From positions 6,039-15,615 of the forward strand of contig NZGQ01000103.1 of assembly GCA_002689565.1 (NCBI GenBank): 9,577 bases of DNA, given 5' to 3'. Below the pieces are notes generated by a model that saw only the letters and a list, made by a program, of their open reading frames with translations, did not search any database and was not told the origin of the DNA. This document shows positions 1 through 9,577 of this stretch, in pieces. The translations under genes and the position numbers were made by a program. Source of the stretch: Methanobacteriota archaeon (lineage in GTDB: Archaea; Thermoplasmatota; Poseidoniia; Poseidoniales; Poseidoniaceae). How positions within the stretch are numbered: the first letter of the stretch is position 1; the number at the start of each line of letters is the position of its first letter.

Positions 1-240
1 ATACTCTCGTCTCTTCTCTCGTTCCTTCTCACGATTCTCTTTATAATACTTTCGTCTCTTCTCTCGTTCCTTCTCACGATTCTCTTTATAATACTCTCGT
101 CTTTTCTCTCGTAACTTCTCACGATTCTTTTCACGATACTTTTTTTTGTGCTCTCGGAACATCTCAGGATTCTCTTTATAATACTCTCGATCCCTCTCTC
201 GCATCCTCTCAAGATTCTTTTTACGATACTCTTTTTGATA
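1..240 (-). repeat. 45-nt in-frame tandem repeats in the GIY-YIG gene
   Basis: Units begin at 1, 46, 91, 136 and 181, with a partial unit from 226, each starting ATACT on the plus strand. Units 1-45 and 46-90 differ at one base only. Divergence rises towards the N-terminal side of the gene. Each unit encodes 15 residues, so the frame is kept. The array continues off the left edge, so the copy number is a minimum. Confidence 0.9.
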
Positions 241-570
241 CTCTGGTTTCCCCGACCTTCCATCAATATAATAATTATTATCTTTCCCATATCTAGGAGG
301 TGGTGGAAAAGTAATAACAACATTATAATACTTGTCCCAACACTTCTCCTTTCTATTATTGAGAAGGTCATTCTCCAACTGCCTCATATCAGGTTCAGTA
401 CCATATGCGAGAATCCGTCTACTAAATCCTTCTGGTATACTGTCTGCTTTGAACTGCTCCATGACTTTTGATGAATGAGTATAACCATCATCTGGTGTGC
501 CTTTGTGAGAACCGATATAGTACATACTATTCTTGGAATCGTGCCACATATACACGAATGCTTCACTCAT
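1..570 (-). CDS. GIY-YIG family endonuclease with repetitive charged tail (3' end beyond window)
   Basis: The frame is open from an ATG at 570 to the left edge (190 codons, no stop seen). The N-terminus carries the GIY-YIG nuclease signature: FVY at residues 5-7 and YYIGSHKG at 17-24. A conserved Arg follows at 51/52 and a catalytic-type Glu at 66 (QLENDLL). This arrangement is typical of phage free-standing or intron-type homing endonucleases, which cut DNA site-specifically and promote their own spread. From about residue 111 the protein becomes a Lys/Arg/Glu/Tyr-rich series of 15-residue repeats (unit like REYYKENREKEREKR), probably a long charged helix that binds DNA. The start overlaps the stop of the preceding nuclease gene by 8 nt (ATGAGTGA). 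A GAGG lies 10 nt upstream of the ATG, inside an 18-bp repeat shared with the end of pol. Family assignment is firm; a homing role is inferred. Confidence 0.85.
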   Translation of the reverse strand, partial: MSEAFVYMWHDSKNSMYYIGSHKGTPDDGYTHSSKVMEQFKADSIPEGFSRRILAYGTEPDMRQLENDLLNNRKEKCWDKYYNVVITFPPPPRYGKDNNYYIDGRSGKPEYQKEYRKKNLERMRERDREYYKENPEMFREHKKKYREKNREKLREKRREYYKENREKEREKRRKYYKENREKEREKRREY

Positions 571-970
571 CCAAAGAAGTCCTCTTCAAGTATTTTATCG
601 CACTTTTTAAAACTTCAACACTATCTTGTAATTTACTAATCCCAGTGTTACAGTTATCACACAAGTATCCTCTATATTTTCCTGTCTTGTGGTCGTGGTC
701 TAAACACCATTTAATTTTATATCCTCGTGCAAGTAAACCCTCTTCGTCTATTCCACAGATAGCACATTGATAATCACTATTGGGAGTTGGGTGTTGTTCT
801 TTTAGTTTTCTTGTAATCCTACTTTGTTTTCTACAACAGACTCTACACTTCCCACCAAAGTAATTACCACCACTTGCTATAGGAAAGTAATCCTTTGTCT
901 TAGGAAATGTTTCACCACATGATGAACAATTCTTAGTCTCTACATTGTCATAACCAAGTAGGGTGTTCAT
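563..970 (-). CDS. Endonuclease VII-like HNH nuclease, probable mobile endonuclease
   Basis: A 135-aa protein starting at an ATG at 970 that overlaps the pol stop by 4 nt (ATGA). An N-terminal zinc-knuckle-like part has Cys15, Cys18, Cys42 and Cys45. The C-terminal half matches the recombination endonuclease VII / HNH family: Cys69 and Cys72, then [20 protein letters not shown] at about 89-108, which supplies the His/Asp catalytic core and the second zinc Cys pair. T4 gp49 (157 aa) resolves Holliday junctions. Many phage proteins with this domain are instead free-standing homing-type nucleases, and the extra N-terminal knuckle, the site just after pol and the flanking 18-bp direct repeat favour that reading. 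A longer form with a non-ATG start inside pol (up to 1012) is possible but unlikely, because GAGG lies 10 nt before the chosen ATG. Fold is confident; biological role is inferred. Confidence 0.85.
567..584 (-). repeat. 18-bp direct repeat, distal copy
   Basis: The minus-strand sequence GAGGACTTCTTTGGATGA is identical to 967-984, exactly 400 bp away. This copy spans the last codons of the endonuclease VII-like gene and the ATG of the GIY-YIG gene. It supplies a GAGG ribosome-binding site 10 nt before that ATG. Confidence 0.95.
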
Positions 971-984
971 CCAAAGAAGTCCTC
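967..984 (-). repeat. 18-bp direct repeat, pol-terminal copy
   Basis: The minus-strand sequence GAGGACTTCTTTGGATGA encodes the last five pol residues (E-D-F-F-G) and the TGA stop. It also holds the GAGG and ATG that start the endonuclease VII-like gene. The other copy is at 567-584, at the far end of that gene. Confidence 0.95.
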
Positions 985-3429
985 CAATGATGCTTGAGGT
1001 TCGGCAGTCCACCCCACCGCATCCAGTATGGGTTCGAGTGGGTCTACAAATGTCTTGGAGAACATCTTGTCATAGTCGATGTACTTCTCCAGTTGCAACT
1101 CACGAGGTAGGTTCTGTGGATACGAGATCACATTCTCCTTGATAGGATTCGGTGTCTTGAGATAGACAAACTTTATCTTCTCACCATTCTTGATAGTCTC
1201 GTGTCGCATATCCTTGGTGTACTTATTGTACAGCAGTGCACCCCGAACATGAATCGGTGTACCCTTCTTGTATATGGTTTTCTTGTCCGACCACTTGTCA
1301 ACCGCACTCACTCCACGAGGGAATGATACATCTTCGGCAGGTAGACTGGTAAACTCGTTGCGGAAGTTACGAATATAGTTCTGTGTCTCATCCTCGGTGC
1401 CATTGATGATCACACCAAAGACTTCCTTGAATTTGTCACGAACCACTTGAGGTGTGGATGACTTGACTGCTTCGATACCCATCATCTTGAGTTTGGGTTC
1501 TGCGTACTGGACACCCTCGTTGTTATGTACATTGAGGATGTATCGTTTCTTTGCCACCCAGATAGCACGGTCAGCAATAACCTCACGACCCATCTCCATA
1601 CGATTGACATACGCATTGGTATAATCAGCAAGGTCAGCATATGATTTGGTCAGTACAGGTTCAAAGTGTTCGGAACAAATCTTGTCGAGAAACTTGACAG
1701 GGTCTTTGGGATTGAACTTATCAACCAACTTACTCATACGAATGTAGACCGAGTCAGTGTCAATCGCAATCACATAGTCCTCATCTGAGTTGAGAAGTTT
1801 GTTCATCTCTTTGTTGACTGCTCGTTCTGCCCACTTGATAGACAACTGTCCTGCCAGAGTGATAGACTCGGCAACCCTCTGATCAAAGTATCGGAACCAT
1901 CTGTTACCTAGTGCACCATAGAGACTGTTCATCAGAATCTTGATCGACATCTGTTGGTTATCAAGAGTAGCAATCTTGTTGGCAAGACCCTTGCGAGGAT
2001 ACTGCTCATACTCTTGTTGTGCTTCCAACATCTGCTTCTTGATCTCTCTGCGTTCGGCATAGTACTGTCGAATCACACTAGGGATGATGCCCTCTTTATC
2101 CTTACTGAACCGAACACCCGATGGGGCAACCGAATAGTTACCAGTGGTGTTGGTTACTCCTGCAAGCATTCGTTCCACATCGGTATCGATGATACCATCC
2201 ACCACAGTTTCGGGTGACATATTGTATTGTACAATGATCATGGGATACAGTGAGTTCAAGTCAAAAGATGTTACCCAATCATGGGAACCGACTTGGGGTT
2301 CTTTCACATAACCTCCTGCAAAGTCACCCTTGATCTTTTCTTCCTTCGAGGGAACCGCAATGTGCTTGAGGTTCAGAATACGATAGATGATGGAATCCCA
2401 GATAGTGGTTGTACCAAACACATCTTCATAGTTCACACCACCACGGTATGCCATAGTCATTGCCAGAGTGATCAGTCCGAGTTTCTCTTCCAGTAGGTCA
2501 ACCAGTTCAACATCTCGAATGTTGTAGTCAATAAACTTCTGGTGATCTTCCTTATATAAGGTGTGGAGATTACCATGCTCCTCATACGAGAGTTTGCGTT
2601 CACCCAATACGACATGGGCAATGTGATCCAGTCGATAGGACTCCTGTTGACCAAGTGTATTACCAGTGAACTTACGAAACAGATCATAGTAATCCAACTG
2701 AGCAATGCCCATCAGATCATAGGTGTCCACATCCTTCATACCCATCTTACCACGAACAGTACGAGACGAGACGGTGCCCCAAGGTGAGAACCGTTTGACA
2801 GACTCATCACCGATAACCTTCCTTGTTCTATTAACAAGATAGGGAATATCAAACTGCTTGGTGTTCCAACCAGTGACAATGTCGGGTGAACCATGACCCT
2901 GCCAGTAATCTAGAAACTTGTCTAGCAGTTGCAGTTCAGTGTCACACTTCGTGTAGATTGCCTTCTCTGGTGGATCATAATCACCCAGACCCCACACACG
3001 AAAGAACTCTTCCTTACTGGATTTGGTGCATATAGAGATAACTGGATAGTTTGCTTGTTCTGGTTCGGGGAATCCCTCATCCGATGCGACCTCAATATCA
3101 ATAGTGGTGATCACAGGCAGTTCACGATCAAAGTTGATGTCTCTCGGAAACTTCTCTGCAACAAATTGTGAGATGAAATTATTCTGACCATAGACCTTGA
3201 AGGTGTCTATGTGTTGATACCGTTTTGTGAACTCGGTTGCTTCACGCATGGTCTCGAACTGGATTGGTTCGACTGACCTACCATCTAGGGTAGACCACCC
3301 ACTATCACCCTTACCACTGACATACAGGGTAGGTTTGAAAGGGATGCGTTTTTTGACTCGTTGACCGTTGGAATATCCACGATAGAGTAACGCAGACCCA
3401 TATCGGTCAATTGATGTGTAAAAATCCAT
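967..3429 (-). CDS. 43: Family B DNA polymerase with 3'-5' exonuclease (T4 gp43-like)
   Basis: The 820-aa replicative polymerase copies phage DNA and proofreads. Exonuclease motifs: Exo I DIE at 111-113, Exo [10 protein letters not shown] at 187-194, Exo III YNIRD at 302-306. Polymerase motifs: A DLNSLYP at 390-396, B K497xxxNSLYG to 505, C DTDS at 557-560, and a KKRY at 627-630. All key residues are present. It is somewhat shorter than T4 gp43 (898 aa), as in marine relatives. The C-terminus ([10 protein letters not shown]) resembles the sliding-clamp-binding tail of T4/RB69 polymerases. The ATG at 3429 has a strong GGAGAG about 4 nt upstream, and a full-consensus promoter lies just before it. 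The stop overlaps the next gene by 4 nt. In T4, RegA represses several early genes; whether it acts on this messenger cannot be read here. Confidence 0.97.
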
Positions 3430-3455
3430 AAACTCTCCATAATCTGATGTTACAC

Positions 3456-3484
3456 ATTATACAGGACAGAACTAAGAATGTCAA
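3456..3484 (-). promoter_or_regulatory. Full-consensus sigma70 promoter for DNA polymerase
   Basis: On the minus strand TTGACA (3484-3479) and TATAAT (3461-3456) are separated by exactly 17 nt, a complete match to the consensus. Transcription would begin near 3449, leaving a leader of about 20 nt before the pol ATG at 3429. The -35 box contains the TGA stop of the upstream gene (T-TGA-CA). It would give host RNA polymerase early access to pol and the two nuclease genes behind it. Confidence 0.85.
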
Positions 3485-4227
3485 GGAATAATTTTAAATC
3501 CGTTGGCACGCTCCCAAGGTTTATACTCCATACCCTCATGTTCTTGGGTTATACCAAATGATTTAGAAATCACTTGGGTCGATGCAAGTTTGAATGGGGA
3601 ATCTGTCTTACAATGAAAGTTATATGTATTACGCAGTTCGGTTGCGGTTGAACCTACATTAACATGATGGCAATCACCGTAGTGTGTCATCCATGTATAG
3701 TCTCGATCATTCCTATTCTTGTGAGTCAAGTAAGTCTTGACCAGTCTCTCTACACATCCATAGGGCCCACCATTGAGAGGGAACTCTTGATTCACTAACA
3801 AGTCATGCATGAAAATAGCACATCTACGAGAGAATGAGTAGCAAGACATAAACAGTCCGTGATTGGCATAGTCCAGTCCGTGCTTCATAGTGAACTCCCA
3901 CTGTCGTTTGAATTCATCGGGGTCTAGTAGATAGGAATCATGTTCCATCACATAGAACCGTTCCATGCTTACGGTGCGATTTCTTATCATCCTCCAGTGA
4001 CTAATATCTCCTGCTCTTTCTGAGGCAGTACTGGTAGATTGTAATTGCATCTTATGAAGTAGAGGTTGCCAATTATAGAGGGGTTCTAATTCTGAGATGG
4101 TATCGGGAGTATAACACTGAATGACTTCAATGTCAAGGATGTTTTGTTTTGACCATGATTCCAGAGCAATCTCTGTGTATTGCACAGAGACAGGGTTGTT
4201 CAAATCTGCAATCATGTATGCTTTCAT
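3481..4227 (-). CDS. Putative glycosyltransferase-like protein
   Basis: A 248-aa soluble protein. It begins MKAYMIADLNN and has an N-terminal alternating strand/helix pattern. SERAGDISHWRMIRN at about 69-83 is followed by FYVMEHDSYLLD at 91-102. The EHD triad (95-97) sits where GT-A glycosyltransferases have their DxD sugar-nucleotide/metal site, and the layout recalls family 25-type enzymes. The donor and acceptor are unknown; capsid, host surface or modified DNA are all possible. Six Cys and several His in the C-terminal half could bind metal. The ATG at 4227 is chosen because a longer GTG start (4257) would add residues encoded by a strong hairpin. No clear Shine-Dalgarno lies within 15 nt of this ATG, and the hairpin ends 10 nt before it. 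The TGA stop lies inside the -35 box of the pol promoter. Function is tentative. Confidence 0.6.
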   Translation of the reverse strand: MKAYMIADLNNPVSVQYTEIALESWSKQNILDIEVIQCYTPDTISELEPLYNWQPLLHKMQLQSTSTASERAGDISHWRMIRNRTVSMERFYVMEHDSYLLDPDEFKRQWEFTMKHGLDYANHGLFMSCYSFSRRCAIFMHDLLVNQEFPLNGGPYGCVERLVKTYLTHKNRNDRDYTWMTHYGDCHHVNVGSTATELRNTYNFHCKTDSPFKLASTQVISKSFGITQEHEGMEYKPWERANGFKIIP

Positions 4228-4237
4228 AATATTGAGA

Positions 4238-4255
4238 GGGGGAGTTTCCTCCCCC
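4238..4255 (-). promoter_or_regulatory. GC-rich GAAA-tetraloop hairpin in the leader of the glycosyltransferase-like gene
   Basis: The minus strand reads GGGGGAG-GAAA-CTCCCCC, a perfect 7-bp stem with a GNRA loop. It lies between the stop of the 27-aa peptide (4265) and the ATG at 4227. The only Shine-Dalgarno-like sequence (GGAGG) sits in the stem and loop, 20 nt before the ATG. No U-tract follows, so it is not a typical intrinsic terminator. A translation-control or mRNA-stability role is inferred. Confidence 0.6.
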
Positions 4256-4264
4256 ACCTCGGTT

Positions 4265-4348
4265 TTAGAACAGGGGTGCTAGAGCAAGCACGAGAACACC
4301 CATACTTGCAACGAACAACCCGAACTCCATTTTGGTTTCGGTTGACAT
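4265..4348 (-). CDS. 27-aa single-pass membrane peptide
   Basis: A very short frame with good initiation signals: GAGG, 8 nt, ATG at 4348. It encodes a polar N-terminus (MSTETKME) followed by an unbroken hydrophobic stretch at residues 9-27 (GLFVASMGVLVLALAPLF), long enough for one membrane span. It lies 19 nt after the Hsp20 stop and before a GAAA hairpin, and fills what would otherwise be a gap. Similar tiny membrane peptides are common in T4-like phages and act on host membranes or stay uncharacterised. I do not recognise a named family. Evidence for coding is the ribosome-binding site, its fit to the gap and the amphipathic/hydrophobic design; no homolog can be confirmed here. Confidence 0.6.
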   Translation of the reverse strand: MSTETKMEFGLFVASMGVLVLALAPLF

Positions 4349-4367
4349 TTTTGTTTCCTCGAAAAAT

Positions 4368-4784
4368 TTAAGATATTTTAATTTGTCGAGGCTGCTTCTC
4401 TTGTGGGATTTCTAACTTCAAATTTACTGCAAGAATACCGTCTTTGAGTGAAGCACCAGTTACTTGAACATACTCGGAAAGTCTAAACTGCCTTCTAAAG
4501 TCCTTCGTGGATATACCACGATGTATCACTTCTCGGTCTCTAGACTCATGCGAACCACTGATTCGCAATGAGCGTTCTTTCTGTTCTACAGTCAGTTCTT
4601 CTTCTTTGAATCCCGCAACTGCGACCTCAATGACGAACTCATCTTCCCCTAGTTTCACGATGTTGTGAGGGGGATAATGGTCGTTAGCGTGTTTAGTTGC
4701 GTATTCCAATTCGTTGAACAAATGGTCGAAACCAATGAATGCGGAACGTGGGAATAGTTGTTTACCTACTTTTAGATTTGTCAT
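4368..4784 (-). CDS. hsp20: Small heat-shock protein, Hsp20/alpha-crystallin family
   Basis: A 138-aa ATP-independent holdase chaperone. The alpha-crystallin domain runs from about 39 to 126: PPHNIVKLGEDEFVIEVAVAGF at the start, EELTVE and LRISGSHE in the middle, and the family signature ASLKDGILAVNL at 111-122. The C-terminal I-x-I motif (QIKI, 134-137) that docks neighbouring subunits in oligomers is present. Hsp20 genes are a recurrent accessory of marine T4-like cyanophages and are thought to help virion protein folding or host stress survival. The ATG at 4784 is chosen: AGGAG lies 10 nt upstream and the protein starts MTNLKVGKQLF. The frame extends to a TTG at 4814 without support. A gap of about 110 nt upstream may hold its own regulation. 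Confidence 0.93.
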   Translation of the reverse strand: MTNLKVGKQLFPRSAFIGFDHLFNELEYATKHANDHYPPHNIVKLGEDEFVIEVAVAGFKEEELTVEQKERSLRISGSHESRDREVIHRGISTKDFRRQFRLSEYVQVTGASLKDGILAVNLKLEIPQEKQPRQIKIS

Positions 4785-4896
4785 GTTGCTATATCTCCTA
4801 TATTTTTTTAGCAAGATTATGTAAGAACCCGAACTATTACGGCATCCTTACGATTTGTCACTTTGGTGACACTACTATATATAAGAATTTTATTCT
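4785..4896 (-). promoter_or_regulatory. Non-coding leader of hsp20 with a perfect palindrome
   Basis: This is the longest gene-free stretch in the window. At 4856-4871 the minus strand has TGTCAC-CAAA-GTGACA, a perfect 6-bp stem with a 4-nt loop. A smaller AGAAT-AAA-ATTCT inverted repeat lies just after the oxygenase stop. Neither is followed by a U-run, so termination is uncertain. A CATAAT hexamer lies nearer the start codon but has no convincing -35 box. The palindrome could be an operator or an RNA hairpin. Confidence 0.4.
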
Positions 4897-5472
4897 CTAT
4901 ATAAAGTTCTTTGGATCAGTATCGGGATCACTCTCAAAACCAAACGAGAATGTGACTCGTGATACTGATGGTTTCAATTGGTGGTATGTGCCTCTAGGTA
5001 AATAGACACAATCACCTACTTTCAAAATACGAGTCTCGTCTGCGTTGCTTGGTTCCTCGGTATAACCGACTGTAATCTTACAGTCACCGATTGCTTGGAG
5101 CAAGAACACATCCATACTGTCTTTATGTCTAGGGTATGAACCAGAGTCTTGTCCAAATCCAACAAATGCAATGTTTGTAATTTGGGGTGCACCCTTTGTA
5201 TACTTAAACTTCTTGGGTGCAGGGTCAACAAAAAACTCTGTCATCTCTTGATGAATTTCTTTGGCAATCTGAGGTGCAGATGGTCTCCGATGAAACTCAT
5301 TACATCCGAGACGATTCTTCTCACGATTCCAATCGTATAATTTCGATGGATGGGTATCGATCATATACATCATGGTGTTCCAATCGTACCCGACAATATC
5401 CTCTATACGACCCCACCAATGCTTCTTCGCACGAATCTCTTCGATATGATGTTTAAAAAGACCTGTTGTCAT
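4897..5472 (-). CDS. JmjC/cupin-type Fe(II)/2-oxoglutarate-dependent oxygenase-like protein
   Basis: A 191-aa protein whose C-terminal half looks like a double-stranded beta-helix. RHKDSMDVFLLQAIGDCKITV (from 115) gives an H116-x-D118 metal pair, and LKVGDCVYLPRGTYHQL (from 150) gives the distal H164 plus the typical cupin PxGxxH turn. Together these form the HxD...H facial triad of Fe(II)-dependent oxygenases of the JmjC/cupin type, which hydroxylate protein side chains such as ribosomal proteins, or other substrates. The N-terminal 90 residues are helical and Trp-rich. The ATG overlaps the stop of the preceding 63-aa gene by one base (TAATG), so the two are likely translated together. Related oxygenases are frequent in marine T4-like phages, but the substrate is unknown. 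A true 2-oxoglutarate-binding residue is not identifiable by eye. Confidence 0.7.
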   Translation of the reverse strand: MTTGLFKHHIEEIRAKKHWWGRIEDIVGYDWNTMMYMIDTHPSKLYDWNREKNRLGCNEFHRRPSAPQIAKEIHQEMTEFFVDPAPKKFKYTKGAPQITNIAFVGFGQDSGSYPRHKDSMDVFLLQAIGDCKITVGYTEEPSNADETRILKVGDCVYLPRGTYHQLKPSVSRVTFSFGFESDPDTDPKNFI

Positions 5473-5663
5473 TATTCCATTATGCCCAATTTCTTTCCGA
5501 TGGTCTTGTCCAACTTTCTCATTGGAATAGCATCTTGAGACATCTCAAGTGCCTTTTGTTTGGGACTGCGGTTAAATGTGTTGCGAAACCAGATGTCTAC
5601 TCGGTCTGCAATGTTTACTACTTTTCGGAATACCTTACCAAATCCACGATTTACAATTCTCAT
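5472..5663 (-). CDS. 63-aa basic protein of unknown function
   Basis: I do not recognise this family. The protein is strongly basic in its first half (RIVNRGFGKVFRKVVNIADRV) with many Arg/Lys, and probably helical. The second half contains SPKQKALEMSQDAIPMRKLDKT. No membrane segment or zinc motif is seen. It is supported by junctions on both sides: its ATG overlaps the gp4 stop by one base (TAATG) with AAGGAG 8 nt upstream, and its own stop overlaps the oxygenase ATG in the same way. Such precise packing argues for a real gene, possibly nucleic-acid binding or working with gp4. Confidence 0.75.
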   Translation of the reverse strand: MRIVNRGFGKVFRKVVNIADRVDIWFRNTFNRSPKQKALEMSQDAIPMRKLDKTIGKKLGIME

Positions 5664-6040
5664 TAGAACAACTCCTTCTCAGTAAATACTTCAAATGACA
5701 TAAAGTTAATATCGGCAAACTTCCTTGCTTCTGCCCACTTGACCTTGTTGATCTTCCACTTCTTTTGATAATGAGGTTTTATCTCAATGATCTTACTATG
5801 ACGCAGACCTTCGTAGTCGATCATCTCAATCCAGAAGTCGGGGTAGTAGGTGCGGTTCTTGCCCTCAAAGATATAGGGAATCTTGAACTCCTCACTTGAC
5901 CATTGCGTAATGTTCGGACTCTTATCACAGTATACCATAAACAGTCGTTCCCAACTGCTACGGTATATTATCTGATTTACATTACCATGATACTTGTCGG
6001 GATTCTTAGGTGTAAACCTACCCTTAAAGTTATTAAACAT
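5663..6040 (-). CDS. 4: Head-completion protein gp4-like (TnsA-like PD-(D/E)XK nuclease fold)
   Basis: A 125-aa protein matching the T4 gp4 (gp50/4) head-completion family. The N-terminus FKGRFTPKNPDKYHGNVNQI is followed by IYRSSWERLFMVYCD (Glu31) and ITQWSSEEFKIPY. Then comes the nuclease core YYPDFWIEM (Pro67-Asp68) and IIEIKP (Glu86-x-Lys88), the PD...ExK pattern of TnsA-like endonucleases. In T4 this protein acts late, on filled heads before tail attachment. Here it sits among early and accessory genes. The ATG at 6040 has GAGG 7 nt upstream and lies 9 nt after the preceding stop. It is slightly shorter than T4 gp4 (about 150 aa) but retains all core residues. A homing or defence nuclease of the same fold is a less likely alternative. 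Confidence 0.85.
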   Translation of the reverse strand: MFNNFKGRFTPKNPDKYHGNVNQIIYRSSWERLFMVYCDKSPNITQWSSEEFKIPYIFEGKNRTYYPDFWIEMIDYEGLRHSKIIEIKPHYQKKWKINKVKWAEARKFADINFMSFEVFTEKELF

Positions 6041-6049
6041 TCAACCACC

Positions 6050-6664
6050 TCAATAAATAAAATTATCTAATGTAACCTTTTCAAATTTAGACAATCTATC
6101 AGTAATCAGAATTGTCTTTTTATCCTCACCTGTGGGTTTGACATACTTCTCTTTGATTCCTGCACTGTCATCCCATTTCATAGATACAGACTTTCTATCC
6201 TTTGGCAACCCCGCAGTCTCTCCAATCTTCTTCCAGTTGTCTGCAAGATAAACAGCACCCTTCTTACCATCTCCGATTGTAGTGAGTATGGCAACCAAGT
6301 CATCACCATATCTATCATACCAATCTTTCTTTGCACGATTACGAACTGCCTTGAGAATTTGACTTCCCAGATTAGGTATATGTTTAATCATACAGAACCG
6401 TTTGTTATCGGCAACCATGTTAAACATAGGGTCAAACTCTTTTTGAGATTTGTCAAAGTAGTTCAGTATTGCCTTGGGTGTTGGTTTAAACCCACTACCA
6501 ATCCAGAATGTACCTACCAACTCCTTATCATAGTAAACAAGATATTTGATACACCGACCAACAGTTCTCGCACTCGCAACATAACTGTGATATTTGACCA
6601 CAATATTATCTGCGAGTTTCTTTTGACTCGGTGTCTCTGCTATAGTTATGTTTAATCTACTCAA
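6050..6664 (-). CDS. DUF4338/DruA- and Mom-like acyltransferase-fold protein, candidate DNA modifier
   Basis: A 204-aa protein. YLVYYDKELVGTFWIGSG (41-58) resembles the central strands of an N-acyltransferase fold. It is followed by FNMVADNKRFCMIKHIPNLG (81-100), DWYDRYG (114-120) and GAVYLADNWKKIGETAG (136-152). These recall the DUF4338 family (which includes Druantia DruA) and, more distantly, the Mom-type GNAT enzymes that add a carbamoylmethyl-type group to adenine; compare the usual V-NN-RF, PNLAS, DW--RYGY and Y-AANW--GET-GRG blocks. The C-terminal 50 residues are Lys-rich and unassigned. It starts at TTG (6664) in a TTGA overlap with the HNH nuclease stop, with GGAGG 4 nt before it; no ATG is available until residue 83. 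Coupling to a restriction-like nuclease suggests a linked role on DNA. The fold is a motif-level judgement; the activity is inference. Confidence 0.6.
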   Translation of the reverse strand: MSRLNITIAETPSQKKLADNIVVKYHSYVASARTVGRCIKYLVYYDKELVGTFWIGSGFKPTPKAILNYFDKSQKEFDPMFNMVADNKRFCMIKHIPNLGSQILKAVRNRAKKDWYDRYGDDLVAILTTIGDGKKGAVYLADNWKKIGETAGLPKDRKSVSMKWDDSAGIKEKYVKPTGEDKKTILITDRLSKFEKVTLDNFIY

Positions 6665-7200
6665 AGTGCCTCCACGACACGACCCATCCTATCAAATACG
6701 AATTTGTCACCATAAAATTTATTACAATATTGGCACTGCGGAATGATATTATCAGGTGACATATCCAACCGAGGATCGCAGTGCCCCTTCTCTAAAATTA
6801 CCTTACCATGTTCAAAACGATGTTTTGTCCCTTCTTTCTCTCCACAAGTAGCACACCTATTATCATAGGCACTCTTCATCTCAGTGAAGTCAGAAGTATT
6901 TAGTTCGTTCAATCTTTTCTTGGCATGGAATGATGGGTGAGGTTCCTTCGTAGTTACCAGTCGGTAGTTGCCCTTTCCATCCTGCTCGACATACCAACCA
7001 GATTGTTTACCAAGGTGTCTGGCATCCTGTAGATCAGACCCTTGATAGTTAATTAGTTTGGCAATCTCTCCCTTGGTCAACCAAGTCCCTTCGTACTCGT
7101 GTAAGACCATCAGAGTCTTGTACTTGTTGCTCCCCTCTCGGAAATTGAACTTGACCCCATGTGGTTTCAGATAGGTTTCCCAATCAGATCGTAAACTCAT
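6661..7200 (-). CDS. HNH endonuclease resembling type II restriction enzymes
   Basis: A 179-aa protein. Residues 27-75 look like a winged-helix DNA-binding domain (YKTLMVLHEYEGTWLTKGEI, then a turn and GWYVEQDGKGNYRLV). Residues 113-170 form a zinc-stabilised HNH (beta-beta-alpha-metal) core: Cys116 and Cys119, LEKGHCDPR with His140 and Asp142, NIIPQCQYCN with Asn151, Cys156, Cys159 and Asn160. LEKGH..DPR...DNIIPQCQYCN is the style seen in HNH type II restriction enzymes rather than in intron-type HNH proteins. The ATG at 7200 is chosen (GAGGA 8 nt upstream); the frame extends further up but across the promoter. Its own full-consensus promoter precedes it, and its stop overlaps the next gene by TTGA. 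Possible roles are host-DNA attack, exclusion of competing phages, or homing; the target site is unknown. Confidence 0.75.
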   Translation of the reverse strand: MSLRSDWETYLKPHGVKFNFREGSNKYKTLMVLHEYEGTWLTKGEIAKLINYQGSDLQDARHLGKQSGWYVEQDGKGNYRLVTTKEPHPSFHAKKRLNELNTSDFTEMKSAYDNRCATCGEKEGTKHRFEHGKVILEKGHCDPRLDMSPDNIIPQCQYCNKFYGDKFVFDRMGRVVEAL

Positions 7201-7228
7201 AATATAAATCCTCATTCTCAATACAAGT

Positions 7229-7258
7229 ATTATACCACACCAGATCAAGAGTTGTCAA
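7229..7258 (-). promoter_or_regulatory. Full-consensus extended -10 sigma70 promoter for the HNH/DUF4338 operon
   Basis: The minus strand has TTGACA (7258-7253), an 18-nt spacer and TATAAT (7234-7229). The spacer ends in TGG, giving an extended -10 (TGnTATAAT). Transcription would start near 7222, about 22 nt before the ATG at 7200. The -35 box begins 9 nt after the regA stop, so this gap of about 67 nt is used almost entirely as a promoter and leader. Confidence 0.85.
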
Positions 7259-7267
7259 GGGATTATA

Positions 7268-7639
7268 TCACTTATTGCCAATATTATATTTGGGGCACAA
7301 CTCCCACTGGTCTTTGTCTTTAAAACCAATGATCTTGATTTGTCTTAGAGGTGCACAATCTACTGCTACTTCCTTGTTCTGTATCTCTACAAGACCCCAA
7401 TCCGATAGCAATGTCGCAATAGTGTTTCGTCTCTCGACATCTGATTTCTCTAAGTTTGCTTTCTTACCATCCAAGATAAACAGTTCTTTGAAGTGTACGA
7501 TATAGTACCTTCCCTGTTTATGGAGGATATGGCAGGACTGAAACAGTTTGTTTTCTTTGCGTGATGCAACTCCAATACGAGTCAGAGTTTCACGCACTTT
7601 GAGGAAATCATCGGGTTCTGCCAGAGTGATCTCTAGCAT
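7268..7639 (-). CDS. regA: RegA translational repressor of early mRNAs
   Basis: A 123-aa protein, against 122 aa in T4. It matches the T4 RegA pattern end to end: MLEITLAEPDDFLKVRETLT at the start, SCHILHKQGRYYIVHFKELF at 35-54, RRNTIATLLSDWGLVEI in the middle and WELCPKYNIGNK at the end. RegA binds AU-rich sites around the start codons of early phage messengers and blocks initiation; in T4 it represses itself, gp44, gp45 and others. The ATG at 7639 is chosen because it aligns with the T4 N-terminus and has AAAGAG just upstream. A GTG at 7678 in the same frame, overlapping gp62, would add 13 residues without family support. It follows gp62 by 25 nt, the order found in T4, but is followed here by a new promoter and accessory genes instead of pol. 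Confidence 0.95.
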   Translation of the reverse strand: MLEITLAEPDDFLKVRETLTRIGVASRKENKLFQSCHILHKQGRYYIVHFKELFILDGKKANLEKSDVERRNTIATLLSDWGLVEIQNKEVAVDCAPLRQIKIIGFKDKDQWELCPKYNIGNK

Positions 7640-7664
7640 ACTCTTTGGTGCCCATGATACTAAA

Positions 7665-8045
7665 TTATTTTCTTCCACCTTTATTCACCTTATCTTTTAT
7701 TTGTTTAATTTGAGAAGGTGAGAGAAGAGATAGGATTTGCCGTGCTTTTTCATTGCTATATCCATAATATCTTTTTACCGACCCAAGGTCATTTTCCAAT
7801 TCAGGTTTTACCCATTTAGAGAAACGCTTCCGTTTCCTAATTATATTTATAAGAAACGAGAATTGTAGACGAGAGTCTAGGTGGTGGTATTTGTTCATCT
7901 CATTCGCAATCACGACAGTATCAGAGAAGTAAGATAACGAACGGTTTACCATGAAAGGTACATATACTTTCTCGTCATCCGAGGATTGCATAATATCTTT
8001 CTTGGAGTAGTTAATCGCATTCACATAATCAAAAGGTTTTATCAA
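7665..8045 (-). CDS. 62: Sliding-clamp loader small subunit (T4 gp62-like)
   Basis: A 126-aa protein. Together with gp44 it loads the gp45 clamp on primed DNA. The family blocks are FDYVNAINYSKKDIM (5-19), EKVYVPFMVNRSLSYFSDTV (25-44), RKRKRFSKWVKPE (70-82) and KRYYGYSNEKARQIL (91-105). It is shorter than T4 gp62 (187 aa), as in marine T4-like phages. I choose a TTG at 8045 that overlaps the dCMP deaminase stop (TTGA) with GGAG 9 nt upstream. A second TTG at 8066 would add seven residues and lacks a ribosome-binding site; no ATG is available near the conserved start. The following gene is regA, as in T4. The partner gp44 and the clamp gp45 are not in this window. Confidence 0.9.
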   Translation of the reverse strand: MIKPFDYVNAINYSKKDIMQSSDDEKVYVPFMVNRSLSYFSDTVVIANEMNKYHHLDSRLQFSFLINIIRKRKRFSKWVKPELENDLGSVKRYYGYSNEKARQILSLLSPSQIKQIKDKVNKGGRK

Positions 8046-8521
8046 GGTATTAAACTCCGTTTCCAAGGTAAGTCAAAAGGATCAGCATCTTCTGTAGTTT
8101 CAAGTACTATACCACACTGCTCAAGAAAAGTCAAACCTTCGTCTGATTTGTATCCGTGATCATACACGACTCTTTCGATTCCTGCTTGGTGGATGAGTTT
8201 TGCACAGTCGATACAGGGGGCACAGGTCGAGTACAGAATTGCACCCTCCGCCGATTCCGTTGACTTTGCAACCTTTGTAATCGCATTTGCTTCCGCATGA
8301 AGAACTTCCTTTTTAGTTTTTAGTTTTCTACCGTATCCAGTATTACCAGATTTTATTTCATCTTCGCAGTTGTTGTCCCAACCACTAGGCATACCATTAT
8401 ACCCAATAGAGATAATACGATTGTCTTTCACAATGACACAACCAACCTTCATCCTTCTTGCGGATGATAGTTTGGCATATGTCTTTGCGACTTCTAAGTG
8501 TGCTTTGTCCCACTTATCCAA
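8042..8521 (-). CDS. cd: dCMP deaminase
   Basis: A 159-aa zinc enzyme converting dCMP to dUMP for thymidylate synthesis. The zinc and catalytic motifs are intact: HAEANAI (His75, Glu77) and TCAPCIDC (Cys103, Cys106). The GYNGMPSGWDNNCEDE segment (41-56) is typical of phage deoxycytidylate deaminases, and RRMKVGCVIVKDNRI precedes it. I favour a TTG start at 8521 (GGAG, 7 nt, TTG) that gives an 8-nt overlap with the preceding stop (TTGGATAA), like other junctions here, and places LDKWDKAHLEVAKTYA at the N-terminus as in relatives. An ATG at 8554 with AAGG 6 nt upstream would add 11 residues and a 41-nt overlap, and remains possible. The stop overlaps gp62. Role and family are secure; only the start is in doubt. 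Confidence 0.93.
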   Translation of the reverse strand: MDKWDKAHLEVAKTYAKLSSARRMKVGCVIVKDNRIISIGYNGMPSGWDNNCEDEIKSGNTGYGRKLKTKKEVLHAEANAITKVAKSTESAEGAILYSTCAPCIDCAKLIHQAGIERVVYDHGYKSDEGLTFLEQCGIVLETTEDADPFDLPWKRSLIP

Positions 8522-8711
8522 AGTCAAACTCCATCTGAATTTCAACCCACTCATTACCTACCTTGGTCAATGATGTGGGTTTGTGTTGAGGTTTCTCTTC
8601 CGAATCTGGAAGGACTATAATATAATCACCAGACAGATGCCTTAGATTGGCATACTCGTCAACAGTACACTGTTCAGTGTCTAGGTGATTATGAGGGATG
8701 TAACGAATCAC
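8514..8711 (-). CDS. 65-aa protein of unknown function with a clamp-motif-like tail
   Basis: I do not recognise the family. From a GTG at 8711, one base after the MazG-like stop, the protein reads MIRYIPHNHLDTEQC and then an acidic, Pro-containing middle. It ends EIQMEFDFG, which loosely resembles a hexapeptide sliding-clamp-binding motif (Q-hydrophobic-x-hydrophobic-x-F) and the polymerase tail SLEDFFG in this window. A TTG at 8738 in the same frame would overlap the MazG-like gene by 26 nt; it has no ribosome-binding site. The gene sits between two nucleotide-metabolism genes. No membrane segment is seen. Coding status rests on the tight junctions at both ends and the lack of any other frame filling the gap. 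Confidence 0.65.
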   Translation of the reverse strand: MIRYIPHNHLDTEQCTVDEYANLRHLSGDYIIVLPDSEEKPQHKPTSLTKVGNEWVEIQMEFDFG

Positions 8712-8712
8712 T

Positions 8713-9084
8713 TCAACTACCCGACAATACTTTTGCAATGTCTGGTCGGAAATAACTATCTGGTTTCATTATTTTACCATCCTTATTTTTGATTGCTTTG
8801 CCATCGACAAACTTGGACATATTGCTTGCTCGAACTTCTTCCCAGACCCTATCGAAATCAATGTCCAAGGTGGATGCCATACCCATGATGACCCATACCA
8901 TATCTACAAGTCCATCTGCAACTTCTACGAGGTCTTTGTCAGCAAAGGCATTGGAGGTTTCTTCAAACTCCTCTGCAATTAAATCCATATACAACTTTGC
9001 TTGTTTTGATTCCAGTCCACCAAAATCTGGTACATCTTGGTCTCCTGCTATCATAAATTCTTCTACATGATCTTGATAAAACAT
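8713..9084 (-). CDS. MazG-like NTP pyrophosphohydrolase
   Basis: A 123-aa all-alpha nucleoside-triphosphate pyrophosphohydrolase of the MazG/phosphoribosyl-ATP pyrophosphohydrolase-like superfamily. The metal-binding motif is present as EEFEE (38-42, ExxE) followed by EVADGLVDMVWVI (from 54, ExxD at 54-57 and Asp61). SNMSKFVDGKAIKNKDGKI then PDSYFRPDI (109-117) is the C-terminal loop typical of the phage branch. Such enzymes hydrolyse (d)NTPs to monophosphates and PPi and are widespread in marine T4-like phages, where they are thought to tune nucleotide pools. The ATG at 9084 is chosen: AGGA lies 8 nt upstream and MFYQDHVEEFM is a natural start. The frame is open up to 9171 only because it reads through the upstream 59-aa gene in another frame. 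It lies two bases after that gene and just before the dCMP deaminase block. Confidence 0.88.
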   Translation of the reverse strand: MFYQDHVEEFMIAGDQDVPDFGGLESKQAKLYMDLIAEEFEETSNAFADKDLVEVADGLVDMVWVIMGMASTLDIDFDRVWEEVRASNMSKFVDGKAIKNKDGKIMKPDSYFRPDIAKVLSGS

Positions 9085-9086
9085 AT

Positions 9087-9266
9087 TTATAATCCTATTA
9101 GTCCCCAACCGTGGTTGGCAATTGCGTTTAATATAATGAACCAACAAGTTGCCATGTGGGTTATCCACCACACAGTGCGAATTACTGCCACTGTATCTGC
9201 TTGCTTGTCAGTCTCTCCTACTTTCTCACCCAGACTCTTTGCCCAGATTCTCCACCACCTACTCAT
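9087..9266 (-). CDS. 59-aa Trp-rich small membrane protein
   Basis: The protein begins MSRWWRIWAKSLGEKVGETD, followed by KQADTVAVIRTVWW and a hydrophobic helix at about 31-51 (TVWWITHMATCWFIILNAIA), then a short tail. An N-terminal amphipathic WW-x-IWAKSLGEK segment joined to one membrane span resembles an uncharacterised family I associate with marine T4-like phages. The ATG at 9266 overlaps the preceding stop by 8 nt (ATGAGTAG), and the stop lies two bases before the MazG-like ATG. It is likely in the inner membrane. No function is known. Confidence in coding is good because of the coupled junctions and the coherent membrane topology. Confidence 0.75.
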   Translation of the reverse strand: MSRWWRIWAKSLGEKVGETDKQADTVAVIRTVWWITHMATCWFIILNAIANHGWGLIGL

Positions 9267-9429
9267 CTAAATTCTTCTTTCCCTCTTTTCGGAATCTCTT
9301 ATTATACCCTCTTTTAATACTTTTTGCAACCCCACTTCGTGAAAGATAGCAATAATATTTTTTCCAATCGGTGAATTGATCATACTCTGCTCCACCCTTC
9401 ATTGGTATTTTTGGTTTCTTTTTAGTCAT
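9259..9429 (-). CDS. 56-aa basic protein of unknown function
   Basis: A short Lys/Arg-rich protein: MTKKKPKIPMKGGAEYDQFT, then DWKKYYCYLSRSGVAKSIKR and a basic tail ending KKNLDE. It is probably soluble and nucleic-acid binding, but I do not recognise it. The ATG at 9429 has AGGTGA 5 nt upstream and overlaps the preceding stop by 8 nt (ATGACTAA). Its own stop overlaps the next ATG by 8 nt. The identical style of both junctions supports it being a real gene in a coupled series. Confidence 0.7.
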   Translation of the reverse strand: MTKKKPKIPMKGGAEYDQFTDWKKYYCYLSRSGVAKSIKRGYNKRFRKEGKKNLDE

Positions 9430-9577
9430 CTAGATCACCTATATACTCGTGAGAATAAGAGAAGCAGTTTCGTGCCAACCACATCCTTTCATCGGTGTCG
9501 GTTGCTACCCTATCCCTCTCCTGCATATTCTTAGATGTCGGTTTCCATAGTTCCGACTCGTTCCTGTATTTACCCAT
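9422..9577 (-). CDS. 51-aa protein of unknown function, possibly 5'-truncated by the window edge
   Basis: The frame reads from a Met codon that coincides exactly with the right edge (9577) to a TAA at 9422. It encodes a polar, charged protein (MGKYRNESELWKPTSKNMQE and onward) with Trp12 and Trp33, ending in an acidic tail (YIGDLDD). I do not recognise it. The Met could be the true start or an internal residue, because no upstream sequence is visible. The 8-nt overlap with the next gene supports translation. Confidence 0.6.
   Translation of the reverse strand: MGKYRNESELWKPTSKNMQERDRVATDTDERMWLARNCFSYSHEYIGDLDD

Follow-up and report, generated by a model that had tools for sequence, protein, structure and literature searches.

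The window, the 9,577-nt stretch of contig NZGQ01000103.1 analysed here, is T4-like phage DNA with its genes read on the minus strand; the host group of this virus is bacteria. Along that strand come genes for a MazG/PRA-PH-like protein, dCMP deaminase, the clamp-loader small subunit, RegA, an HNH nuclease and a Mom-like protein, followed by a TnsA-like/head-closure gene, a cupin/JmjC-like gene, Hsp20, a 258-aa ORF without a Pfam match, DNA polymerase and an endonuclease VII-like gene. The window contained no Rfam family and no tRNA. Its DNA polymerase shares 65% identity with the Phage C48C1 (Kyanoviridae) enzyme and 48-49% with Synechococcus phage polymerases. Based on these polymerase relatives and the Tara source of HNH cluster P0126, the phage is probably marine. 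The endonuclease VII-like gene (563-1012) lies directly after the polymerase gene, where C48C1 has an annotated DNA methyltransferase, and DNA-cutting and DNA-modifying genes may also swap at this spot.

Table 1. Features of the HNH-Mom locus and its flanks (window coordinates).
Feature	Position	Strand	Details
Sigma-70 consensus promoter-like site, TTGACA-N18-TATAAT, extended -10	7229..7258	-	12/12 matches, TG before second hexamer
RegA translational repressor, flank upstream of inserted pair	7268..7678	-	PF01818 E=3.6e-44
Winged-helix + HNH endonuclease of restriction-enzyme family, 179 aa	6661..7200	-	
Mom-like protein with GNAT fold, probably acting in acyl modification of DNA (adenine), 204 aa	6050..6664	-	
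TnsA-like / PHROG 'head closure' protein, between Mom-like gene and cupin-like flank	5663..6040	-	
Cupin/JmjC-like protein, 191 aa, downstream flank	4897..5472	-	PF08007 E=1.1e-9

The HNH and Mom-like genes overlap by 4 nt, with the TTG start of the Mom-like gene lying over the HNH stop. The promoter-like site precedes the HNH start codon by ~30 nt and is the only perfect sigma-70 match within 5500-7800. Both the overlap and the full-consensus extended -10 promoter, already reported in the preliminary description of this DNA, were confirmed. By eye, the promoter hexamers are identical in loci L001 and L005, and the -35 of L002 carries one mismatch. Purifying selection appears to act on both genes, as judged by a simple Nei-Gojobori count; pN/pS was used instead of dN/dS because synonymous sites were saturated in many pairs.

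Sequence comparison indicated that the HNH/zinc catalytic residues of the 179-aa nuclease are intact. Foldseek with the HNH model gave only weak matches, the best being Cap5 (E 0.035) with McrA and PacI lower, and searches of PDB sequences with each window protein and with both profiles returned nothing useful. NCBIfam contained no match for either the HNH or the Mom-like protein. In PADLOC the HNH stretch matched candidate PDC-M01B (E 6.8e-5) and Septu PtuB (E 0.0088); what is held in common with these is the HNH stretch, in a weak match confined to residues ~91-171. Among 50,697 named phage records, no relative of the window HNH or the window Mom-like protein was found at E 1e-3.

A scan of GTDB genomes returned 153 HNH relatives, the best 80 of which were taken for neighbourhood analysis with seven seed methyltransferases. 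In 79 of these 80 loci a DNA methyltransferase lies within 1.5 kb (N6/N4 type in 58, C5 in 21), and in 74/80 it lies within 300 nt of the HNH gene. The sole exception, L088, has its methyltransferase 2.7 kb away. Altogether the 80 loci hold 92 methyltransferase ORFs, 84 of which have the HNH gene no more than 1.5 kb away, and Pfam on representatives confirmed both the N6/N4 and the C5 types. A Thermus plasmid likewise carries an HNH relative followed by an annotated site-specific DNA-methyltransferase, and five phage loci have a methylase beside the HNH gene (N6/N4 in L149, L150, L154 and L259; C5 in L153). The DPPY motif is present in 60/63 N6/N4 partners (58 genome, four viral and one plasmid locus), with no such motif in the other three. 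Since its relatives in these genome loci are nearly always near a methyltransferase, the window HNH is assigned by gene context to a restriction-enzyme family, in line with the initial description of a restriction-like winged-helix/HNH nuclease. Type II-like loci of this family in Helicobacter, Campylobacter, Brachyspira and the Thermus plasmid share with the window a nuclease family paired with a DNA modification enzyme. They differ in that the bacterial and archaeal partner is a methyltransferase and the nuclease has ~240 aa, whereas the window has a Mom-like partner and a nuclease of 179 aa.

These neighbourhoods also bear on whether the HNH might be a type IV-like wH-HNH endonuclease, dependent on modification and directed at methylated host DNA, with Mom blocking the adenines it reads. 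Enzymes of the same domain order and size class are known: PMC11037411 describes wH-HNH enzymes (224-283 aa) whose toxicity depends on Dam, and PMC10101028 a viral SRA-wH-HNH protein cutting Gm6ATC DNA. The former also counts 47 cases in which a gene for a PUA-wH-HNH or wH-HNH protein has an Eco57I-like methyltransferase inside its 10-kb interval; a methylase nearby is therefore not enough to rule this class out. By contrast, the close and near-constant linkage of our genome relatives to N6/N4 methyltransferases with DPPY, or to C5 enzymes, argues against it. In PMC11037411, modification-specific enzymes are expected to stand alone, and one section is headed 'rare occurrence of methyltransferase genes'. 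The genome relatives found here do not stand alone, although several viral relatives do in the surrounding stretch. It is the methyltransferase neighbours of these relatives that set the window's family apart from those enzymes, and because the wH fusion nucleases of PMC11037411 are reported to have such neighbours rarely, we regard a modification-dependent nuclease as improbable.

The second gene of the pair had been described as both DruA- and Mom-like, and the Mom half of that description held. In Foldseek against the PDB, phage Mu Mom was the top match of the 204-aa protein, placing it inside the GNAT acyltransferase fold as first proposed. The protein also matched PHROG 1384 (Mom) at E=4.8e-6, and profile-profile hhalign with 13 Mom proteins gave E=1.8e-7. 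The likeness shows by profile and not between single sequences: against Mu Mom alone the match was weak (E 0.011, probability 3.9), and a profile search of PDB sequences with the Mom-like profile found nothing. The window branch is distant from Mu Mom. The two share the GNAT fold, the Y-x3-N and G-x-x-Y motifs and an aligned serine, S101 of the window protein aligning with S124 of Mu Mom (8bv8) in a column that is Ser in 15/46 and Thr in 31/46 sequences; what is said here of the active site of Mu Mom comes from the title of 8bv8 and the alignment. Asp139 of Mu Mom (AF083977 numbering) has no sure counterpart in the window protein, and its chemistry may differ from that of Mu Mom. Taken together, fold model and profiles identify the 204-aa protein as a predicted GNAT of the Mom superfamily.

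The DruA identity was dropped. The match to PF14236 was partial, covering only profile positions 68-178 of 297, and scored 24.1 bits against a cut-off of 27, and PADLOC gave no match for the protein. Druantia systems consist of DruA together with other Druantia genes. Membership of the window locus in Druantia is therefore not indicated.

Adjacent HNH-Mom pairs were found on five virus contigs (3300017779_003101, 3300017746_001222, 3300021425_000029, 3300021368_000800 and 3300034073_003944). The last of these, L155 (173 kb), has a much diverged HNH, 35% identical, and the best ATG start of its Mom gene lies inside the 3' end of the HNH gene. In an HNH tree of 112 rows, which omits the window's own protein but includes L141, identical to it over the match, two changes are required to explain the five Mom-paired rows, and starred branches force both of them. 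A tree constrained to keep these rows together is worse by 78.7 log-likelihood units (AU p ~1e-16). L155 is a long branch, flagged as such by the program, and the second pairing is known from this one contig. On this tree the HNH-Mom pairing is found at two separate places, with L155 as the independent case. A Mom tree of 83 rows, built by a quick method, gave three changes for six HNH-linked rows, two of them forced. For 5/10 closest HNH clusters the longest contig is equal in size to that of a Mom cluster (5511, 1543, 1984, 20238 and 5220); this indirect evidence, drawn from a listing of 120 out of 969 Mom proteins, hints at more pairs.

The L155 Mom-like protein had no relative in the named phage records at E 0.01, the L155 HNH matched there only partially, in Bacillus phages Goe12 and Goe13, and a scan for further relatives of this HNH returned L155 itself only. 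In Goe13, no Mom or methylase product is annotated around the partial match. In L155, tRNA-Ile and tRNA-Leu genes (4630-4813) immediately precede the divergent HNH-Mom pair, and a tRNA-Met lies further up.

No DNA methyltransferase was detected by Pfam or PHROGs among the 15 window ORFs scanned. Likewise, PF01555, PF00145, PF02086 and PF05869 had no match in contigs L155, L005 (67 kb) or L003 (28 kb), whilst control genomes were positive for all four models. Methyl-based restriction-modification at the window locus was rejected, there being no cognate methylase in the three pair-bearing contigs or the scanned window ORFs.

Comparison of flanks suggests how the pair is distributed. The RegA flank is common to L005, which has the pair, and to phage C48C1, which does not: L005 reads regA-HNH-Mom-cupin, and in C48C1 the relative of the window cupin-like gene comes straight after regA. 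Because L005 has HNH-Mom where C48C1 has none, the pair looks like a unit inserted beside regA. In L003 the pair has different neighbours from those of the regA/cupin site, and thus occurs as a unit at two sites. Between the Mom-like and cupin-like genes the window itself holds, at 5472-6040, the TnsA-like/head-closure gene and a 63-aa ORF, both missing there in L005 and C48C1. The variable insertion sites, own promoter-like sites and patchy presence seen here would also fit a free-standing homing-type endonuclease that spread itself and carried Mom along. We consider this very improbable, as the regA site of L005 holds the pair and not HNH alone when compared with C48C1, and the family's context in genomes is restriction-modification.

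Relatives with both genes exist, including the independent pairing, and the co-occurrence check named in the preliminary description did not refute its reading. Coupling of the two genes is not universal. A search for Mom over the full length of 27 virus contigs with the HNH, a good number of them fragments, found it in 5 (5/21 and 0/6 in the two sets) and not in the other 22. Full-length close HNH relatives occur on eight contigs, split evenly between those with an adjacent Mom and those without; L159, a ninth, is a fragment. The four without Mom (L144, L145, L248 and L249; 79-80% identical, contigs of 4.2-7.8 kb) have the HNH flanked by a cytidylyltransferase-like gene and a small gene, a membrane protein by eye, with one extra gene between the cytidylyltransferase-like gene and HNH in L249. 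Their HNH lies ~1.3-1.9 kb upstream of gp33-gp59-like genes (Pfam on L144 only). More distant viral HNHs (L146-L148, L151, L152, L156-L158, L250, L256 and L258) lacked both Mom and any methylase resembling the seeds in the surrounding stretch, and PF01555 and PF00145 were absent from the contigs of L146, L147, L151, L156, L157, L250 and L256 when searched whole.

Conversely, HNH was absent from the surrounding stretch in 77/83 Mom rows. It was present in 3 and absent in 36 of 39 Mom-bearing contigs searched whole, chosen mostly by length from 137 Mom-bearing loci (repeats of one contig included). In a large T4-like phage group (many loci within L015-L056; Pfam on L015 only) Mom lies between the late-transcription coactivator gp33 and the helicase loader gp59, and other neighbours, labelled by eye, are RusA-like, terminase-like and ThyX-like. 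A Mom-like gene directly follows a DNA methyltransferase in L202 (Pfam-confirmed), L053 (weak matches) and L203 (which clusters with L202). In L227 (3330-3998) and L228 a 222-aa PHROG 25220 protein precedes the Mom-like gene with zero gap. By eye this is possibly a PD-(D/E)XK nuclease and hence a second kind of nuclease-Mom pair; neither the L227 protein nor a 219-aa Mom neighbour in L014 had a Pfam nuclease match. Named Mom homologues in Vibrio phage F98 (L278) and phage DillTech15 (L272) are followed, a few genes later, by an annotated HNH endonuclease or endonuclease, and may be further loose nuclease-Mom associations.

Such separate occurrences raise the main alternative, that HNH and Mom are neighbours without joint function in a shared accessory slot, the Mom-like protein guarding phage DNA against host restriction as Mu Mom does, and the HNH acting as a separate host-degrading or competitor-cutting nuclease. 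This would account for the many Mom-like genes found alone or beside replication genes, and for the close HNH relatives without Mom in L144 and L145, which by eye have their own TTGACA/TATAAT-like promoter. It would also fit the diverged HNH of L250, whose whole 195-kb contig contains neither Mom nor PF01555 or PF00145 methylases; HNH may therefore work without either partner in some phages. By contrast, it does not predict that two rare genes come to lie adjacent with overlapping reading frames on two separate occasions, that the pair recurs as a unit at two sites, or that the HNH family is near-constantly paired with modification enzymes in the genome loci examined. We thus consider separate functions unlikely.

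The best-supported reading of these comparisons is the one first proposed, a phage-borne restriction/protection cassette, here with a Mom-type enzyme in the methyltransferase's place; we put its probability at roughly 0.55. The families and the pairing are solid, and a joint function of HNH and Mom is likely. In such a cassette, Mom would place an acyl-derived group on phage DNA within or close to the HNH target, as Mu Mom does on adenine N6. HNH would spare the marked phage DNA and cut unmarked host or rival-phage DNA at sites with such an adenine. Overlapping genes behind one promoter would lead to HNH and Mom being made together, and with co-translation the supply of protection would match that of the nuclease. 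The family's bacterial partners with DPPY point to adenine modification as its usual block, and a swap to an adenine-acylating enzyme would then be simple.

The idea of such a pairing is not wholly new. Jumbo-phage Mom domains fused to REase-fold nucleases are described in PMC7824862, where the Mom part is predicted to shield phage DNA and the nuclease to attack host or rival DNA. Those fusions are alike in joining Mom-type modification to a nuclease. They differ in being a single protein with a REase fold, whereas the window has two overlapping ORFs in a T4-like phage and a wH-HNH of a methylase-paired family. In phage Mu, com precedes mom and no nuclease is annotated (Mu 34500-36717). The preliminary description knew of no system with this exact pair. 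In the literature, judged mostly at listing level, which does not show absence from print, we likewise recognised no report of an unfused HNH-Mom pair; the same logic, as just noted, is already in print for the fused form. What appears new here is the unfused version.

Methylation normally restrains type II restriction enzymes. We tentatively propose, at slightly worse than even odds, an unfused self-contained system in which a Mom-type acyl-adenine mark replaces methylation for an HNH restriction enzyme whose family is methylase-paired in bacteria, assembled at least two times independently in phages. If true, a non-methyl base mark of the Mom type can be the cognate protection of a restriction-enzyme family, and Mom proteins would gain a role beyond shielding phages from their hosts. 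The two genes would also make a small system in which cleavage reads out Mom specificity and chemistry. For the uncultivated phages that carry the pair, the prediction is modified adenine in their DNA.
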